DNA from: an uncultured Desulfobacter sp.
Lineage (GTDB): Bacteria > Desulfobacterota > Desulfobacteria > Desulfobacterales > Desulfobacteraceae
Direction: 5' to 3'
Assembly: GCF_963665355.1 (NCBI RefSeq)
Contig: NZ_OY762229.1
Coordinates: 3,100,001-3,164,000, forward strand
Length of the DNA: 64,000 bases
The notes beneath the pieces were generated by a model. That model had not been told where the DNA came from. It did not search any database and saw only the letters and a list, made by a program, of their open reading frames with translations. The position numbers and the translations under genes were made by a program. Below are positions 1 through 64,000 of the stretch, in pieces (the stretch's first letter is position 1; each line of letters starts with the position of its first letter).

Positions 1-66
1 GTAAGGGACAGGAATACGCTTGAGAAATCGTGGCAAGAAGGCAGGGCTCCATGGAAAGTGTGGTAG
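1..66 (+). CDS. C-terminal fragment of an unidentified protein
   Basis: Frame 1 is open from the window edge to a TAG at 64-66 and gives 21 residues ending in APWKVW. The other two plus frames are interrupted or unlike protein. It lies just upstream of the aminotransferase gene in a glycan cluster, so it may be the tail of another glycan enzyme, but the fragment is too short to assign to a family. Confidence 0.25.
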   Translation, partial: VRDRNTLEKSWQEGRAPWKVW

Positions 67-129
67 CGCATGTTTAATATATTCCATTTGAAATCCCAAA
101 GATGAAGTTAATATGTGTTAGGACCTGAG

Positions 130-1236
130 ATGATTCGTCTTTCAAAGTCAACTATTGGAAATTCAGAAAAACAGGCCGTTCTTGAAGTATTGGGACATGA
201 GTACCTTGGGATGGGTAAGGAAGTCGATAACTTTGAAAGAATGCTTGCTGACTATTTGGGAAGGCAGGTTGTCTGTGTAAACAGTGGAACGGCTGCCCTT
301 CATCTTGCATTTCAGGCAATTGGTCTGCATCCTGGGGATGAGGTTCTGGTTCAGTCTCTGACTTTCATTGCTACATATCAAGCAATATCCGCAACCGGGG
401 CAAGCCCTGTCTCATGTGAGGTTGATCCAAAAACAATCACGCTTGATTTGAATGATGCCGAGAAACGTTTAACAGATAAAACCAAGGCGGTTGTTCCAGT
501 CCACTACGCCAGCGGCGTAGGCGATTTGAACGAGATTTATGCCTTCGCAGAAGCCAATGGTTTGAGAGTCATAGAAGATGCCGCCCATGCTTTTGGAACT
601 CATTACCAGGGTAAGGTGGTCGGGAGTTTCGGCGATATCGTGTGCTTTAGCTTTGATGGGATAAAAAACATTACTTCCGGAGAAGGAGGGGCCATAGTCA
701 CTGAAGATCAAAATATTTTGAAAATAGTGAAAGATGCCCGTCTCCTTGGCGTGGAGAAAGATACCGAAAAGAGATATAAGGGGGAGAGAAGCTGGCATTT
801 TGATGCCAAGATCCAAGGCTGGCGCTACCATATGAGTAACCTTATGGCCGCTATTGGTTGCGAACAGTTAAAACGGCTGCCAGAGACCATTAAGAAAAGA
901 GATTTCATAAAAACAATGTACCTTGACCTTTTTCAGAAAATTCAAGGTGTTGAGCCTCTGCTGTTAGATTATAAAAATATAGTTCCCCATATTTTTGTGG
1001 TGAGAGTTACAGACGGTAAACGGGATGGCCTTCGGCGGTTTTTATTAGAAAACGATATTGAATGTGGCGTTCACTATTTCCCAAACCATATGCTGACAAA
1101 ATACAAATCCTCTTTTTCTCTTTCTGTAACAGAACAGGTGTATGGAGAACTTCTTTCTCTACCCTTCCATCTGGACCTCACCCAAGCAGACTTGGAATAT
1201 ATCGTTGCTAAAATTAAGGAGTTTTTTGATGCCTGA
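130..1236 (+). CDS. DegT/DnrJ/EryC1/StrS family aminotransferase
   Basis: This is a PLP-dependent sugar aminotransferase of the fold-type I DegT family, which transfers an amino group to a nucleotide-linked keto sugar in the cytoplasm. The sequence shows the family landmarks: NSGTAALHLA near residue 55, the EDAAHAFG segment, and FSFDGIKNITSGEGG, whose lysine (about K179) should form the Schiff base with PLP. About 368 residues is normal for the family. The frame is open from a GTG at 115, but ATG 130 gives the usual N-terminus (MIRLSKSTI) and has an AGGA motif at a good distance. The stop overlaps the next gene by 8 bp, which indicates translational coupling. It probably makes an amino sugar for the surface glycan; the substrate cannot be read from the sequence. 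Confidence 0.9.
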   Translation: MIRLSKSTIGNSEKQAVLEVLGHEYLGMGKEVDNFERMLADYLGRQVVCVNSGTAALHLAFQAIGLHPGDEVLVQSLTFIATYQAISATGASPVSCEVDPKTITLDLNDAEKRLTDKTKAVVPVHYASGVGDLNEIYAFAEANGLRVIEDAAHAFGTHYQGKVVGSFGDIVCFSFDGIKNITSGEGGAIVTEDQNILKIVKDARLLGVEKDTEKRYKGERSWHFDAKIQGWRYHMSNLMAAIGCEQLKRLPETIKKRDFIKTMYLDLFQKIQGVEPLLLDYKNIVPHIFVVRVTDGKRDGLRRFLLENDIECGVHYFPNHMLTKYKSSFSLSVTEQVYGELLSLPFHLDLTQADLEYIVAKIKEFFDA

Positions 1237-2194
1237 AGGTCAGCCGCTGGTTTCAGTGATCATGAATTGTTTGAATGGTGAAAAGTATTTGCGGGAAGCC
1301 ATAGATTCTGTTTATGCTCAGAGTTATCAAAATTGGGAAATTATATTTTGGGATAACGTCTCTTCTGATAAAAGTGCCGAAATTGCACAGGGATATGATG
1401 AAAAACTTAAGTATTTCAGAGGGGAAACAACAATCTCACTGGGCGCGGCTAGAAACCTGGCCTTAGAGAAGGCAAATGGTGAGTTGATTGCCTTTTTGGA
1501 CTGTGATGACCTGTGGATGCCCGATAAGCTTCAAAAACAGGTCCCTTTATTCAATCAACCGGCCGTTGGGTTGGTGTTCTCCAATTCAATCAATTTCAAT
1601 GATAAAGGCCAAGCCAGAAAAAATTATCGAGGGTGGCAGCCGCCATCCGGCAATATATTCAGACAACTGCTCTCTGGATATTTCCTTTCAATCTTAACTG
1701 TTGTGGTCAGAAGAAGTGCCATAGATGATCTGGAAGAATGGTTCGAACCTGAATTTGTTTTTGCTGAAGAAGCAGATCTTTTTCTTAGAATTTGTTATCA
1801 GTGGAACGCTGAATATATTGATGATGTTCTGGCTAAACGGCGTGAACATAAAGATGGATGGACTTGGAAATTAAAAAGTACGGATAGCGTCTATTCAATT
1901 AATGAAACATTTATCAGGGAAAGCTATTTGATCATAGATAAATTAAAACAAATACCCTTTTTCGAACATAAATTCCAAAAAGAAATTTATGTTTTCATTC
2001 AGAATATTAAAAGAGATGAAGCTGCTTTAGAAATGGAAAGAGGGAATAAAAAAGAATGCCGTAGGCTTCTCAAACCATATATAAAAAAGAATGTAATATT
2101 TATGATACTATTTGCTATTTCATTCTTCCCGTTTGAACTTTTTTTACTGCTAAAACAAATCTATTACAAAGTTGTTCACGAAATAACACCATAA
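1229..2194 (+). CDS. Glycosyltransferase family 2
   Basis: This is a GT-A fold glycosyltransferase of the GT2 type, about 321 residues. The N-terminal domain carries VSVIMNCLNGEKYLREAIDS, the DNVSSDKS segment and FLDCDDLWMPDKL, which contains the nucleotide-sugar/metal binding DxD. A hydrophobic stretch near the C-terminus (FMILFAISFFPFELFLLL) suggests membrane association. The frame is open from 1142, but ATG 1229 is preceded by TAAGGA at good spacing and starts directly before the GT2 core, overlapping the aminotransferase stop. Donor and acceptor are unknown. Confidence 0.88.
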   Translation: MPEGQPLVSVIMNCLNGEKYLREAIDSVYAQSYQNWEIIFWDNVSSDKSAEIAQGYDEKLKYFRGETTISLGAARNLALEKANGELIAFLDCDDLWMPDKLQKQVPLFNQPAVGLVFSNSINFNDKGQARKNYRGWQPPSGNIFRQLLSGYFLSILTVVVRRSAIDDLEEWFEPEFVFAEEADLFLRICYQWNAEYIDDVLAKRREHKDGWTWKLKSTDSVYSINETFIRESYLIIDKLKQIPFFEHKFQKEIYVFIQNIKRDEAALEMERGNKKECRRLLKPYIKKNVIFMILFAISFFPFELFLLLKQIYYKVVHEITP

Positions 2195-2303
2195 CAAATA
2201 AATAGATGACAGAGAGGATGAAAACAAAATATCAGGCTGTTTTGGGTGTTGAATAACGGCTTGTTTAAATTTAACCTATTGAAGATGATGAAATCCCTTT
2301 AAA

Positions 2304-3086
2304 ATGAGAAATAATCATAAACGATTTGCTTTTGGGAAAAATTGGCAGGCATTTTCGGAACGCAGCTTGACAAAAGAGCGGTTTCAGCAGTTCAAAGACT
2401 CCTTCAAGGCGCTCATGCATGGCATAGACATGCAGAATAAAGAGTTCATTGATATCGGATTTGGCCAGGGGCTTGCGTTAATCTCTGCATTACAAATGGG
2501 GGCTAACGTTACTGGAATAGATATTGATGAAAATAATATTCAGGCCCTGGAAAATACCTGCCGAAAAATCGGTTGCCACAAAACACCCGAGCATCGGATT
2601 TGCTCAATCCTTAATGATTCGTTTGTTGAAAGCAATAAACATCAATTTGATATTGTTCATTCGTGGGGAGTGCTTCACCATACAGGGAATATGAGTAAAG
2701 CCCTTGAAAATGGGTGTCGTTTGGTTGCAAAAGACGGTTTGTTTATCTGTTCGATTTACAACAAGCACTGGTCCTCCCCAATTTGGAACTGGATCAAGCT
2801 TTTATATAATAGATCCCCCGGAACCGTAAAAAAAATTTTTATTTTATTTTTTTATCCGATTTTATTGTTTGCAAAAATAGCCGTCACAAGGAAGAATCCT
2901 TATAAAAAAGAGCGGGGAATGGATTTTTATTATGACGTTGTCGATTGGGTAGGCGGATATCCATACGAGTATGCCAGTATCAATGATATGTTAAGAACAG
3001 TTCAATCCAAAGGATTCAGACCCATCAGAGTAAATCCTGCCATCGTCCCAACAGGCTGTAATGAGTTTGTATTTAAGAAGGAATGA
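2304..3086 (+). CDS. Class I SAM-dependent methyltransferase
   Basis: The 260-residue protein contains methyltransferase motif I (DIGFGQGLAL), an acidic end of beta-2 (GIDIDENN) and the HSWGVLHHTGN segment that follows motif II in small-molecule methyltransferases of the Methyltransf_11/25 type. It probably methylates a sugar or lipid intermediate of the neighbouring glycan pathway in the cytoplasm. A hydrophobic stretch around residues 185-200 (KIFILFFYPILLFAKIA) may attach it to the membrane. It starts 109 bp after the GT2 gene and ends 3 bp before the next gene, so it is co-transcribed with the GT4. The ribosome binding site is weak. Confidence 0.82.
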   Translation: MRNNHKRFAFGKNWQAFSERSLTKERFQQFKDSFKALMHGIDMQNKEFIDIGFGQGLALISALQMGANVTGIDIDENNIQALENTCRKIGCHKTPEHRICSILNDSFVESNKHQFDIVHSWGVLHHTGNMSKALENGCRLVAKDGLFICSIYNKHWSSPIWNWIKLLYNRSPGTVKKIFILFFYPILLFAKIAVTRKNPYKKERGMDFYYDVVDWVGGYPYEYASINDMLRTVQSKGFRPIRVNPAIVPTGCNEFVFKKE

Positions 3087-3089
3087 TCC

Positions 3090-4181
3090 ATGATTCGAGT
3101 TGTTTTTGTATCCTCTCTTGTTTACAACTATTTTTGCCCTGGGAAAGTGCGACAGGCCGGGGGGCAAACGCCGATTTATAATCTTTCAAGAAGCTTTGCC
3201 AGTAAAAAAGAGTATGAAGTCTTCTGTCTGGTTGGAAATTTCGGGCAGCCTGACCGGGTCGTCTTGGAAAATGTGACCCTTGTTAAGTCTCAAGTTGACA
3301 ACCCTTTGGCGGTATTTCAGGTTATCCGCACTTTGAACTTGTTGAAGCCTGATATTATTTTAGATTTTTGTGCCTCCCCCCGATTGTTTATCTATGCCTG
3401 TATTAAAAGATTTCTATCTACAAAGACTGTATTTTTAACCGGCAGCGATATTGATGTCAACGGGGATTATAAAAAGATTGAGAATCCGGTTTATGATTTT
3501 TTTTACAGGATCGGACTAAAGCAGACAGATGCAATTATCGCCCAGGTTCCTCTTCATGTGAAGCTACTGAAAGAAAAGCTGGGTTTGAAGTCGTATCTTA
3601 TCCTTTCTCCTTATCTGGAAATTCAGCGCTCTGGGGCAATGGTTAAAGATTCGATTTTATGGGTAGGAAGAGCGGCATTCTATAAACGACCTGAATTGTT
3701 TGTAAGGCTTGTTTTAGATCATCCTGAAGAAAAATTTATTATGATTTGTAACGATAGCCCTTATGATAACGGGTTTATGGACAACATAAAAAAAAAGCTG
3801 AGTGCTCTGCAAAATATTGAATTCCATGATTACGTTGCCTATCCTGAAATGGCGTATTACTACAGTCGGGCTAAGCTTTTAGTGAATACGTCGGATTTTG
3901 AGGGGTTCCCGAATACTTTTATCGAAGCGGCGGTAAAACAGTGCCCTGTATTGTCCCTCAACTCAGATCCAAACCAGATGTTGTCAGTCCATGGCGGAGG
4001 CCAATTTTGTAACGGGGACTTCGAAGCCATGAGAAGATGTCTGAAACTGCTTCTAAACGATAAAAATAAGTTACGCAACCTTGGGAAACGAAATTTTGAT
4101 TATGCTTTGAGGTTTCATCGTATAGACAGTGCTGTAAGTCAGTTGGACAAGATATTCAAACAGACCTTATGGAGAAATTAA
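3090..4181 (+). CDS. Glycosyltransferase family 4
   Basis: This 363-residue GT-B protein resembles GT4 enzymes. An N-terminal Rossmann half is followed by the C-terminal nucleotide-sugar binding half, with ILWVGRAAFYKRPELF as the start of domain two and the retaining E-x7-E-like segment NTSDFEGFPNTFIEAAVKQ. Its end overlaps the gspI start by 13 bp, so glycan and secretion genes share one transcript here. That overlap is unusual and suggests that the glycan genes were inserted into, or rearranged next to, a secretion operon. Confidence 0.85.
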   Translation: MIRVVFVSSLVYNYFCPGKVRQAGGQTPIYNLSRSFASKKEYEVFCLVGNFGQPDRVVLENVTLVKSQVDNPLAVFQVIRTLNLLKPDIILDFCASPRLFIYACIKRFLSTKTVFLTGSDIDVNGDYKKIENPVYDFFYRIGLKQTDAIIAQVPLHVKLLKEKLGLKSYLILSPYLEIQRSGAMVKDSILWVGRAAFYKRPELFVRLVLDHPEEKFIMICNDSPYDNGFMDNIKKKLSALQNIEFHDYVAYPEMAYYYSRAKLLVNTSDFEGFPNTFIEAAVKQCPVLSLNSDPNQMLSVHGGGQFCNGDFEAMRRCLKLLLNDKNKLRNLGKRNFDYALRFHRIDSAVSQLDKIFKQTLWRN

Positions 4182-4651
4182 ATCAAAAGGGTTTTACCCT
4201 CCTTGAAACATTGGTTGCCGTAATAGTCCTTTCTACCTGTCTTGTAACGGTTATACAGGTTTTTTCTTCAAATTTGAAAACATTGCCAGTCAGTGAGAGG
4301 TATACCCGGGCCGTTTTTATGGCCAGGTCTTTGATGGAGCAGGTGCTGCTGGCAGATACCTTTGCTCCTGGAAGAACGGAGGGGAATACAGAACTGACAC
4401 AAGATCCGGATTCGGATAAAAACTCAGAGGCAGATAGTTCTTTTGATGCGGAGGGTGACACTTTTTCCTGGGTGATTACCGTCACCGGTGTGCCGCCGGA
4501 TGGAGCAGATGAAACAAATAAAAAATTCGTAACTAAAGAATCGGCTTCCGATTCATTTGAGTTATTTAGAATTGATCTGCAGGTGATGTGGCAGGACGGG
4601 GATAAAGAAAAGTCCTATGAAATTTCTACCCTGGTGAAACCGAAAAAGTGA
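4169..4651 (+). CDS. gspI: Type II secretion minor pseudopilin GspI
   Basis: The protein begins with a short type IV pilin-like leader, KG/FTLLETLVAVIVLS. Cleavage after Gly8 by prepilin peptidase leaves Phe at +1 and the conserved Glu at +5, followed by the hydrophobic assembly helix. The length (160 residues) and position before a gspJ-like and a gspK-like gene identify it as the minor pseudopilin GspI, part of the tip complex that primes the periplasmic pseudopilus. An acidic Asp/Ser-rich insertion lies around residues 68-92. It overlaps the upstream glycosyltransferase gene by 13 bp. Confidence 0.85.
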   Translation: MEKLNQKGFTLLETLVAVIVLSTCLVTVIQVFSSNLKTLPVSERYTRAVFMARSLMEQVLLADTFAPGRTEGNTELTQDPDSDKNSEADSSFDAEGDTFSWVITVTGVPPDGADETNKKFVTKESASDSFELFRIDLQVMWQDGDKEKSYEISTLVKPKK

Positions 4652-4664
4652 GATTTGGAAATAA

Positions 4665-5297
4665 TTGGTGGAATCTATCTGTATCTTTAACATAACGCGG
4701 CTTCTTTCCCGGGAAAATGACAGCAGCGGATTTACCCTGATGGAGCTCTTGATCTCCATAACGGTCGTCATGATTGTTATGGCGGTTGTTGCAGGTACTT
4801 TCAGACTATGTTTTAAAGCTGTGGAAAAAGGCGAAGAATTCATTGATGAACAGCGCAGCTTGATTATGGCAGTTAATTACATTTACAGTCAGCTTGAGGC
4901 TGCAAGTTTGGATGAGCATGCGCCATTTTATGGAACAACAGACAAACTGAGATTTTTTTCAAAACAGATGGACCCCATGGAAGAGGAAGTGTTGCAGGAC
5001 ATTGAGTTCCGTCTGGTTGATTCCCCGGATGATTCAAGTAAAAAAATAATGATTTCCGTTCAGAACGTTGTGTTCGCATCAGAAACAGGACTGAATGATC
5101 AGGTCCTTCTTTCCGGAATAACTGCATTTGAAATATCCTACCTGAGGATAGTGAAACAGAAGCAGGTCTGGGAAGATAAATGGGAAGAAGAGTCTGGCTT
5201 TCCCCGGGCGGTGAGAATTCTATTCACCTATCACCATAAACCCGTAGCGGTATTTGTTCGAATGATGAGGCAAACTAAGGGGTTAAAAAATGCTTAA
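4665..5297 (+). CDS. gspJ: Type II secretion minor pseudopilin GspJ
   Basis: A pilin-type signal (SG/FTLMELLISITVVMIVMAVV) is found after an unusually long leader of about 22 residues. Glu is at +5 after the cleavage site. The rest fits GspJ, a tip pseudopilin that binds GspI and GspK. The frame opens with TTG at 4665 followed by GTG at 4668. Neither has a strong Shine-Dalgarno, so the exact start is uncertain. It is 210 residues and its stop overlaps the next gene by 8 bp. Confidence 0.85.
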   Translation: MVESICIFNITRLLSRENDSSGFTLMELLISITVVMIVMAVVAGTFRLCFKAVEKGEEFIDEQRSLIMAVNYIYSQLEAASLDEHAPFYGTTDKLRFFSKQMDPMEEEVLQDIEFRLVDSPDDSSKKIMISVQNVVFASETGLNDQVLLSGITAFEISYLRIVKQKQVWEDKWEEESGFPRAVRILFTYHHKPVAVFVRMMRQTKGLKNA

Positions 5298-6009
5298 AGA
5301 CAAAGTGAAATCCGGATTGACAATTCTATCCGACATGCCGGGGTGGCTGTTCTGGACATTGCTGCTTGCTTTAACCTGGTATTGCCTTATAAGTAAAATC
5401 GTCAGTCTGGATCTCTGGTGGCATCTGGCATGTGGCCGATTCTATGTTGAAAACGGATGCTATCCCCCCACAGGAACGTTTACCTTTTCTCCGGTTAATC
5501 CGTTCACCAGTAATGCAAAAACATGGCTTGGAGATATTGTTTTATATTTGATTCATTTTGCCGGTGGGGATTTAGGACTTCAGTTTTTCAGGGCAATATT
5601 GACGTTGTTGCCGGTATGGGTGCTTGTTCAATTGGCCGGCAAAAAATACAATCTGTGGCTTTTGTTCCTGTCGGTCCTGACCATTTCGGGAACCCTTCAG
5701 ATGCAGCTATTGAGAAACTCCATGTATGGCCTTTTGTTTCTGCCAGTAATCGTCTGGCTTTGGTGGCATATTAGGCAGAAAGATCATTTAAGAACCTACT
5801 GGCTGGTTTTTCTGTTTGCACCCATCATGGGGGTGTGGAGCATTATGCATGGGTATGCACTTGTCGGGACTTATATTGTGCTTCTTATCTTTGCCGGAGA
5901 GATGCTGGATCTGTTTATCAGAAACCGCCCCGAAAATGGGCAAAAGGGATTATTTTTACCTCTACGGTTATCTGTATGTGCCTTGTCGTCAATATTACCC
6001 TCCCGTTAA
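5290..6009 (+). CDS. N-terminal part of a polytopic membrane/TPR protein, broken by a -1 frame change
   Basis: This reading frame encodes about 218 meaningful residues with several membrane segments. Its N-terminal pattern SLDLWWHLACGRFYVENG resembles GT-C-like membrane proteins that have DLWWHLATG followed by a Pro-rich loop (family impression only). After codon 5944-5946 the natural continuation lies in the -1 frame (GIIFTSTVICMCLVVN), while this frame runs only 20 more codons to a stop at 6007-6009. Together the two frames would give about 831 residues. The product may come from programmed frameshifting, or the gene may carry a mutation or sequencing error. It sits between gspJ and gspK, an unusual place for such a protein. 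Confidence 0.7.
   Translation: MLKDKVKSGLTILSDMPGWLFWTLLLALTWYCLISKIVSLDLWWHLACGRFYVENGCYPPTGTFTFSPVNPFTSNAKTWLGDIVLYLIHFAGGDLGLQFFRAILTLLPVWVLVQLAGKKYNLWLLFLSVLTISGTLQMQLLRNSMYGLLFLPVIVWLWWHIRQKDHLRTYWLVFLFAPIMGVWSIMHGYALVGTYIVLLIFAGEMLDLFIRNRPENGQKGLFLPLRLSVCALSSILPSR
5943..5949 (+). other. A AAG GGA slippery heptamer at a -1 frame change
   Basis: In the upstream frame the codons read CAA AAG GGA, so A5943 AAG GGA fits X XXY YYZ, the canonical layout for -1 ribosomal slippage. Re-pairing gives AAA GGG, exactly where the downstream frame becomes the sensible one. No strong Shine-Dalgarno-like stimulator upstream or hairpin directly downstream was seen, so it may be coincidental. Confidence 0.45.
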
Positions 6010-7784
6010 ATATTGTTGGGACAGCTTCTTCATTTCTCACCGAGTTCCGATGGCATGAACCTCAAAAAACCGACACAGATATAATCAAAGATAAAAATGA
6101 AAAGAGCTCGCCGGAAAAACCCGAGTACCAGGGAGGTAATTCTCAAAAGGGATTGATTGGTTTTTTAAAATCTAAAACCAGATTCCTGATGAAGGGCGGG
6201 GACGTCGGATTCATTGGAGAATATGAATCTCCATTTGACTATTTTGAAGTGATTTTTGTTAAGGCCCTTTTTCTGTTTGAATGCGTTTTTGGGGTATACC
6301 TGATAATTGCACTGCTTTTTATCCGGCAGGTCCGATTTTCTTTTTTGCTGCCCTCCCTGGCGATTGCATTTATCGGGATGGGATACATACGGACAACAGC
6401 ATTTCCCTTTCTTGTGGCCGCCCCGTTCATGGTTGCAGATTGCGGGCGTATTGCCCGGGGGAGAGGAACGGTTCAAAATGGGATAGAGAATCGGCTAGGA
6501 CTAATCAGTGCAGATTATTTAAACCTTATTCCTTTGACGGGGATATTGGCATTTTTTATCATTGCCCATTATTATATTTTGACTGATAATTATGGCCGAT
6601 TTTCCGGTATAACCGCGGCTTCTCCAGGATTTGGCCGGTCTGACAGGCATAGAACACATATCCCCCAGTATGCCCTTGAAAAATACCCCGATGTCAACAT
6701 GTACAATACATACAATACTGGCTCCCTTCTTATATGGGAATGGTATGGAAAGAAAAAGGTTTTCATTGATGGTCGTTCTGTAACGTATAAACTAAGTTTT
6801 TATCAGGATTTTAGGTATACTTATTCTGTCAATGCGATTGAGAAAATGGATTTGAGACACGCATTGTTCAGCGTTATTGATGATTATGACTGGTTCTCGG
6901 GATATCTGAGGCAGAATTGGGATATCGAATGTTTTGATACGGGAATGCTTATTTTGAACCGTAGGGTAAAAGAGGGGTATGATAGTTTTTATGGTAATAT
7001 CCCGAAGTTTATTGGTAACCTCAATGATATCGATCAATTATCAGCTGACTCAAAAATGCGGTTTGGTCGGTTTCTGGATGTAACGTTCAAATATATGATG
7101 ATCTTTGGCCGCCTAAATGATTCGCTGACATTTTATTCTGATATCCAGGGGCTTCTTCGTAAATTGCCAGCTTCCGTGAAAGGATTTTTTGAGGACAAAA
7201 AGCGGTTAATGGACGACGTTGAAAAGGAGTTCGGACGGCAGAACAGTGCGGTTCTGGTTGAGTTATTTAAAGAGATTTTGCTTACAGATGAACAGGATCG
7301 CAAGGATGCTTCAATCACATGGAAACGAAGCGACGCCACTATCTATGTAGCATTTGCCAATGCACATTTTCGGATGGGGAATCAGAAAAAAGGGGTTGAA
7401 TTTTTATGTGCAGCTGCGGATGAGGAGAAGGGTAACGGGTCACTTCAACTTAAGGTTGCAGATCATTTTTACAATATGAGAGCTTTGGGACCGGCCATAA
7501 AGTATTATGAACGAGGCCTTTCCCTGATATCAGGCAAGGTCCTGGACTACAACAGGCTGGGGTCTTTATATTTTCAGAAAGGCGATAAGGATAATGCTCG
7601 GATCAATTTTGAAAAAGCCGTTAAAGCGGATCCTGATATTGTTGAATCTTATATTAACCTTGCAGCGGTTCTGCTTTTCCAGGGAAGAACCGAACAGGCT
7701 TTAGAGGTCAATGCTCAGGGTTTAAAAATTGATCCGGATAATCCGGATCTGCTTGGGATGAAAAAAGACATTGAAGCTCGATGA
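5943..7784 (+). CDS. C-terminal part of the same membrane/TPR protein (in the -1 frame)
   Basis: From the AAAGGG at 5943 onward the -1 frame is open to 7784 and encodes about 613 residues. First come more membrane segments (KALFLFECVFGVYLIIALLF and LIPLTGILAFFIIAHYY), then a soluble domain, then TPR repeats near the C-terminus (KYYERGLSLISGKVLDYNRL, GSLYFQKGDKDNARINFEKA, YINLAAVLLFQGRTEQALEV). The frame is also open upstream to an ATG at 5835, but that stretch is antiparallel in sense to the clear membrane segment in the other frame and is unlikely to be translated. It overlaps gspK by 14 bp. Function is not known; a role in glycan transfer or assembly near the secretion machine is possible. 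Confidence 0.72.
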   Translation, partial: KGIIFTSTVICMCLVVNITLPLNIVGTASSFLTEFRWHEPQKTDTDIIKDKNEKSSPEKPEYQGGNSQKGLIGFLKSKTRFLMKGGDVGFIGEYESPFDYFEVIFVKALFLFECVFGVYLIIALLFIRQVRFSFLLPSLAIAFIGMGYIRTTAFPFLVAAPFMVADCGRIARGRGTVQNGIENRLGLISADYLNLIPLTGILAFFIIAHYYILTDNYGRFSGITAASPGFGRSDRHRTHIPQYALEKYPDVNMYNTYNTGSLLIWEWYGKKKVFIDGRSVTYKLSFYQDFRYTYSVNAIEKMDLRHALFSVIDDYDWFSGYLRQNWDIECFDTGMLILNRRVKEGYDSFYGNIPKFIGNLNDIDQLSADSKMRFGRFLDVTFKYMMIFGRLNDSLTFYSDIQGLLRKLPASVKGFFEDKKRLMDDVEKEFGRQNSAVLVELFKEILLTDEQDRKDASITWKRSDATIYVAFANAHFRMGNQKKGVEFLCAAADEEKGNGSLQLKVADHFYNMRALGPAIKYYERGLSLISGKVLDYNRLGSLYFQKGDKDNARINFEKAVKADPDIVESYINLAAVLLFQGRTEQALEVNAQGLKIDPDNPDLLGMKKDIEAR

Positions 7785-8814
7785 AAAAGGGCTTGCCCTG
7801 GTATTTGTCCTTTGGGTTCTGGTCTTTATTTCCGTTATTGCCGGGGGCTTCTCCTTTGCAGCCCGGCAGGGAAGAAAGACTGTATATTCAGAAGGGATAA
7901 AGACAAAGGCATATTATATCTCTTTGGCCGGGTTTAATGCGGCGTTGGCAGGACTTATTCAAGCCGGTAAAGAAAAAAAAGAGGACGAGGTGTGGCGGGT
8001 AAATGCTGATCTTCCATCCATGCCCTTTGGGGAAGGACGCTTCCAGGTTTTTATTTCAAATGACAGCGGCAAGATCAACCTGAATAAAGCAGATATGGGG
8101 ATGATCCAGCTGCTGCTCACCAATTCTGAATTGAGTGATCATGATAAAGATGTGATCGTAAGTTCAATTTTGGACTGGCGGGACAAGGATAGTTTTGCAC
8201 GCCTTAATGGTGCTGAAAAAGAGTATTACAGCTCTTTGCCCAACCCGTATACACCACGAAACGATAATTTTTCAAGCCCTTCTGAGTTGCTTAAAGTCCG
8301 GGGTATCACCCAGGAGATTTTTGCTGCGTTTTTCAAAAATCGGCTCAGTGTGAAAATAGATGAAAATGAGCTGCTTCCTCAAAAGTCGTCCATACAGGAA
8401 TACCTGCAGCTTGAGAACAGGGGCGTTCAGAATGGTATTCAGACTTTCTTCACTATAGAAAAAAGAAGAGAGATGAACCGCGTTGGTAAACAATATGACC
8501 ATTCAAAAATTAATATCAATGCCGCAGCTGCAGGGATGTTACTTTGTCTGCCCGGAATGACAGAAAACCTGGTTGAGCAGGTTTTGGCATACCGCCGGGA
8601 AAAAGATTTGATCTCTTTATCCGATTTTGAGGCCATTGTGGGCAAAGAGGTTTTTGCAGGAATCAGTAAATACCTCTCTCTCAATCTTAGCCGATACTAT
8701 ACCATTACGTCTGCTGGGTGGGTAAACGGGTCGGAAATTATCCAGCGGGTAAGGATGGATGTTTGGGTTGATAATAAAAATTGGAACGAGTATAAGGTGG
8801 TGCAACGCTATTAG
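7771..8814 (+). CDS. gspK: Type II secretion minor pseudopilin GspK
   Basis: The 347-residue product starts KLDEKG/LALVFVLWVLVFISVIAGG, a pilin-like leader cleaved after Gly7. It lacks Glu at +5, as is typical for GspK, the cap of the pseudopilus tip. A large helical domain follows, with INLNKAD, SILDWRDKD and a GITQEIF-like helix-hairpin-helix segment, as in GspK. The start codon is TTG inside the end of the preceding frame. Length and order (I-J-x-K) agree with the assignment. Confidence 0.9.
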   Translation: MKLDEKGLALVFVLWVLVFISVIAGGFSFAARQGRKTVYSEGIKTKAYYISLAGFNAALAGLIQAGKEKKEDEVWRVNADLPSMPFGEGRFQVFISNDSGKINLNKADMGMIQLLLTNSELSDHDKDVIVSSILDWRDKDSFARLNGAEKEYYSSLPNPYTPRNDNFSSPSELLKVRGITQEIFAAFFKNRLSVKIDENELLPQKSSIQEYLQLENRGVQNGIQTFFTIEKRREMNRVGKQYDHSKININAAAAGMLLCLPGMTENLVEQVLAYRREKDLISLSDFEAIVGKEVFAGISKYLSLNLSRYYTITSAGWVNGSEIIQRVRMDVWVDNKNWNEYKVVQRY

Positions 8815-10009
8815 CGTAAAGCCGAATTTGATAGCGGGGAGTTTGGATATTAAATCATTTTTATACAATACGTTATCTCAGAACAGTATCGGAGTGACTG
8901 TTCACGAGGACCGAATCTGTGTCAGCTGGTTAAAAGGGTCAATTCATGGGCTCTCTTTTTCAGGTGGCGGTGTTTTTGGCCGTGAACCGGATGGTAAAAG
9001 CGACAGTCTCAATTTTCTGGATGGGATACTTTCAGATTTCATACAAAAACATGCCATAAAATCCTTTGATCTTTATCTGGGCCTTCCTGATGACGGATGT
9101 CTTATAAAAACAATAGCGTTACCCGTATCTGTCAAGGATGAAATAGGGGCCGTGCTTCAATATGAAATAGAAAAATATATTCCAATGCCGGCTTCCGAGG
9201 TTGAATTCGGCTATCGGGTGATCTCCCAGGAAAAGGCTTCAGAGAGCATTCAGTTACTGCTTCAGGTGATTAAAAAGGACCGGCTCAAACCTTTTATCGG
9301 GTTAAAGGATTTTATTTCCGGAGGCCTCACCGGCATTATGCTCACAAGCAGTGCCGTTAATGAGTATCAGGATTTTCTGGAATCCGGCGGAAAAATGGCT
9401 GCCAACAGCAATGATTACTTGTCAGATATGGAAGACCCCTGCGTTATCGGGGCTGCCGCACTTGCCTTTCAGAAATTTAATCTGCAGAAGGATCGGATCA
9501 ATTTTTTACCTGAACGATTCAGGAAAAAACCTTCCAGAATTCCCTTGATGGTGTTTCTGGTCCTGTTGTCTTTAAATCTGATCGCACTTATGGTCATGGG
9601 GGCAAGTTATTTCATACAACACAGAATTCAGAACAATCAGCTTGATGAAAAGCTGGTTCTGTTGAAGCAGCAGGTGCTAAAGACAGAGACTTTGGCGCAG
9701 CGAATACAGTTTCTTGAGCAGAATGTCAGTGAGATAAGTCAGGTTGTGACCTCCCGGCCGTCTATGCTGGATATTTTAAATGAGTTAAGCACCATAACAC
9801 CTATGGATACCCATTTGACTGAATTTGAGTTTAAAAAAAATACGGTCTGGATTAAAGGCTTGTCCATCAATGCATCCAGGTTACTCAGGATTTATGAGGC
9901 TTCTGATCTGTTTTCAAATGTCGGGTTCGAATCTAAGATAGAGATTAGAGATGGCCGGCAGGAAACTTTTGTCATAAAAATGACATATGGCGGTAAAAAT
10001 GAAAAATAG
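8759..10009 (+). CDS. gspL: Type II secretion GspL-like protein (PilM/PilN-like)
   Basis: The protein has a cytoplasmic actin-like half (IGVTVHEDRICVSW near the start, LGLPDDGCLIKTIALPV, QYEIEKYIPMP) like PilM/GspL. One membrane helix follows at about residues 262-285 (IPLMVFLVLLSLNLIALMV). The periplasmic part starts with a coiled coil (LVLLKQQVLKTETLAQRIQF) and ends with a PilN/GspL ferredoxin-like domain. It should connect the cytoplasmic ATPase GspE to the inner-membrane platform. The frame opens at 8759, inside gspK. TTG codons at 8828 and 8843 are alternative starts, so the N-terminus is uncertain. Confidence 0.8.
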   Translation: MFGLIIKIGTSIRWCNAISVKPNLIAGSLDIKSFLYNTLSQNSIGVTVHEDRICVSWLKGSIHGLSFSGGGVFGREPDGKSDSLNFLDGILSDFIQKHAIKSFDLYLGLPDDGCLIKTIALPVSVKDEIGAVLQYEIEKYIPMPASEVEFGYRVISQEKASESIQLLLQVIKKDRLKPFIGLKDFISGGLTGIMLTSSAVNEYQDFLESGGKMAANSNDYLSDMEDPCVIGAAALAFQKFNLQKDRINFLPERFRKKPSRIPLMVFLVLLSLNLIALMVMGASYFIQHRIQNNQLDEKLVLLKQQVLKTETLAQRIQFLEQNVSEISQVVTSRPSMLDILNELSTITPMDTHLTEFEFKKNTVWIKGLSINASRLLRIYEASDLFSNVGFESKIEIRDGRQETFVIKMTYGGKNEK

Positions 10010-10550
10010 CTCCCTGATCACTAAAGAACGGGTGGTTATCCTTTCAGTGGGGTTGCTTATCCTTGTCGTCGGGGCGATCTACAGGTTTTCTCCGGACCTA
10101 TCCATATTTTCAGTGTCAGAAAAAATGGATAGGGTTGTAAAGTACCAGAAAAGAGCCGGAGATCTTGCGGGGCTTGAAGACAGGAATATTTTCCTGACTT
10201 CCCATGTTGAAAGGTTGTCAGGGGTGTTGATTTCCGCCGGTTCAAATGAACTGGCTGGCGCTAAAATTCAAGGCCTTCTCAAAGAGATGGCCCGTAAGGG
10301 GAATATTGGGCTCATCAGTATTAAAACCCAAAAACCCGATGAGAAAGCATATAAATATTTATCGGTAATACCGGTCAAACTGACGTTTAAATCAACGGTA
10401 GGGCAGCTTAGGGATATTATATTTGAAATTGAAACATCTCAGAAACTGTTGGCTGTATCTGAATTACGGGTTATCAAACCGTCCGGGAAGGAAACTGAGG
10501 ATTTGAATGTGATCATGACGGTTCAGGGCTTTTCAAAAAAGCAGGGCTGA
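9987..10550 (+). CDS. gspM: Type II secretion GspM-like protein (PilO-like)
   Basis: This is a bitopic inner-membrane protein of 187 residues. A short cytoplasmic tail and one membrane helix (VVILSVGLLILVVGAIY) are followed by a helical periplasmic linker and a small alpha/beta domain with LTFKSTVGQLRDIIFEIE, typical of GspM/PilO. It should pair with GspL in the assembly platform. The start overlaps gspL by 23 bp; ATG 9999 is an alternative. It is assigned by topology and gene order more than by sequence identity. Confidence 0.75.
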   Translation: MAVKMKNSSLITKERVVILSVGLLILVVGAIYRFSPDLSIFSVSEKMDRVVKYQKRAGDLAGLEDRNIFLTSHVERLSGVLISAGSNELAGAKIQGLLKEMARKGNIGLISIKTQKPDEKAYKYLSVIPVKLTFKSTVGQLRDIIFEIETSQKLLAVSELRVIKPSGKETEDLNVIMTVQGFSKKQG

Positions 10551-10573
10551 AACAGGAAAAATGTTAAAGAGTT

Positions 10574-11365
10574 ATGATGATATCTAAATTCTGGTGGCTT
10601 AATTTTTTACTTTGTATCATGTTGATATTTGTTTTTGCCAATACGGTTATGATATGGCAGGAAGAGCTTGTTGCCCCGGTATCAGGTTCGTTGAAAAAAC
10701 CGGATGCATGGCCGGAACCTATCTCCATACACCTGTCGGATAACGATAGAGAAAAATACGAAACCATTACCGCCAGAAACCTTTATAATACAAAGAGAAA
10801 AGAACATCTTCCTGTGGTCACAATCGAAAAGCCTGCTGTTAAAGTTCCCACAGCCACAGAGAAAAAAGAAACAGACAAAGAGAAAGAGATACCAGATCAG
10901 CCTGAGAAGTTGGACGCTTTGAAAGAAGAGAGTTTGGTGCTTTATGGGGTTATCATTATGAAGGACTATAAAATTGCCCTTGTAAATGATCCCGACCCGG
11001 AAAATAAAGGAAGGCAGATTCGGGTTAATGAAAAGGATAAAATAGGGAAATATACCATAGAAAAAATTTTTCCCACCGATATCATTGTTTCATTGAAAGA
11101 TCACCTGTACAGGGTTCCGCTTTTTAAAGAAAACGAGGCGCCGGACGAAGATAGCGCGCGTGATCCGTTTAGGAAAGCGGGGCCTGCTGCTAAAGATCAA
11201 AAGCAAAAGGACGCTGTGGCCTCCCCCCGAATTATAAATACGAATAGGTCTGATGACCAGGGGGTGGTTTCTAAGGCTACGGTGGATAAAGATGATGGTT
11301 ATGAATGGGTGATTAAGGATACACCGTTTGGCAAAAAAAGGATAAGGATAAGGCGTAAGAAATGA
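10574..11365 (+). CDS. gspC: Type II secretion GspC-like protein
   Basis: The 263-residue protein has one N-terminal membrane helix (FWWLNFLLCIMLIFVFANTV) and a Pro/Lys/Glu-rich linker. A homology-region domain follows (LYGVIIMKDYKIALVNDP, GRQIRVNEKDKIGKYTIEKI), which in GspC contacts the secretin GspD. Instead of a PDZ domain or coiled coil, the C-terminus is a low-complexity basic tail ending KRIRIRRKK. The stop overlaps the gspD start (ATGA), indicating translational coupling. Confidence 0.8.
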   Translation: MMISKFWWLNFLLCIMLIFVFANTVMIWQEELVAPVSGSLKKPDAWPEPISIHLSDNDREKYETITARNLYNTKRKEHLPVVTIEKPAVKVPTATEKKETDKEKEIPDQPEKLDALKEESLVLYGVIIMKDYKIALVNDPDPENKGRQIRVNEKDKIGKYTIEKIFPTDIIVSLKDHLYRVPLFKENEAPDEDSARDPFRKAGPAAKDQKQKDAVASPRIINTNRSDDQGVVSKATVDKDDGYEWVIKDTPFGKKRIRIRRKK

Positions 11366-13665
11366 TCAGAAACAGACAACTTTTTTATTGGTGCCTCGGG
11401 CTTAGTGCATTGCTCTTTTCCAGTGGATGTACCTCTATCCTGGGCACCAGCGAGCCTGTCTCCAATGACCCCAACGCCTTTTATAAAACGGAAACCCTCA
11501 CTGGAAAAGGGCTGCAGACAGAACATCCAGAATCCGGCGCTGTTGAGGTGCAGGATGACGCTGATCCGGATATAACCCAAGAACCTGTGAAGTCTGTAAC
11601 GGACAAACAGATTGCCCAGCAGCTTTTCACAAAACAGGCACAGGAACCCGAGGCTCATTCAATGGTCAAAGTTCAAAGGCCGGTTCGCCTTAGTCAATAC
11701 CCGGTTAAAAAAACAACAGATCATGGGGATGTTGTCATTAATTTTGATAATGCAAGTTTAAGTGAGGTGATCCGTACATTTGCAGAAATTCTCAAGCTGG
11801 ACTATATTCTGGATACCGGCATAAAAGGCAGCGTTACCGTGCATACGGCCGGAGGCCTTCATCCGGATCAGGTATTTCCGGTTTTTTCCCAGATCTTGGA
11901 GGCCAACGGCCTGGCAGCTGTCGAAGAGCGAGGGCTTTACCGGATCGTTGCTCTTGAGAATGCGTCTAAGCTGCCTGCCAATATTCATCTTCGTTCTGAC
12001 ATGGCTGATGCCGCCCCTGGAGAGAGAATAATTATTCAGATTATTTCTCTTAACCATATTCGTGTCAATGAGATGGTGAAGATACTGGAACCTTTTCTTT
12101 CTTCCGTTGGTACCATTGTTTCCCATGAGGATTCAAACACCATGCTGATCGTGGACAAGGGAATAGTGGTGCTCAAAGCTTTAAATCTGGTACATCTGTT
12201 TGATATTGATACATTCAGCCAGAAGGACCATCGGTTTTTTCATGTTCAATATACAGATGTCGATGAAACTCTCTCCTTATTGCAGGAGTTGCTTACGGCA
12301 TATGATAAACAGGGTGATAAAATTTCTTTGATCCCCATTAAGCGTCTAAGCGCAATTATTGGGATCAGCTCCGATTCCAAAGCTCTGAGCTGGGTGGAAA
12401 ATATGCTGAAGCAGATAGACGCTCCGGGATATGATGCGTCCACAAAAATTTATATATATAAGGTGCAAAATGGCACCGCCGCAGACTTAAGCAGTATTTT
12501 GACAACGGTTTTTTCAGAATCAGATCAGGAAGATGGAAAAAAACAGCAGGACGAATCAGCGACGGCATTGGCAGGTTCCCGAACAGAGCCGGACAAACAG
12601 ACCATAAACCGGCTCCTTAAAGATGGTGGAACGGACACGGGAACCTCTGCAAATACGAATGCCATCAAGACAACAGGCTTGCCTGCAAGGGAGAAAACGA
12701 CCACCGATACATCTCAAGTGAAGGTGCAACAGTCCAAATCCTATGCTCTGTCTGATACCGGTGCCGATACCTTAAAGGGGAGTATCAAAATTTCAACGGA
12801 TGAAAATAGGAATGCATTAATTATAGAAGCCTATCCATCTGATTATCAAATTGTAAAGAAAGTGATTGAGCAGCTTGACATTATGCCGCGGCAGGTCCTC
12901 ATAGAAGTCACCATTGCCGATATCTCGTTGACGGATAAAAGCGATATGGGCATTGAGTGGACCAAATATCTTTCCGGTCAAGGATTTAGTGGGCAAACTT
13001 CCGGCTCCATTGGGTCAAGCGGTCTCAATTTTTCCATAGGCTTATCTGATAAGTGGGAGACGGCCTTATCATTTTTAGCCAGTGAAAACAGGGTAAATAT
13101 CCTATCCACACCAGTTATACTGGCGACAGATAATAAGGAAGCAAGCATAGATGTGGCCGATGAGATTCCTGTTGTGAGCACGTCATATACCACTGTAACC
13201 GATGGGAATAATGTGGTAACCAACACGGTAGAGTACAGAAAAACAGGTATCATTTTGACGGTAACTCCTCATATAAATGACAAGGGATTTGTAACTTTGG
13301 AGTTAAACCAGGAAGTCAGCAACACTGGTGATGGCGTAGACGCTGGCGGAGAAACATATCTTTCTTTTCGAACACGGAATATAAATACTACCTTTACAGT
13401 CAATCACCAACAAACCGTTATGATCGGCGGGCTCATGACCAGTACCAACAGTGATGACTCAACCGGTTTACCGCTTTTGTATAAGATTCCGGGACTGAAA
13501 TGGATCTTTGGACAGGATTCAACATCTTTTGAGAAAACCGAGCTGGCAATTTTTATTACACCACATGTCATATATTCAATGGAAGAAATCGCCACCATTA
13601 CACGGGAATTTCGTCAAAGGACAAGTAAGTATGCGCAAGGCTCAGAGCCAGAGTCTGAAAAATGA
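11362..13665 (+). CDS. gspD: Type II secretion secretin GspD
   Basis: This 767-residue outer-membrane secretin forms the exit channel. A signal sequence ends in SSGC (Cys23), which suggests a lipoprotein. The periplasmic N0 domain (VVINFDNASLSEVIRTFAEI) and N1-N3 domains follow, with IIQIISLNHIRVNEMVKIL, IYIYKVQNGTAADLSSIL and a long Ser/Thr/Gln-rich insert around residues 390-470. The secretin core contains VLIEVTIADISLTDKSDMGI, NILSTPVILATDNKEA and TVMIGGLM. It is last in the visible secretion operon. A C-terminal S-domain appears short or absent, and a lipidated secretin may not need a pilotin. Confidence 0.95.
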   Translation: MIRNRQLFYWCLGLSALLFSSGCTSILGTSEPVSNDPNAFYKTETLTGKGLQTEHPESGAVEVQDDADPDITQEPVKSVTDKQIAQQLFTKQAQEPEAHSMVKVQRPVRLSQYPVKKTTDHGDVVINFDNASLSEVIRTFAEILKLDYILDTGIKGSVTVHTAGGLHPDQVFPVFSQILEANGLAAVEERGLYRIVALENASKLPANIHLRSDMADAAPGERIIIQIISLNHIRVNEMVKILEPFLSSVGTIVSHEDSNTMLIVDKGIVVLKALNLVHLFDIDTFSQKDHRFFHVQYTDVDETLSLLQELLTAYDKQGDKISLIPIKRLSAIIGISSDSKALSWVENMLKQIDAPGYDASTKIYIYKVQNGTAADLSSILTTVFSESDQEDGKKQQDESATALAGSRTEPDKQTINRLLKDGGTDTGTSANTNAIKTTGLPAREKTTTDTSQVKVQQSKSYALSDTGADTLKGSIKISTDENRNALIIEAYPSDYQIVKKVIEQLDIMPRQVLIEVTIADISLTDKSDMGIEWTKYLSGQGFSGQTSGSIGSSGLNFSIGLSDKWETALSFLASENRVNILSTPVILATDNKEASIDVADEIPVVSTSYTTVTDGNNVVTNTVEYRKTGIILTVTPHINDKGFVTLELNQEVSNTGDGVDAGGETYLSFRTRNINTTFTVNHQQTVMIGGLMTSTNSDDSTGLPLLYKIPGLKWIFGQDSTSFEKTELAIFITPHVIYSMEEIATITREFRQRTSKYAQGSEPESEK

Positions 13666-13747
13666 GGCAACCAAAAAAACTTTGTAAACAATTCTGTTGT
13701 AGGAGCGCAGACTGGTAAGCAAGACAAATAATAATATAGTTTTAAGT

Positions 13748-14653
13748 ATGAAACAGCTGCTTTGGGCAATGATTTTAATCATCAGCCTGGTTCCCTGGGA
13801 GGTGGCACAGGGCAACAATAAAGCAGCTGTTTTTATTTCAGACACAATTAAACCCTACTTTGAGGCTGTCAGCGGACTGGAAGCCGGACTGAAAGGAAAA
13901 CGGGTTGATCTCAAAATTGTAGAGATAAAAAACATGACTCAGTCTGAGTTCGGGGAAACAGGCAAAGCCTTGCTGGCGGATGGTTATACCTACTGGGCAG
14001 CTGCCGGCCCCGAGGCAATGGCTAAATCGTATAAGTGTAACCTGCCCCAGGTCAGTGGCAGAGTGTATTTCATGGTTCTGGACCCCGAAAATGTAATAGA
14101 GCCGTCAACTGTTCTGTCCTGCGGCATCAGCCTGAAGATTTCAGTTTTCAGGCAGGTTGAAGAGATTATTGGCGCGTTCCCCCAGGGACTTAAACCAGGG
14201 CTCATTTTTGATCCCCGGTATAATGTCGGTTTTGCTGAACAGGCATTGTCCGGGTTTCACACATTCGGGATACCGCTATCCCTGCTGAAGGTTAACTCCA
14301 GAAACCAGGTGGCCCAAGTGCTGGCTGAAGGAATGAAGCATCTTAATATGCTTTGGATGATTCCTGACCAGACCGTTATTTCCGAAAGTATTATTCAGTA
14401 TATTATAAAACAGGCAATGGAGCGAAATATAGGTATTGTTGGCTATAACAGGTATTTTGTCCGACAGGGAGCTGTTGCCGCCTTTGTCATTGACTACGAA
14501 AAGGTCGGGCGACAGGCCGCACAAATTTTGACCGATATGATGGACGGTCACGCCTGCCAGATGCCTGAGCCAGCGTTTGAGTTTACTGTAAACACTGAAC
14601 TGATCCGGTTGTTAGGGATGGAACCGGTCCCCGAAGATGGTGGGGTGAAATGA
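13748..14653 (+). CDS. ABC-type periplasmic substrate-binding protein (ABC_sub_bind family)
   Basis: The 301-residue protein has a signal peptide (WAMILIISLVPWEVAQG) and two periplasmic-binding lobes. The pattern of GLKPGLIFDPRYNVGFAEQ and NIGIVGYNRYFVRQGAVAAF is typical of the ABC_sub_bind (TrpX-like) family. No permease or ATPase gene is nearby. Its stop overlaps the histidine kinase start (ATGA), so it more likely serves as a periplasmic ligand sensor for that kinase than as part of a classical importer. The ligand is unknown; relatives bind small organic molecules such as amino acids. Confidence 0.8.
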   Translation: MKQLLWAMILIISLVPWEVAQGNNKAAVFISDTIKPYFEAVSGLEAGLKGKRVDLKIVEIKNMTQSEFGETGKALLADGYTYWAAAGPEAMAKSYKCNLPQVSGRVYFMVLDPENVIEPSTVLSCGISLKISVFRQVEEIIGAFPQGLKPGLIFDPRYNVGFAEQALSGFHTFGIPLSLLKVNSRNQVAQVLAEGMKHLNMLWMIPDQTVISESIIQYIIKQAMERNIGIVGYNRYFVRQGAVAAFVIDYEKVGRQAAQILTDMMDGHACQMPEPAFEFTVNTELIRLLGMEPVPEDGGVK

Positions 14654-16077
14654 CGATATTTCGAAACAGCGGAATCCAGCTCAGGCTATTGGTTGCGGCA
14701 CTGATTATGGTGACCGGCGTCGCTTTTGCCCTGCAGCTTGCCGGACTCCAGATTACGAAAGAATTTATGCAAAAACGGTTTGCTGATCGCATTTCCTTTC
14801 TGGCAAAGTATCTTGCTCTTAATGCCGAAGTCGGGGTGTTAATCAATGACAGAGAGGGCCTTAAAAGCCTGGCATTGAACCTTTTAGGTGAGGAAGATGT
14901 AGGGCGGGTCACGATTTGTGATAATCAGAATTCGGTCCTGGTTGACATTGAACGACAAGTCCCTTCTCCCATCTCTTATGTGGAAACCCCGGTGTTTTTT
15001 AAAAAGGCCGGTGGTGAAAACATGCTTTTTGCTACCCCGAAGCACAATCCCTTCAGGCGGTCTTCCCAGGAGAACATTCAGACCATTGGAAAAGTTAAAA
15101 TTGTATATTCAACTCACGGCATCAATGTCCTGATGATTGAGATTATGATTAAGTTTTTTTTTCTTTCCGGGGTGCTGGCCCTGGTTGGAGGCGGCGTTTT
15201 CTTTTTTATATCACGACCTATGGTCCGGGAGGTCCGGAATCTTGCAGATAGTGCCGAAAAAGTCGGGAAAGGTGATTTAAACTATCGTGCCGAACTCGGT
15301 TCACTTCCTGAAACCCGAAAGTTATCCTCCGCTTTTAATGAGATGCTGGATTCTTTGGAGCAAAACCGACTGAGGCTTGATGAGGCAAACACAAGAATGG
15401 CCAGGCACCAGGCCTTGGCGGAGGTCGGTAAGTTTTCTCTCATGATTGCCCATGAATTAAAAAATCCATTGGGGATTATTAAAAGTTCCTTTGATATGCT
15501 GAGAAAAGATTTCCATATCCCGAAAGATAATTCGTTTTCATGGTATATCGAAGACGAAATTCGCCATGTCAACAGCCTGGTCGAAGATTTTCTCGCTTTT
15601 TCGAGACCGACCCATAGCGCATTTAAAAAGATTGATCTGAACGGTATGCTGTCCGATATCTGCACCCGGTTTAAAGTCATGTATAACGACAGCCCTGATA
15701 TAATTTTCAGGTTACCCGAGATTTCTGAAACCCCTTTTTATGCAGATGCTGATGAGGCTCTTTTAACCCGGAGTGTTTCAAATTTGTTAAAAAATGCCTT
15801 TGAATCCGTGGGAGACAGCGGGATGGTGATTGTTAAAGTTGCAACGACCCAGAAAGGTGATTGGCAGGTTGATGTCATGGATACGGGTCAAGGAATTCCT
15901 CTTGAGGACTTGGAACGTATTTTTGAACCATTTTATACCACTAAATCAAAGGGTTCCGGCTTGGGTCTGGCTTTTGTTAAGCAGGCAGTAACAGCCCATG
16001 GAGGCGAGATATCGGCTGTGAACAGGCCTGAAAGCGGGTCGAAGTTCAGCCTGATTATTCCCGGCATAAAGGAATAG
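14650..16077 (+). CDS. Sensor histidine kinase
   Basis: This is a 475-residue membrane kinase. It has an N-terminal membrane helix, a periplasmic sensor domain (about 30-165), a second helix (FFFLSGVLALVGGGVFFFI) and a HAMP domain. The dimerisation/phosphoacceptor segment is SLMIAHELKNPLGIIK with His about 268, and the ATPase domain has N box SNLLKNAFESV, DTGQGIP and GSGLGLAFV. It is translationally coupled to the upstream binding protein and followed after 13 bp by an NtrC-type regulator, so the three form one signalling operon. Confidence 0.93.
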   Translation: MTIFRNSGIQLRLLVAALIMVTGVAFALQLAGLQITKEFMQKRFADRISFLAKYLALNAEVGVLINDREGLKSLALNLLGEEDVGRVTICDNQNSVLVDIERQVPSPISYVETPVFFKKAGGENMLFATPKHNPFRRSSQENIQTIGKVKIVYSTHGINVLMIEIMIKFFFLSGVLALVGGGVFFFISRPMVREVRNLADSAEKVGKGDLNYRAELGSLPETRKLSSAFNEMLDSLEQNRLRLDEANTRMARHQALAEVGKFSLMIAHELKNPLGIIKSSFDMLRKDFHIPKDNSFSWYIEDEIRHVNSLVEDFLAFSRPTHSAFKKIDLNGMLSDICTRFKVMYNDSPDIIFRLPEISETPFYADADEALLTRSVSNLLKNAFESVGDSGMVIVKVATTQKGDWQVDVMDTGQGIPLEDLERIFEPFYTTKSKGSGLGLAFVKQAVTAHGGEISAVNRPESGSKFSLIIPGIKE

Positions 16078-16090
16078 ACAAGGAGTATAT

Positions 16091-17437
16091 ATGGAAAACG
16101 CAAATATATTGATTGCAGATGATGAAGAACGGATGCGTCATTTACTGGCACTTATGCTGGAACGGAACGGGTACCAGGTCGATCAGGCCGGGGACGGTGC
16201 TGAGGCCCTAGAGTCACTGAGGAAAAATCAGTACGATCTGCTGATCAGCGATATTAAAATGCCCAAAATGGACGGGATGTCCTTGCTCAGGGCTCTTAAG
16301 GTTGAAAATATTTATTTGCCGGTTGTCTTTATTACAGCTTTTGCCACCGTAGATGCGTCAGTTGAGGCGATGAAAGCCGGGGCCTCGGACTATATTACCA
16401 AGCCCTTTGAAGAAGAGCGCATTATAATGACGGTAGGCAGGTGCCTTGATTTGTCCCGTGTTATGGCTGAAAACAGGCAGCTTAAAGAAGAGATAAAAAG
16501 CATCTCTTATAAAACAAATATTGTTTATGAATCAAGCCAGATGAATGAGGTGATAAATTTGGGTGGCCGGGTGGCGCCGACTTCATCCGCTGTTATGATC
16601 ACCGGGGAGTCCGGTACCGGGAAAGAGTTGCTTGCCAGGTATATCCATGAGAACAGTGAACGTCGGGGAAGCCGGTTTGTTCCTTTGAATTGCGCAGCCA
16701 TAACCCCCACGTTGGTGGAGTCAGAGCTCTTCGGATATGAAAAGGGTGCATTTACAGGTGCAGAGTCAAGAAAAAAAGGAAAATTTGAATATGCCACAAA
16801 AGGTACCCTGTTTTTGGATGAAATCGGTGATATGCCCAAAGAGGCTCAGGCAAAGCTGCTAAGAGCCCTACAGGAACAACGGTTTCAGCGGGTTGGAGGA
16901 AACAGGGAGATTCCTGTTGATGTAAGGATTATATGCGCCACTAATCGCAATTTGAAAAAAATGGCTGAACAGGGAGATTTTAGAAGTGACCTGTTATACA
17001 GGATTAATGTGTTCCCCATTGAAATGCCGCCCCTAAGGGAACGAAAAGAGGATATTGTACCACTTGCAAAATATTTTCTTTCCCTGCAGACCCGGAAAGG
17101 TGATATTGAGCTGACTGAAAACGCTTGTGATATGCTTCGACAATATGGGTGGCCCGGCAACGTCCGAGAGCTTCAAAATGTTATTGAGCGGGCTGTCATT
17201 TTAGCAGGCAATGTCAAAACAATTACATCTGATTCACTGTTTTTTCTTGAGGACGAAACCCCCATGCCTGAAGAAGATAGCGGCTTTATTCTACCGGAGA
17301 ACGGCATTTCCCTGGAAAGTATTCAGCTGGATTTAGCCAAACAGGCACTTGAGAAAACCGGGTATAATCAAACGGCCGCAGCCAAGCTGCTGGGAATGAC
17401 CCGTGCAAAATTCAGGGTACTGGTTAAAAAGTCATGA
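16091..17437 (+). CDS. NtrC-family sigma-54-dependent response regulator
   Basis: The 448-residue activator has a receiver domain (DDEE at 10-13, phosphoacceptor Asp54 in ISDIKMPKMDG, Lys in ITKPFEE). The AAA+ domain carries Walker A GESGTGKE, the sigma-54-contacting GAFTGA loop and Walker B TLFLDEIGD. The C-terminal Fis-type helix-turn-helix has NQTAAAKLLGMTRAKF. It should be phosphorylated by the adjacent kinase and activate RNA polymerase with sigma-54. Its targets are not visible; no convincing -24/-12 promoter was found in the neighbouring gaps. Confidence 0.94.
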   Translation: MENANILIADDEERMRHLLALMLERNGYQVDQAGDGAEALESLRKNQYDLLISDIKMPKMDGMSLLRALKVENIYLPVVFITAFATVDASVEAMKAGASDYITKPFEEERIIMTVGRCLDLSRVMAENRQLKEEIKSISYKTNIVYESSQMNEVINLGGRVAPTSSAVMITGESGTGKELLARYIHENSERRGSRFVPLNCAAITPTLVESELFGYEKGAFTGAESRKKGKFEYATKGTLFLDEIGDMPKEAQAKLLRALQEQRFQRVGGNREIPVDVRIICATNRNLKKMAEQGDFRSDLLYRINVFPIEMPPLRERKEDIVPLAKYFLSLQTRKGDIELTENACDMLRQYGWPGNVRELQNVIERAVILAGNVKTITSDSLFFLEDETPMPEEDSGFILPENGISLESIQLDLAKQALEKTGYNQTAAAKLLGMTRAKFRVLVKKS

Positions 17438-17547
17438 CGCATATGAGATACTCGATGGCGTAACCGTATCGTGATGAAGATGTTAAATCGGCACATGGGA
17501 ATAAAGGAGAACGGATTATCTGGATTAATAGGATAGAGGGTCGGGAT

Positions 17548-19605
17548 ATGATTAACAGGCCTCGATTGTTCTGTATTTTCCTTATTTTTCTACTCGCATG
17601 TTTGGAGTGTCTGCTCAGTGTTGTGGAAAATAATCGCTGTTGTTATGCGGAAGAGAGCACTGATCTCATGTGGGTCGGGGAGGATCTTAAGGTGATTACC
17701 ACCGCCTCCGGCCGTGAAGAGGGAGCCTGGAAGGCGCCGGCTATTGCAGATGTAATCACCCGGGAGTGCATTGAGCAAAGCGGGGCTTCAGGGCTATCTG
17801 ATGTGCTGGATTCAGAACCCGGATTTTTTGTCTCCCCGGCAGAGGCTGGGAACACAATTTATTTAAGAGGTATGCCCAATGCCGCGCTGATGCTCAACGA
17901 TTCTGTTCCCACAGGATCCGGAATGAATAAAAATTACAACAGCATCAACCCATATTTTTCTTTGGAGTCGATTAAACGCATTGAAATTATAAAAGGACCA
18001 GGATCTGTTTTATGGGGGGCGGATGCCCTCACAGGCATTGTAAACATTGTCCCGCTTACCGGAAAAGACTACCAGGGAGCTGAAACAGGTCTTCGTTACG
18101 GATCTGGTGATATAAAAGAAAGCGCCTATTTCCGCTGGGGCGGAGAAAAGGGGGATCGGAACTGGTTTATGGCTCTGAGCGGCGGTAAAGGGGCCCAGGC
18201 AGATGAAGAGACGTATAATGTGGTCCGTTTCTGGGGATCCGGTGATCTGTCCAGTCCTGTGTCGCCTGGTGAGCGATATGGATCAGGAACTGCGGATGAG
18301 TCCGAGTTTTTTGAATTTACCGGAAATGGCGGGTTTGGTGAGCTGCTCAAACTCAGCACCAATCTGTCATTTTATAATATGCCCTACACCCGGTCGGAAG
18401 AGAGCGGAGAGATAGTCTGGGAAGAGGTGAACCAGGCGCTGTCCGGGTTTATCAAGCTTGAGGGCAGTAAAAAGTATAATTTTAGTTCCGGCTTAAGATG
18501 GACCGCCTACATGTCCTGGTTTGATACGGCTACGAAAATTGTTGATCTGGATCTGGATAGCAGGGACCGCGTGTTCTTTGGCGAGCTGGTCCATGAAAAA
18601 AACGTCTGGAATGGAAATGGCCTGATCACAACGGGCGTCTCCGTCAGACAGGAAGAGATTGATGATCTGCCTGTCTGGGACAATTATTATCCGGATTATT
18701 TTTCATCTGATAACTACTCCTTCCTTCCGTGGTGGGATGCTTATGATTATTCCATCAGAACGACTTCGGCATTCGGTCAATACCAGCATACCGTCAAGCA
18801 GGTGGATATGTGGATCGGAGGCCGCTGGGACGATCATGAGCAGTCCGGCAGCAATGTTTCGTATAACACAGGCCTTTCATGGACCCCTTCCAAGCAATGG
18901 GGAGTAAAATGTACCTATGGAAATGCCTATCGGACACCAGTTGCCAAACAGCTGCAGGAAGAGAAAACTGATATGGAGAATATTGAGACTCTCTCTGGTC
19001 AAACGGAGTGGACACCCAATAAAAAGATTCAAATGGATGTTACCGGTTTTTACAGCAGACTGAGGGGCGGGTATGTGGAAGACTCTGCAATCGGTCTTTC
19101 CGAACCGATTAACAGAGATTTCTATGGTATTGAGTTTAAAATGAAATATTCACCAGTGCAGCCTTTGGATGTTAACTCGGGAATTTCTTGGGTGAATAGT
19201 TCCGGCCGGGATGTCCATTTCCGTTATAATGATTACTCCTATTACGAGAATGGGCAGATTGTTGACCACTATATCGATATTTATGAACCTTATGATACAG
19301 GCCCTGAAATACTGTTCAATTCAGATGTTACCTGGCATATAAACAAGTGGCTCAGTGCCAGGCTTGAATGCCGGTATATTTCAGAAATATCTGCAAGGTA
19401 TCTGCTGGATGATGAGGTCCAGACCTATGACGATGTTTGGCTCATTGATGCCGGGATCAGGATAAAAGATATGTTTCGCTGGAAACTGAACGCGGATATC
19501 ATTGCGAAAAATATACTGGACCAGAGCTATTTACAACCAGGGATATTCGGCCCGGTACAGGGTGAAAAATTCAGTCTTGAACTTAAATTTTCAAAGCGGT
19601 TTTAA
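17548..19605 (+). CDS. TonB-dependent outer-membrane receptor
   Basis: The 685-residue protein has an N-terminal signal (FCIFLIFLLACLECLLSVV), a possible TonB-box region (DLKVITTASGREE) and a plug domain (VLDSEPGFFVSPA, IYLRGMPNAALMLND, RIEIIKGPGSVLWGADALTG). A 22-strand-type barrel follows, ending in the aromatic residue F (LELKFSKRF). It imports or senses a ligand across the outer membrane using TonB energy. It lies downstream of the sensor operon, which suggests that expression or ligand sensing is linked. No substrate such as a siderophore or cobalamin can be assigned. Confidence 0.93.
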   Translation: MINRPRLFCIFLIFLLACLECLLSVVENNRCCYAEESTDLMWVGEDLKVITTASGREEGAWKAPAIADVITRECIEQSGASGLSDVLDSEPGFFVSPAEAGNTIYLRGMPNAALMLNDSVPTGSGMNKNYNSINPYFSLESIKRIEIIKGPGSVLWGADALTGIVNIVPLTGKDYQGAETGLRYGSGDIKESAYFRWGGEKGDRNWFMALSGGKGAQADEETYNVVRFWGSGDLSSPVSPGERYGSGTADESEFFEFTGNGGFGELLKLSTNLSFYNMPYTRSEESGEIVWEEVNQALSGFIKLEGSKKYNFSSGLRWTAYMSWFDTATKIVDLDLDSRDRVFFGELVHEKNVWNGNGLITTGVSVRQEEIDDLPVWDNYYPDYFSSDNYSFLPWWDAYDYSIRTTSAFGQYQHTVKQVDMWIGGRWDDHEQSGSNVSYNTGLSWTPSKQWGVKCTYGNAYRTPVAKQLQEEKTDMENIETLSGQTEWTPNKKIQMDVTGFYSRLRGGYVEDSAIGLSEPINRDFYGIEFKMKYSPVQPLDVNSGISWVNSSGRDVHFRYNDYSYYENGQIVDHYIDIYEPYDTGPEILFNSDVTWHINKWLSARLECRYISEISARYLLDDEVQTYDDVWLIDAGIRIKDMFRWKLNADIIAKNILDQSYLQPGIFGPVQGEKFSLELKFSKRF

Positions 19606-19811
19606 AGCCGGAAATGCGGTTTAATTTAGCCGGGCTGGTTCATTATAGCCATTCATTTATGTCACAGGAAAGATATTCCTTAAAAAAAAGAAAGCGTCTA
19701 AAAAAAAATAAAATGATATTTTTTCTGTTTTTATAGTATGTTGTATATTGAAACTTATCAAGTGATTGACCGTTTGTCTCGTGGGCACAAAATTTGCTAT
19801 GTTTATTTTCC

Positions 19812-20933
19812 ATGAAATTGAAAATGCATAAAATAATCAAAATTTGGATCTGCATCTTTGCGGGCGCATTTGTAGTTTCCACAGCCCAGGGAAAAGATCT
19901 AAGTTCTGTTGAGCTGAAGCTCATGGGTTTGATCAACCAGCAAAGAGATGTGGATCTGGTTCTGAATACAAAGCTGTGCCTGATAGCCGAAAGCATTGTG
20001 GCGGCCAGTTGCTATAATGAATTTGGGATCGGTGATGCCGTTACGCCATTAACTGCAGAGGACGTGGGATATCCCATGGTGAGCGGCGGCTCCGAAGTGG
20101 CCGTGCTTATGTTTTCCAACTATATGAGAACAGGGAATGCGGCCCAGATTCTGTTTGATCATATATTGCAGCAGATAGAAACGAATAACGATGAGAACTC
20201 CCCGTCTTCAGCGGAGATGCTGGAGGTTGGTATTCAGGTCTATGAAACCCAGGTAGAGTTGAACGGTATGCGGTTTAATGCTTACATAGGGGCAGTGGTC
20301 TGGGGGCAACCCATGTCAGCTCTGGACGACAGTGAGCTTGTGAGAAATCAGATACTCAACCTGCTGAACCAGCAGCGGGCAACGTTGTCCATTGCTCCTC
20401 TGTTTCCCGAGGATATGATCTCTTGGGATTATGAGAGTTCAGGATATTCGGTATCTGTCAGATATGAGCTGGAAAGCGTCTCTTCCCAGGCGAATATCGC
20501 AAATACCGTGTTCAATTTGCTGGGTGAAAACGATCTGTTGATGTCAGCCGATTTTCACAGTGTCGGGATAGACGTCGCAGTTGATCTGGCAGAGACCGAG
20601 GATGGCTATGCCGTTGAATGCCGTGTAACCTTCGAAATGCATGATGCTGATATTGAGGGAAGCTGGCTTATCGGAGTGGTATATGCAGATTTAAATGAAA
20701 ATGGCGTGTACGACATCGGAGAAGGGCTTGCAAAAAATCCCATGGTAATATATGATGCTGGCATTCATTCAAAAACAGCGTCTGCCGGAGTCATATGTGA
20801 AGAGATCGAAAGCTCAGGCAAAGGATACCAGATTATTTTATTTGTACCGGATCAGAATCTTTTAATTCATGAAGCGAATCAATCAAACCAGGAATTTATT
20901 CTTATAAACATAAATGATGAGAGTGCGTATTAA
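19812..20933 (+). CDS. Exported protein with CAP-like segments
   Basis: The roughly 373-residue protein has a signal peptide (IIKIWICIFAGAFVVSTAQG). Two segments, LMGLINQQRDVDLVLNTKLC and ILNLLNQQRATLSIAPLF, resemble the first helix of CAP/SCP domains (LxNxxR with a following L). The remaining CAP histidines are not evident, so this is a weak family call. Near the C-terminus is an acidic repeat (YADLNENGVYDIGEGL) like calcium-binding or SdrD-type linkers. The frame opens at a TTG (19794), but ATG 19812 precedes the signal peptide. It precedes a likely abundant surface protein gene by 88 bp. Confidence 0.7.
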   Translation: MKLKMHKIIKIWICIFAGAFVVSTAQGKDLSSVELKLMGLINQQRDVDLVLNTKLCLIAESIVAASCYNEFGIGDAVTPLTAEDVGYPMVSGGSEVAVLMFSNYMRTGNAAQILFDHILQQIETNNDENSPSSAEMLEVGIQVYETQVELNGMRFNAYIGAVVWGQPMSALDDSELVRNQILNLLNQQRATLSIAPLFPEDMISWDYESSGYSVSVRYELESVSSQANIANTVFNLLGENDLLMSADFHSVGIDVAVDLAETEDGYAVECRVTFEMHDADIEGSWLIGVVYADLNENGVYDIGEGLAKNPMVIYDAGIHSKTASAGVICEEIESSGKGYQIILFVPDQNLLIHEANQSNQEFILININDESAY

Positions 20934-21021
20934 AAAAAGGGAGGAATAATTCAGAGTTTAAACTGGGGTAAGTACGTTGTGGTAAAAATTGCAGAAAATT
21001 AAATTAACTTAGGAGAGAATC

Positions 21022-22821
21022 ATGAAAAAATTGTTTGTTGTGATGACAGCAGTAATGGCAGTTGCAACTTTTGCCACTGCTTCCTTTGCTGCCAATCAGG
21101 TTCAAATGACCCTGACTTCACCAACCATTTACAAAGCTGGTTGCGAAAAAATCGGTTCAACCACTTATTCTTTTGACGGCAACTCCGTTATTACCGCTGG
21201 TGACTGGTGGTACATGGATCTTCCGGAAAACATCACCCTTTGCAAGAACTATAATTACGTTGTTACAGGTATGTTAGCCGCCACTCCTTCTGTGGCGGTA
21301 AATGCCAGTTCCGATTACACCGCGACTGTATTTAATTCAGTTGGTGGAACTGCTGTTGGTAATGGTATTCAGTCCAGGACTGCTACTATCGGTACCGGCC
21401 CCGTTACTGCCGGTGGCGCCACGCCTACATTTGTTGTAACTGGTAATATGGCTTTCTTGGTAAAAGGAGCCATAAATGGCAGAAGAATCGCCATTTATGC
21501 ACTGGGTGGAAGTTCAAATGACAAAGTTACAGTTAATGCTGACGGTACCTTGGAGCTGAAACTGTTTGACGGAAAGGCTTACAGCGATAGCACAACTACT
21601 ACTGCGACTCACAGCTGTATCATTCTTGATACAGACGGTGACGGCGTTTATGGTGAAAGCAACATCAGCGGTACTACTGACGAAGTAATCGGCGGAGATA
21701 ACACTACTGGTGTCACCGCAGGCGCACCCTATGTTGAAAATACTTTGTGTGCTGATGCAAGCAAGCTTTCAGGACAGTATCTCTATACTTCCTATGCTTC
21801 CAAATCTGACAAATTCACCTTCTCCGGTGACTCCCAGATCGCGCATACCGCTGCTTCTAACACTATTGCCCTTGCCAGCTGCAAAGGCGAAACCACTGAT
21901 ACCATTACTATTACCAGTGGCCAGAGCACCACTTGTGACTTTAACTACAATAATAGCTCCAGCAACGGCGACTACTGCACCACTTCTTTTGCTAACAAGC
22001 TGATGATCGAAGCTTCTTCCGGCGCTTTTGGAGATATCGACGACAAATACTATGTTACTGCAGAGATTACCTCTCCCAGTGATGGTGTATACTTCGGCGG
22101 CTATCCCCAGGTTATCGCTTACACAAGCGACGAAGATGAATGTGAAAGCTACACCACTAGCGTAGGTACTTCCGAGGTGTCTACTGCTACAACAAACTGG
22201 ATTCTTTATGAAGGCTCAGATGTTGCTACTGGTATAGGCGACTCCGACTGCGCCGTTGCTGATGGCAAAAGAGTCGATAAGATTGTTCAGAATAGCGCTA
22301 ACGTCCTGATGGATCTTGACGATTACGACACCCTCTGGATCAAGTTCGCTGACTTCAATTATACCAACGCTTCCGTTGCTGCTGGTGAAGAAGTAACCAT
22401 CGAAGTTACCCTGAATCGGTATCCCTGTGGTGAAATTTTCTCTGACAGCCTGACAATCGGTACTTTTGTTACCTCTTGTGCAAGCTCCAGCTCAACCACT
22501 CTGTACTTCCCCTGGCTGCCGGGTGATGATGCTGCCGGATGGTGGGGCGGTTACGTAATCACCAACGTTGGAACCACCGACGGTGTTGCTGAACTGACTT
22601 ACTCAGACAGCACAGGTGCTCAGGCTACCTACACCACCGGTACTATCGTTGCAGGTTCCCAGTGGGTAAACACTGATGTGACCGCTGAAGACCTGACTGA
22701 CGTTAGCGGCTTTGATATGGCTAACAACTACAGCGTTACTGCAGAATGCGCCTTTGCTGCAAGAGGGTTCGCCTTCACAGGTAACGGAGATGAAGGTACT
22801 GGTTACCTTGCCCAGCAGTAA
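21022..22821 (+). CDS. Probable abundant secreted or surface-layer protein
   Basis: The 599-residue protein has a classic signal peptide (KKLFVVMTAVMAVATFATASFAA) and is rich in Thr, Ser, Gly, Asn and Asp. It has about 12 cysteines that may form disulfides, and a calcium-type loop DTDGDGVYGESN. The gene has a strong Shine-Dalgarno (AGGAGAG). Codon use is biased to GGT, AAC, ATC, GAC and CTG, unlike its neighbours, which suggests very high expression. Its C-terminal module (LYFPWLPGDDAAGWWGGYVI through SQWVNTD) resembles modules of the next gene. A perfect palindrome and a terminator follow. It may be an S-layer-like protein or a major type II secretion substrate; this is inference. Confidence 0.8.
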   Translation: MKKLFVVMTAVMAVATFATASFAANQVQMTLTSPTIYKAGCEKIGSTTYSFDGNSVITAGDWWYMDLPENITLCKNYNYVVTGMLAATPSVAVNASSDYTATVFNSVGGTAVGNGIQSRTATIGTGPVTAGGATPTFVVTGNMAFLVKGAINGRRIAIYALGGSSNDKVTVNADGTLELKLFDGKAYSDSTTTTATHSCIILDTDGDGVYGESNISGTTDEVIGGDNTTGVTAGAPYVENTLCADASKLSGQYLYTSYASKSDKFTFSGDSQIAHTAASNTIALASCKGETTDTITITSGQSTTCDFNYNNSSSNGDYCTTSFANKLMIEASSGAFGDIDDKYYVTAEITSPSDGVYFGGYPQVIAYTSDEDECESYTTSVGTSEVSTATTNWILYEGSDVATGIGDSDCAVADGKRVDKIVQNSANVLMDLDDYDTLWIKFADFNYTNASVAAGEEVTIEVTLNRYPCGEIFSDSLTIGTFVTSCASSSSTTLYFPWLPGDDAAGWWGGYVITNVGTTDGVAELTYSDSTGAQATYTTGTIVAGSQWVNTDVTAEDLTDVSGFDMANNYSVTAECAFAARGFAFTGNGDEGTGYLAQQ

Positions 22822-22842
22822 TCAGTTAATTTGAACAATGAT

Positions 22843-22876
22843 CACATGCACCTGCCGATATCGGCAGGTGCATGTG
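22843..22876. repeat. Perfect 34-bp palindrome after the surface protein gene
   Basis: The arms CACATGCACCTGCCGAT and ATCGGCAGGTGCATGTG are exact complements with no spacer. It starts 21 bp after the surface gene stop and is not followed by a T tract. It could fold into an mRNA 3' stabilising hairpin or cruciform, or be a protein-binding site. It is separate from the intrinsic terminator 35 bp further on. Confidence 0.8.
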
Positions 22877-22910
22877 AATCACACATTTACTCCAGTTTGA
22901 ATTATATATT

Positions 22911-22947
22911 GGGGGGAGCGGGTAATCCGTATCCCCCCTTTTATTTT
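22911..22947 (+). terminator. Intrinsic terminator downstream of surface protein gene
   Basis: GGGGGGA at 22911 pairs with TCCCCCC ending at 22938, with an inner CGG/CCG pairing, and TTTTATTTT follows directly. It lies 27 bp before the next ATG, so it probably limits the downstream gene to read-through and gives the surface protein mRNA its 3' end. Confidence 0.75.
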
Positions 22948-22973
22948 GATAGTGTGCATAATAAGGTGAGTTC

Positions 22974-25409
22974 ATGGGAAAATTTAAAATTTTTTTAGTT
23001 GCCGTATGTGCCCTGGTAATGCTTGTGGCTGTCCCACATCTGAATGCAGAAGAAGTATCCGGAGAGGCTACTGACACCCCCTGGTCAGGATGGTGGTGGC
23101 CGAGTTATCGCGGCGGATTGGTCACTGGGGTGGGATACCGGGGGAGTCCTGCGCCCCTTGAGAAATATGATTTGATTACCTCCAATGTAAAGAGGGGGCC
23201 TGCTTCCAACTATTATCTGACCTATAATTATGATCCTGACGCCGAAACCTGGGTTGGCCTTTGTGATGCCTGGTCTGCCGCAGCAATAATGGAGCCCATA
23301 GATTTTGTTCCGTCAACGGTGAACAATTTACTGTTTCGAATTGGCGATAAAAAAGGTCTCCTCACGCTAGCCTATGAACTGTCATATCAGTCGGATGAAT
23401 ATGAAACTGTGGATTCACCACTTGTGCTGCATAACTGGCTTCTAAATTATATCGGAGAGAAGAGCCTTGCCTTTTATGCTGAAATTGATCCCAGTGATGA
23501 AGCGTGGAATTATCCTGTTTATAAATATCTAATGGATATTGATGATTTCGGCGATGAAGAATATGTAACCTGTACCATCTGGTACGCAGATGATCAGGTG
23601 GCCCCCGACTATTCCGGTACAAAAGAGGTCCAAAAGACCTATTATTACACCTTAGTCAAATCCGGCTCGGAATATGTCAGCTCCTCATGGGATTCCCAGA
23701 ACTCCTATGATCATCCCACCTACGTGCTTCGTCCTGAATCTTACAATATTAAAAATCCGTACCTCGATTATGATACCATTAAGGAAATGGCAGTCTCTTC
23801 TGATGACCTTGCTGAATCGGATCTTCCGGTCTCACTTAATCCCGGTTTCTATAATATGATTCTTCTCAATGAAGATATTTATTTGCTTGGGGAAAAGGAA
23901 GGGGAGCTTATCACTATTAATTTGGAGCGTATCGATGATACGGATGAGACTATACAATATTCCATAACAGACTCTGACGGTACGCTTCTTTCCCAGGGGG
24001 ATCTGGATACCGATGTCAGCCTGACGGTTAATTCCGGTGTCCCTCCCTATGAACTTGTATTCAGCAAGGACAGTTATGACCTTCCTGGCATTTATACCCT
24101 TACCTATGACATTAAAAAAGGTTTTGAATTTGTCAGGGCAAAGGCCCAGAAAGGCTATGGCTGGGGAGGGTATGCCCTTGTAAATGCCTCGGATGAAGAG
24201 GTTTCAAATATTATGATTTCAGGGTATGCTTCGGATGGTTCTCCTGTGGATACCTACCTTGGGCCGTTTACTCTTGGGCCCGGTAAAAAATATGTTATTT
24301 TGAGCGATGATTTTCCATTCCGTAATCAAATGGAGAAGGATGACTTCTATGGAATAAAAATTCATGCCCCGGAAGCCATCAGTATCGTCAATTTGTCCGG
24401 AGAATATGAAGAGCAGATGGCCTCATTTCAAGGGGATGTGTTTGATACCCAGCTTGTTGTTCCGGAAAGTCCATGCACTTCAGACTATAGTGTGATTAAG
24501 TCCTGGGGGGTGTATAATCCCCAGGGTTCAGATATAACCGCGCAGTTTCAGCTTTTTTCAGACAGTGGAGAGGCTGTTGAAGACGTTAGCATTGCGTTAA
24601 ACTCTAAAGAAATAGATCACTTTACCCGATCTTCTTCCCCCTTTGATGATAATACCGCTTCCGGATGGATACTTATAAACGCCAGTGCTGCGGTCTCAGT
24701 GTATGAAGGGTGGGTATCACGATCCAGTGACGCCAATGAGATGATCCCGGGTCTGATTCCGGGGACGGAATTTTATCTTCCCAATCCTGCTTCCGATAGT
24801 ATCTGGTCCACGCAACTAACCCTGATAAATATAGAGGATGAAACCGTTGTGGTATCTGTCCAGCTGCTTTCTTCTTCGTATGATCCGGTGACTGAAGTCA
24901 TTGAGCTTGATTCCCATGCTAAAATAGAAACGGATTTGGCCGCCTTGTTCCCAGGTGTTACCGGTGGTAAACTTTGTGCCGGATTCATCAAAATAGAGGC
25001 AACGGGGGCTATTGCTGGTTATTATACGTATGAAACAACTATTGCCCAAGACATGATTAAGCTTCCGTTGAATGCAGCATCTGACGTGACGACAGCTCTT
25101 TGTCTTCCCCATGTGGCATCTGACAGCATCTGGTGGACCGGTATGGTATTGTGCAACACAGGAGATGCCGTTTCTTCTGTCAGGTTTACACCCTTTGATG
25201 CCCAGGGTAACTCCCTGACCGATGGGGTGGTCAAAAACCTTGAAATAAATGGTAAAAGTAGCTATATGATTCGGGATATGTTTAACGTTGCCATTATACC
25301 GGATATAGCACATATCCGGATAAAGGTGGAACAGGGTAGTCCTGTTTTAGGAACCTACGGGTATGGATCTGCAGATATGCAGATGCTGACCGGGGCCATA
25401 CTTGAGTGA
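22974..25409 (+). CDS. Secreted transglutaminase-elicitor-like protein with beta-module repeats
   Basis: The 811-residue protein has a signal peptide (about 1-25, ending NAE). The N-terminal domain (about 35-280) has WSGWWWPSYRGG, SPAPLEKYD, ETWVGLCDAWSAAAIMEP, LHNWLLNYIG and DEAWNYPVYKY. This resembles the transglutaminase elicitor (M81/TGase elicitor) family, with Cys97, His153 and Asn179 as a possible catalytic triad. Four beta modules follow, each with an aromatic/Pro start and a GxxLxN-like strand (GYGWGGYALVNA, IKSWGVYN, IWSTQLTLINIE, IWWTGMVLCNTG). They match the C-terminal module of the preceding surface protein. The gene starts with AAGGTGAG as ribosome site and is followed 29 bp later by the selenoprotein gene. 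Protein cross-linking at the cell surface is an inferred role. Confidence 0.7.
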   Translation: MGKFKIFLVAVCALVMLVAVPHLNAEEVSGEATDTPWSGWWWPSYRGGLVTGVGYRGSPAPLEKYDLITSNVKRGPASNYYLTYNYDPDAETWVGLCDAWSAAAIMEPIDFVPSTVNNLLFRIGDKKGLLTLAYELSYQSDEYETVDSPLVLHNWLLNYIGEKSLAFYAEIDPSDEAWNYPVYKYLMDIDDFGDEEYVTCTIWYADDQVAPDYSGTKEVQKTYYYTLVKSGSEYVSSSWDSQNSYDHPTYVLRPESYNIKNPYLDYDTIKEMAVSSDDLAESDLPVSLNPGFYNMILLNEDIYLLGEKEGELITINLERIDDTDETIQYSITDSDGTLLSQGDLDTDVSLTVNSGVPPYELVFSKDSYDLPGIYTLTYDIKKGFEFVRAKAQKGYGWGGYALVNASDEEVSNIMISGYASDGSPVDTYLGPFTLGPGKKYVILSDDFPFRNQMEKDDFYGIKIHAPEAISIVNLSGEYEEQMASFQGDVFDTQLVVPESPCTSDYSVIKSWGVYNPQGSDITAQFQLFSDSGEAVEDVSIALNSKEIDHFTRSSSPFDDNTASGWILINASAAVSVYEGWVSRSSDANEMIPGLIPGTEFYLPNPASDSIWSTQLTLINIEDETVVVSVQLLSSSYDPVTEVIELDSHAKIETDLAALFPGVTGGKLCAGFIKIEATGAIAGYYTYETTIAQDMIKLPLNAASDVTTALCLPHVASDSIWWTGMVLCNTGDAVSSVRFTPFDAQGNSLTDGVVKNLEINGKSSYMIRDMFNVAIIPDIAHIRIKVEQGSPVLGTYGYGSADMQMLTGAILE

Positions 25410-25438
25410 ATAAATATGTAAGATGTAAGGAGTTGTTT

Positions 25439-26455
25439 GTGAAACGTTTTTGGACCGGGGTGATAAGCGTTCTATGTCTTTCTCTGTTTTCGGTTGCGGC
25501 AAGTTTTGGCGGCCAGAAATTGACCATTGCTTATACCGGAGATACGGCCGGCTATGTTTTACCCTGTGGTTGAGCGGTTAAAAAAGGAGGCTTGGCCCGT
25601 CGGGCCGGCAAAATTGCAGAATTACGAAAGAGTCGGGAGAATTTTATTCTGGTTGATTGCGGTGATATGTTTCACAACTCAAGGAGTATCCCTCAGATTC
25701 GGGCGGAAACCATCCTTGAGGGGATCAGCCGGATGCATTACGATGCAGTGAACCTGGCCGAGGGTGAACTTGAGCTGGGCGCTTCTTTTCTCAATGAAAA
25801 GCTGGCGTCATATCCAATTGAACTGGTTTCGGCAAATGTGGATATAAAATCCGGGCAAAAGGGGGCTGTGTCTGTAAAGCCATATATTATAAAGGATTTT
25901 GGGACGTTTCGGGTGGCGGTGACAGGAATTGCATCCAAGGTATTGTTTCACGCAGACGCCCGACTTGATAAAAACGTGGAGATCACAGAGCCTCTCTCAT
26001 CTTTGAAACCGATTTTAGCAGAACTGAAGGATAAGGCGGATGTTGTGATTCTTCTATCCCATTTCATGCTGAAAGGAACCCAAAATTTCCTTACCTATAA
26101 TCCTTTACCGGAACTTTCAGTGGCAGTGGCAGGGCATGGACGAAATTTGACAAAAAATCCTGAAAAGGTTGGAGATACTCTGATCGTTCAGAATAGCATG
26201 GGGGGCGAATATCTTTCAGTGCTGACGCTTGAGTTGGACAACAGTTTGAAAATAACGTCCCACGCCGTTGAGAATATCCCGCTGACTGATGAAGTACCTG
26301 AAGATGAATTTCTGCAGAAAAAGCTGGCACAGTTTAAGGCGACTGAATCTAAGGCTCAAGCGGAAAAACATAAGCCCAAGAATGTTTCAAAAGAGCAAAC
26401 AGAGGTTCTCAAGCTGAGTCCCGAGGCCTTTATTAAAAGAATGAATGCCGACTGA
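25439..26455 (+). CDS. Probable selenoprotein: exported 5'-nucleotidase/metallophosphatase-like protein with in-frame TGA (Sec45)
   Basis: GTG 25439 has AAGGAG six bases upstream. It is followed by a signal peptide and TIAYTGDTAGYVLPCG, then TGA (25571-25573), then AVKKGGLARRAGKIAEL in the same frame to 26455 (338 residues counting Sec). In related nucleotidase-like proteins the motif is normally PCGC followed by GGLARRA, so TGA replaces Cys. A hairpin follows the TGA. Metallophosphatase landmarks remain in part (LVDCGDMFHNS, VVILLSHFM, VAVAGHGRN), but the usual first-metal His and the GNHE motif are changed (TGDTAG, NLAEGELELG), so nucleotidase activity is doubtful. The protein probably acts in the periplasm or outside the cell, with a C-G-Sec redox motif. 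A nonsense mutation or a restart at TTG 25592 is the alternative. Confidence 0.8.
25571..25617 (+). promoter_or_regulatory. Candidate bacterial SECIS element
   Basis: Directly after the TGA, GCGGTT (25574-25579) can pair with AATTGC (25612-25617). Inside, TTGGCCC (25592-25598) pairs with GGGCCGG (25602-25608), leaving a GTC loop about 25 nt past the TGA. Two T.G wobbles lie at the base of the upper stem. Position, size and a GU in the apical loop agree with SelB-dependent bacterial SECIS hairpins. Confidence 0.65.
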
Positions 26456-26497
26456 ATAAAAGACGGCGCCCCATTAGAGAAAATCTTCAGAGAAGAA

Positions 26498-26545
26498 AAA
26501 ATCCATCTAAAGAAATCTGTTGACAACTTTCTTTAGATGGATTTT
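26498..26545. terminator. Bidirectional terminator between convergent genes
   Basis: An exact 18-bp stem (AAAATCCATCTAAAGAAA and its complement ending GATGGATTTT) has a 12-nt loop. The A-rich left side and T-rich right side let it work on both strands. It lies between the selenoprotein gene end (26455) and the lipoprotein gene end (26580, minus strand). Confidence 0.85.
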
Positions 26546-26579
26546 CGTATAGAAGAGCTAATTGGAGAAAAAGTCTGTG

Positions 26580-27026
26580 CTATAAAGGCTTTTTATTCTT
26601 CATGGCGGTTTTGTTCAGAACCCATCCGTTATTCGGCTCAAACAGCCAAAGTTCTTGAATGACTGGCTTGAATTTATACCCGGCCTTAAAAATGGTGAAT
26701 CTCATCATAACGGTTGCAGTGGGCATAGCGCTGTTATCATTGGAAATTGTTATATTATCAATGGTGAAGTCAAGTACCTCTTTAAGTCCGCCTTTAACTA
26801 TGAATTTGGTTTTTGATTCTGTCTTCTGATACGCGGCATCAGTCATTTCGAAAACAGTAGCCCAGTCTTTTTTTACCCGTGCATCCCAAAGTGCGGTCAC
26901 TCGTTGTGATAAAGATGTTTTGTCAGGCATGTGGCGAGTGGAAAGTCCGATGGTGCTGCATCCAATGAATAGCTGGGCAGTGATGTAAAGGCTGAAGATA
27001 GAAAGTGTAGTCAGTTTAAATTTCAT
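26580..27026 (-). CDS. Small lipoprotein of unknown function
   Basis: The 148-residue protein has a signal sequence ending in LFIGC (lipobox, about Cys23). A compact domain follows with ALWDARVKKDWATVFEMTD and a C-terminal ELWLFEPNNGWVLN. That pattern (a helix with W..AR...DW, then beta strands ending in W) is like NTF2-like folds, a structural impression only. It overlaps the upstream TPR gene by 4 bp (ATGA), so the two are translated together and may act together in the envelope. Confidence 0.7.
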   Translation of the reverse strand: MKFKLTTLSIFSLYITAQLFIGCSTIGLSTRHMPDKTSLSQRVTALWDARVKKDWATVFEMTDAAYQKTESKTKFIVKGGLKEVLDFTIDNITISNDNSAMPTATVMMRFTIFKAGYKFKPVIQELWLFEPNNGWVLNKTAMKNKKPL

Positions 27027-27991
27027 TTTTCATCTTTTTTACTTTTAAGTTTTTCAATACTTCGAATGAGGGCATCCGCAGGTTTGTATTCTAATTTTTG
27101 TGCCTGCAGAGCATATTCAAGAGCCTTGTCGTAATTTTTAATATTCCGGTAAGCCACGGAGATATTGACAAGGGCGCCACCTTTGTTCGGGGGGTTGAGG
27201 CCTATGCCTTTTTCAAAATAAGGAATAGCCTGCTCCGGGGTCTTTTGATACATTTTAATTGCACCCATATTAATGTATGCCTCTGCATAACCGGGATTGA
27301 CTTCGATGGCTTTATTGAACAAGTCAAATGCGTCGTCGAGGTTGTGCTGTTTTAAGTACACGACACCTAGGTTGTAATAGGCCTTTGAAAATTTGGGATC
27401 AAGTCCGATAGCGACTTTATACTCTTCTATGGCTTCGTCAATCAAGGTTATTTCTTCATAAAGACCTGCCAGTGAAAAATGGACAGGTGCAAGTTTGCCG
27501 TTTATTTTTAAAGCATTTTTACAGTGAACAATGGCCTGTTCCAGATTTCCCTGCTCTTTGTACAGGTTACTCATGTTAAATTCAGCCCAATACAGATTCG
27601 GCTGAATTTCAAGAATCTTCCGGTACTCTTCAATTCCTTTATCAATCATGTCCATAGAAGCGTAAACATTGGCCAGGTTAAAATGAATAACAAGATTCTG
27701 GGGATTTAATTCTGACGCCTTTTGGAATTGCTCTGCAGCACCGAGCCATTGTTGCTTTTGGGTCAGAAAAACACCCATTTTGGTTCTGAGCACGGCTTCA
27801 AGGTCGGGCGTCTGTTTCCAGGCTTGTTCGTATTGCTGTTTTGCTTCTTCTATTTGACTTTGTTTCAGGTATTCATCCCCTTTATTAACGAATACACTGG
27901 CGTCTTCGGCAGCACATATACCAGTGCATGTCAGAATTAGAGTAGCGGTTAAAAAAAGATATGTTATTATTGAAATCGCTTTTTTTCGCAT
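27023..27991 (-). CDS. Exported TPR-repeat protein
   Basis: The roughly 322-residue protein has a signal peptide (ISIITYLFLTATLILTCTGI) and about seven TPR units, with landmarks such as VIHFNLANVYASMDMIDKGI, YWAEFNMSNLYKEQGNLEQA, AYYNLGVVYLKQHNLDDAF and AYINMGAIKMYQKTPEQA. TPRs form a scaffold for protein contacts, here in the periplasm. The frame is open 15 codons upstream, but ATG 27991 has GGAGG nearby and begins the signal peptide. It is coupled to the lipoprotein gene that follows it. Confidence 0.85.
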   Translation of the reverse strand: MRKKAISIITYLFLTATLILTCTGICAAEDASVFVNKGDEYLKQSQIEEAKQQYEQAWKQTPDLEAVLRTKMGVFLTQKQQWLGAAEQFQKASELNPQNLVIHFNLANVYASMDMIDKGIEEYRKILEIQPNLYWAEFNMSNLYKEQGNLEQAIVHCKNALKINGKLAPVHFSLAGLYEEITLIDEAIEEYKVAIGLDPKFSKAYYNLGVVYLKQHNLDDAFDLFNKAIEVNPGYAEAYINMGAIKMYQKTPEQAIPYFEKGIGLNPPNKGGALVNISVAYRNIKNYDKALEYALQAQKLEYKPADALIRSIEKLKSKKDEK

Positions 27992-28123
27992 TAAATTTTG
28001 TCCTCCAGGTAGCAAATGGAATAGTTTGATAAACAATTAATAAAAATAAAGAATTTTCGTTGCAATTGCAAGAAAAAAAATATATGAAAACCTTTATTTC
28101 ACAAGGATCTTACGGAGGATTAA

Positions 28124-29050
28124 ATGAAGCTGAAAATAATTTTGGTCACCTTATTTTTTTCAATAACATGTCTGGCCTTTACCTGTTCTGGCGGTGAAAA
28201 AAACAACGACCAGAAGCTGGATAAAAAAGCGGGGAAAAGCGCCCAGAGCAGTAAGGACGAAACGGGTGCTTCTATCAGGGATAGAAAATCGGGGTCACTG
28301 ACGCCTGAGGAGCAGTTAAGCGCTTTAAAAAAAATGGCGGATGACGGAAAGCCTGATGCCATTTATCAGTTGGGATTAATGTATGAAACTGGCACAGATC
28401 TGGTCAATCAGGATCTCAAAAAAGCGGCAAAACTTTATGCTAAAGCGACAGAAAAGGGTTCCACAATGGCCAGGAATAAATTGGCCGTGATCTATTATCT
28501 CGGCTTGGCAGGATATAAAAAAAATCAACTAAAAGCCAAAGAACTGTTTGAAATTTCAGTTAATGAAAACAGCCCGGATGCTATGTTCATGCTAGGCAAG
28601 ATGTATCTTGACGGAGCTGAAGGCATTGAACAAGATTTTGAGCAAGGTACCAAGCTAATGAATGCTGCCGCTGTTTCCGGCAACGAATTTGCAATGGATG
28701 AACTTGGTGTGATGTATTTTAATGGTACCCAGATTTTAGAAAAAGATCGTGGAAAAGCATTTAAGTGGTATCATCGGGCAGCAAGAAAAGGGTATGCGCC
28801 AGCTATGGTACATTTAGGTTCAATGTACTATTATGGTACACCTCCTCTGGATAAGGACGAAAAAAAGGGGATTGAGTGGGTTGAAAAAGCTTTCAAAAAA
28901 GGGGATCAAGCGGCCTATAACCTACTTGTTCAGTGGGGGGGCGGAAATGAGAACGAAAAGCAAGTTTCCTTTGAATTGAAAAAGGGGGGGAATATCAATA
29001 CGGATAAAAAATCCAACTCACCGGAAAATGATCAGAATAAAGAGAAATAG
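28124..29050 (+). CDS. Exported Sel1-repeat protein
   Basis: This is a 308-residue protein. Its N-terminal hydrophobic segment ends in FTCSGG, possibly a poor lipobox, and a Lys/Ser/Glu-rich linker follows. About five Sel1-like repeats (PDAIYQLGLMYETG, ARNKLAVIYYLGL, PDAMFMLGKMYLDG, FAMDELGVMYFNG, APAMVHLGSMYYYG) come next, then a charged low-complexity C-terminus. Sel1 repeats mediate protein contacts. It has a strong GGAGG site and is divergent from the TPR gene with a 132-bp shared promoter region. The partner is unknown. Confidence 0.85.
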   Translation: MKLKIILVTLFFSITCLAFTCSGGEKNNDQKLDKKAGKSAQSSKDETGASIRDRKSGSLTPEEQLSALKKMADDGKPDAIYQLGLMYETGTDLVNQDLKKAAKLYAKATEKGSTMARNKLAVIYYLGLAGYKKNQLKAKELFEISVNENSPDAMFMLGKMYLDGAEGIEQDFEQGTKLMNAAAVSGNEFAMDELGVMYFNGTQILEKDRGKAFKWYHRAARKGYAPAMVHLGSMYYYGTPPLDKDEKKGIEWVEKAFKKGDQAAYNLLVQWGGGNENEKQVSFELKKGGNINTDKKSNSPENDQNKEK

Positions 29051-29071
29051 GATGAATACACAGGCGGTATT

Positions 29072-29890
29072 ATGCACGATGTTTTAAATCCAGTTGAAAT
29101 CTTAAGGCATCTGTGGGGCCTTAGAAATTTATGCATGAAGCTTTCCAGAAAAGCGATCCTGGTCAGGTACAGGGGGTCGCTTTTAGGGTTTTTATGGGCG
29201 TTTGTGCAGCCTCTAATGATGCTGGCTGTATATACGTTTGTATTTTCCGTTATCTTTGAGGCCAAATGGGGGCAGGATATGGATCAGGGCCGTCTCTCCT
29301 TTGCTCTGGCTCTGTTCGTGGGAATTTTAACCTTTAATATCATTGGAGATACGGTAAATGCCTCCCCACAGCTCATTCTGGGGCATGCTAATTTTGTTAA
29401 AAAGGTGGTTTTCCCTCTTGAGGTGTTGCCTCTGGTCAAGCTGATTGAATCTATAGTCTTTTCTTCGCTGGGGCTTGTGGTGCTTCTGGCTGCGCAGTTG
29501 ATCCATGACCATCGTCTGAGCTGGACATTAATTTTTCTGCCCATAGTTTGGTTGCCGGTTGGCCTTTTTGCCCTGGGATGGAGTTATGTGATTGCTTCTC
29601 TTGGTGTATTTATCAGAGATATCGGATCCATAACCGGTGTGGCGGTGAGCATGCTTTTTTTTTTAAGCCCCATATTTTATCCTTTGAGCGCTGTGCCGGA
29701 AAGCCTGAAGATATACTGCCGGCTTAATCCCATTGCCGTGTTTGTCCAGGATGCCAGAAGAGTGGTGTTGTGGGGGCAGATGCCGGATTGGCCGTGGCTC
29801 TGCGGATATTTTTTTATCTCTCTTGCCACGCTGGTTGTGGGATTTGCCTGGTTCATGAAATCCAAAAAGGCGTTTGCGGATGTCCTTTAG
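29072..29890 (+). CDS. wzm: ABC-2 type polysaccharide export permease (Wzm-like)
   Basis: The 272-residue inner-membrane protein has six membrane helices. The N-terminal amphipathic motif KLSRKAILVRYRGSLLGFLW is typical of the O-antigen/teichoic-acid export permease family (RxRYRxSxLGxLW). It should form the channel that exports a lipid-linked polysaccharide with the Wzt-like ATPase at 32776. The two genes are usually adjacent, but here about 2.9 kb with a radical SAM gene and an acyltransferase gene lies between them. It starts 21 bp after the Sel1 gene. Confidence 0.9.
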   Translation: MHDVLNPVEILRHLWGLRNLCMKLSRKAILVRYRGSLLGFLWAFVQPLMMLAVYTFVFSVIFEAKWGQDMDQGRLSFALALFVGILTFNIIGDTVNASPQLILGHANFVKKVVFPLEVLPLVKLIESIVFSSLGLVVLLAAQLIHDHRLSWTLIFLPIVWLPVGLFALGWSYVIASLGVFIRDIGSITGVAVSMLFFLSPIFYPLSAVPESLKIYCRLNPIAVFVQDARRVVLWGQMPDWPWLCGYFFISLATLVVGFAWFMKSKKAFADVL

Positions 29891-30055
29891 TGCTGATTCC
29901 CAACGATGTCTCCTGGTATATGATGCAAGTAAAACAGATCAGAACCCAATGGAACATCTCTTCCCATTTATGCGCCAGGAGTATTATAATTGTAATCTTT
30001 TTTCATTTCTGTTGTGGCCATATAAACTAAGAATATGAAATTCAAGAGGATATAT

Positions 30056-30087
30056 GGCGAATACAGTTGGAAATCAACGAATTCGCC
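30056..30087. repeat. Inverted repeat upstream of the radical SAM gene
   Basis: GGCGAAT (30056) pairs with ATTCGCC (30081), and an inner GTTG pairs with CAAC around a GAAAT loop. No T tract follows. It sits 29 bp before the radical SAM start in a 226-bp gap that holds no other gene signal. It could be a leader hairpin or an operator. Confidence 0.5.
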
Positions 30088-30116
30088 GATAAAGCCAGTT
30101 CAGTGAGGAGGCATGG

Positions 30117-31334
30117 ATGAAAATATTATTTATTTACACTGATGTGGATACAAACTCAAACAGAAGGTATCCTTACAGTATTGGAGCGCTTTCCGGGTTT
30201 CTTAAAAAACATGGCTACGAAACCCGGTTGCTGTATATAAAGGCAGATGTTTCAGAGGAAGATCTGTTGTACATGGTCTGGCGGGAAAATGCGGATTTGA
30301 TCGCTTTTTCTACAGTCACTTTCCAATGGGAACTTACCAGGCAGATCGCCCGTTCGATAAAGAAAAAATTTGATGTACCGATTATCTGCGGTGGTGTGCA
30401 TGCGACCTTCATGCCTGAAGAGGTTATTTCCGAGCCCAGTATCAATATGATTTGTATCGGAGAGGGTGAATATGTAATGCTGGATCTTCTTGAGCGAATG
30501 GAAAACAACGGAGACCTGTCCACTATTCAGAATATATGGATCAAAAACGAATCCGGTAAAATCTTTCGAAACGAGGTTCGGCCGTTGCTCCGGGATCTGG
30601 ACAGCCTGCCGTTTCCGGACCGTGAAATAGTTCCATATGCAGAATTCCTCAATGAAAGCAGATCCGAGCCGGCCTTTATGACTTCACGAGGATGCCCATT
30701 TAACTGCACCTATTGTTCGAACAGCGCCTACAAGGTTCTTTATAAGGGGAAAGGTACCTATGTCCGCCAGCGCAGCCCTGAAAATGTAATTAAGGAAATT
30801 GCGGAATTGCGATCGAACTATTCCTTCGATTCCTTAAATTTTTATGATGAAATATTCGGTATCGATTTAAACTGGTTGACAAAATTCTGTGGTATGTACA
30901 AATCTGAGTTTGGACTGCCCTTTGGTATATTTGTCCGGGCTGAGGCCATGGACCGAGACCGACTTCATCTGATGCGGGATGCGGGGCTCACGCTGATATA
31001 CATTGGTGTCGAATCCGGTAACGACGATATCCGCCGGAACGTGATGAGGCGAAAAGTCTCCAAGGATCGAATTATTAAGACCTGCCGTGATGCCCAGGCC
31101 GAAGGGATACAGGTGTGGACGCTGAACATGATCGGCGTACCTGGTGAAACTCCTGATACGATAAAAGAGACGATGGAGCTAAATCGGATCATCGATCCGA
31201 GTTATGCCAGCGTCGCCATTTATCAACCGTTACCGGGAACAGAATTGTTCAATATGTGTGTGGAAAATAACTATATCAAAAAAGCCGCCATGAAGAGCCT
31301 CTACTCGGACACTGTTCTGGCGCAAATATTATGA
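30117..31334 (+). CDS. B12-binding radical SAM protein
   Basis: The 405-residue enzyme has an N-terminal cobalamin-binding-like Rossmann domain (about 1-140: YSIGALSGFLKKHGYET, FSTVTFQWELTRQIARSIKK, IICGGVHATFMPEEV). A radical SAM domain follows with SRGCPFNCTYCSN (Cys193, 197, 200) and GVESGNDDIRRNVMRRKVS. Such enzymes perform methyl transfer or other radical chemistry on lipids, sugars or antibiotics. It lies in a polysaccharide export cluster. The C-terminus ends abruptly in LAQIL, and the expected tail continues in the -1 frame (see 31331), so the gene may be frameshifted. Confidence 0.87.
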   Translation: MKILFIYTDVDTNSNRRYPYSIGALSGFLKKHGYETRLLYIKADVSEEDLLYMVWRENADLIAFSTVTFQWELTRQIARSIKKKFDVPIICGGVHATFMPEEVISEPSINMICIGEGEYVMLDLLERMENNGDLSTIQNIWIKNESGKIFRNEVRPLLRDLDSLPFPDREIVPYAEFLNESRSEPAFMTSRGCPFNCTYCSNSAYKVLYKGKGTYVRQRSPENVIKEIAELRSNYSFDSLNFYDEIFGIDLNWLTKFCGMYKSEFGLPFGIFVRAEAMDRDRLHLMRDAGLTLIYIGVESGNDDIRRNVMRRKVSKDRIIKTCRDAQAEGIQVWTLNMIGVPGETPDTIKETMELNRIIDPSYASVAIYQPLPGTELFNMCVENNYIKKAAMKSLYSDTVLAQIL

Positions 31335-31456
31335 GAATGCCGACGATTTCCCATGAGGAACTGCTCGAAGGGTATAGGGCTTTTATGGATTTGTCGGCCC
31401 GAATCAAGCATGATCATGAAAAAAGGGGCGATCGGATTTTATTGAATGATTTATAA
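31331..31456 (+). pseudogene. Displaced C-terminal tail of the radical SAM protein (-1 frame)
   Basis: Forty-one codons starting at the ATG that overlaps the upstream stop (TATGA) read MRMPTISHEELLEGYRAF followed by a charged helix. PTISHEEL-type segments are common near the C-terminus of B12-radical SAM proteins, so this is probably the tail cut off by a -1 shift between 31317 and 31330. It could also be a separate tiny coupled gene. No obvious slippery heptamer lies at the junction. Confidence 0.5.
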
Positions 31457-31517
31457 TTAACTTAAAGTATCTTCTTTTTTTGGGGGGGGGCTTATATTCA
31501 CCATGCCAGTGATATAT

Positions 31518-32444
31518 TCACCCTCTCAGGCTGAATCGGATGGGAAACTGTTTTTTCTTTTGTTCCATTAATTTAAGTCCATATCCTTTATGCACTTCTT
31601 CCATTTCTGCATGAAGAAGATCAATTTTTTTTTGATAGGATTGATGAATCTCTTTGATTTCTGTGTTTAGTCTCTTTATTTCTTCTTGATAGCCTTGATG
31701 GATCTGAATAATTTCTTTTTCTAAGCGGATTTTTTCATGGTTCGTTCCGGTTTGATTTTCAACTTTTTCTTTTGATATTGTTTGCTGACCTGCGGTTCGT
31801 TCCTGGGAAGCTGAGTTTTCAGTATCGTGAATAATTTCTTTTTCTAAGCGGATTTTTTCAGCAAGACCTGCGGTTCGTTCCTGGGATGAGTTTTCAGTAC
31901 AAGGATACTTACCTGGTCTGTATTTTATGACTTTGGATGGATTGCCAACTGCGATTGCCATTGGGGGTATATCTGAAGTAACCACTGATCCGGCCCCGAC
32001 GATAGCGCCTTCTCCAATGGTTATTCCTTGAAGGATGACGCAGGAGGCGCCAATCCATGCATTTTTTTTTATGGTGATTTTACCGTATGAAAGTCCCTGC
32101 TGCTGGATATATAGATCGGGATCGGAATAATTATGCCCTGCGGAAAGGATGTTGCAGTTTGGGCCGATCAATACATAGTCTTCTATTACAAGACCTCCCT
32201 CTGCCGAAAGATAGCCTCCTGAATTGATCATAACATGATCTCCGATGACCATGTCTGATTCCGCATTTGCCTGCATGTCGCCAAAGACAAACCGGTTTCG
32301 TGAATATATGGTGCAATCATTACCGATAACCATACCCCGGCTGATTGTTTCAGGCCGGTTGAACAGTACGACCTCAACGCTTGGGTCGATAACGGTATTA
32401 TTCCCGATCTTATCGATCAGTTCTATTACAGAACCACTTTCCAT
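31518..32444 (-). CDS. Hexapeptide-repeat acyltransferase with C-terminal coiled coil
   Basis: Residues 1-175 form a left-handed beta-helix O-acetyltransferase-like domain (VIGDHVMINSGGYLSAEGG, ILSAGHNYSDPD with the likely catalytic His, KKNAWIGASCVILQGITIG, AIVGAGSVVTSDIPPMAIA). From about 176 the protein is a charged linker and coiled coil (EKIRLEKEII twice, QIHQGYQEEIKRLNTEIKEI) built from in-frame duplications. The total of 308 is much longer than the usual 180-220. It is convergent with the radical SAM gene. It likely acetylates the surface glycan, while the coiled coil may mediate assembly with other glycan enzymes. Confidence 0.87.
   Translation of the reverse strand: MESGSVIELIDKIGNNTVIDPSVEVVLFNRPETISRGMVIGNDCTIYSRNRFVFGDMQANAESDMVIGDHVMINSGGYLSAEGGLVIEDYVLIGPNCNILSAGHNYSDPDLYIQQQGLSYGKITIKKNAWIGASCVILQGITIGEGAIVGAGSVVTSDIPPMAIAVGNPSKVIKYRPGKYPCTENSSQERTAGLAEKIRLEKEIIHDTENSASQERTAGQQTISKEKVENQTGTNHEKIRLEKEIIQIHQGYQEEIKRLNTEIKEIHQSYQKKIDLLHAEMEEVHKGYGLKLMEQKKKQFPIRFSLRG
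31705..31886. repeat. Internal direct repeats in the acyltransferase gene
   Basis: A 33-bp unit at 31705-31737 recurs exactly at 31828-31860 (offset 123 bp). A 22-bp unit at 31787-31808 recurs exactly at 31865-31886 (offset 78 bp). Both offsets are multiples of three, so the repeats duplicate linker and coiled-coil residues in frame. Confidence 0.85.
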
Positions 32445-32775
32445 AAAAATCTTTCCTTTAGGCGTTCAAAAATATATAATTTTTATTGCATTTGCAAGGC
32501 AAAAATTATATGTAACCCGAGGCTTTTTCCTTGGTATTATGGTTGATTGGGGATTCCGTAACACGGTGAACCATAACAGCTTTGGAAGCGGCAAAGTGTA
32601 TGCAGCCCCGGCTGCATTTTTTGTTTTTGAATGCCATCAATTGGTTGGTTTTGTATAATATTAAAATCCGTTGTGGATTTTGGGACGCAGTTTCAACAGG
32701 TTCAACTCTCGTGAAGTTAACAAAGTTTCATAGATAGTTATCTGAGGAGTTACTATTAAAGAAGGCTCGCAAATT
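32445..32775. other. Intergenic region with divergent promoters and an AT-rich inverted repeat
   Basis: This 331-bp gap separates the acyltransferase gene (minus strand) from the Wzt-like gene (plus strand). ATATAATTTTT at 32474 is matched by AAAAATTATAT at 32501-32511, 30 bp upstream of the acyltransferase start, and could be an operator or leader hairpin. A terminator-like hairpin lies at 32601. No protein-like frame was found. Confidence 0.5.
32601..32628 (+). terminator. Orphan terminator-like hairpin
   Basis: TGCAGCC and GGCTGCA flank a 2-nt spacer and are followed by TTTTTTGTTTTT. It would stop plus-strand transcription, yet no plus-strand gene ends here; the nearest upstream one ends at 31456. 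It may terminate a small RNA or mark a deleted gene. Confidence 0.55.
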
Positions 32776-34092
32776 ATGGGGATTCCCATTCAAATCAGTC
32801 ATGTTTCCAAAATTTATAAGCTTTATGATGATCCTTCGGGACGGTTGAAAGAGGCTGTTTTCAGGGGAAAAAAGCGGCACCGGGAATTTCCTGCTTTGAA
32901 GGATATCTCATTTTCGGTTGGAAAAGGCGAAACCATCGGGGTCATCGGCAGAAACGGGTCGGGAAAGAGTACGCTTCTGCAGATTATTGCCTCCATTGTA
33001 ACGCCTACCTCAGGGAGGATTGACATTAATGGGCGGATATCCGCGCTTCTGGAACTGGGTTCGGGGTTTGACCCTGAATTTACAGGTCGGGAAAATGTTT
33101 ATCTTAACGGCTCTATTCTGGGCCTTTCCCAGAAAGAAATAGAAGATCGGTTTGATCAGATTGAAAGGTTCGCCGACATTGGCCGTTTTATGGACCAGCC
33201 TGTCAAGAACTATTCCAGCGGGATGTATGTCCGCCTGGCCTTTGCCGTTGCCGTAAATGTTAATCCGGACATCCTGCTGGTTGACGAGGCCCTGGCCGTT
33301 GGAGATGTATATTTTCAGCATCGGTGCATGACCAAAATCCGTGAATTCCAGAAACAGGGGAAAACCATTTTTTTTGTCACCCACGATACGGGGGCCATTA
33401 TAAAATTGTGTACTAAGGCCATGCTGCTTGAGAGAGGAGAAATGGTTTTATTTGGAAAGCCGGATGATGTTGTCCAGGAATATTACAGGATACTCTGGAA
33501 TGGGGAAGATACCGGAGGGCTGGTCGGCCCTGAAGATAAAGAGTTTCAAAAGCCGGAAAACGCAACTCCTCCTGAGCAGGGAAATGTTCTTGAAATTAAG
33601 GACCTTGAGGAATTTGAAAAGATTGCCCGTTGGGACAAGCGGTTTGGCAATGATAAGGCCCGAATTACAGGGTTTCTTCTCACGGATAATAAAGGCAGAA
33701 GACAGGATACATTTAAGGCCGGTATGGAAATTCATCTTTCCATAGAGATTACTGCCAATGCAGATATTGAGATGCCTTTAGCCGGATTCATTATCAAGGA
33801 TCTGCTGGGTAATGAGTTGATCAAGACCAATTCTGATACGTCCGGGACTGTATTGAAACCCTGTCAAAAGGGAGATATCCTACAGATCAGTTTTATTTTT
33901 CTTATCCCCATGCTCAGGACAGGAAGCTATTCTGTTTCAGCCGGGTTTGGTCAAGGTACTCTGGAAAACCATGTTGCATACGACTGGCTGGATAATTTTA
34001 CCGTATTTTCTCTGGACAGCCCCGAGCATTCCTATGGCATGCTTGATATACCGGTAAGAACAATGGTAAACACCATAAAGGGAAATTTTTAA
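32776..34092 (+). CDS. wzt: Polysaccharide export ABC ATPase with C-terminal cargo-binding domain (Wzt-like)
   Basis: The 438-residue protein has an ABC ATPase domain (Walker A GRNGSGKST near 57, Q-loop region, signature YSSGM, Walker B ILLVDEALAVGD). A beta-sandwich C-terminal domain (about 285-430: ARITGFLLTDNKGRRQDTF, GTLENHVAYDWLDNFTVF) is typical of Wzt proteins that read the non-reducing end of the finished O-polysaccharide. It should partner the Wzm-like permease at 29072. The Wzt C-domain suggests a capped or terminally modified glycan, consistent with the methyltransferase modules nearby. A terminator follows. Confidence 0.93.
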   Translation: MGIPIQISHVSKIYKLYDDPSGRLKEAVFRGKKRHREFPALKDISFSVGKGETIGVIGRNGSGKSTLLQIIASIVTPTSGRIDINGRISALLELGSGFDPEFTGRENVYLNGSILGLSQKEIEDRFDQIERFADIGRFMDQPVKNYSSGMYVRLAFAVAVNVNPDILLVDEALAVGDVYFQHRCMTKIREFQKQGKTIFFVTHDTGAIIKLCTKAMLLERGEMVLFGKPDDVVQEYYRILWNGEDTGGLVGPEDKEFQKPENATPPEQGNVLEIKDLEEFEKIARWDKRFGNDKARITGFLLTDNKGRRQDTFKAGMEIHLSIEITANADIEMPLAGFIIKDLLGNELIKTNSDTSGTVLKPCQKGDILQISFIFLIPMLRTGSYSVSAGFGQGTLENHVAYDWLDNFTVFSLDSPEHSYGMLDIPVRTMVNTIKGNF

Positions 34093-34097
34093 AATTG

Positions 34098-34126
34098 CTG
34101 CCAGCCATTTGGCTGTCAGTTTTTTT
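34098..34126 (+). terminator. Intrinsic terminator after the Wzt-like gene
   Basis: CTGCCAGCC pairs with GGCTGTCAG with one mismatch, the loop is ATTT, and seven T residues follow. It ends the exporter transcript 56 bp before the next start codon. Confidence 0.8.
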
Positions 34127-34181
34127 GGGACAATAACCAACACAGAACAGCTAAAGGTTTTTAAAAAAAGAAAGAGTCATT

Positions 34182-37100
34182 TTGGCCGATTTAAAATACA
34201 ACTACGGACTGGATCCCGACAACCATGATTCAAGCCATGGAAAGCTTCTGGACATGGTGGAAAAAGGGGCTATGGTTTTGGAACTCGGCTGTGCAACCGG
34301 TTACATGACAAAGGTCATGAAGGAAAGACTGGACTGCCGGGTAACCTGTGTGGAGATCGACGAAAAGGCGGCGGAAATAGCCTTGCCTTTTTGCGAGAAT
34401 ATGATTGTCGGGGATGTGGAAAGCCTGAATCTACAGTCGGGCCTGCCGGAATCATCCTATGACATTATTCTGATGGCCGACGTGCTTGAACATCTTAAAG
34501 ATGCCCAGGGACTCTTGGTTCGGCTAAGAGAGATTCTTGCCCCCGGAGGGTTTCTGCTGATTTCCATTCCCAATGGGGTTCATGGTTCTGTTGCCCTGGA
34601 ATTCCTTGATGGGAAAGCCGATTACAGGGACACGGGCCTTTTGGACAACACCCATCTTCATTTTTTTGATAAACAAAGCTTTGCTCAAACCTTAGATGCT
34701 GCCGGGTATCTCATTTCCCATCTGGATCGGGTCATTGTTCATCCCAAAGACACGGAACTGAAAACTCTTTGGGAAAAGTATCCCCGCGAGATTACGGCCT
34801 ACATGGAGAAGGTGAACCCGGAGTTCAAAACCTACCAGTTTGTTATTAAAGCGTTTCCTACCACACTTGACGGCTGGAAAAAGGGCCTTGAACATGCCGT
34901 GGAATCTCAGAAAAAAATTCGAAGGGGTATTGAAAACAAAATAGATGCCGTTCAGAAGGACCTGGACTGGCATAAGAATGAAATCCGGCGCTTGAATTAT
35001 GAGCTTGGGGATAAGGAGGATACATACAGCCGCCTCCTGGCTGGGGAAAGAACCCGGTTGGAGACTGAAATCAAAGCCCTCCACAAGGCTTATAGAGGCG
35101 AGATCCAGCGTTTGGAAAAAGAGTACGCTCTGGCAGTGGAAACATACTCCTGCGAGATGGAAAGAGCTGGTAAGGAGTGGCAAGACCAGAGGGATCGAAT
35201 TTCTAACGAATTTATGGCTGACAAAGAAGGGTATGAGACAAAGATTCTAACCCTGGAAAAAGAGATTGCGCAGATCCATCAGGGGTATCAAGCAGAAATA
35301 GACCGGATGCACCAGGAAATTAAAAAGGGCATAAGGGCCTATGATGCGGTAAAAAATGATTTTCACGGGTTAGAAGCCCATGCCGGCCGTTTGCAGCAGG
35401 AGTTGGATCTTGTACACGGGTCTCTGGCCTGGCGGTTTTTAAACAGGTACAGGCGGATGCTGGACAGGTTCCTGCCGGAAAACAGTTGGAGAAGGCGCCT
35501 TTACAGACTTTCCATTCTGGCACCGGTGGTCCTGTTCCGGGAAGGCCCTGGTGCTTTCTTCCGGAAAATTGCCCAAAGAGTTCCGGGCAAGCGGGGAAAA
35601 CAGCAGCCAGCCGTATCTTTTGATCTTGAGTTTCCAGTCCAAGAATCCGTAGAAATCAGTATCGTCATACCTGTTTACAATAAGGTAGATTATTCATACC
35701 GATGCCTGAAATCCATTATTGAGAAATCCAATACCCAGATTCCCTATGAAGTGATTGTGGTGGATAATGGGTCCTCAGACAATACAGCAGATCTGTTACG
35801 GAATACAAAAGGGCTTACTCCCATCATCAACGAAGAGAACAAGGGCTTTGTCGGAGCATGTAATATGGGTGCCGACAAGGCCCGCGGGCGCTATATTCTG
35901 TTTTTAAACAACGATACCCAGGTGACGGAAGGCTGGCTGGACAGCCTGATAAAACCATTTGAAGAGGACAAAAACGTTGGTATAACAGGCGCTAAGCTGC
36001 TTTATCCTGACGGCACACTTCAGGAGGCCGGAAACATTATCTGGCAGGATGCCTCTGGGTGGAATTATGGACGGGGTGGGGACCCGGACTGTCCGGCATA
36101 TTGTTATGAAAAAGAGGTGGACTACTGCTCCGGTGCCTGTCTGATGATACCTGCAGAGTTATGGCGGAAAGCAGGCGGTTTTGATCAGCGGTATGCGCCG
36201 GCTTATTATGAAGATACTGATCTGTGTTTTACCATCCGAAAACTTGGGTACAAGGTTATTTATCAGCCCCTGGCAAAGGTTGTCCATTACGAGGGAATTA
36301 CTTCCGGAACCGATATCAATACCGGGTTTAAACGGTTCCAGCAGGAAAATCATAAAAAGTTTTTTGACAAGTGGAAAGAAGTTCTGGCACAACAGCATTA
36401 TAAAGGGCCGGATGACCTTTTCTATGCCCGGCAGAGACGCCATGGTAAAACCATTCTGGTTGTGGATCATTATGCCCCCACTTTTGACAGAGATTCGGGC
36501 TCTCTTCGGATGTTCAGTATTTTAAAAATTCTTTCCCGGTCAGGGCATCAGGTGGTCTTCTGGCCTGAGAACCGGGCGTTTAACGATTATGTACGGCATC
36601 TTCAAGGCATTGGGGTTGAGGTCCTCTACGGTGATATCAGGTTTGACGAATACATGCGGGAAAACGGCCGGTTTTTTGATTTGATAATCTTTTCAAGGCC
36701 CCATGTGGCCGTGAATATGATTTACCATGCCCGGACCTTCTCAAAGGCAAGAATCGTTTATGATACTGTGGACCTGCATTTCTTAAGGGAAGAGCGCCGG
36801 GCTAAGTTTGATGCCGGCTGCGATGCCGGGTACTGGAAACAGATTGAATTCTTCCTGGCCGATATGGCAGATGATATCCTGGTTGTCAGTGATGTTGAGA
36901 AAACAACCCTGGAAGCCCACGGGTATAAAGACAAGGTTCATGTTATCTCCAATGTTCATGAAATTATTGGCGCTTCAACGCCCTTTGAGAAGCGCCGGGG
37001 CTTGTTGTTCATCGGGGGCTTTATGCATACGCCGAATGAAGATGCCATGATCTGGTTTATTGAAAAGATCTTCCCTAAAATTCAACAGGCCATTGAGGGC

Positions 37101-37538
37101 ATCACCTGCACCATTGTTGGCAGCCACCCTACAGATGCGGTACGATCCCTGGCCGGGGCCGACATAGAGATTACCGGGTATGTTTCGGATGTGTCTTCAT
37201 ATTTTGAGAACAGTCGGGTGTTTATTTCTCCCTTACGTTACGGGGCCGGAGTAAAGGGAAAAATCGGCCAGAGTCTCTCCTTTGGGTTGCCTGTGGTCAC
37301 CACGCCCATCGGGGCTGAGGGCATGGGCGCCGTGGACGGCGAAAATATGCTGGTTGCAAAAGACGAGAACCAGTTCGCTGAAAAGGTCATTCAGCTTTAC
37401 CATGATCAGATCCTGTGGGAAAAACTATCGGCCAAAGGTATGGACCTCATTGAAGAACGCTTCTCTCCCAGAGTTATCAAAAAAGGTCTTGATGATCTTC
37501 TTGGCCGGATAGAGGAAAAAGGATCCTGTGGAGATTAA
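34182..37538 (+). CDS. Methyltransferase-GT2-GT4 trifunctional glycan enzyme
   Basis: This 1118-residue protein combines four parts. The first is a class I methyltransferase (about 1-225: VLELGCATGYMTKVM, ILMADVLEHLKDAQG). The second is a long coiled coil (about 240-410), including LEKEIAQIHQGYQAEI. The third is a GT2 domain (from about 490: ISIVIPVYNKVDYSYRC, FLNNDTQVTEGWLDSLI, GGFDQRYAPAYYEDTDLCF). The fourth is a GT-B domain (about 755-1110: DRDSGSLRMFSIL, FIGGFMHTPNEDAMIWF, SPLRYGAGVKGKIGQSLSFG). Such fusions build and cap O-antigen chains, the coiled coil acting as a ruler in known systems. The start is TTG with an AAAGAG site. Its stop overlaps the next gene by 11 bp. Confidence 0.9.
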   Translation: MADLKYNYGLDPDNHDSSHGKLLDMVEKGAMVLELGCATGYMTKVMKERLDCRVTCVEIDEKAAEIALPFCENMIVGDVESLNLQSGLPESSYDIILMADVLEHLKDAQGLLVRLREILAPGGFLLISIPNGVHGSVALEFLDGKADYRDTGLLDNTHLHFFDKQSFAQTLDAAGYLISHLDRVIVHPKDTELKTLWEKYPREITAYMEKVNPEFKTYQFVIKAFPTTLDGWKKGLEHAVESQKKIRRGIENKIDAVQKDLDWHKNEIRRLNYELGDKEDTYSRLLAGERTRLETEIKALHKAYRGEIQRLEKEYALAVETYSCEMERAGKEWQDQRDRISNEFMADKEGYETKILTLEKEIAQIHQGYQAEIDRMHQEIKKGIRAYDAVKNDFHGLEAHAGRLQQELDLVHGSLAWRFLNRYRRMLDRFLPENSWRRRLYRLSILAPVVLFREGPGAFFRKIAQRVPGKRGKQQPAVSFDLEFPVQESVEISIVIPVYNKVDYSYRCLKSIIEKSNTQIPYEVIVVDNGSSDNTADLLRNTKGLTPIINEENKGFVGACNMGADKARGRYILFLNNDTQVTEGWLDSLIKPFEEDKNVGITGAKLLYPDGTLQEAGNIIWQDASGWNYGRGGDPDCPAYCYEKEVDYCSGACLMIPAELWRKAGGFDQRYAPAYYEDTDLCFTIRKLGYKVIYQPLAKVVHYEGITSGTDINTGFKRFQQENHKKFFDKWKEVLAQQHYKGPDDLFYARQRRHGKTILVVDHYAPTFDRDSGSLRMFSILKILSRSGHQVVFWPENRAFNDYVRHLQGIGVEVLYGDIRFDEYMRENGRFFDLIIFSRPHVAVNMIYHARTFSKARIVYDTVDLHFLREERRAKFDAGCDAGYWKQIEFFLADMADDILVVSDVEKTTLEAHGYKDKVHVISNVHEIIGASTPFEKRRGLLFIGGFMHTPNEDAMIWFIEKIFPKIQQAIEGITCTIVGSHPTDAVRSLAGADIEITGYVSDVSSYFENSRVFISPLRYGAGVKGKIGQSLSFGLPVVTTPIGAEGMGAVDGENMLVAKDENQFAEKVIQLYHDQILWEKLSAKGMDLIEERFSPRVIKKGLDDLLGRIEEKGSCGD

Positions 37539-38949
37539 TTTTTTTGCTACGTATCACTGTAATTCAAGATGTGTGAATTGTTCCATCTGGAAAGGAAGTC
37601 AAACCCCTGAAAACTGCGAAATGCTGAACAGGGAAGAGTTAAATGCCCTGTTTTCATCACCTGCCCTTGCAGATAACCATTCCATCGGTATTGCCGGGGG
37701 GGAACCGACCATCAGTCCCTTTTCGTGGCGTCTGCTTCAGCAAATTCCCGAAAACAGAGATATCACCATCACCACAAATGCCCTGAAGTCCGGAAAATTA
37801 ATTGATTATCTGGAACGTCAATCCTGTAAGGACAGGTTTTTAATTCAGGTTTCCATAGACGGTAACGAAGAGGTGAATGATCAGGTCAGGGGGGTGCCCG
37901 GCGGATATAAAAAATCGGTTTATTTGCTGGAACAGTTAAAACGACTGAACGTTCGCACCCTGGTTTCCTTTACTGTAAATCGGAAAAATTTTCATCAGAT
38001 TCTGGATATCTACCATCTGGCGGAACAATTCCAGGCCCAGTTTTCTACCCGAATGGCCTATTGCGGCGGTGCCTATGACAATGAGGAAAACAGAGCGCTG
38101 TTTGAATTTCAGGAAGATGAGCTGGAGACCCTTGAAAAAAGTATGATTGTGCTGGTCAACCAGGCACTTGACCAGCCGGGCCATCATCCGGCCCAGCTCG
38201 TTTTCCAGGACAGGATGGTTTCCTGCTACCGGGACAGAAGAGAACAGCGAAAGGTTCCCTGCCTTGCCATGGAAACCGGCATGGTTGTAGATTTATACGG
38301 GGAGGTTTTTCCCAACTGTCCGGTAATGATGGAGAAAAAGCTTGGAAACCTCAGAGACAAAAGCCTGGATGAGATTCTGAACAGTATTCAGGCCCTGGAA
38401 CTGAAAGATTATATCAGAAAGTTTAAATGCGGCGGCTGCTGGAATGATTGCCAGGTGGTCACCAATATTGCACGTTGTCCGGAATACCTGTTCAGGGAGT
38501 ACAACAGGATCAAAATGAGAAAAATTCAAATTCTGGGCAATATACCTGCACGAATTGATCCGGCTGAGGAAAACAATCCGTTTCTGCTTTCCGGCTGGCA
38601 TCAGCCGGAGACGTCGGATACCTTCGGGTATTGCTGGACAGAATCCGATTTTGCTGTGCCAGTCCCCTCCGGTACCCGGGCAATTGAGATGACAGTTTCC
38701 CTTCCCGAAGCTAAACTGGGATCCTTTGGTACTGAAATCTTATTTTCCGTTGAAGGCATGCAAAAAGTTGCCGTATCTGTTATTAAACCGGGGTGGCAGA
38801 CAATTTGTGCGAATTTTAAGGACTGCACGGTTCGGGCCGGAGTATGCACGGTATCAACAGGAAGAGCGTTTTGCCCAGGAGAGCTCGGGGAAAGTTCGGA
38901 TTTCAGGCGGCTTGGCATGGCCGTCCGGGAGATCAGGTTTTTAGGCTGA
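37528..38949 (+). CDS. Radical SAM/SPASM-type protein with C-terminal beta domain
   Basis: The 473-residue protein begins with the 4Fe-4S motif CNSRCVNC (Cys11, 15, 18) and shows GIAGGEPTISPFSW and VSIDGNEEVNDQVRG. A SPASM-like auxiliary cluster region follows (FPNCPVMMEKKLGNLRD, KCGGCWNDC). The last 120 residues (from about 350) form a separate beta-rich domain (GWHQPETSDTFGYCWTESDF) resembling sugar-binding or galactose-binding-like modules. It probably modifies a glycan precursor or a peptide; the target is unknown. The start is GTG inside the end of the preceding gene, and the UGM-like gene follows after 10 bp. Confidence 0.8.
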   Translation: MEINFFATYHCNSRCVNCSIWKGSQTPENCEMLNREELNALFSSPALADNHSIGIAGGEPTISPFSWRLLQQIPENRDITITTNALKSGKLIDYLERQSCKDRFLIQVSIDGNEEVNDQVRGVPGGYKKSVYLLEQLKRLNVRTLVSFTVNRKNFHQILDIYHLAEQFQAQFSTRMAYCGGAYDNEENRALFEFQEDELETLEKSMIVLVNQALDQPGHHPAQLVFQDRMVSCYRDRREQRKVPCLAMETGMVVDLYGEVFPNCPVMMEKKLGNLRDKSLDEILNSIQALELKDYIRKFKCGGCWNDCQVVTNIARCPEYLFREYNRIKMRKIQILGNIPARIDPAEENNPFLLSGWHQPETSDTFGYCWTESDFAVPVPSGTRAIEMTVSLPEAKLGSFGTEILFSVEGMQKVAVSVIKPGWQTICANFKDCTVRAGVCTVSTGRAFCPGELGESSDFRRLGMAVREIRFLG

Positions 38950-38959
38950 TGGTGGAAAC

Positions 38960-40354
38960 ATGAAGATTTTGATTCTCGGTGGGGGACCAACCGGTCTGGG
39001 GGCCGGCTGGCGGTTAAATGAACTGGGGCATAGTGACTGGGAGATTTGTGAAGCTTCCGACCACTGGGGGGGGCTTTCCTCTTCATTCAGGGATGAGGAC
39101 GGATTTACCTGGGATGTTGGCGGTCACGTGCTTTTCAGCCATTATCACTATTTTGATAAAGTTATAGATTCTCTTTTCTCATCATCAAAGGGATGGCTGA
39201 CCCATAACCGGGAAGCATGGGTGTGGATGGAAAACCGGTTTGTACCATATCCTCTTCAGAACAATATTCATCTGTTGCCCGAAAAAGTTTACTGGGAATG
39301 CCTTGAAGGAATTATTGATATTCAGAACAGGCCGGCAAGTGCATTGCCTGAACATTTCGGCCAGTGGATCCACGCAACGTTTGGACGGGGCCTTGCCAAA
39401 TGGTTTCTGGAACCATACAACTACAAGGTCTGGGCGTATCCACCCAGTGAAATGGGCTGGTCCTGGGTGGGGGAGCGGGTGGCCCCTGTTGATTTGAAAC
39501 AGATCCTGAAAAATGCGGTTTTCCAGGAAGATGATAGTGCCTGGGGACCCAACAGCTGTTTTCGATTTCCTGCCCAAGGCGGAACCGGCGCTATCTGGAA
39601 AGAAATCGCATCAACTCTGCCACCGGGAAAAACTTTGCTAAATGAAAAAGCCGTTTCCGTGGACATTCATAAAAGGCAGGTCAGGTTTGAGGATGGCAAA
39701 TCAAGGGATTATGATGTCTTATTAACAACACTTCCTTTGCCGGACTTTATCCGGATGGCAGGTATCGACAATGTTTCAGTTGGTCTTCCCGACTTGAAAT
39801 ATTCTTCCACCCATGTGATCGGCATTGCCCTTAAAGGAAAAGTGCCTGAAAAACTGGCAACTAAATGCTGGATCTACTTTCCTGAAAACAACTGCCCTTT
39901 TTACCGGGTGACGGTATTCAGCAACTATTCTCCCGGCAATGTCCCGGATAGCACCACTCAATGGTCCCTCATGTGTGAAGTCAGTGAAAGCCCTATGAAA
40001 AGAGTGGACGCAACCACTGTGGTTGAAGATGTCGTCCAGGGACTGCTGAATACGGGCCTGATTCCGGAAAGGGGTATTATTGATCACACCTGGTACCGGT
40101 TTGAAGAAAAATCTTACCCCACGCCGTCAAAAAAAAGGGACCGTGAGCTTTTTCCCGCCGTTCTGGAACTTAAGCAAAACAATATCTATTCCAGGGGACG
40201 GTTCGGCGCATGGAAATACGAAGTCGGCAATATGGACCATTCTTTCATGCAGGGTGTTGAATTCGTGAACTCGGTACTGGGCCATGCCGACGAGATGACC
40301 CTGTGGTATCCGGGTGTGGTGAATGCCGGCCACCCTGCAGGCGGCAAACGATAA
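38960..40354 (+). CDS. FAD-dependent oxidoreductase, UDP-galactopyranose mutase/protoporphyrinogen oxidase-like
   Basis: The 464-residue flavoprotein starts with the dinucleotide fold ILILGGGPTGLGAGWRLNEL and has GGLSSSF and DVGGHVLFSHYHYFDKV, as in UDP-galactopyranose mutase-like members of the amine-oxidase/NAD-binding_8 group. It ends with MQGVEFVNSVLGHADEMTLW. Together with the GlfT-like glycosyltransferase at 43420 this suggests use of a furanose sugar, but the mutase active-site arginines were not verified. Genes on both sides act on glycans. It is 10 bp downstream of the radical SAM gene. Confidence 0.8.
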   Translation: MKILILGGGPTGLGAGWRLNELGHSDWEICEASDHWGGLSSSFRDEDGFTWDVGGHVLFSHYHYFDKVIDSLFSSSKGWLTHNREAWVWMENRFVPYPLQNNIHLLPEKVYWECLEGIIDIQNRPASALPEHFGQWIHATFGRGLAKWFLEPYNYKVWAYPPSEMGWSWVGERVAPVDLKQILKNAVFQEDDSAWGPNSCFRFPAQGGTGAIWKEIASTLPPGKTLLNEKAVSVDIHKRQVRFEDGKSRDYDVLLTTLPLPDFIRMAGIDNVSVGLPDLKYSSTHVIGIALKGKVPEKLATKCWIYFPENNCPFYRVTVFSNYSPGNVPDSTTQWSLMCEVSESPMKRVDATTVVEDVVQGLLNTGLIPERGIIDHTWYRFEEKSYPTPSKKRDRELFPAVLELKQNNIYSRGRFGAWKYEVGNMDHSFMQGVEFVNSVLGHADEMTLWYPGVVNAGHPAGGKR

Positions 40355-40381
40355 GCATTCTGGAAAGGTAAAAGAAGAGGC

Positions 40382-42199
40382 ATGGATTTATCAGGGTATG
40401 TCACAGCAGAGAACAGCGCCCTTGACCATGGTATGCTTCGTATCCTCGACGACTTTTACAGCCGGCAGACACTTTTGCCGGCTGACAAAAATGACAGCCG
40501 GGCGGTTGAGGTCTTCATAAATGCCCCTTCAGACTCCAGCCTTGAAGAACTACCTGATACGCTTCTTGAAAAGATGGCCTGGGCATTGCTCTGCCGTCCT
40601 TCTCATGAGCTTCTTGTACAGCCTTTGCATATCAGTATCGATACGGATTGTAACGGCCTTATTGAGCACCCTTCAGATCGTTATATTCAGGAAGTAATGA
40701 AAACCGGTTTTTTGGCTGTTGCCCGAAAAAGAGGGTTTTTCAGCCAGCAAAGTCCCGGGATTTTGTCAAATTCAAAATGTGCTTTTTTCCTTCATGCCGC
40801 TTTAAAACCCGAATCTGTTTTTTCATATTCGTCAGTTCGCATCACCTCTTCGATGAATATCAGGCACAGGCTGGTCTCAGACATTAAAAGGAAAATCCCT
40901 GCGTCTTTGAAATCACGTATCCTGCAAATTTATCGCGGGATGATGATGATCGCGGGAAAAGGCAATTTTTCTCCAGGGGCCGGGCAAGATCCTGGGCTGG
41001 CCAGGCGGAAAAACTGGGAAAGTGTCTACCCTGTCCTTAAAATCAAATCAAAACCAAAGGATACAGGGGACAGGGTCCCTGTTCTAATCGCCATGCACTG
41101 GCTTGAGCTTGGCGGTGCTGAAAAGTTTGCCGTGGATTTAATTAAAAGCCTTCCTGGAGACAAATACGCCTTTTATGTAACCTGTGATGTGCCTTCCCCT
41201 AATACATGGAAAAAAGAACTGGCAGGTTTTGTCCAGGAAATCTGGGAGTTGCCTGTTTTTCTGCCTGATTCCATGGCTCAAACTTTTTATAAAGAGTTCA
41301 TCCGGACAAGGAATATTAAACTGCTCCATATCCACCATGGGGTAAAAGCCTACCAGTCTCTCTTTTATCTCAGGCGTTTTTATCCTGATCTGGTTATTCT
41401 GGACAGCCTTCACATCATTGAGATGCCTCCCAATATCGGCGGGTACCCTGAGTACGCAGGCCGGGACCTTTCCCCGTTGATGAATCATCATCATGTGATC
41501 AGTGACAAGCTGAAGCATTTTTTGGTGCAAAGGTGGCAGGTCCCGGAAGAAAAAATCACCCGGATATATTTAAACGTTGATCATGAATTTTTTAACCCTG
41601 ATATTACTGAGAAGCGTTTTGTCAGATCCCGGTTTAATATACCGGATGATGCGCTTCTGATAGGCTTTATCGGCCGGTTTGTTGTTCAGAAACAGCCCTT
41701 GGTGTTTGTTAAGATGGCAAAACGGCTGAAAGATCAGATTCAGCAGACAGACCATGATGTTTTCTTTGTTATGGTGGGCTCAGGGCCGCTTAAAGGCGCT
41801 ATTGAGAAAAAAATTTGCCAGGATGACCTGAGTCGCGTACTTTTTATTCATGAGGAGGTTGTGGATACCAGGCCGGTATACAGGGATATTGACCTGCTGG
41901 TGATGCCCTCTGAAAATGAAGGACTTGCGCTGGTATCCTATGAGGCCATGGCCATGAAGGTGCCTGTTGTTTTCAGTGATGTAGGAGCACAGTCAGAGCT
42001 GCAGGATTCCCGGTACCTTGTTTCTCCCGAAGAAGATGATCAGGCTTCAGCATTCGCCGATAAAACCATGCCCCTTATTCGGGACATTGACCAGCTAAGG
42101 CAGTCTGGTGACGACCTGCGCAATTACATCCTTGAACACCACCGGGCATCTGACACAAGTAAAGAGATTGAGTCGCTGTATGACCGTTTGTTAGAATAG
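40382..42199 (+). CDS. Glycosyltransferase family 4 with N-terminal extension
   Basis: This is a 605-residue protein. The first 225 residues match nothing recognised (they contain LLEKMAWALLCRPSHELLVQ and several short helices). A GT4 GT-B fold starts near 235 (VLIAMHWLELGGAEKFAVDL), with domain two at IGFIGRFVVQKQPLVFVKMA and the donor-binding ESxE-like MPSENEGLALVSYEAMAMKVP. It likely adds a nucleotide sugar to the growing surface chain. It is the last plus-strand gene of this sub-cluster and converges with the GT2 gene at 42281. Confidence 0.85.
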   Translation: MDLSGYVTAENSALDHGMLRILDDFYSRQTLLPADKNDSRAVEVFINAPSDSSLEELPDTLLEKMAWALLCRPSHELLVQPLHISIDTDCNGLIEHPSDRYIQEVMKTGFLAVARKRGFFSQQSPGILSNSKCAFFLHAALKPESVFSYSSVRITSSMNIRHRLVSDIKRKIPASLKSRILQIYRGMMMIAGKGNFSPGAGQDPGLARRKNWESVYPVLKIKSKPKDTGDRVPVLIAMHWLELGGAEKFAVDLIKSLPGDKYAFYVTCDVPSPNTWKKELAGFVQEIWELPVFLPDSMAQTFYKEFIRTRNIKLLHIHHGVKAYQSLFYLRRFYPDLVILDSLHIIEMPPNIGGYPEYAGRDLSPLMNHHHVISDKLKHFLVQRWQVPEEKITRIYLNVDHEFFNPDITEKRFVRSRFNIPDDALLIGFIGRFVVQKQPLVFVKMAKRLKDQIQQTDHDVFFVMVGSGPLKGAIEKKICQDDLSRVLFIHEEVVDTRPVYRDIDLLVMPSENEGLALVSYEAMAMKVPVVFSDVGAQSELQDSRYLVSPEEDDQASAFADKTMPLIRDIDQLRQSGDDLRNYILEHHRASDTSKEIESLYDRLLE

Positions 42200-42280
42200 A
42201 ATACTTTTGTGGTGGTACTAAAGTTTTGACCAGAGAAAAACCAGATGGCAGCCGCATAAAAAGTCCTTCGCATAAACCTT

Positions 42281-43387
42281 TTACGTATTTCTAAAAAGAG
42301 AGATAATTTTTCTTAAAGGGCCTGTTAGTTTCCAGCTTGTTGAATTATGCAAGGCATTAATTTGGGCTGTTAAGGCGGCGATTTTTTCGTCCATTGCGGC
42401 TGTTTCAACAGCTAAAGATGCAATTCGTGCCTGGAAACCATTAATTTCATCCTCTTTCATCCTCAATATCTGCTGGGTTGCCAGAAGAATTTCATCCGGA
42501 GAAAAATGGTGCAATATTTTCAGTAAATAAGATTTTAACTCGTCATTTAAATCAAACCATTCAAGCCATACAAAAAGGTTTTTAAACATCAATCTTTTAT
42601 TGCTTTCCTGTATTGAAAAATTATCATAAATATACAGAACTATAGATAAAACCTCTTTAAATAAAACCGGATTTTTATGATTGCTCTGCATGACACTTTT
42701 CTCATGTCGTACATAGTTGTTTAATTTATCAGGGGTATAAGCAATCTTATTATCCTGGAATGACTGCAGAGCCAGAATATAAAACAACCAATCTCCTGCC
42801 TTGCGGTAATCATGGAGCACTTGAAGTTTATCCCGATTTAATCTCTTTTTGTTTACAATGACAGCACTTGCATTTGGAATGGTATTGTTCACACTAAGGT
42901 GATTTTGTATCTCTTCCAATCCTGAACATATAAATTGGGAATCCCACCTCTCAGTTTTTGTAAAGAATTTTTTTTTCTCCTCTTTTTCTTCTGTGATAAT
43001 TTCCCCGTCAGAATTAACAAATTCAGATCTGCAATATGCTAAAACGACCTTTTCATCATCAAAAAAAACAGTCATTTTTTCGATGAAGTCAAGCTGGGCA
43101 TAATCATCTGTTTCTGCGATCCATACCAGGTCATTGGTAGCAAGCTCGATACCTTTCAGCCACTGGTTGAAAACGCCTTTATTTTCGGTATTTGTAATTA
43201 TCTTATGGGGTATGCCTGAATCCTTTAGAAGGTCTTTTGCCACCCCAACGCTGTTATCTTGGGAACAATCATCCAGAAAAATTATCTCTGATGGTTTACA
43301 GGTTTGATTCAGGATACTTGACAGTCTTTGGGGGATAAATTTTTCATAGTTATAGTTTGGAAGAATAACCGATATTTTGTGCGTCAC
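42281..43387 (-). CDS. Glycosyltransferase family 2 with C-terminal coiled coil
   Basis: The 368-residue GT-A protein has ISVILPNYNYEKFIPQRLSS, IIFLDDCSQDNSV and WIAETDDYAQLDF (DxD-like TDD). After about 300 a heptad-rich segment (KEDEINGFQARIASLAVE, MDEKIAALTAQINALH) leads to NSTSWKLTGPLRKI. That end motif is common on coiled-coil glycosyltransferases of surface glycan clusters, and the fusion protein at 34182 has a related one (GSLAWRFLNRYR). It lies 32 bp downstream of the next minus-strand GT2 gene. The sugar donor is unknown. Confidence 0.87.
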   Translation of the reverse strand: MTHKISVILPNYNYEKFIPQRLSSILNQTCKPSEIIFLDDCSQDNSVGVAKDLLKDSGIPHKIITNTENKGVFNQWLKGIELATNDLVWIAETDDYAQLDFIEKMTVFFDDEKVVLAYCRSEFVNSDGEIITEEKEEKKKFFTKTERWDSQFICSGLEEIQNHLSVNNTIPNASAVIVNKKRLNRDKLQVLHDYRKAGDWLFYILALQSFQDNKIAYTPDKLNNYVRHEKSVMQSNHKNPVLFKEVLSIVLYIYDNFSIQESNKRLMFKNLFVWLEWFDLNDELKSYLLKILHHFSPDEILLATQQILRMKEDEINGFQARIASLAVETAAMDEKIAALTAQINALHNSTSWKLTGPLRKIISLFRNT

Positions 43388-43419
43388 TTACTATACCTCC
43401 ATGTCAAAGCCGACGTTTT

Positions 43420-44892
43420 TTAAGGTTTCAGCCTGGCCCAGGGCTGTCCTTTTCCAGGATCATAACCCAACTGTTCAAGGATAGGTGCAGCTTCCGGCGG
43501 AGGCGTTCCGGGAGCCGGTCTTTTTAAAAACCAGAATAAAGTCAAAGAGGTCACAAATATAGCAAGCACAGGCCCGATAAAAGAGACGGCCAGGACACGC
43601 CAGGGCCTGCATGGTGCAGAGTACAGTTTGTTATTGTGGAAAATAGATGCAACCTTTCCGGCATGGCTTGTAACCCTTCGGGGAAACATGAAAGCATCTG
43701 TTATTATAAGATCATAGCGGCGTTTCCTTAATTTAAAAAATGTTCGGGCAAAGTGTACGATGCCGTGACGGCGGGGAATTATTTTTGAAAAAATATTTTT
43801 TTCTTCAAAGAACGCCACCCGGTTCCAGTCACAGAGGATGTCAATTCGCAATGGTTTATTGGTAAGGGTTCTGGCTGCCTGAACCATCGCCTCAGCCCAG
43901 TCTTCGATGGTGATATCGATAAGAACAGAGGCGATACGGTTTCTATCAAACCAGGCAGATCCAAGAATCTGACGTTTCTCTCCAAATGATACCGGGTTTT
44001 TCCATTTTCCGTATTGCTTTACAAAGGAGTGTGTGGCGGCAGCTTTCAGGGTGAGAAAAATTTCATGGTCGCCTGATATCAGACTTAGGACCATATCCCT
44101 GATTATCCTGAAAAGTGCAAAAAAAAGAGACAGGCCGCTGTTTGTCCCTTTTCTCAATTTCGAGATCATGTATAATCCATTTCTCTGGAAATAGTAGAGT
44201 CTTACCGGAGAGAATGGCTTGGCCCAGGGAAAATCGTGCTCTGCCCTGGCAGCGGTCACACAGGCGGCTTTTTGATTATTTTGTGTCAGCCTGAGGCACC
44301 AGTCCACATCATCGCTGAAAATGAAGTAGTTCCAGTCCATGACCCCAATTTGCCGGATGGCATCTGCTCTGACCATAAGGCAGCAGGCACTGGCATATTC
44401 GATATCTAATATGTCCGGAAGCTTCGGAGCTACTGCAAATCTGTTCCAGGCCTCTACGGTCAGTCTCCTTGCAAAATGGACGCCCCCGCCGGTTTCCTGA
44501 AGCGTCGAAGGCCTTGAGGATATGTAGATTGAAGGCGCCGCAAGAACATATTCCCTATGCTGATCCAGAAAATCCGCCAGCATTTCTATGCACTTGCCTT
44601 GGGGCATGGCATCATCGTCAAGAAGAAGAATATATTCACTGTTGTAAGAAAGAGATGAAAGCACGGCGCAGTTAAAGCCTCCGGTCCCGCCTAAGTTATG
44701 CCGGCTTTCAAGGATTGCCGTATTTGAAAATTTCCCTTTTATGGCTTCCAGCGTTCCGTCTGAAGACGCATTTTCAGTAATGGAAACAGGAATCCCTAAC
44801 GCCTCAAGCTTTGTTAAGAGCCTTAATACAGACTCTTTATGATTAAAGGAGACAATTGCTGCAGCAACCCTGGAATTTTGTAATCTGCTCAT
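43420..44892 (-). CDS. Glycosyltransferase family 2, GlfT2-like
   Basis: This is a 490-residue GT-A protein. The order of motifs (AAIVSFNHKESVLRLLTKL, ENASSDGTLEAIKG, YILLLDDDAMPQGK, DDVDWCLRL, ARAEHDFPWAKPFS) resembles galactofuranosyltransferase GlfT2 and rhamnosyl/galactofuranosyl GT2 enzymes. The C-terminal half is longer than a plain GT2 and contains a membrane segment (VLAVSFIGPVLAIFVTSLTL). A UDP-galactopyranose-mutase-like gene lies about 3 kb away, which fits galactofuranose. It is upstream of and probably co-transcribed with the GT2 gene at 42281. Confidence 0.85.
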   Translation of the reverse strand: MSRLQNSRVAAAIVSFNHKESVLRLLTKLEALGIPVSITENASSDGTLEAIKGKFSNTAILESRHNLGGTGGFNCAVLSSLSYNSEYILLLDDDAMPQGKCIEMLADFLDQHREYVLAAPSIYISSRPSTLQETGGGVHFARRLTVEAWNRFAVAPKLPDILDIEYASACCLMVRADAIRQIGVMDWNYFIFSDDVDWCLRLTQNNQKAACVTAARAEHDFPWAKPFSPVRLYYFQRNGLYMISKLRKGTNSGLSLFFALFRIIRDMVLSLISGDHEIFLTLKAAATHSFVKQYGKWKNPVSFGEKRQILGSAWFDRNRIASVLIDITIEDWAEAMVQAARTLTNKPLRIDILCDWNRVAFFEEKNIFSKIIPRRHGIVHFARTFFKLRKRRYDLIITDAFMFPRRVTSHAGKVASIFHNNKLYSAPCRPWRVLAVSFIGPVLAIFVTSLTLFWFLKRPAPGTPPPEAAPILEQLGYDPGKGQPWARLKP

Positions 44893-45034
44893 ATGCCATC
44901 CTTTGTTTGGGAGAATAATGATGGAGCTGCTTCATATCATAAACAGGGCTGCGGTGCAAACGGTAAAGCTTAATAGCAGATCTGGCCGCTTTCTGGTAAT
45001 CTGAAGCGACGGCTCTGTCAAACCAGCCACTGTT

Positions 45035-48000
45035 TTAATCTGTTACATTGATGGACCCTCCGATAAGCGGGGCGGCTCCCGAGGGAAGACTCGCTGAGCT
45101 TGAGGCCCTGGCGACAATAATATAGCTGCCGGCTTCGTCAAATTTATAAGAACAGGTTGGGGATAGGGAAAAGTCCTTAATAACGGTGTAGTTGTTATAA
45201 GGATCATATTCATCTGTACCGTAACCGGGGATAAGATCAAATCGGTAGTAGGTGTTATCAGAACAGTTATTAAGTGCCTGAACGGTCATGATGACCAGAT
45301 CACCGGTTTTAACATCCCTGCCCGAACTGAAATCCAGACCGGTTATCTGCAGACAGGTTTCTTCTAAATCACTGTCTGATACTACGCTAACAGAACCTCC
45401 CATAATCTGCTGATAACCACTTGAGAATCCCTGGTTGGAGGAGGCCATAACAACAACGATATAATTGCCGGGTTTTGTAAAGGTATAGGATACGGAATTG
45501 GAGGAAGAAAAGTTCTGAATGGTGGTGTAATTGTTATCCGGGTCATATTCTGCCGTACCGTAATTCGGGACAATGGCAAACCGGTAATACATCTGGGCAT
45601 CATCCTGATTAACCGCATTCATTGAGAAGGTCTGAACCGATCCCTGTTCAATGATTGAAGACGTGTTAATCCGGATATTGTCCACTTCATTTTCTTCATA
45701 AGGGTAATATCGAACAGCCAGGTCCTGAGTAAAATCGGGAATGTAAACGGAAACGTGATTGTCTGAGGGGGTTCCTGTACGAACGGCAATCGGAGTCGTC
45801 TGGTCAGGGCCGGTCTGCCAGAATTCGAATTTCATAGAACTATCCGAATTTATGTTATCAATGGTTAACAGGGAACCGGATATGGTTTGCGCCATTGTTT
45901 CATTCCGGTTTTTGTTTAAATAGACAAGCCCCTTCTCTCCATCTGAGCAGCCTACGGCCTGGACCGAAGCATGACTCACTGTAATATCGGAGCCGGAAAA
46001 TCGGGAATTAAAATTTTTAAAATCAAATATTGGAGAGGTACTTCCGTTTTCCACAAATGAGGAAAGCGTTTTCTGGATTCCATGCATATTATCAGAGAGA
46101 TGAAGACCATAATCATAAGCCCTGACGCCCCCCTGCATCCTGATGCCCGGCCCGGCGGCGCCCCCTGCAAGCTCTGTAAACCACAACCGTGTTGTGATCA
46201 TTTCATCATCCGATTCTTCGAATGATGAGAAATATGACGGGTTGGACGGATCCGGCATCCAGCCGTCTGACGGACCCCACTCTCCGTTTAATATGGGTTT
46301 ATTATGCAGCTGATTGGTGCTGAACCATGAAATCGCTCTGGATTGTTCTTCCACTACAGCCGTGTCCATGTAGTCAGCCGGATTATTCCAGGGTTCCCTG
46401 TTTCCAGGGAAATAAAGATGAGGCAGAGCCGCGTCAAACAGATTGCTGTAATAGCCGAAATTACCCAGTGCGCCGCGGGGATCCAAGGCGGTGGTTGATG
46501 AAAAAATCATGTGGGTGCCGTCAAGGGATCTGATGTATTCTGCCAGTTCTGTTACAAAGGCAACCCGGACCGCTGCATCTGTATTTGCATCTGAATCGGC
46601 AATGGTCCATTCCCAGGAATCCCATTCGTTGAGGATTTCATATCCGAGTACCGAACCCGGGTATCCGCTTTGGTTTACCTGGGTAATCACCCATTGCCAG
46701 CGGGCTTTACACATGGACAGTGCCTCGTCACTGTAAAAGAACTCATTGATATCACTTAAAGGACCGCCGTTTGAAGAGGACCAAGCTGTCCTGGAAAAAT
46801 AGTCATCATAATAAAAGGTATCAAACGGGCTGATAATTAAATATATTTCCCTTTCATAACACAGTTTGAGCAAATCCTTAAGAAAGGTGCCCATGGCAGT
46901 GTTATATGTGCCCATGGGGAATTCAATCCAATAGGCCCCGTTTGTGCCGTTAAAGTTTGCGTTGTTGTTTACGTTCAAAGAAAAATCTTCAAGAAAAATC
47001 CGCATGGTATTGATGCCGTTTTCTTTCAGCGTGTCCAGGTATGAGGTGACGGTTTCAAGGGCGTTGGCTTCTGAGGAAAAATCGTAAAGCGTACTGCCGG
47101 TCCATACATTCCCCTTGTACAGGTAACGGGTGGCCGCATCCTGCATGAGTAAATGATGGCCTACCGGAATGAAGTTGGCACCGTCTTCCCTCATGAAATA
47201 CCGTCCTCCGGGAGCCGGAAAAATACCTCCTTTGTATGTCTGCCGGTCCAGATTTGGATTAAAAGCCCATACAGCTGAAGTTGTAACGGGTCCCAGGGTT
47301 GATACAGTGCCGCAGTTGCCTTCTTCATCATAGGCCCGGACAGCAAAGTAATATGCCGTATTGGGTTCAAGGCCCATGACCCTTGCCGAGGCTGTTCCCC
47401 CTGACCAGGGGACCGGCAGATTTAAAGGCCAGTCCCTGCATTGGGAAAAATTGCTTTCATTGATGGACGAAGTGGAATATTTCACCTCAAATCCATAACA
47501 ATCTCCACCCTCTCCCTTATCTTCATCCGCAGAAGTCCACTGCAGCTTCACTGAATAAGGACGAACCTCCGACACGGAAATTGAGCCGACAGAACCAGGG
47601 GCAGTTATGTCCGAAGCAGGATGAAACTGGAGGGGAATATATGCGTCAGGCCCCTGCAGGCCTGACTGGGAGGCGTTGTCTGCGCTGCATATCAATTCCA
47701 CATATTCGTCCGGGCGGATCGGCGTGGTAAACCTGGCACTGGCAGGCGTGATGGACCGGTTGTCTGACCAGTCTCTGGTTTTCCCTGTGTCATCCGAAAT
47801 GACAATGACATTTATTTTCATCCAGTCTCCCTGGCCGGGGGGAGTCCTTAAGACAGCACTCCAGGGGATTTCAACTTCAATGCTGTAACCGGTATCTGTA
47901 TCTGAGTCATCATTGACCGTACCGTAATGGCTGACCATATAATTTACCCCAGAGGGAAGTTCTCCAGGCCCTGCAAGGCCGGCACTGCTCCCGCTACCGT

Positions 48001-48490
48001 TACCCTGGTTAAAACTTCGTCTTGAAACAATCCCGGTTCCGTTCTGGGGATCGGTGATATTGCCGATGTTCACCGCAAGATACCGGTCAGAGTCTGTCAG
48101 GTATTCCCCTCCTGAGTTATCCGGATCAAAGTACCACTCAATGGCGTCGTCATCATAATGTTCCCAGTACTCTCCTGAGCCGTCGCCGCCTCCGTCCGCC
48201 TGAAGGTTCTGATCCTCAACATAGGCACCAAGATAGAGATAGGAATCATCATAGGCAAAGTATAGGCGGATCCCCAGTTTATTGTGAAATCCACGGCTTA
48301 ACCGGATCATATTCTCTTCAGGCCATTCGCCGGAAGAGATTTCACCATCAATAACCGGGGTTCTTTCCATGCATAAAATTTTTAAAGAGACCTCGCCGGC
48401 ATGGGATAAGCCAATCGCTATTAACACGACAAAGGTTGGAATCAGGATTGATGCAAAAAAATTGCGGGGGTTTCCGTATGTTGGGATCAT
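45035..48490 (-). CDS. Secreted multidomain GH5-like glycoside hydrolase
   Basis: The protein has about 1151 residues and a signal peptide (ILIPTFVVLIAIGLSHAG). A CBM9/DOMON-like carbohydrate-binding domain (about 35-250: YLYLGAYVEDQNLQ, IEWYFDPDNSGGEY) is followed by a fibronectin type III domain (about 265-375). The catalytic TIM-barrel-like domain has NGINTMRIFLEDFS, GYEILNEWD (Glu622, likely acid/base) and PILNGEWG (Glu737, likely nucleophile), spaced as in clan GH-A. Two similar 80-residue C-terminal modules (YYRFAIVPNYGTAEYDP and YYRFDLIPGYGTDEYDP) follow. ATG 48490 has GGAGGG upstream. It may trim or process the surface polysaccharide or attack external glycans; it is a plausible type II secretion substrate. 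Confidence 0.87.
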   Translation of the reverse strand: MIPTYGNPRNFFASILIPTFVVLIAIGLSHAGEVSLKILCMERTPVIDGEISSGEWPEENMIRLSRGFHNKLGIRLYFAYDDSYLYLGAYVEDQNLQADGGGDGSGEYWEHYDDDAIEWYFDPDNSGGEYLTDSDRYLAVNIGNITDPQNGTGIVSRRSFNQGNGSGSSAGLAGPGELPSGVNYMVSHYGTVNDDSDTDTGYSIEVEIPWSAVLRTPPGQGDWMKINVIVISDDTGKTRDWSDNRSITPASARFTTPIRPDEYVELICSADNASQSGLQGPDAYIPLQFHPASDITAPGSVGSISVSEVRPYSVKLQWTSADEDKGEGGDCYGFEVKYSTSSINESNFSQCRDWPLNLPVPWSGGTASARVMGLEPNTAYYFAVRAYDEEGNCGTVSTLGPVTTSAVWAFNPNLDRQTYKGGIFPAPGGRYFMREDGANFIPVGHHLLMQDAATRYLYKGNVWTGSTLYDFSSEANALETVTSYLDTLKENGINTMRIFLEDFSLNVNNNANFNGTNGAYWIEFPMGTYNTAMGTFLKDLLKLCYEREIYLIISPFDTFYYDDYFSRTAWSSSNGGPLSDINEFFYSDEALSMCKARWQWVITQVNQSGYPGSVLGYEILNEWDSWEWTIADSDANTDAAVRVAFVTELAEYIRSLDGTHMIFSSTTALDPRGALGNFGYYSNLFDAALPHLYFPGNREPWNNPADYMDTAVVEEQSRAISWFSTNQLHNKPILNGEWGPSDGWMPDPSNPSYFSSFEESDDEMITTRLWFTELAGGAAGPGIRMQGGVRAYDYGLHLSDNMHGIQKTLSSFVENGSTSPIFDFKNFNSRFSGSDITVSHASVQAVGCSDGEKGLVYLNKNRNETMAQTISGSLLTIDNINSDSSMKFEFWQTGPDQTTPIAVRTGTPSDNHVSVYIPDFTQDLAVRYYPYEENEVDNIRINTSSIIEQGSVQTFSMNAVNQDDAQMYYRFAIVPNYGTAEYDPDNNYTTIQNFSSSNSVSYTFTKPGNYIVVVMASSNQGFSSGYQQIMGGSVSVVSDSDLEETCLQITGLDFSSGRDVKTGDLVIMTVQALNNCSDNTYYRFDLIPGYGTDEYDPYNNYTVIKDFSLSPTCSYKFDEAGSYIIVARASSSASLPSGAAPLIGGSINVTD

Positions 48491-48640
48491 GGTTCCCTCC
48501 TGGTGCTGGTTAAACATTATTACCGGAACGATTTATATTGTTTTAAAAAAAGATTTTATGACAGTAAAAATTGTTATTTTGTTGTCATGTGACTCCTTAG
48601 CCTCTATTGGTTTTAACAGCTCTCTTTCGGATCAGGCGGA

Positions 48641-51046
48641 CTATCTGTCAATAAGCATCGTATATTCTTGCCCTTCCATTATAACATGAATTGTATCTCG
48701 AAAAACTTCCTCTCCATCAGAGGTAGTAGCCTTTATAAGGTATAGCCCTCTAGTTAATTCACATTTCAGAGTGCTATCTCTATGATCGTACGAAGGCTCA
48801 GCATTTGAATAAAGAGGGGTATCATCCGTTGAATCACCGGAAGTATTGTATGTCATGGACACATCTCTAATATCGTCAAATGTTATATATATTTTTTCCA
48901 AAGTTTTTAAATCTTCCCCCTCGTGGAATGCAGGATACAAAAATACTGGAGTCAATGTAACATTTAATTTTTCACGGTCTTTACTCCCAAAAAGTTTCCA
49001 AGGTTGCTTAAACCGAATAGAGATATTCGCAGAATTAGTCAGTGAGGCTATGTATTTTTTTGAACCATTTTGGTACTTATAAAATTCTTTAATACCATTC
49101 ATTAAATCATTTTCATCAAATCCAGAATATAGGCCGTAACCATCAGCTAAATGTAAAGCTTGGGTTAGAAAATCTATGGCAAGTAGATTGGTTGCCTGTT
49201 CTTGAGTTAGGCCTCCATATTCTATATTGTATTCATAATCATCAAATGCCTCCTCAAAATCATTTATGTGCTCACAAATTTTTTCGCCTGATTTAAGCAA
49301 ATTATAGGCACCTTTTACGCCATTGTATAAATTTTTGAGGTTGCCTGTAACATCAAAAGCGCTTCCAAATTGTAATGCACGCATAGACCTCTTTGTGGCC
49401 GAATCCAACTCTGTTAATATCAGGTTATCAGCATCGGCTTTAATGCCGCCTAAATGACATGTGTTGGAATTGTCGGCTTGGGTTTGATAGCTAAGAGGCT
49501 TTATATCCGATTTTGCAGATTTCAATGCCTCGATACGCGAATCCGAAGTTTCAATAAACGGGGAGTCTTCAGGAAAATATTGAAATGTCGAATAATCTAC
49601 GAAAACAATCTCGTCATCTCCATTTACCAAATATAGGCCCAGGGTAAAGTCAATTTGTTCATCCCCTGATATTTTATATGTTAATCGTTTATTCTCTAAC
49701 CATGATGATAGGTTTGGAATAACATAATTAGTAGAAAGAGGTTCGGGGTTTTTGGTTAGATCTGATCCATTATCATAGAGGACTTCATCATCCCATGAAA
49801 TTCGAAAATATACATCATACTGTTCTGTCATACTCGGAAGTACGGCCGTATTAAAATATACTTTGAGGGTTTCATTTCGATAAATAGTCGGGCTATTGGT
49901 ATTTACATATATATGTGGGATTGCTATGGCAGTCTGTAAGGATTCACAGTCACATTGAGCGCCGTCTTCCCAACCCTCTCCTGCTTTCAGGTCAATAAAT
50001 GCCTGCAAACTCCCATCGTCGAAGTCTGCAATATAAAGGCAGTTGTTTACACCTAAATCAAGACCAACATTATCGTCTAATTGTGTTAAGTTTTTAAGGG
50101 CGTCGGGAATTGCCCCTTGGAGTTGATTGCCGTAGAGCTTGAGTTCGTTCAGGTTGGATAAATTACCAAGTTCTCCAGGAATGCTTCCGCTCAGTTGGTT
50201 TGAGGTAAGATAGAGCATTTTCAGGTTTGGCAAATCTCCAAGTTCAGAAGGAATGCTTCCACTCAGTTGATTGTACCCAAGAACAAGGTATACCAGGTTG
50301 GATAAATTACCAAGCTCGGAAGGAATGGATCCGGAGAGTTGGTTCAAATGAAGCAGGAGAGATTTCAGGTTTGACAAATTGCCAAGTTCTCCAGGGATAT
50401 TTCCGCTCAGTTCATTATAGGCAAGATCGAGGGCTGTCAGGTTGGGTAGATTCCCAAGCTCTGAAGGAATACTTCCGCTTAATTGGTTGCCCTCAAAACA
50501 TAGGGTTTCCAGGTTGGATAAATTCCCAAGCTCTGAAGGGATACTTCCGCTCAGTTGGTTGGAATTAAGTTGGAGTTCTATCAGGTTGGATAGATCCCCA
50601 AGTCCGGCAGGAATACTTCCGCTCAGTTGGTTTATGGAAAGAAGAAGGGTTTCCAGGTTGGATAAATTCCCAAGCTCTGAAGGAATACTTCCGCTTAATT
50701 GGTTGTCCTGAAGCCATAGGGTTTTCAGTTTGGATAGATTCCTAATTTCGGCAGGAATAGTTCCGCTCAGTTGGTTGTAGTCAAGATTAAGCTGAATAAC
50801 AGCATCAGATTCTACAGAGACGCCATACCAATTGCCTTCCGTCCCATATGCGCCAAACCCATCTGACTCCAGAGGCATTTGTTTCCAGTTGGTATTGTTA
50901 GTCCAGTTATCTCCATCAGTGGCATTGTATAATGCAATTAAGGCGGCGCGTTCACTTTCTGAAATATCTGCGTATGACCATGAGGGTAAAAGAAACAAAC
51001 TGAATGTGATAAGTGCCATGGAAACCAACCAATTATTGAGCTTCAT
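48641..51046 (-). CDS. Secreted plant-type leucine-rich-repeat protein
   Basis: The roughly 801-residue protein has a signal peptide (NNWLVSMALITFSLFLLP) and a cap resembling plant LRR N-terminal domains (ALIALYNATDGDNWTNNTNW). Ten perfect 24-residue repeats (consensus LxxLxLxxNQLSGSIPxELG) follow. Beyond residue 325 is a non-repeat region of about 470 residues with no recognised family, which contains helical and beta parts. ATG 51046 has a GGGGGA site. The repeat class, widespread in plants and in some environmental bacteria, suggests protein or glycan binding outside the cell. It lies 150 bp upstream of the GH5-like gene on the same strand. Confidence 0.88.
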   Translation of the reverse strand: MKLNNWLVSMALITFSLFLLPSWSYADISESERAALIALYNATDGDNWTNNTNWKQMPLESDGFGAYGTEGNWYGVSVESDAVIQLNLDYNQLSGTIPAEIRNLSKLKTLWLQDNQLSGSIPSELGNLSNLETLLLSINQLSGSIPAGLGDLSNLIELQLNSNQLSGSIPSELGNLSNLETLCFEGNQLSGSIPSELGNLPNLTALDLAYNELSGNIPGELGNLSNLKSLLLHLNQLSGSIPSELGNLSNLVYLVLGYNQLSGSIPSELGDLPNLKMLYLTSNQLSGSIPGELGNLSNLNELKLYGNQLQGAIPDALKNLTQLDDNVGLDLGVNNCLYIADFDDGSLQAFIDLKAGEGWEDGAQCDCESLQTAIAIPHIYVNTNSPTIYRNETLKVYFNTAVLPSMTEQYDVYFRISWDDEVLYDNGSDLTKNPEPLSTNYVIPNLSSWLENKRLTYKISGDEQIDFTLGLYLVNGDDEIVFVDYSTFQYFPEDSPFIETSDSRIEALKSAKSDIKPLSYQTQADNSNTCHLGGIKADADNLILTELDSATKRSMRALQFGSAFDVTGNLKNLYNGVKGAYNLLKSGEKICEHINDFEEAFDDYEYNIEYGGLTQEQATNLLAIDFLTQALHLADGYGLYSGFDENDLMNGIKEFYKYQNGSKKYIASLTNSANISIRFKQPWKLFGSKDREKLNVTLTPVFLYPAFHEGEDLKTLEKIYITFDDIRDVSMTYNTSGDSTDDTPLYSNAEPSYDHRDSTLKCELTRGLYLIKATTSDGEEVFRDTIHVIMEGQEYTMLIDR
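50081..50800 (-). repeat. Tandem 72-bp LRR-coding repeats (10 units)
   Basis: Ten contiguous 72-bp units encode 24-residue leucine-rich repeats with no insertions. Adjacent units share long identical stretches (for example those encoding NQLSGSIPSELG), so copy number may vary by recombination or slippage. Confidence 0.9.
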
Positions 51047-51223
51047 ATTCCCCCTTTTATCCCCCTTGTTATCCATTCGTATATATTAAGGTTAAGTTTA
51101 GAACTCATATTAATACACTCAAAAAAACAACCGGCCTATTTACTATTAATGATTTCAACTTGTTAAATTTGATAATGGATAGAATCGGATTTTTTTTTAC
51201 GAGTACATCAAAATTAAATAATT

Positions 51224-51237
51224 GGAGATTAATCTCC
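51224..51237. promoter_or_regulatory. 14-bp perfect palindrome upstream of the LRR gene
   Basis: GGAGATTAATCTCC is a perfect palindrome, and a half-site TAATCTCC follows 3 bp later. It lies about 178 bp upstream of the LRR gene start in a 644-bp gap and could be an operator, but no regulator is known. Confidence 0.35.
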
Positions 51238-51413
51238 GCCTAATCTCCTGCCATTGACCAGGATTAGTTCCCATCAATGACCCTCTTAATTTTTGATATC
51301 TTTATAGTCTTATGGTAATGAATTTTATAGGGAATATAATCATCCCCTGCCCTAAATGGCAACAGTAAATTTGAAATATTATAAAATTGATTTCTTGAGA
51401 GTCTGACAAATCA

Positions 51414-51679
51414 AGATTGGCGATAAACCACAACCCATCCCAAAAGACAAGAATGAATAGAATTAATCTTATTATTGGCGATAAACCACAACCCAGGCAA
51501 GAATTGGATGGATGTGTGGACAGCTGCCTCCGGCCCCACTATTGTATGCAGCCTGTAAGGCCTTCGGGTAAACTCCCTGGAGACCCTATCACTTACGGCT
51601 TCATCCCTGGGGTTCAGGATGAAAACGACAATTCGGTAATTTTGTTCGGACAACCCGTTTACGATCCCATCGCCAATCT
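51414..51679. repeat. 266-bp structured intergenic element bounded by inverted repeats
   Basis: AGATTGGCGAT at 51414-51424 is the exact reverse complement of ATCGCCAATCT at 51669-51679. Inside, a 22-bp sequence starting ATTGGCGATAAACC occurs at 51416 and 51474 (offset 58). A hairpin TTCATCC...GGATGAA lies at 51600-51623. The gap between the LRR gene and the dehydratase gene (51047-51690) holds no convincing protein. It may be a non-autonomous mobile element or a structured RNA. Confidence 0.5.
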
Positions 51680-51690
51680 GAATATAGGGG

Positions 51691-53661
51691 TTAATTCTTT
51701 ATTAATGTTTGATCTATGTCATACTCTGGAACTATTGCTTTCATAATTGCCCTTATCCCGTTTCCATCCCGGTGGCTGGCCAACTCCTTCAGTATGTCAA
51801 GTTTGCCGTTCAATGTCTTCATATTTGTGCCGTTTGTGTTCAGAACAAGAATTTTATCATGATCTGTGGGGATCACAGCTTCTTTGTCTGTCATGAGCTC
51901 CTCATACAATTTTTCACCGGGCCGCAATCCGATGTATTCGATTTTAATATCAACGTCAGGTTCAAATCCTGAAAACCGTATTAAATCCCTGGCCATGGCA
52001 TCAATATTGACCTGATTGCCCATCTCTAGAATAAAGGTTTCTCCTCCCTTGCCCATGGCTCCTGCCTGAAGAATCAATTGGCATGCTTCAGGGATCAGCA
52101 TGAAATACCGGACCATGTCCTTATGTGTGACCGTTACAGGCCCAAGTTCAGAAATCTGCTTTTTGAACAAAGGAATCACGCTGCCGACACTGCCGATGAC
52201 GTTGCCGAACCTTACCGTCATAAATGCGGTTGAAGAGCCCTGGGAGCAACTTGCCTCCTGGATCAGCAGTTCAGAAATCCGCTTACTTGTACCCATGACG
52301 CTTGTGGGATTAACCGCCTTATCCGTGGACACAAAGACGAATTTCTCACATTGGAATTCGCGGGTCACCTCAATCAGGTTTCTGGTTCCGAAAATATTGT
52401 TTTCCACCGCTTTCCAGGGGTGATCCTCCAGCATGGGAACGTGTTTGTATGCAGCCGTATGGAAAATAATGTCCGGCCGGGTCTGCCTGAAAACGTTTAT
52501 AAGCTCATCCTTGGCCTGAATGTCGCCCAGAACGGGAATGATATTTATGTTTTTAAACTTTTTTTTGATTTCATGGTCAATTTCAAACAACGGACTTTCA
52601 GCCCGCTCAAAAAGAACAAGTGTCTTTGGTGAATACATGCAAATCTGACGGCAAAGACCGGTCCCTATGGATCCCCCCGCACCGGTTACAAGAATGCATT
52701 TGTCCTTGATATAGATCCCGATTTTCTCTTTATCCAGTTTGACAGGTTCTCTTCCCAAAAGATCCCGGTACTCAACATTTCGGATGGACGACACATCAAT
52801 TTTTCCATCAATCAATTCGCCCAGATTGGGCACTGTTTTAAAGTTGACACCGGCTTTTATGCACAACCCCATGATGTGGCGCATTTTATCGGAATTCAGG
52901 CTGGGAATGGCAATGATGACATCTTTTGCCCCCGTCATTTTTACGGTCTGCTCAAGGTTATCAATCACATTTAGTATTGGCACACCATGAATTTTCCGAT
53001 TTATTTTTGCAGGATCATCATCCAGAAATCCTAACACATAGGATTGAATAGTAGGATTTTCATTAAACTCCCGGCAAATTTTTCTCCCGTAATCCCCGGC
53101 ACCTATGATCAGCGTCCCCTTTCCTTTTCCTACATTTTTACGAAATATCCTTAAAAATACATTTTGCACATCCCGAAAGGTCACTTTTTCTGTAAATTCT
53201 TCAAAACAAAGTCTTACAAGCAACCGCAAACAGGCAATGGACAGGACGGTCAGGCACCAGTCGATGACAAAAACAGAACGGGAAATGCTTTCAAATCGTG
53301 TCCCATAAAGCACAAAAATAATAATGATGACGCTTGACACTGACGCTGCCTTAAAAATGCTGATCAGATCGTCAAAGCCGGTGTAACGCCACATGCCTTT
53401 GTACAAATCGAAAAAATAGAAGCACAAAAATTTTGTTCCCAAAAGCCAGGGTAAGATACGCAGAAAGCTGTGAGAGAGCCATAGCTGGCTGTTAAGTCCG
53501 TCATAGCGAATTAAGTGGGCCAGGTAAAAGGAGCCGCATAAGAGGATAAAATCCAGAGCCAAAACAACAAATAGATTTCTGGAAACCAATATCTTCATTG
53601 TCAAACCGGCTACAAATTTCCTGCAACTATTTGCGGTGATTGTTTTTTCCAACTTGAGCAT
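51691..53661 (-). CDS. Membrane-bound nucleotide-sugar dehydratase/epimerase (FlaA1/CapD/WbpM-like)
   Basis: The 656-residue protein has four N-terminal membrane helices (FVVLALDFILLCGSFYLAHL and others). A CoA-binding-like Rossmann segment (TLIIGAGDYGRKICREF) and a C-terminal SDR domain with the NAD motif VTGAGGSIGTGLCRQ follow. The catalytic region is FVFVSTDKAVNPTSVMGTSKR, where the usual Tyr of YxxxK is Met, as in the WbpM-type class. These enzymes are UDP-GlcNAc 4,6-dehydratases that supply bacillosamine or QuiNAc/FucNAc precursors. The DegT aminotransferase at 130 is a plausible next enzyme. ATG 53661 or ATG 53598 could be the start. Confidence 0.92.
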   Translation of the reverse strand: MLKLEKTITANSCRKFVAGLTMKILVSRNLFVVLALDFILLCGSFYLAHLIRYDGLNSQLWLSHSFLRILPWLLGTKFLCFYFFDLYKGMWRYTGFDDLISIFKAASVSSVIIIIFVLYGTRFESISRSVFVIDWCLTVLSIACLRLLVRLCFEEFTEKVTFRDVQNVFLRIFRKNVGKGKGTLIIGAGDYGRKICREFNENPTIQSYVLGFLDDDPAKINRKIHGVPILNVIDNLEQTVKMTGAKDVIIAIPSLNSDKMRHIMGLCIKAGVNFKTVPNLGELIDGKIDVSSIRNVEYRDLLGREPVKLDKEKIGIYIKDKCILVTGAGGSIGTGLCRQICMYSPKTLVLFERAESPLFEIDHEIKKKFKNINIIPVLGDIQAKDELINVFRQTRPDIIFHTAAYKHVPMLEDHPWKAVENNIFGTRNLIEVTREFQCEKFVFVSTDKAVNPTSVMGTSKRISELLIQEASCSQGSSTAFMTVRFGNVIGSVGSVIPLFKKQISELGPVTVTHKDMVRYFMLIPEACQLILQAGAMGKGGETFILEMGNQVNIDAMARDLIRFSGFEPDVDIKIEYIGLRPGEKLYEELMTDKEAVIPTDHDKILVLNTNGTNMKTLNGKLDILKELASHRDGNGIRAIMKAIVPEYDIDQTLIKN

Positions 53662-54072
53662 ATCATTTCAGGTTTTTTAATCATTGAATTGGACTTTATT
53701 CATTTTAGACGTCAAGATTCGTTTGGTAAGATAAAAAATGTAACGATTATCTGGGTATTAACCCGCTAAAATTTTAAAAGTGCCAAGCTTATCCCATCCG
53801 TATTACCCGTTACTTGAATTGTGCTTGTAACGATCAAAAGATCATGCTATCAGTTGAGATAATTTGAATTCGTAGAAGCATTCTGGTGTCGTCACGCACT
53901 ACAATATTTGGATCACATCAATCAACAGTATCTCCTCGTGGTTGGCTTTGAAGCATCTTTCAATTCAGGCTACATATAATGACATATACATTTATAGCAT
54001 GAATGTATATGAGATATGAAATAGAAGATCAAGAAGATTATGACCGCTTAGGGATAGGTTGGGGGGCAGAGT
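53662..54072. other. Intergenic region with divergent promoters
   Basis: About 410 bp lies between the divergent dehydratase and amrB genes. The only clear structure is the inverted repeat CATATACATT (53983) with AATGTATATG (54002-54011) around a 9-nt centre, 61 bp before amrB. It may be an operator. No protein-like frame or RNA gene was seen. Confidence 0.45.
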
Positions 54073-54957
54073 ATGGGTGTAAAGAAAATGGCATTGGCTG
54101 GATCCTGGTATCCGGAATCAGCCAAACACTGCAGGGCTTTCATTCAAAAAGTTCTTGATGAACCCAAAACAGGAGAGGATACAAAAAATTGCCCAGATCC
54201 TGTGGCCGGCATTGTTCCCCATGCCGGCTGGGTTTATTCGGGACAACTTGCCTGTCGGGTCTTTTATGCACTGACCCATGGCAGCCGGGTCGTGGACACC
54301 ATTGCGCTTTTCGGGGTTCACATGCACGCCTCCTCCCCGGCCTTTGTTTTGGACTGTACAGCTGTTGATACTCCTCTGGGTGCCATTGAAATTGACAAGG
54401 TGCTTACCGAGACCCTGGTAACCCAGGCTGCAGGCAAAGGTGTTGACCTGAACGTGTTGACTCTGAACCGTTTTCCCGAAGAAAACACTCTGGAACTGCA
54501 ATATCCTTTTATTAAATATTTTTTTCCAAAAAGCCGGATTGTGGTATGCGCCGTGCCCCCTTCAACTGAGGCACATACTTTGGGGCAGGCCATCGTTGAC
54601 GCCGCAGAACAGTCGGGGCGGTCTCTGACAGTGGTCGGCTCCACAGACATGACCCATTATGGCCCGCGATTCGGGTTTGAACCGGCGGGTTCAGGACAAG
54701 CTGCCTTTGACTGGGTAGCAAGGGAAAATGATGCCGCGGCCATTGAAGCGCTAACCGCCATGGATGAAAATCAGGTGATTCGCCAGGGGCAGTCCCGTCA
54801 CAATATGTGCTGTGCCGGAGCAGCCTGTGCGGCCGTGGTTGCTGCAAAAAAAATGGGCGCAGTCAAAGGTGTCTGTCTTGACTACGCCTCAAGTTTTGAT
54901 CCGTCAGAGCCTGCCGCTGATTTCGTGGGGTACTGCGGCATGGTCTTCAGCGTTTAA
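54073..54957 (+). CDS. amrB: AmmeMemoRadiSam system protein B (Memo family)
   Basis: The 294-residue protein matches the Memo fold, related to extradiol dioxygenases: ALAGSWYPES, GIVPHAGWVYSG, the NTLELQYPFIKYFFP stretch, GSTDMTHYGPRFGFEPAG and HNMCCAGA. It is usually found with an AMMECR1 protein and a radical SAM protein, neither of which is in the window. The molecular function of bacterial AmrB is not settled. The segment GVHMHASSP replaces the common GPNHxG. The gene ends 7 bp from the convergent gltX. Confidence 0.88.
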   Translation: MGVKKMALAGSWYPESAKHCRAFIQKVLDEPKTGEDTKNCPDPVAGIVPHAGWVYSGQLACRVFYALTHGSRVVDTIALFGVHMHASSPAFVLDCTAVDTPLGAIEIDKVLTETLVTQAAGKGVDLNVLTLNRFPEENTLELQYPFIKYFFPKSRIVVCAVPPSTEAHTLGQAIVDAAEQSGRSLTVVGSTDMTHYGPRFGFEPAGSGQAAFDWVARENDAAAIEALTAMDENQVIRQGQSRHNMCCAGAACAAVVAAKKMGAVKGVCLDYASSFDPSEPAADFVGYCGMVFSV

Positions 54958-54964
54958 GCTTGTA

Positions 54965-56368
54965 TCAGCCCCGGGCCGCACAAAATTGAGCAGCCTTTCT
55001 GATGCGCTGGACGGTTTTTTCTTTTCCCAGGGCAATAAACATTTCAAATATGCCCGGGCTCACCGTGGTTCCGGTAACCGCAACCCGCAGGGGCTGGGCA
55101 ATTTTTCCAAACCCGAGCTTTGTTTCCTCCATGATCTGTTTAAATACCTCTTCCTGGGCTTGCTGGCTGAAATCAGCAAGGCCTTCCAGGGCATCGGCAC
55201 ATTTGTTTAGAAGACCTGCCGATTCGGGGAGAAGAAATTTTTTGGCTGCCTTTTCCTCAAACTCTATCTCATCTTTGTAGTAGAACGCTGCACCCTGGGC
55301 CATCTCCACAAGGGTTCTGCTTCTGGGCTGAAGCGTTTCGATCACCCCCTGGGTAAATGCGTCGTTTGTGGCGTCAATGCCAAGGTCTGCCAGGTGGGGG
55401 ACAAGATCATCACCTATCTCCACTGGTTTCTTTTTCTGGATGTGTTTGGCGTTCAGGGCATAGAGCTTATCCATGTCAAACATGCCTGCCGAACGGCCAA
55501 GATGTTCAAGGTCAAATTTTTCAACGAGCTCATGACGCTCAAAAAATTCCTGGTCGCCGTGGGACCACCCCAGTCTGACCAGATAGTTGATCAAGGCATC
55601 GGCCAGGAACCCCATCTTTTTATATTCCCCCACGGACATGGCGCCATGGCGTTTGCTTAAGCGGGCTTTGTCCGCGCCCAGCACCATGGGGACATGGCCG
55701 AACACAGGCAGCGGCGCGCCCAGGGCCTGGTAGATCAGAATCTGTTTGGGGGTATTTACCAGGTGGTCATCCCCCCGGATAATGGTGTTGATTCCCATGG
55801 TGATATCATCCACCACCACCGCAAGGTTGTACATGGCCATACCCGAACTTCTCTGGATGATGAAATCATCAATTTCAGAATTCTGGAAAACGGTACTTCC
55901 CTTGACAACATCATCCACTATGGTGACCCCGGTGTCCGGAGTCTTTAACCGTACTACAGTGTTATCACTTTTTTTAAGTCCGCGGTTTCGGCACTTACCG
56001 TTGTACATGGGTTTCAGCCCTTTGGCTTTGGCCTCTTCGCGCATGGCATCTACCTCTTCGGGCGTACAGTCGCAATGGTAGGCATGGCCCTGTTCAATCA
56101 GCCGGTCAATGTGTTCAGCGTAGATATCATGGCGCTGGGTCTGAAAATATGGTCCGTCGTCCCAGTCAATGCCCAGCCAGTCCATGGACTCCAGAATGGC
56201 ATCCACGGACTCCTTTGTGGAACGGGCTTCATCTGTATCTTCTATGCGCAGCACGAACCGTCCTGCGTTTTTTCTCGCCCAAAGCCAGTTGAAAAGAGCG
56301 GTTCTGGCACCGCCGATATGCAGATAGCCGGTGGGGGAGGGCGGAAAGCGTGTGATTATTGTATCCAT
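54965..56368 (-). CDS. gltX: Glutamate-tRNA ligase
   Basis: The class I aminoacyl-tRNA synthetase of about 467 residues attaches glutamate to tRNA-Glu. It has PPSPTGYLHIGGARTALFNW (HIGH-type signature) and KARLSKRHG (KMSKS-type signature), with the C-terminal anticodon-binding helices after about 310. The frame opens at a TTG 12 bases earlier, but ATG 56368 has GGAG seven bases upstream. A strong hairpin lies 34 bp upstream of the start. It is transcribed against the amrB and ribosomal genes, alone. Confidence 0.96.
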   Translation of the reverse strand: MDTIITRFPPSPTGYLHIGGARTALFNWLWARKNAGRFVLRIEDTDEARSTKESVDAILESMDWLGIDWDDGPYFQTQRHDIYAEHIDRLIEQGHAYHCDCTPEEVDAMREEAKAKGLKPMYNGKCRNRGLKKSDNTVVRLKTPDTGVTIVDDVVKGSTVFQNSEIDDFIIQRSSGMAMYNLAVVVDDITMGINTIIRGDDHLVNTPKQILIYQALGAPLPVFGHVPMVLGADKARLSKRHGAMSVGEYKKMGFLADALINYLVRLGWSHGDQEFFERHELVEKFDLEHLGRSAGMFDMDKLYALNAKHIQKKKPVEIGDDLVPHLADLGIDATNDAFTQGVIETLQPRSRTLVEMAQGAAFYYKDEIEFEEKAAKKFLLPESAGLLNKCADALEGLADFSQQAQEEVFKQIMEETKLGFGKIAQPLRVAVTGTTVSPGIFEMFIALGKEKTVQRIRKAAQFCAARG

Positions 56369-56401
56369 TATGATCTCCAAAATTAAACTTCACGAACAAC
56401 A

Positions 56402-56432
56402 GGCGGTACAGGGCATTTTGGCCCGTACCGCC
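56402..56432. promoter_or_regulatory. Strong hairpin between gltX and rpmF
   Basis: GGCGGTAC (56402) pairs with GTACCGCC (56425), and inner GGGC pairs with GCCC around ATTTTG, giving 12 base pairs with one bulged A. It sits in the gltX 5' leader side. No T tract is present on either strand, so it is not a plain terminator; it may be a leader structure. Confidence 0.6.
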
Positions 56433-56654
56433 CGAAGCCGTGCAAAAAGGTGTAAAATCGACGCTTTATCTATCATAGTTACGGGGGCTAAAGCAATATG
56501 GCATAATCACAAAATAAGATTTGATAATTTAAGTCCATTGTTTCAAAGGATTCTTTGGTTGACTTCAAATAAAAAATAGGGTAATTAGATATGTTCTAAA
56601 TTTTGGCAGGTATTAGGTAAAAACCAAATAAAATAATATAGTTAGGAGAGAGTC

Positions 56655-56843
56655 ATGGCTGTACCTAAGCAGAAAAGTTCCAAAGCAAGGGGAAGAAAAA
56701 GACGTACCCATTATAAAACCAGTGCCCCCACTGTAACCTTATGTTCTGAGTGCCAGGAGCCCAAACTGCCCCACACGGCCTGTCCTGAATGCGGTGCATA
56801 CAAAGGCAGGAACATAAAACCCGACACAGATTCAAACGATTAG
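56655..56843 (+). CDS. rpmF: 50S ribosomal protein L32
   Basis: The 62-residue protein begins AVPKQKSSKARGRKRRTHYK and has a zinc ribbon (LCSECQEPKLPHTACPECG), both characteristic of L32. The AGGAGAG site is good. The usual upstream yceD (DUF177) gene is absent. The acyl carrier gene follows after 45 bp, and the run continues as one cluster. Confidence 0.96.
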   Translation: MAVPKQKSSKARGRKRRTHYKTSAPTVTLCSECQEPKLPHTACPECGAYKGRNIKPDTDSND

Positions 56844-56888
56844 TTCGCTCGAAATCAGTTTGGTCGAAAAATTTCAAGGAGTCGGAAC

Positions 56889-57122
56889 ATGACCATTGAA
56901 ACCAAAGTAAAAAAAATTATTGCTGAAAAGATTCCCGACATTGATGTTGATGATGTGATTCCCGAGGCTTCTCTCATCGAAGATCTTGGAGCTGATTCCC
57001 TGACCATAGTTGAGCTTATCATGACCATGGAAGAGGTTTTTGAAATCGAAATTGATGATGACGAGGCCGAGAAACTGTCAACTGTGCAAGATATTTATGA
57101 CTTCATTGCATCGAAATCATAG
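56889..57122 (+). CDS. acpP: Acyl carrier protein
   Basis: The 77-residue acidic protein has the phosphopantetheine attachment motif GADSLTIVELIM with Ser37. It carries acyl chains in fatty-acid and lipid synthesis. The pattern is standard for AcpP except that the motif reads DSLTIVEL rather than DSLDTVEL. No plsX, fabH, fabD, fabG or fabF gene adjoins it. rpiB follows after 24 bp. Confidence 0.95.
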   Translation: MTIETKVKKIIAEKIPDIDVDDVIPEASLIEDLGADSLTIVELIMTMEEVFEIEIDDDEAEKLSTVQDIYDFIASKS

Positions 57123-57146
57123 ATACATATAAAGGTCCGGGTAATT

Positions 57147-57584
57147 ATGGATAAAGAGAAACAGATTATCATCGGCAGTGACCATGCTGCGTTTGAATTA
57201 AAAGAAAAGATCAAAAACCTGTTGACTGATCTTGGCTATGAGGTCGAGGATGCCGGCACCCACAGCACTGCTTCGGTCAATTATGCCGATTACGGCAAGA
57301 AGGTGGCTAAAGCAGTATCCGAAGGCTCCTTCACCCGGGGAATTCTTCTGTGCGGTACCGGCCTTGGCATGTCCATGCAGGCCAACCGGTTTAAGGGCGT
57401 ACGGGCTGCCCTGTGCTCGGATATTTTTTCCGTCAGGATGAGCCGGCAGCACAATGATGCCAATATTCTGGTCATGGGCGGCCGTGTCATCGGTGATATT
57501 CTTGCCTTTGAACTGGTCAGGGAGTGGCTTGCCACCCCCTTTGAAGGCGGTCGCCATCTGGACCGTATTCGTTCCCTGGACTAA
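57147..57584 (+). CDS. rpiB: Ribose-5-phosphate isomerase B
   Basis: The 145-residue sugar isomerase of the RpiB/LacAB family interconverts ribose 5-phosphate and ribulose 5-phosphate. It has GSDHAAFELKEKI, ILLCGTGLGMSMQANRFKGV with the active Cys, SRQHNDANILVMGGR and a C-terminal FEGGRHLDRI. It supplies pentose phosphate, which may serve the riboflavin genes downstream, since ribulose 5-phosphate is a RibB substrate. Confidence 0.95.
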   Translation: MDKEKQIIIGSDHAAFELKEKIKNLLTDLGYEVEDAGTHSTASVNYADYGKKVAKAVSEGSFTRGILLCGTGLGMSMQANRFKGVRAALCSDIFSVRMSRQHNDANILVMGGRVIGDILAFELVREWLATPFEGGRHLDRIRSLD

Positions 57585-57667
57585 AGATATATAGGTTAGA
57601 GTTATGTAGCTTTAGATGGGTTTTGATGGATTTAGATGGATCAGATTAAGAAAGACGCGATTAACAA

Positions 57668-58915
57668 ATGGAAAATACAAAATTTATCAAGTTATGTGAT
57701 CCTGAAATTGCTTCAGTGATTGATAGTGAATATGATCGGCAGGAATATGGGCTCAATCTCATCGCTTCGGAAAATACGGTGAGCCGGGCAGTGATGGAAG
57801 CCCAGGGCTCCATCATGACCAATAAATATGCCGAAGGGTATCCGGCAAAACGCTATTACGGCGGTTGCCAGTATATGGATCAGGCTGAAGAACTGGCCAT
57901 TGACCGGGTAAAAAAGCTGTTTGGCGTGGAATTTGCCAATGTTCAGCCCCATTCGGGATCCCAGGCCAACATGGCGGCCTACTTTTCCGTGCTCTCCCCC
58001 GGGGACGGAATTCTGGCCATGGATCTTTCCCATGGCGGTCACTTAACCCATGGTTCAGGCGTAAGTTTTTCGGGCCGTTTGTTCAACTTCACCCACTATG
58101 GCTTAAATCCTGAAACCGAGACCATTGATTTGAATCAGGTGGAAGATCTTGCCCGGGCAAACAAGCCCAAAATGATTGTGGCAGGGGCTTCGGCCTATCC
58201 CAGAATCATTGATTTCAAGGGTTTTTCAGAAATTGCCAAGGCCTGCGGAGCGCTTTTTCTGGTGGATATGGCACACATTGCAGGGCTTGTGGCTGCAGGT
58301 GTTCACCCCACACCAGTGGGGTACGCAGACATCATCACATCCACCACCCATAAGACCCTTCGTGGTCCCCGGGGAGGGCTGATTCTCTCAGGAGCCGAAC
58401 TGGGCAAAAAAATTAATTCCCAGATTTTTCCCGGTATCCAGGGCGGTCCCCTCATGCATGTCATAACGGCCAAGGCCGTGGCATTTAAAGAAGCCTTGTC
58501 TCCTGATTTTACCCAATATCAGGAACAGGTGGTCAAAAATGCCGCTGTACTGGCAACGGTACTCATGGATCGGGGCTACAAACTTGTGTCCAACGGTACG
58601 GACAACCATATGGTTCTGGTGGATTTCTCCGGACGGGATCTCACCGGAAAAGACGCTGAGGAGCGTCTGGGACGGGCCAATATTACTGTGAATAAAAATA
58701 CCGTTCCCAATGAAAAACGAAGCCCCTTTGTTACTTCGGGGGTACGTATCGGTGTGCCGTTGATCACCTCCCGGGGTATGAACGAAGATGCCGTGGGTGC
58801 CATAGCCGGATTCATCTGCGATGTTCTGGAAGATGAGGCCAATGTAACAAAAGTTGCGGCCAAGGTTAAAGAGTTGTGCACCCAGTATCCTTTATATGGG
58901 GACACAGCCTGCTGA
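57668..58915 (+). CDS. glyA: Serine hydroxymethyltransferase
   Basis: The PLP enzyme of 415 residues converts serine and tetrahydrofolate to glycine and methylene-THF. It shows [51 protein letters not shown] and the PLP lysine motif [14 protein letters not shown]. Its stop codon overlaps the dCMP deaminase start (TGATG), so translation is coupled. Confidence 0.97.
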
Positions 58916-59397
58916 TGCCCCCTGTTTTTCCTGATCCGGCAACTGTCAAGGGTGATGGCCGCCCGTCCTGGGACGAGTATTTTATGGCCATCACAGACCT
59001 TGTGGCCTCCAGGGCCACCTGCCTTCGCCGAAGGGTGGGGGCAGTGCTGGTTAAGGATAAACGAATTTTATGCTCGGGCTATAACGGTGCACCCTCCCAG
59101 ATACCCCACTGCAGACAGACCGGCTGTCTGCGGGAACAGCTTAAGGTTCCTTCCGGAGAAAAACACGAGCTTTGCCGGGGGGTCCATGCTGAACAGAATG
59201 TGATTATCCAGGCTGCCTACCATGGAATACCTGTTTCTGGTGCCTTTCTGTACTGCACCACCCAGCCCTGTTCCATCTGCGCCAAGATGATCATCAACGC
59301 CGGGATTAAAAAAGTGTACTTCAAAGAGGGATACGACGATCCTCTTTCCCTGGAAATGTTTGCCCAGGCCGGTGTGGAACTGATCCGGCTTGACTGA
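58915..59397 (+). CDS. comEB: Cytidine/deoxycytidylate deaminase (ComEB-like dCMP deaminase)
   Basis: This zinc deaminase of about 160 residues has the motif VHAEQNVI (HAE) and [17 protein letters not shown] (PCxxC), typical of dCMP deaminases that make dUMP for thymidylate synthesis. The insert [12 protein letters not shown] is the common NGxPsGxxHC region. The frame is open 39 bp further upstream, but ATG 58915 overlaps the glyA stop and gives the normal start. It is followed 17 bp later by nrdR, a common arrangement. Confidence 0.9.
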
Positions 59398-59414
59398 TAA
59401 ATAAAGAGGCTGAT

Positions 59415-59936
59415 ATGAAGTGCCCCTATTGCGGCAATCCGAATACGAGAGTGGTGGATTCTCGGCCCGGCAAAATTGAGTTCGAGGTCCGGCGTAGACG
59501 GGAGTGCCAGGAGTGCGGGCGGCGTTTTACCACCTATGAAAGGGTGGAACAAGCCCCTGTCATGATAGTCAAAAAAGACAACCGCCGTGAGGAATTTGAC
59601 AGGGACAAGGTGCTCCGGGGCATTCAGAAGGCTTGTGAAAAGCGGGCCATCAGTGTTAATCAGATCGAACAGATTGTGGATGATATTGAACGGGACTTGC
59701 GGGAAGGCCGGGACCAGGAAGTGTCTGCCAAGGTTGTGGGAGAGAAAATCATCAACGCCCTCAAGGAGCTGGATGACGTGGCTTATGTCCGGTTCGCTTC
59801 CGTGTACCGGGAGTTCAAGGATGTCACCGATTTCATCCAGGAGCTTGAAAGCCTTATTCATAAAGAGCATCAGTCCTCCGACGTCAAATCAGACATTAAG
59901 CCGGAAATGGAAGGCCCTGCCAAGACCGATGACTGA
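59415..59936 (+). CDS. nrdR: Transcriptional repressor NrdR
   Basis: The 173-residue protein has an N-terminal zinc ribbon (MKCPYCGNPNTRVVDSR, ECQECGRRFTTYERVE) and an ATP-cone domain (IVKKDNRREEFDRDKVLRGI). It binds (d)ATP and represses ribonucleotide reductase genes. The C-terminus has a charged extension beyond the usual 150 residues. It overlaps ribD by 8 bp. Confidence 0.97.
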   Translation: MKCPYCGNPNTRVVDSRPGKIEFEVRRRRECQECGRRFTTYERVEQAPVMIVKKDNRREEFDRDKVLRGIQKACEKRAISVNQIEQIVDDIERDLREGRDQEVSAKVVGEKIINALKELDDVAYVRFASVYREFKDVTDFIQELESLIHKEHQSSDVKSDIKPEMEGPAKTDD

Positions 59937-61047
59937 TTTGCAGTTTATGGCAAGGGCACTGGAACTTGCGGCCCGGGGCAAAGGATATACCTCTCCCAAT
60001 CCCTGTGTGGGGGCCGTGGTGGTTAAAGACGGTCAGATCATCGGCCAGGGTTTTCATGTCAAAGCCGGCGGCCCCCATGCTGAAGTGGTGGCCATTGATG
60101 ATGTCGCTTCCAATGCCCCTGGGAAGCTGAAAAATGCTACAATATATGTCACCCTTGAACCCTGCAACCATTTCGGCAAAACCCCACCCTGCACCCATAA
60201 AATTCTTAATGCCGGTATTGGGCGTGTTGTTGTGGCCTGCAAGGACCCTAATCCGGTTGCGGGTGGTGGTATTGAATTTCTAAGGGAAAAAGGTCTTGAG
60301 GTGGTCTGCGGCCTTATGGAGCAAGAGGCCTTGACACTGATCGAAGATTTTGTCTGGAATGTCCAAAATAAGAAACTTCCGTTTGTCACCTTGAAATGTG
60401 CCGCCACCCTTGACGGTTATATTGCCACAAGAACCGGGGATTCCCAGTGGATCACCTCAGAAACATCCCGAAAGTTCGGCCACGAACTGCGTCACGTCAA
60501 TGATGCCATTCTCATCGGTTCCGGCACCCTGCATGCAGATAATCCTTCCCTGACCGCCAGAATTGAGGGTAGACAGACCCGTGATCCTGCCCGGATAATT
60601 CTGGACAGTCGCCTGACCATCCGGGAGGATGCCAAAGTCGTGATTCAACAATCAAACGCCCCCACCATCGTTGTCACCGGTCCGAACTGTGATCCAGGTA
60701 AGATCCTGCGCCTTAAAGAGCGCGGGGTGCAGATTCTTGAATGCCGGATATCAGAAAATCTGCTTGATTTAAATGACCTGATGATTAAGTTAAGAAATCT
60801 GTCCGTCACAAGCCTTCTGATTGAAGGCGGAGGACATGTGGCTGCATCGGCCCTGGCCGCAGGGATCGTCAACAAGGTGTGCTATTTCCTTGCCCCCAAA
60901 ATTATGGGGGGAAATGACGGTATCCCGGTGTTCAACGGACCAGGGCCTGAAAAGATAAAAGAGGTTTTTGAGTTGGCCCGGGTCACCACCCGGCAGTTCG
61001 GTTCTGATATCCTGGTGACTGGATATATTGAAGCACAGAATAGTTAG
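59929..61047 (+). CDS. ribD: Bifunctional riboflavin deaminase/reductase RibD
   Basis: The protein has about 372 residues. The N-terminal deaminase domain has GGPHAEVVAID and TLEPCNHFGKTPPCTHKI (zinc ligands), and the C-terminal reductase domain has TLKCAATLDGYIATRTGDSQ and LLIEGGGHVAASALAAGIV. It carries out the second and third steps of riboflavin synthesis. A frame opens about 342 bp upstream inside nrdR, but ATG 59929 overlapping the nrdR stop begins the family sequence (MTDLQFMARALELAARGKG). Confidence 0.96.
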   Translation: MTDLQFMARALELAARGKGYTSPNPCVGAVVVKDGQIIGQGFHVKAGGPHAEVVAIDDVASNAPGKLKNATIYVTLEPCNHFGKTPPCTHKILNAGIGRVVVACKDPNPVAGGGIEFLREKGLEVVCGLMEQEALTLIEDFVWNVQNKKLPFVTLKCAATLDGYIATRTGDSQWITSETSRKFGHELRHVNDAILIGSGTLHADNPSLTARIEGRQTRDPARIILDSRLTIREDAKVVIQQSNAPTIVVTGPNCDPGKILRLKERGVQILECRISENLLDLNDLMIKLRNLSVTSLLIEGGGHVAASALAAGIVNKVCYFLAPKIMGGNDGIPVFNGPGPEKIKEVFELARVTTRQFGSDILVTGYIEAQNS

Positions 61048-61070
61048 GTTAACGACCGGGAGATACTTTT

Positions 61071-61742
61071 TTGTTTACTGGAATCATAGAAAGTCTGGGT
61101 ACCATTCGGCGCATCGAAACCCAGGGAGAGGGCAGAATACTGACCATTGCCTGTGACCTGGATCTTTCCGGTACAGGTATCGGGGATTCCATTGCCGTGA
61201 ACGGGGCCTGCCTGACCGCTGTCAGCCTTGGCAAAGGGCAGTTCAAGGTGGACATGGCGCCGGAAACCGTGTCACGCACCACCTTCGGGGCCCTTGGACC
61301 CGGGGCCCGGGTCAATATCGAACGGGCATTGAAGTTGTCGGACCGCATAGACGGTCACTTGGTGTCAGGCCACATAGACGGGACAGGTGCGGTTTCAAAG
61401 ATTGAGACCCGGAGCAATGCCATTATATATGACATCCAGGTGCCGGAAAATCTGGCCGATGAGATGATCGAAAAAGGTTCCGTTGCCATTGACGGGATCA
61501 GCCTGACCATCAACCAGTGCTGGAAAAACGGTTTTTCGGTAAGCATCATTCCCCATACCGCAAAGATTACGACCATCGGGTTTAAAAAAGTGGGGGACCG
61601 CGTCAATATTGAGACGGATATTCTTGGAAAATATGTAAAAAAATTTTTATCAGGGCAAAGAAAAAGTGCAAACAGTGCCAATGACGCCGAATCAGGCGCA
61701 GGCATCAGTATGTCACTTCTTGCCCGGAACGGATTCTTGTAA
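61071..61742 (+). CDS. ribE: Riboflavin synthase alpha subunit
   Basis: The 223-residue protein has two lumazine-binding repeats, beginning [20 protein letters not shown] and [20 protein letters not shown], with [16 protein letters not shown] and [13 protein letters not shown]. It makes riboflavin from two lumazine molecules. The start is TTG 61071 (LFTGIIE) after a GGGAG site. It is in the run ribD-ribE-ribBA-ribH. Confidence 0.95.
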
Positions 61743-61754
61743 AGGATATACAAA

Positions 61755-62960
61755 ATGCCGCATTTAACCATTGAACAGGCAATTGAAGATATAAAAAACG
61801 GAAAAATGGTCATCCTGGTCGATGACGAGGACAGGGAGAATGAAGGGGATCTGACCATGGCAGCCCAGTCCGTAACCCCGGAAGCCATCAACTTCATGGC
61901 CACCTATGGCCGGGGGCTTGTCTGTCTTTCCCTTGATTCAAGTATTGCCGACAAGCTTGAGCTGCCCATGATGGTAGAGCACAATACTTCCCAGTATGGT
62001 ACGGGATTTACGGTCTCCATTGAGGCCAAACAAGGTGTGACAACAGGGATTTCCGCCGCAGACCGGGCCACCACCATTCTGACGGCCGTGGCCGATGAAA
62101 CAGGTCCCCAGGACATCGCAAGGCCGGGGCACATCTTCCCTTTGCGGGCCCGGGACGGCGGAGTGATGGTGCGTATCGGCCAGACCGAAGGGTCTGTGGA
62201 CCTTGCGCGTCTTGCCGGTATGAAACCCGCCGGCGTTATCTGCGAGATCATGGATGATGACGGAACCATGGCCCGGATGCCTTCCCTTGAAAAATTTTCC
62301 GAAAAGCACGGCATCGGCATCTGCACCGTAGCCGACCTTGTCAAGTACCGGTTGAAAACCGAAAGCTTTGTCAAACGGGCCGCAGAAACAGTTATTCCCA
62401 CCCGGGTGGGCGGTGAATTTAAAATTGTTGCCTATGAGAATGATATCGATAATCTGACCCATATTGCCCTGGTTAAAGGGGAAATAGATCCGGAAAAGGC
62501 AATTCTTGTGCGGGTACATTCCGAATGTATGACCGGTGATATCTTTTCTTCTTTGCGCTGTGACTGCCAGGATCAGCTTCGCCGGGCCATGAAGATGGTG
62601 GATGATGAAGGGTGCGGGGTGATTTTGTATCTGCGCCAGGAGGGCCGGGGTATTGGCCTTGTGAACAAATTAAAAGCCTATGAGTACCAGCGCCAGGGTC
62701 TGGATACGGTCCAGGCCAATGAGAAACTTGGATTCGACGCCGACATGCGTGATTATGGTGTGGGTGCCCAGATGCTGGTGGATTTGGGTGTCCGAAAAAT
62801 GCGCCTGCTCACCAATAATCCAAAAAAAATGGTGGGCCTTGAAGGCTACGGTTTAAGCGTTGTGGAACAGGTACCCATTGAAGTGGAGCCCAACCCCTAC
62901 AATCAGGGATATTTGAAGTGCAAGCAGGCCAAACTGGGCCATTTATTACATATAAAATAA
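61755..62960 (+). CDS. ribBA: Bifunctional DHBP synthase/GTP cyclohydrolase II (RibBA)
   Basis: The 401-residue fusion begins with the RibB domain ([52 protein letters not shown]). The RibA domain starts at about 205, with zinc ligands in [20 protein letters not shown] and the active-site [11 protein letters not shown] and [12 protein letters not shown]. It supplies both precursors of riboflavin, from ribulose 5-phosphate and GTP. Confidence 0.97.
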
Positions 62961-62971
62961 GGACAATACAT

Positions 62972-63439
62972 ATGCCTCAGATAATTGAAGCCAATTTAAA
63001 TGCCAAGGGAAAAAAATTTGGTATTATTGCCGCAAGATTCAATGATTTTATTGTGGACAAACTTGTGTCGGGCGCTTTGGATGCTTTGATCAGAAGCGGT
63101 GCACAGGATAAGGATATTGCCATTGTCAAGGTGCCCGGTGCCTTTGAAATTCCACTGGCCGCAGCCAAACTGGCTGATATGAAAAAATTTGACGCCATTA
63201 TCTGCCTGGGCGCTGTGATCCGCGGGGCCACCACCCATTATGATTATGTGTGCGCGGAAGTGTCCAAAGGTATCGCGTCCGTAAGTCTTGAGGCCAAAGT
63301 GCCGGTGATGTTCGGTATCCTCACCACAGAAACCATTGAACAGGCCATTGAACGGGCGGGGACGAAATCCGGTAACAAAGGTTTTGATGTGGCCATGGGT
63401 GCCATTGAGATGGCAAACCTGTGCAAGAACATGGAATAA
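62972..63439 (+). CDS. ribH: 6,7-dimethyl-8-ribityllumazine synthase
   Basis: The 155-residue protein has [37 protein letters not shown] and [15 protein letters not shown], the lumazine synthase hallmarks, and it assembles into a capsid-like shell in most relatives. The frame extends 54 bp upstream, but ATG 62972 has AAGGACA ahead and gives the family start [17 protein letters not shown]. nusB follows with a 3-bp gap. Confidence 0.96.
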
Positions 63440-63442
63440 AAT

Positions 63443-63856
63443 ATGGGTGACAGGCGAAAATCCAGGGAACTGGCCCTGCAAGCCTTGTTTTCCATGGATC
63501 TGAATAGAACAGACTCCTTGCCACAACTGGATGAATTCCTTGATCAATACGGAGAAGATGTCAGTGAGCCCACCCGTCTTTTTTTTCAGACGCTTGTGGA
63601 CGGGGTGTTGAATAACCGTAAAAAGATAGACACACTTTTAGATCAATGCGCCAAGAACTGGAAGATTTCCAGAATGCCGGCCGTGGATAGAAATATCATG
63701 AGAATTGCTGCATTTGAGATGCTTCATCTGTCTGATATTCCCCACTCGGTATCAATCAATGAAGCGGTTGATATCGGAAAAAAATTCGGTACCCGGGATT
63801 CCGGGCCCTTCATTAACGGTGTGTTGGATCGCATCAGAACCCAGCAAGAGTTATAG
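63443..63856 (+). CDS. nusB: Transcription antitermination factor NusB
   Basis: The 137-residue helical protein begins GDRRKSRELALQALFSMDLN and has SRMPAVDRNIMRIAAFEML, SISINEAVDIGKKFG-type and GPFINGVLDRI motifs (here HSVSINEAVDIGKKFGTRDS). It binds boxA RNA with S10 in rRNA antitermination. Placement after ribH is a common arrangement. Confidence 0.96.
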   Translation: MGDRRKSRELALQALFSMDLNRTDSLPQLDEFLDQYGEDVSEPTRLFFQTLVDGVLNNRKKIDTLLDQCAKNWKISRMPAVDRNIMRIAAFEMLHLSDIPHSVSINEAVDIGKKFGTRDSGPFINGVLDRIRTQQEL

Positions 63857-63885
63857 CCCAGGACGTGAAGAACAAGGAGGATGTT

Positions 63886-64000
63886 TTGATTATACACAAA
63901 CTAGAAGTCGGCCCTATTATGGCGAACTGCTATATTTTGGGGTGTGAAGATACAAAACAGGCCGCTGTAATTGACCCGGGTGATGATGCAGACCGCATTC
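63886..64000 (+). CDS. Metallo-beta-lactamase-fold hydrolase (N-terminal part)
   Basis: TTG 63886 follows AAGGAGG at 63874-63880. The product starts IIHKLEVGPIMANCYILGCE and continues with AVIDPGDDADRI, the opening of glyoxalase II-like hydrolases. The gene runs off the window. An ATG five bases upstream is in another frame and stops after two codons. Confidence 0.85.
   Translation, partial: MIIHKLEVGPIMANCYILGCEDTKQAAVIDPGDDADRI

Follow-up and report, generated by a model that had tools for sequence, protein, structure and literature searches.

Comparative analysis of a 64,000-nucleotide stretch of DNA (the window) from an uncultured Desulfobacter sp., whose genome spans 5.64 Mb with a tool-estimated completeness of 100%, revealed that a gene at positions 25439-26455, divided by an in-frame TGA, encodes what by its sequence is a divergent short form of the known UshA-like selenoprotein family. 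The TGA is almost certainly decoded as selenocysteine (Sec), judging from the comparisons described below. Our best reading overall is that the product is probably a periplasmic selenol redox protein built on a dead phosphoesterase scaffold. The gene and its elements are as follows.

25427-25432, plus strand: Shine-Dalgarno-like AAGGAG, 6 nucleotides 5′ of the GTG at 25439
25439-26455, plus strand: UshA-like selenoprotein gene, assigned by its homologs; 338 aa with Sec45, GTG start, stop TGA at 26453-26455
25439-25504, plus strand: region coding for a probable signal peptide, MKRFWTGVISVLCLSLFSVAAS, recognized by eye
25571-25573, plus strand: TGA as the putative codon of selenocysteine 45 (PCG-U); Cys in the same-genome paralog, and Cys or TGA in 53 of 53 family members
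25590-25609, plus strand: hairpin resembling a bacterial SECIS element, with loop GUC at 25599-25601, within the codons of GGLARRAG

The sequence-only reading had put this protein forward as a new selenoprotein. However, UshA-like proteins of COG0737 with a CxU motif have been in print since at least 2008 and are represented by NCBIfam models, so the window gene belongs to a selenoprotein family already known, within which its short branch is new. The family is tabulated in PMC2398784 (2008), PMC9312934 (2022), and PMC13188914 (2026), the last of which also lists a UshA-like family 2 with CxxU. In their accessible portions, all three papers give UshA-like selenoproteins without a function, and PMC2398784 places them apart from those families whose redox motif is based on Cys. 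Neither metal-site loss nor cytochrome fusion was found for UshA-like selenoproteins in the accessible portions of the open-licence literature.

Among family models, the best for the window protein was NF041198 (UshA_like_PCGU), with 149.2 bits, below the cut-off of 275. NF049981 (UshA_like_Sel_2) gave 61.8 bits, below its cut-off of 140; matches to nucleotidase models were weak, and so was that to the SoxB model TIGR04486 (67.0 bits, cut-off 550). The window protein shares with NF041198 the N-terminal domain, PCGU followed by GGLAR, the export signal, and the exchange of Sec with Cys; however, that model has 519 positions and the four full-length relatives above the cut-off carry Cytochrome_C554, whereas the window protein lacks CxxCH. 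NF049981 has a related N-terminal region and a Sec before the GG motif, but its motif is CxxU rather than CxU. By sequence, the UshA-like family matches the N-terminal domain of solved 5′-nucleotidases (PDB 2z1a, 1ush, 4h2i, and others). Across this domain the window protein is related to UshA, 5′-nucleotidase, and CD73, but unlike them it has replacements at the H of DxH, the N and H of GNH, and the last H/Q, lacks the C-terminal nucleotidase domain, and has a Sec. Its relation to the thiosulfohydrolase SoxB (TIGR04486; PDB 2wdc, 4uwq) is weak, and the residues checked against canonical relatives are replaced.

Searches with the window protein at E 1e-20 matched 7 of 116 relatives' genomes, its own included, and detected no UshA-like gene in any of the other 18 genomes from the genus. 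A single-protein search of genome contigs yielded 12 loci, which were distant relatives of canonical type; no close homolog was among them. With an eight-row alignment as query and a threshold of E 1e-25, matches came from 77 of the 389 order genomes and 174 of the 395 phylum genomes, canonical nucleotidases included. We extracted 62 proteins around the best matches listed: 53 have Sec or Cys at the column of TGA 25571 (40 TGA, 13 Cys), and the other nine, which have neither, keep the canonical residue at each metal position checked. These 53 family members represent the loci for the best matches listed in the order and phylum searches together with three earlier ones, and are a sample rather than a full census.

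Heme-binding motifs divide the family. CxxCH occurs in 19 of the 58 rows of our tree (from which we left out L078, near-identical to L077, and the canonical L067, L070, and L071), in every case past residue 320; 18 rows have four such motifs, and the one with two is cut by a contig end. Cytochrome_C554 (PF13435) was detected in all four heme forms tested, and the same four full-length proteins exceeded the cut-off of NF041198, with 348-525 bits. Each of the 12 heme-less members tested, including the window protein, fell below it (139-253 bits, the highest being L090, scored as 345 of its 381 aa). When two heme forms were trimmed to 345 aa, with the heme part removed, they still reached 301 and 327 bits; since both values exceed 275, length alone does not explain the shortfall of the window protein. 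We regard a C-terminal region with four CxxCH as a trait of NF041198 on the basis of the members examined here, not of the NCBI text. The window protein, with no CxxCH, falls in a heme-less clade of 27 rows (support 100/97) comprising 18 Sec and 9 Cys forms of 317-497 aa. Six further heme-less rows fall in the heme-bearing part of the tree, on which at least three heme changes are required. A loosely defined C-terminal LKLSPEEF-like pattern is present in 18 of the 27 clade rows and none of 35 others, and a different, stricter C-terminal pattern is present in 13 of the 27.

In UshA numbering, we take the metal and catalytic residues to be D41, H43, D84, N116, H117, D120, H217, H252, and H/Q254. 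Among the 53 family members from the matches listed, H43 is kept in three and N116, H117, D120, and H/Q254 in one each, while D41, D84, H217, and H252 are partly kept (33, 24, 28, and 29, respectively). The canonical rows have 14 of 14 at each residue checked and 12 of 14 at D120, one gene being counted twice among the 14 (L027 and L074). The window protein keeps Asp, Asp, His, and His, so that one metal could still bind, and has H43, N116, H117, D120, and H/Q254 replaced. Given that other residues stand at most of the family's metal and catalytic positions, nucleotidase activity is unlikely, and we rejected an ordinary nucleotidase as the likely function. The initial description of the protein as nucleotidase-like is therefore apt for its fold and not for its activity, and the residue comparison makes it highly likely that it is not a functional dinuclear phosphoesterase.

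The cysteine upstream of the Sec/Cys position is less constant than that position itself. No Cys is present within four residues upstream in 17 of the 53 members from the matches listed, and 10 of these 17 are Sec forms. A simple dithiol mechanism through C-x-U is thereby weakened, and the Sec/Cys, not a pair, emerges as the constant element. For the same reason a CxU/CxxU dithiol motif is less plausible as the required unit. Among the short forms, L048 and L054 have one more residue between Cys and Sec (PCASU and PCYTU), and no Cys precedes the Sec in L056, L058, L059, L061, L063, and L065.

In the mechanism we propose, UGA45 would be read as selenocysteine under the direction of a hairpin right after the UGA, yielding an exported protein of 338 residues. 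The scaffold would be the N-terminal metallophosphoesterase domain of UshA and the 5′-nucleotidases minus several metal and catalytic residues, with a selenol (a thiol in the Cys forms) placed in the first active-site loop. This single selenol would perform the chemistry of what we infer to be a periplasmic redox protein. Long relatives would pass electrons to or accept them from their own four-heme cytochrome domain, and members of the short branch would depend on a separate partner, possibly the exported, Cys-containing products of adjacent genes. Comparison of genes demonstrates the Sec codon and its exchange with Cys, and likewise shows that metal residues have been lost and that relatives are fused to a cytochrome domain. 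The hemes fused to relatives suggest electron transfer; as the window protein has no heme motif, this argument applies to it only through kinship, and a redox role for the window protein itself appears reasonably likely.

Alternatively, the protein may be a remodelled hydrolase or sulfur-transfer enzyme, for example a SoxB-like one, in which Sec acts as a metal ligand or as a nucleophile by the leftover Asp and His residues. The window protein does retain the four old ligand positions, SoxB belongs to the models scoring next after the best UshA-like one (the 67.0 bits given above), and its genome is that of a sulfate reducer, as indicated by a dsrA match of 602 bits. However, the family does not conserve these ligand positions (D41 in 33, D84 in 24, H217 in 28, and H252 in 29 of 53, among the matches listed), and the heme fusion in relatives favors electron transfer, leaving such an enzyme a rather unlikely reading.

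From the GTG at 25439, 44 codons, the last three encoding PCG, lead to TGA 25571-25573, after which the frame continues AVKKGGLARRA and remains open for 293 codons up to TGA 26453-26455. The probability of 293 open codons, calculated from base composition, is about 1e-8. The ordinary ORF list contains only a 287-aa ORF starting at TTG 25592. Elsewhere in the same genome, a paralog (C2:3772163-3773155) is 58% identical and has PCGC where the window gene has PCG-TGA. Over 292 codons past the TGA, the two genes differ at 106, 52, and 175 first, second, and third codon positions (fractions of 0.36, 0.18, and 0.60), and residue identity is 58.9%; this codon-position skew and identity indicate selection on the protein sequence encoded beyond the TGA. 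On re-reading of the sequence and in this comparison, the ribosome site, the 44 codons to PCG, the 293 in-frame codons beyond the TGA, and the conservation of the frame 3′ of it were all as the sequence-only reading had described them.

That reading had further held that the TGA replaces exactly a Cys, and had named Cys homologs and selA, selB, selC, and selD as the places to look; both lines of evidence agree with it. In addition to the PCGC of the paralog, the relatives have Cys (13 of 53) or TGA (40 of 53) at this column among the matches listed. At least 10 Sec/Cys changes are required on the family tree, and one genome (G078) has three copies, with PCGU, PCGC, and PCGU. The invariant columns of a 52-row alignment are C45, G50, G75, and N133. 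All four genes of the machinery are present in the genome of the window, each above its curated cut-off: selA (606.8 bits), selB (350.6 bits), selC, the tRNA-Sec gene (73 bits, with UCA in the anticodon loop), and selD (368.1 bits; C2:4764662-4765585, L043). The selD gene has an in-frame TGA of its own, in KAAGUAAK and followed by a hairpin, which is an internal sign that UGA is decoded in this genome; SelD is here very probably itself a selenoprotein.

If the TGA were a true stop, the locus would consist of a 44-residue fragment and the internally started 287-aa ORF, or of a decayed gene. An ordinary ORF caller does yield the ORF from TTG 25592, and the genome does contain a true remnant of the family, a third UshA-like gene (L003, C2:3410137-3410463) with a TAA inside the match. 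Nevertheless, selection past the TGA, the recurrence of TGA at this column in 40 of 53 members from the matches listed, and the complete Sec machinery make a true stop very improbable, and on the first two grounds we rejected a nonsense mutation or pseudogene. A sequencing error, or a suppressor inserting another amino acid, is more improbable still, because TGA recurs at the column in unrelated assemblies and the genome's own SelD also has an in-frame TGA. A mechanical filter returned five other frames with in-frame TGA in the window; on comparison with the ORF list, these appear to be ordinary starts of genes or a pair of adjacent genes.

The hairpin has a GUC loop of 3 nt with G first, located 25 nt after the UGA, and eight stem pairs with one bulged base. 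In its accessible portions, PMC13188914 gives for bacterial SECIS elements an apical loop of 3-9 nt with G in the first two positions, an upper stem of 4-16 bp, and a loop 16-37 nt after the UGA, and the window hairpin lies within all of these limits. The GU-containing loop and the distance invoked in the sequence-only reading thus fit published constraints, but its hairpin argument proved weak for the window sequence by itself. Compared with dinucleotide shuffles of four segments, the hairpin showed no excess over chance (z -1.54 to +0.11); a synonymous-codon null gave p = 0.12; and Rfam over 25400-25750 returned no SECIS match and one chance match on the minus strand. Since these single-sequence nulls were not beaten, support for the hairpin comes only from comparison across genes. 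Under the synonymous-codon null, 40 TGA genes had a mean z of -0.95, with p < 0.05 singly in 6 of 40, and 13 Cys genes had a mean z of -0.33, with p < 0.05 in 0 of 13. Two hairpin registers occur in the family, in the codons of ARRA (as in the window gene) or of GGLA, both defined post hoc from folds already inspected. In a gene set drawn in many cases from fragmented assemblies, at least 5 of 6 pairs in either register were present in 38 of 40 TGA genes (all except L081 and L087) versus 2 of 13 Cys genes (Fisher p 7e-8, uncorrected for kinship). The Cys paralog in the same genome has 2 of 6 pairs broken. In eight 15-base segments picked for fitting the ARRA register, two third codon positions form the outer pair, which varies among GC, GU, AU, and UA.

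We also compared the surroundings of the gene, where the following neighbours were identified.

21022-22821, plus strand: exported protein of 599 aa with 12 Cys, counted between first Met and stop; conserved neighbour
22974-25409, plus strand: TG811, exported transglutaminase-like protein of 811 aa (PF16683, E 4e-11); homologs near the short UshA-like gene
26580-27026, minus strand: probable lipoprotein of 148 aa (lipobox by eye); conserved neighbour
27023-28036, minus strand: TPR-repeat protein; conserved neighbour
28124-29050, plus strand: Sel1-repeat protein; conserved neighbour
29072-29890, plus strand: ABC-2 permease of polysaccharide-export type; conserved neighbour
32776-34092, plus strand: ABC transporter ATPase with a Wzt C-terminal domain; conserved neighbour

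The 599-aa protein had no match in Pfam or NCBIfam. Across 33 neighbourhoods, several of them ended early by contig ends, a TG811 homolog is present in 15 and at least one of the seven neighbours in 19; none is present in the other 14, including those of the Cys paralog and of L134-L136, which lie outside the short clade. The locus of exported-protein, TPR, Sel1, ABC-2, and Wzt genes, at 21022-34092 in the window, is found again next to short UshA-like genes in several of the order's families. At E 1e-40, TG811 was detected in 25 of the 389 order genomes. A TGA-bearing or short-frame UshA-like match was found in 19 of these 25 versus 12 of the 364 others (Fisher p 2e-19), in a hand count of search tables that is uncorrected for kinship, draws on matches only part of which were extracted, and includes five frames of 439-525 aa. 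The two genes lie within about 4 kb of each other in 16 of the 19 co-occurring genomes, and six TG811 genomes have no such UshA-like match at 1e-25. TG811 had no match in the 16 other genus genomes listed. At the thresholds used, 22974-25409 and 25439-26455 are patchy in the genus, through transfer or loss. At L105:3544-4206, a 220-aa exported-looking protein is encoded between the 599-aa and 811-aa homologs; ORFs of similar size, compared by size alone, occupy this place in L110, L114, L115, and L116, and the window has about 150 bases there.

The 599-aa protein and TG811 contain 12 and 7 Cys, respectively. That the window protein serves these co-encoded exported proteins is a guess from the neighbourhood, and a doubtful one. 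Equally tentative is a broader scenario in which a metallophosphoesterase fold, giving up its metal site for a single working Sec, became a selenol redox family, with one branch wired to a tetraheme domain and the other, heme-free and periplasmic, serving a locus dedicated to the production and export of Cys-containing surface proteins and acting on thiols of TG811 and the 599-aa protein during their assembly.

Our findings give work on UshA-like selenoproteins a testable starting point, namely the dead metal site, the single constant Sec/Cys, and the cytochrome fusion of relatives. The short branch is missed by present database models, and ordinary gene callers would cut its genes at the TGA. 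The conserved neighbourhood is the place to seek the partner of this branch.
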